5,610 nt of DNA from Gammaproteobacteria bacterium (GTDB lineage Bacteria; Pseudomonadota; Gammaproteobacteria; Eutrophobiales; Eutrophobiaceae): the NCBI GenBank assembly GCA_009843675.1, contig VYCZ01000335.1:1-5610 (forward strand), written 5' to 3'. This document shows positions 1-5,610 of this stretch, piece by piece; positions within the stretch are counted from its first letter, which is position 1; each line of letters starts with the position of its first letter. A model generated the notes under the pieces. It did no database searches, was not told the DNA's origin, and was given only the letters and a program-made list of their open reading frames with translations. A program made the translations under genes and the position numbers.

Positions 1-1119
1 GCTGATATAGATAACATTGGCGTATTGATTATCGACGATGACCAGTCCCGCCAAAACCGGCCCTGCTGCAATACCGATACCCTGCAGGAAAGGCAACAGA
101 ACAACAATACGGCCGTCCCGATCAAAACTGGCTATCCAGCCGTTCTGGAACGGGATAACGAAACTGTAAAAGAAATTGTAGACGCATAGTGCCACCAGGT
201 AGGTTGTGGCTGCCGGATGCCGGCCAATAGTGAAAATGGCGATGAATAAACACACATAACCGAATGAGATGGGCACGATGCGTTTCATCCTGCCGGCCAG
301 CCACGCGGGAACCAGGGCGCCGGCAAAACTGAACAGCAGGGAGACAGACAGGGTTATCGCGATAAAGTCCGTGGCAAACCCTTCGGCATCCCCAAGCCGT
401 TCCATGAACGACCAGATGCTGTTCATGGATGCAAAGAATAATCCGACCGCAAGCAAGCCATACAGGATAGTACGGTCCGTCACGGCAGACGGTTTACTCA
501 ACTGCTTGTCGTTGCGGGTGTTTCCCGTTAAAGGATTTGAGCGCGGTATGGCGTGGTAGCAAATCACAGGTAAAAGAGCCACCAACCCGGTCATGATGAA
601 AACCGGCGCCGCGCCCCATGTCATCCACAGCCAGGTCGCGCCATTCAGGCACAGCGCGCCGACAAATACCTGCAGCGCCATGGCATAGGCGAACTCCCGG
701 TCCGGATTCACGGACGCACTGATGGTGGCATACATGAATGCAACCATCGTTCCCGCGCCCAGTCCGGCCATATAACGATATGCCAGGAACGTTTCAAAAC
801 TTTCGACCATACCACAAAGCAGGTTGGGAATGACAGTCAACAGCACGGCGAAAGGGAAAACCCGGCGCCAATAGCAGCGGTGTATCCAGTAGCGGGCGCT
901 GAACGCGGCAATGGTGTTCGCCGTCATGTCCGCAGATAACAACATGCCTGTCTGTCTGCTGCTAAACCCAAATGTTTCGGTAAAAATACCCGCCAGGATG
1001 GGCAATAAATAGTAGATTGCGAGACTGGTCGCAAAAATCAGGTAAGTCAGCCAACGCGTCGCAGTCGCGCTGACATCAACAGGTTCCGTGTCGCAATAGT
1101 CTTCGGGGAGAAAGATCAA
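1..1119 (-). CDS. MFS transporter, C-terminus cut off by the window edge
   Basis: The minus-strand frame from 1119 to 1 is open for 373 codons and has no stop before the window edge; only the end of the last membrane helices is missing, since the family is usually about 400-430 residues. The protein is very hydrophobic, with helices at roughly 24-46, 57-75, 87-104, 112-134, 144-160, 172-188, then a polar central loop (about 189-217) and a second half at 218-236, 251-270, 282-297, 305-322 and 340-362. This is the 6+6 layout of the major facilitator superfamily. RYMAGLGAG (115-123) matches the family's R-x3-G-x-G-x-G helix-4 motif, and basic loops follow helix 2 (R76...WRR84-86) and helix 8 (GRMKR). 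The start is TTG: an in-frame TGA lies at 1134-1132, GGAGG lies 6 nt upstream, and the next in-frame ATG would delete helix 1. It is last in the operon, 37 nt after the oxygenase. It probably imports or exports the pathway substrate at the inner membrane; the substrate is unknown. Confidence 0.88.
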   Translation of the reverse strand, partial: MIFLPEDYCDTEPVDVSATATRWLTYLIFATSLAIYYLLPILAGIFTETFGFSSRQTGMLLSADMTANTIAAFSARYWIHRCYWRRVFPFAVLLTVIPNLLCGMVESFETFLAYRYMAGLGAGTMVAFMYATISASVNPDREFAYAMALQVFVGALCLNGATWLWMTWGAAPVFIMTGLVALLPVICYHAIPRSNPLTGNTRNDKQLSKPSAVTDRTILYGLLAVGLFFASMNSIWSFMERLGDAEGFATDFIAITLSVSLLFSFAGALVPAWLAGRMKRIVPISFGYVCLFIAIFTIGRHPAATTYLVALCVYNFFYSFVIPFQNGWIASFDRDGRIVVLLPFLQGIGIAAGPVLAGLVIVDNQYANVIYIS

Positions 1120-1125
1120 GCGATA

Positions 1126-1130
1126 CCTCC
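1126..1130 (-). promoter_or_regulatory. Shine-Dalgarno site that fixes the TTG start of the MFS gene
   Basis: On the minus strand GGAGG is followed by six bases (TATCGC) and then TTG at 1119-1117. The only other nearby start-like codon, GTG at 1135, is out of frame, and an in-frame stop sits at 1134-1132. This combination leaves TTG as the only sensible start. Confidence 0.75.
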
Positions 1131-1156
1131 CTCACCTGTCGCCAAAATCACAACCA

Positions 1157-2269
1157 CTACGCCGGCTCGCTTAATTTATCCAGATACCACCGGGTGAATT
1201 CACAATTCATTACTTCCTGTTCAGAATAGGGCCCGGGTTGATAGTGAGAAGACAAGATCCCTGCCTGGTTATTTTCCGTGATAACCGCATCCTGTTTTAA
1301 CGTGACATCCCATACCCAGGACACGCGCTCCGGTACATAATCGACCCCTTCCCGGGCATCTGCATCCACCAGCCATATGGCCTCCACGTCCGTGACCAGT
1401 TCGGAAATCGGGGTAAACCGCAATATTACCGCATGGTCATTGGATGCGAGCAGGTAGTTCAGATAATTGAACGCTACATAAGTCACACCCCCGTCATACT
1501 CCCTGAACTTCCCCATCAAAGTCGAAACCGGCCGGCCATCCTGGCTTTCGGTCAAAAAACCTTCCTTGATCGGCATCCGGACCATCCCTGCGCCATGATC
1601 GAACTCACCCTCCTGGCAGGGATGCCCTAATGCCTCAACCTGTTTTTTCCATGCGTTGAGTTCCACCGCATAGTCCAGGCACGCCGCTTCGGGTCCTGTG
1701 CCCACACCCGCACCGGCGGCCAGTAATTTTAATTCCGAATGCACGGAACAGTATTCCGGGTGAGCCGGGATGCAGTGATAACATTCAATAAAATTCTCCA
1801 CTACCAGTTTCCAGTTGGCGCGGGTCGGCAGTTCCAGCCGCCGTGCAATTTTTGCGTTCTCTATACCGTGAAAGGACAGGTAGTTACGGCAATCCCTGAT
1901 CATCTCATCAAGACCGGCAGGCTCGCCCGCCAACGACACAAAAATCAGACCGTCAAGCACCTTGATACGGCAGGCGTGCAGGCCGTAGTCCGGACATACC
2001 CTCGACCCCCGGTGACGGCAGACATTGTAGTGGGCATGGATATTGCCGTCCCTGCCGCGTACGATAATGATTTCTTCACCGCAGATCCTGAACAGGAAAT
2101 AATCCCCGGCGGCAGGAATCCTCGAAACATGGCCGGCCAGGTGCCATAACCGGTCCAGGACTCTTTCGCGATCAAGCGAAAACACATCCGGGTCGCAGTA
2201 AAAGGGCTGCTGCAGCGTGTGGCCGGCTACGTGGCCGCCGACCAGGTCCTGTATGTTTACTCCCGGCAT
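1157..2269 (-). CDS. GbcA/CntA-like Rieske oxygenase alpha subunit with internal deletion in the Rieske domain
   Basis: Numbering is from the ATG at 2269 (370 residues). The N-terminus (FY-x-DP-x-VF, W-x-LAGH, IP-x-x-GDYF) matches ring-hydroxylating/N-demethylating oxygenase alpha subunits, close in style to glycine betaine and carnitine monooxygenases. The catalytic domain looks complete: NWKLVVENF, then bridging acid E162, His165 and His170 (ECYHCIPAHP), and Asp327 in KQDAVITENNQ as the third iron ligand. The C-terminal S-x-x-Y-x-PGP-x-S-x-x-E segment is also typical. The oddity is the Rieske domain: Cys84-x-His86 is followed by RGSRVC and then directly by PDYGLH, a segment that in relatives comes after the CPYH motif. 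About 40-45 residues, including the second Cys-x-x-His pair, are missing without a frameshift. Full-length relatives of about 410-420 residues fit this gap. The protein may be inactive. An upstream in-frame ATG at 2299 or 2329 would add residues encoded by the repeat element and is less likely. It would need a separate reductase, which is not in the window. Confidence 0.85.
   Translation of the reverse strand: MPGVNIQDLVGGHVAGHTLQQPFYCDPDVFSLDRERVLDRLWHLAGHVSRIPAAGDYFLFRICGEEIIIVRGRDGNIHAHYNVCRHRGSRVCPDYGLHACRIKVLDGLIFVSLAGEPAGLDEMIRDCRNYLSFHGIENAKIARRLELPTRANWKLVVENFIECYHCIPAHPEYCSVHSELKLLAAGAGVGTGPEAACLDYAVELNAWKKQVEALGHPCQEGEFDHGAGMVRMPIKEGFLTESQDGRPVSTLMGKFREYDGGVTYVAFNYLNYLLASNDHAVILRFTPISELVTDVEAIWLVDADAREGVDYVPERVSWVWDVTLKQDAVITENNQAGILSSHYQPGPYSEQEVMNCEFTRWYLDKLSEPA
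1994..2020 (-). other. Truncated Rieske [2Fe-2S] motif and deletion junction
   Basis: These codons encode Cys84, His86 and the run up to Cys92 of the oxygenase. In intact relatives the C-x-H pair is followed about 16-20 residues later by C-x-x-H, then a tryptophan/LDG region, and then the YGLH...GLIFV segment. Here YGLH starts only nine residues after His86. The junction therefore lies at or next to Cys92-Pro93 (about 1996-1991). The remaining Cys92 and His98 do not have the spacing of a normal second ligand pair. Confidence 0.7.
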
Positions 2270-2273
2270 GCAG

Positions 2274-2305
2274 GTACCCTTTCCAGTTAATATTGACATG
2301 TTCAG
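2274..2305 (+). repeat. Left 32-bp terminal inverted repeat
   Basis: It starts GTACCCTTTCC and ends GACATGTTCAG on the plus strand. Its reverse complement is found base for base at 2505-2536. Pairing stops at both sides (2273 G against 2537 G; 2306 A against 2504 G), which defines the repeat limits. On the minus strand it carries an ATG (2299) and the GGAAAGGG used by the oxygenase gene. Confidence 0.9.
2277..2284 (-). promoter_or_regulatory. Shine-Dalgarno-like GGAAAGGG inside the left terminal repeat, used by the oxygenase gene
   Basis: Read on the minus strand, GGAAAGGG lies seven bases (TACCTGC) before the ATG at 2269. It is part of the element's terminal repeat, so the oxygenase appears to be translated from a ribosome-binding site brought by the element. 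It supports the 2269 start over the two upstream ATGs at 2299 and 2329. Confidence 0.5.
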
Positions 2306-2400
2306 AGCCACACAGCAGCGCCAAGACAAGGCGCAGCCCGCCGGGAATGGCGAGTCCTTGCCAAGGGCTGCAACGCCGTATTGGCGTTGCTGTGTGGCTC
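2305..2400. repeat. Competing stem: 2305-2322 pairs with 2383-2400
   Basis: The 18-nt segment beginning GAGCCACACAGCA is complementary to 2383-2400 at 17 of 18 positions. It encloses the left inner arm, so this fold cannot coexist with full pairing between the two 52-nt arms. Inside it, GCAACGCC (2370-2377) and GGCGTTGC (2383-2390) form a perfect 8-bp hairpin with a 5-nt loop. Further hairpins are 2404-2410/2425-2431 (7 bp) and 2430-2435/2439-2444 (6 bp, 3-nt loop). No T-run follows any of them on either strand, so a classic intrinsic terminator is not supported. Confidence 0.6.
2327..2378 (+). repeat. Inner inverted arm, left copy (52 nt)
   Basis: It pairs without gaps with 2431-2482. By manual alignment 44 of 52 positions agree, including a perfect 23-nt core (2343-2365 against 2444-2466), an 8-nt outer block (CAAGGCGC) and a 9-nt inner block (GCAACGCCG). 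Confidence 0.8.
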
Positions 2401-2430
2401 CCTGCGGGCGGGCCGGGAAGCGGTCGCCCG

Positions 2431-2482
2431 CGGCGTTGCGCCGCTTGGCAAGGACTCGCCATTCCCCGCACGGCGCGCCTTG
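2431..2482 (-). repeat. Inner inverted arm, right copy (52 nt)
   Basis: Reverse-complement partner of 2327-2378, separated from it by a 52-nt spacer (2379-2430). The mismatches cluster in two short blocks flanking the 23-nt core. Confidence 0.8.
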
Positions 2483-2504
2483 CGCTCAACCGCTTCCCGA
2501 CCCG

Positions 2505-2536
2505 CTGAACATGTCAATATTAACTGGAAAGGGTAC
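2505..2536 (-). repeat. Right 32-bp terminal inverted repeat
   Basis: Exact reverse complement of 2274-2305. Its outer edge (GTAC, 2533-2536) is separated from the TAA stop of the aminotransferase by only the four bases 2537-2540. Confidence 0.9.
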
Positions 2537-2540
2537 GAGT

Positions 2541-3920
2541 TTAACCTGCGCGTTTGCTGAAATCCTGTTGCGCTTTGCCAAACACAACCACCAGGATACC
2601 TGCCAGTTCATCGACGTTCTCCTTGCTGAACACAAGAGGCGGGGAAATGATGAGGTTTGAACCGACATTCCTGATCAACAACACATGTTCCCGCGTCAAA
2701 TCCTGGACAAGTTCAAGAAAGGGATCTCCCGGCATGAAAGATTCCTTTGATGTTTTATCCGTGACCAGTTCGATGGCCATCATCAGGCCCTTTCCCCTGA
2801 TGTCACCGACAAAATCATAATGAGCCAGCTCATTTTTCAGTTTCGCGAGACAGTAGCTGCCCACCCGCGCGGCATTTGCCGGCAGATCCTCATCCTCCAC
2901 AATCTGCAAGGCCGCATTGGCGGCCGCACAGGCAAGCGGATGACCCGAGTAGGTATAGCCATGCAGGATGGCGGCCAGGGGGTGCTCGGAATCCCAGGCC
3001 CGGCGCACGCGTTCATTAACTACCGTTGCGCCCAGCGGGATATAACCGGAGTTGATGCCTTTAGCCAGGCACATTATGTCAGGTTTGACGCCCCAGCCGC
3101 GGCAGCCGAACATGCTGCCGCTACGGCCAAAACCGGTGACCACTTCGTCTGCAATGAGCAACACCCCGTATTTGTCACAGACCTCCCTGACCAGCGGCCA
3201 GTAGTTGTCCGGGGGCACGATCACGCCGCCGGCGCCCTGTACGGGCTCGGCAATAAAGGCAGCGACCGTATGCGGGCCCTGGTGCAGGATCTCCCGTTCC
3301 AGCAGGTCGGCGCAGATCTTTCCCAGTTCTTCAGGGTCTTGCGACCAGGGATTGCGGTACAACCAGGGGGTGTCAACCTGGAAACAACCGGGGAGAACCG
3401 GCTCATACATGGAGCGAAAGTACATCTGGCCGCCGATGGACGTACCACCGAAATGTACCCCGTGATACCCCTGTTTCAGGGAGATAAACTTGGTTCGTTG
3501 CGCTTCACCGGACAGTTTCCAGTATTGGCGGGCCAGTTTCAGCGCGGTCTCGTTGGCATCAGAGCCCCCGGAACTGAAGAAAGCCCGTTGCATGTCCTCA
3601 GGCGAGAGCATGCGTATCAATCGCTCTGCGAGTTCCATGACCGGCAGGTTGCTGGTGTCGCCGAAGGTGGTGTAGTAAGGGAGTTTGTCCAGTTGGGCCT
3701 TGATGGCTTCCTTCACCTCTTTACGCCCGTGCCCGACATTGACGCACCATAACCCCCCCTGGGAATCCAGGTAGCGCCTGCCCTCGGTGTCAAATATATA
3801 TACGCCCGTGGCGCGTTCGAATACCAGGGGTGTTGACTGTTCGGCCGTCTTCGGGTCGGCCATGGGATGCCAGTGACTGGGTGTGGTCGCTTGCTCGTCT
3901 AACGATGCCAGGTTCTTCAT
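2541..3920 (-). CDS. Class III PLP-dependent aminotransferase (omega-amino acid/pyruvate type)
   Basis: A 459-residue protein of normal family length, fold type I. It transfers an amino group from an amine or omega-amino acid to a keto acid such as pyruvate in the cytoplasm. Visible features in order: substrate-entrance region SQGGLWCVNVGHG (53-65); PLP-phosphate loop SSGGSDANE (116-124); cofactor-stacking Tyr152-His153; EPVQGAGG (225-232); DEV with Asp258 contacting the pyridine nitrogen; Lys287 in LAKGINSGY as the Schiff-base lysine; YTYSGHP (322-328) completing the phosphate site; and Arg375 in DIRGKGLM, the position that often binds the substrate carboxylate. All key residues are present, so it should be active. 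It resembles beta-alanine- and taurine-pyruvate aminotransferases, but the exact substrate cannot be assigned. Its ATG lies 6 nt after the stop of the CoA ligase, which suggests translational coupling. A palindromic element starts 4 nt after its own stop. Confidence 0.93.
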   Translation of the reverse strand: MKNLASLDEQATTPSHWHPMADPKTAEQSTPLVFERATGVYIFDTEGRRYLDSQGGLWCVNVGHGRKEVKEAIKAQLDKLPYYTTFGDTSNLPVMELAERLIRMLSPEDMQRAFFSSGGSDANETALKLARQYWKLSGEAQRTKFISLKQGYHGVHFGGTSIGGQMYFRSMYEPVLPGCFQVDTPWLYRNPWSQDPEELGKICADLLEREILHQGPHTVAAFIAEPVQGAGGVIVPPDNYWPLVREVCDKYGVLLIADEVVTGFGRSGSMFGCRGWGVKPDIMCLAKGINSGYIPLGATVVNERVRRAWDSEHPLAAILHGYTYSGHPLACAAANAALQIVEDEDLPANAARVGSYCLAKLKNELAHYDFVGDIRGKGLMMAIELVTDKTSKESFMPGDPFLELVQDLTREHVLLIRNVGSNLIISPPLVFSKENVDELAGILVVVFGKAQQDFSKRAG

Positions 3921-3926
3921 ATTTGC

Positions 3927-5564
3927 TTACCTTTGATTTGCATTGCATGGCGCAGCTTGATCGGCGTCGGGTTTCACCACATCGCCAGCCGTTTGCTTCA
4001 GCCTGCGTTTATCGGGTTTGTTGTTGGGCAGCAGCGGTAATGATGTCTCTATCACCACGTGCTTCGGGATCTTGTAATTGGCGAGTTGCTGCCGGCAATG
4101 ATCCAGCAGGATTTGTTCTGCGGCGGTTTGTCCCGGCGCCAGGGTCACGAAAGCATGGCCGACCTCGCCGTAAACCGGATCGGGCACGCCGACGACACAG
4201 GCAAGGTTAACCGCCGGATGAGCTTCGAGCGCCTGTTCAATCTCCTTCGGGTATACGTTATAACCGCCCGACTTGTACATATCGGATAAACGGCCGACCA
4301 ATATGATATTGCCGTCGTCGCGTTCAACGGCCACGTCTTTCGTGTGCAGCCACCCCTCATCATCTATGGCTTGCCCGGTGGCTTCGGGCAGACGCCAGTA
4401 CTCTTTCATGATAAACGGACCGCGAATAAGAATTTCACCGGGTTCGCCTTTGCGCACTTCCTCACCGCGCTCATCGACCAGGCGAAATTCACAATCATCC
4501 AGCGGCTTGCCGACACTCTCCGCCAGCAGGTCAACATCATTGGTCGAGGGGATCGCCGTTACCGCGCCGGCAGCTTCGGTCAGGGCATACATAGTGGTAA
4601 CGGCAGGACAGATTTCCTGTATGAGCCGCTCCAGCAGGGGTTTCGATGCAGTCCCTCCACTGCAGGAGATTTCCTTGATCGAAGACAGATCCGTGGTGGA
4701 AAAATCCGGATGCTCCAGCACCTTCTGCAGCATGACGGGCACCCCGCCCCAAACGCTGATACGTTTCTCTTCAATCGTCCGGAGCACTGTTTCAGGGTCG
4801 AATTTTTCCAGGTAATAGCCCGTGCCCCCGGTAACCAGGCAGTACACCGAACATGCGATGATGCCGGCAATGTGATTGATGGGATACGGGTTAATCATCC
4901 TGACGGGGCCGGCTGAACGAAGCGACATCTGTACATGCGCATGACGGATGGCGCCGTAGTGATGTAAGACGGCCCCTTTCGGTTTACCCGTCGTCCCCGA
5001 GGTATATACAAGAAAGGCCGCATCCATACTTGTAACGTGACTTTGTGCCTCGGCAAGAACGTCATCGCCAATTTTGTCACTGTTCAGAAGAAAATCGTTA
5101 TACGTAGAGGCAGGCGCGCGGACAGACTCGTTGCCGAGCACGATGACGCGTTCGATACTCAGGACCCGGTCCCTGAGATCCAGTATCTCTTCCAGGTATT
5201 GACGATCGTCGAAACGGCCCCTGGTAAAAACGATGGACGGTTCTGAATCGGCAATTACATGCTCCAGTTCAGTGCGGGTGTAACGCGGGTTGAGTCCTAC
5301 CCAGATCCCGCCTATTGCCGTTGTCGCCAGCAATATGATGAAGTAATCGGGATGCGGCGGTGAGAGGGTCGCCACCCGGTCCCTTTTTTTGATACCAAGC
5401 GCCAGCAACCCTTTGGCGCAATTCTCCACGCGCCCAAGCAGGTCTGTATAGGATTGCATCTCGTTCCCGATCCCGACGGCCTCCTGCGCAGGCGTCTTTT
5501 GCGCATGCTGATACAGGTAATCAAAAATGCGCTTGCCCTGGAACTCCGCCGGATTGAATTTCAT
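3927..5564 (-). CDS. Acyl-CoA synthetase (AMP-forming, class I adenylate-forming enzyme)
   Basis: A 545-residue cytoplasmic enzyme that activates a carboxylic acid with ATP to an acyl-adenylate and then to the CoA thioester. The motif series is complete: the P-loop-like A3 motif YTSGTTGKPKG (187-197); SCSGGTASKP (300-309); A5 motif YALTE (326-330); GEILIRGP (376-383); A7 motif GWLHTKD with Asp410 binding the ribose; hinge/A8 region GRLSDMYKSGGYNVYPKEIE (424-443) with Arg425; and the A10 lysine Lys516 in PNNKPDKRRL. In A7, the usual TGD is TKD, which leaves the catalytic Asp in place. It resembles FadD/CaiC-like ligases, but chain length or substrate cannot be told. It is first of the four genes in the window. 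The start at 5564 has a weak GGGA eight bases upstream; the ATG at 5578 is out of frame. Confidence 0.93.
   Translation of the reverse strand: MKFNPAEFQGKRIFDYLYQHAQKTPAQEAVGIGNEMQSYTDLLGRVENCAKGLLALGIKKRDRVATLSPPHPDYFIILLATTAIGGIWVGLNPRYTRTELEHVIADSEPSIVFTRGRFDDRQYLEEILDLRDRVLSIERVIVLGNESVRAPASTYNDFLLNSDKIGDDVLAEAQSHVTSMDAAFLVYTSGTTGKPKGAVLHHYGAIRHAHVQMSLRSAGPVRMINPYPINHIAGIIACSVYCLVTGGTGYYLEKFDPETVLRTIEEKRISVWGGVPVMLQKVLEHPDFSTTDLSSIKEISCSGGTASKPLLERLIQEICPAVTTMYALTEAAGAVTAIPSTNDVDLLAESVGKPLDDCEFRLVDERGEEVRKGEPGEILIRGPFIMKEYWRLPEATGQAIDDEGWLHTKDVAVERDDGNIILVGRLSDMYKSGGYNVYPKEIEQALEAHPAVNLACVVGVPDPVYGEVGHAFVTLAPGQTAAEQILLDHCRQQLANYKIPKHVVIETSLPLLPNNKPDKRRLKQTAGDVVKPDADQAAPCNANQR
3930..3934 (-). 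promoter_or_regulatory. Ribosome-binding site of the aminotransferase, overlapping the end of the ligase gene
   Basis: AAAGG on the minus strand lies in the last codons of the CoA ligase, directly before its TAA, and nine bases upstream of the aminotransferase ATG (3920). A ribosome terminating on the ligase would be positioned on this site, so the two proteins are probably co-translated. Confidence 0.45.
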
Positions 5565-5610
5565 GATGGCTGTCCCATTTATTTATGAACAATGGATAGC
5601 ACGGGAACAG
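5565..5610 (-). other. Short leader upstream of the CoA ligase; no firm promoter
   Basis: Only 46 bases are visible. On the minus strand there is an AT-rich patch (CATAAATAAAT) about 14-24 bases before the ATG and a weak GGGA ribosome-binding site. No -35/-10 pair with proper spacing can be made. TAA stops occur in two frames here, so the end of another upstream gene in the same operon cannot be excluded. Confidence 0.3.

What the first reader, a model, noticed from the sequence alone, without database searches (positions are those of the whole stretch)
1976..2020. Rieske oxygenase lacking the second half of its [2Fe-2S] motif
The C-x-H pair (Cys84, His86) is present and the catalytic iron triad (His165, His170, Asp327) plus bridging Glu162 are intact. 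The C-x-x-H half and its surroundings, about 40-45 residues, are absent, and the frame continues cleanly into the YGLH...GLIFV segment. A clean in-frame loss of one iron-sulfur ligand pair with everything else conserved is unusual. It could be a recent inactivating deletion, an assembly collapse, or a protein that has lost or changed its electron-entry site. The TGT-CCG at the junction resembles the codons expected for the missing Cys-Pro, so microhomology-mediated deletion is possible.
Basis: partly seen in the sequence, partly recalled or inferred. Interest (0 to 1): 0.75.

Follow-up and report, generated by a model that had tools for sequence, protein, structure and literature searches.

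The report
Rieske oxygenase with cluster loop excised
A bacterial iron-dependent oxygenase gene here lacks the loop that carries its iron-sulfur electron relay while its catalytic iron site is intact, and two related gene groups have lost the same loop separately, so these shortened enzymes likely work with electrons supplied by another protein.

Summary
The gene (window 1157-2269, minus strand, 370 aa) keeps C84-x-H86 but lacks C-x-x-H; against its nearest relatives exactly 111 bp (37 codons) are missing at 1987/1988, in frame. The catalytic triad, bridging Glu162 and the Cys pair beside the iron are intact.

The surprise is recurrence. In the same subfamily two other ortholog groups have lost the cluster loop (49 residues): a C258 group in three genomes under purifying selection (dN/dS 0.14-0.19) and a C374 group. 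A shared origin of the losses is rejected (AU tests), and each group sits beside a full-length relative 88-95% identical outside the loop. All keep the bridging Glu. By contrast, a separate family that lost its Rieske ligands by substitution has Asn there in 109 of 109 such listed hits.

I read these as catalytic-iron-only oxygenases that likely take electrons in trans, as NdmC does. Whether the window's own copy, seen in one genome, is active or decaying is unresolved. No partner was found.

The parts
1157..2269 (-). Oxygenase gene, 370 aa, Rieske cluster loop incomplete
   Evidence: ORF; PF00848 full match, PF00355 partial; nearest full-length relatives 414 and 403 aa
1987..1988 (-). Junction where 111 bp (37 codons, with C-x-x-H) present in relatives are missing
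   Evidence: blastn and alignment against L026 and L027
2012..2020 (-). Remaining C84-x-H86 half of the Rieske motif
   Evidence: sequence; aligned ligand columns
1760..1786 (-). Bridging Glu162, Cys163, His165, Cys166, His170 of the mononuclear iron site
   Evidence: sequence
1289..1291 (-). Asp327, third ligand of the mononuclear iron
   Evidence: aligned column
2272..2539 (.). Inverted-repeat, MITE-like insert between the aminotransferase and the oxygenase, absent from L026 and L027
2541..3920 (-). Class III aminotransferase, upstream gene, intact
3927..5564 (-). AMP-binding acyl-CoA ligase-like gene, intact
1..1119 (-). MFS transporter, downstream, cut by the contig end

Best explanation
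The gene encodes an Stc2-like (quaternary-ammonium-type) Rieske oxygenase that lacks 37 residues of its [2Fe-2S] cluster-binding loop, most likely through an in-frame deletion, and the shortened protein is predicted to keep its fold and mononuclear iron site and would likely depend on a Rieske cluster carried by another subunit or protein. Shown: the exact gap, the intact catalytic motif and bridging Glu, at least three separate losses of this loop in one subfamily, and purifying selection within the shortened C258 group. Predicted: the fold. Inferred: that electrons cross to the retained bridging Glu from a partner's cluster. In the related enzyme CntA the cluster serves the iron of the neighbouring subunit, not its own, so a cluster-less subunit placed beside a full-length one could still be fed. 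Untested: the partner, the activity, and whether this particular copy is still in use.
Against: The window's deletion is seen in one genome only. Its junction keeps a stub of the old loop that models poorly (pLDDT 58 and 72 for model residues 81-90 and 91-100), unlike the C258 type (88 and 98). No partner gene was identified: of seven Rieske-domain ORFs I translated, none looks like a Rieske-reductase fusion by eye; I picked them from a list that the tool had cut. The window's genome shows only one full-length member of the subfamily, C350, itself cut by a contig end. Retention of Glu162 could be structural. The window branch has 9 nonsynonymous and 8 synonymous changes, weak evidence of constraint (P = 0.027), and they cannot be split into before and after the deletion. 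The dN/dS argument for the C258 group assumes one shared loss, which the tree neither supports nor rejects.
Confidence: 0.45

Rival explanations
1. The window's copy is a recently disabled gene: the in-frame deletion removed electron entry, the protein is made but inactive, and it is on the way out.
For: Only this genome carries it; nearest relatives at 87-95% identity are full length. Half of the ligand set and a disordered stub are left. A mobile-element-like insert sits next to the start codon. dN/dS to L026 is 0.356, higher than for the intact pair.
Against: No stop or frameshift; iron site intact; 8 of 17 changes on its branch are synonymous (P = 0.027). Two further ortholog groups show loss of the same loop, one kept under purifying selection.
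Confidence: 0.33
2. The short forms use hydrogen peroxide or another iron-only chemistry instead of Rieske electrons.
For: CntA can run a peroxide shunt without NADH and reductase (PMC10952381, passages). The Cys pair described there as keeping the iron reduced is retained.
Against: The bridging Glu, whose described role is cross-subunit electron transfer, is kept in the short forms, whereas the substitution-type family without Rieske ligands has Asn there in 109 of 109 listed hits.
Confidence: 0.15
3. The gap is an assembly error in a fragmented metagenome-assembled genome.
For: Assembly of 466 contigs, 77% complete; reads not available.
Against: No repeat or shared base at the junction, exact codon phase, and loop losses in the C258 group of three genomes.
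Confidence: 0.07

Closest known systems
Stachydrine demethylase Stc2 (PDB 3VCA, 4QUP) and glycine betaine monooxygenase GbcA
   Same: Closest by sequence and fold: catalytic triad, bridging Glu; 355 residues of the window model superpose on 3VCA at 2.2 A.
   Different: No C-x-x-H and so no complete Rieske ligand set; GbcA model score 269.6 against a cut-off of 670 (the intact relative P0002 also falls short).
NdmC of the caffeine-degrading NdmCDE complex (Pseudomonas putida CBB5)
   Same: A non-heme iron oxygenase without a Rieske cluster, thought to be fed by the extra Rieske cluster on NdmD (PMC4408171, passages).
   Different: [quoted passage not shown] Here only the cluster loop is gone, the rest of the domain stays (predicted), and no such reductase was found.
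Carnitine monooxygenase CntA
   Same: Group V relative; cross-subunit electron transfer, Cys pair at the iron, peroxide shunt (PMC7948474, PMC10952381, passages).

Membership tests
Rieske oxygenase, group V (Stc2/GbcA/CntA-like) | Four Rieske ligands C-x-H and C-x-x-H | tested here: not met
   Ligand columns Cys, His, gap, gap
Rieske oxygenase, group V (Stc2/GbcA/CntA-like) | Mononuclear iron triad His-His-Asp | tested here: met
   His165, His170, Asp327
Rieske oxygenase, group V (Stc2/GbcA/CntA-like) | Bridging carboxylate before the first His | tested here: met
   Glu162
Rieske oxygenase, group V (Stc2/GbcA/CntA-like) | Cys-x-x-Cys pair next to the iron (some group V members) | tested here: met
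   ECYHC in the window; feature from PMC10952381 passages
Rieske oxygenase, group V (Stc2/GbcA/CntA-like) | Overall fold of the alpha subunit | tested here: met
   [not shown]
GbcA equivalog (NF058607) | Score above the curated cut-off of 670 bits | tested here: not met
   269.6 bits; intact relative P0002 330.4
NdmC-type oxygenase | Catalytic iron domain present, Rieske cluster absent | tested here: met
   PF00848 full and ligand set incomplete in the window; PF00848 alone in P0121 and P0142
NdmC-type oxygenase | Partner reductase carrying an extra Rieske domain (NdmD) | tested here: inconclusive
   Seven Rieske-domain ORFs translated and judged by eye, none a reductase fusion; the hit list was cut
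NdmC-type oxygenase | Glutathione-S-transferase-like NdmE | not tested
   no search made

The most novel reading that the evidence does not exclude
Bacteria of this lineage repeatedly turn Rieske oxygenases into cluster-less catalytic subunits by cutting out the cluster-binding loop; these subunits then join full-length oxygenases or Rieske ferredoxins and draw electrons through the preserved bridging glutamate, so that the redox module and the catalytic module of one enzyme family are being unbundled.
Probability: 0.35. Interest if true: 0.8.

Novelty: new variant of a known kind. Interest (0 to 1): 0.6.

Why it matters
The Rieske cluster is treated as a defining feature of these oxygenases. 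At least three separate in-frame losses of its binding loop, one held under purifying selection in three genomes, would show that the cluster can be dropped while the catalyst is kept. Because each short form has a closely related full-length counterpart, they are natural pairs for asking whether an oxygenase can be driven across a subunit boundary by another subunit's cluster, which has so far been inferred largely from structures and mutants.

Tried and rejected
Microhomology or repeat-mediated deletion: rejected, no shared base at the breakpoints. The junction Cys-Pro as a remnant of the missing C-P-Y-H: rejected, L026 and L027 have Cys-Leu there and the Pro is a substitution. One loss shared by all short forms: rejected by AU tests and by full-length sisters. 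The held-together test for C374 plus P0142 against P0149 did not finish, so whether those two share one event is open; the C258 group is one side of a branch but with support 0. The tree needs 5 changes at the fewest, starred branches force 3. A generally deletion-prone genome: not supported within oxygenase genes; other gene families were not checked. A Rieske-reductase fusion as NdmD-like donor: not seen among seven translated ORFs, judged by eye; absence not shown. DNA of full-length P0149 was not found in 369 genomes of the class, so the C374 and C258 breakpoints were compared at protein level only. In 53 genomes of the order the C258 type was found in G000, G001 and G003 only (E <= 1e-60). 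Paper searches showed me no report of excised loops; searches returned no paper, and all cover open-licence PMC text only. Of the 2025 review PMC12445004 I saw six passages, none about cluster-less members. A first motif count (122 of 137) used a loose pattern that wrongly passed the window's own gene, and the 122 includes the reference row; the count to use is 121 of 137.

Full report
What is there. The window is contig C248 of a fragmented genome assembly (2.6 Mb, 466 contigs, 77% complete). It carries, all on the minus strand, an acyl-CoA ligase-like gene, a class III aminotransferase, the oxygenase of the finding and an MFS transporter. The oxygenase reads from an ATG at 2267-2269 to the stop at 1157-1159, 370 residues. 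My protein calls used the 369 residues after the Met.

The gap. L027 and L028 also have the extra stretch. The loss is in codon phase and removes 37 residues including the C-x-x-H pair; C84 and H86 remain. The ends share no base, so the gap cannot be slid either way. Of the 120 best protein hits listed (6930 passed the threshold), 118 carry the four-ligand motif; the two others are the window's own protein and a 284-aa fragment.

The same loop is lost elsewhere. A search for the oxygenase domain in the seven genomes of the genus gave 137 hits. All were translated and aligned: 121 keep all four Rieske ligands, 6 are cut by contig ends, and 10 are non-canonical. Nine of the ten show the complete His-His-Asp triad; the tenth (G002 C732) is cut before the Asp. 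Five of the ten are deletion forms: the window; G000 contig C374; and orthologues on G000 C258, G003 C12 and G001 C42. The C258 orthologues lie in conserved order beside an O-methyltransferase, a dehydrogenase with a DAP_DH_C domain and a Meth_synt_2 protein. The other five belong to a different, substitution-type family (below). The protein database adds P0121 and P0122 (C258 type; P0121 stands for 67 sequences) and P0142 (C374 type; 20 sequences), and P0131 and P0133, C258-type proteins that look frame-broken towards the C-terminus.

Independence. In a quick tree built without the loop columns, the window pairs with full-length P0002 (SH-aLRT 98), the C258 group sits with full-length P0123 (98), and C374 and P0142 sit with full-length P0149 (100). 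Holding all short forms together is rejected (AU p = 2e-59), as are the three pairings of groups (1e-6, 6e-5, 0.002, with three long-branched rows left out). Identity outside the loop to the full-length neighbour is 94.5% (window/P0002), 94.0% (C374 and P0142 to P0149) and 88.5-91.3% (four of the five C258-group rows to P0123). So there are at least three losses.

Not random. In 202 listed homologues from two searches, internal gaps of 25 or more columns occur at the cluster loop (37 or 49 residues, in six proteins) and otherwise once, a 32-column gap in the frame-broken end of P0131; gaps of 10-24 columns occur in P0088, P0133, P0193 and P0194. If a deletion of such a length fell anywhere, it would take out the C-x-x-H with probability 0.09-0.13; for the two losses not chosen in advance the product is 0.016, for all three 0.0015 (a rough, partly post hoc figure). 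In 174 ortholog-like pairs (108 of 137 genes) the only gaps of 10 or more residues involve the window.

Selection. In the C258 group dN/dS is 0.143, 0.185 and 0.188 at dS 0.19-0.37, against 0.186 for the intact pair L026/L027; the window against L026 gives 0.356. On the window branch I count 9 nonsynonymous and 8 synonymous changes, on the L026 branch 4 and 5, with 4 unpolarised and the divergent C-terminus left out. A share of 8 or more of 17 synonymous has probability 0.027 under neutrality. The C258 group is therefore kept as a protein after losing its cluster, if the three share one loss; for the window the case is weak.

Mechanism. In CntA the cluster and iron of one subunit are 44 A apart, those of neighbours 12.2 A, and none of the bridging-Glu mutants made there was active (PMC7948474, passages). 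The cluster thus serves the neighbour. The deletion forms keep the bridging Glu. In contrast, the search with a substitution-type protein listed 120 hits (133 passed the threshold): 109 lack at least one Rieske ligand and all 109 carry Asn at the bridging place; the 11 with four ligands have Glu (10) or Gly (1). In the genus survey none of the 121 intact genes has Asn there (63 Glu, 56 Asp, 2 gaps). I infer that the bridging residue is released when electron entry by a Rieske cluster is abandoned, and that its retention in the deletion forms points to electrons still arriving that way from a partner. This is inference: the 109 are one family and may trace to one change, Glu may be kept for structure, and the window's loss may be too young to tell. 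NdmC is the known precedent for an oxygenase without its own cluster (PMC4408171, passages). I did not find an NdmD-like reductase; of seven Rieske-domain ORFs I translated, three look like ordinary oxygenases and four like small ferredoxins, chosen from a list that the tool had cut. A peroxide shunt, known for CntA (PMC10952381, passages), remains a rival.

Verdict. The shortened enzyme descends from Stc2/GbcA-like Rieske oxygenases but fails their defining ligand set, so I file it as a variant that resembles NdmC in how it would have to work.

Noticed in passing
L124 (G006:C124:54702), L085 (G003:C74), L126 (G006:C4:33235), L138 and L139 (G002): A separate oxygenase family lost Rieske ligands by substitution (mostly C-P-Y-D-G and x-x-Y-H-G-W) and has Asn for the bridging Asp/Glu in all 109 ligand-poor hits of 120 listed; the iron triad is kept in nearly all. 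It may deserve its own study.
   Followed up: partly
window 2272-2539: A 268-bp inverted-repeat, MITE-like insert (32-nt perfect inverted repeats at its ends) lies between the aminotransferase stop and the oxygenase start; similar DNA gives 79 matches in G003, 67 in G006 and none in G004.
   Followed up: partly
window 2267-2290: The insert's terminal repeat puts GGAAAGGG shortly before the oxygenase ATG, a possible Shine-Dalgarno sequence; L026 and L027 have other letters there.
   Followed up: no
G000-G006: Many ring-hydroxylating oxygenases: 3 to 33 PF00848 hits per genome in this genus.
   Followed up: no
L047:11115-13082, L045:1857-3872: FAD/NAD-binding oxidoreductase-like proteins with an RRDF twin-arginine-like start lie near two of the oxygenase loci, the intact orthologue of the window's gene and C374.
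   Followed up: no
L026 oxygenase gene, C-terminus: The intact G003 orthologue ends in a tail (CGRSDCDFGNR) unlike the relatives printed beside it.
   Followed up: no
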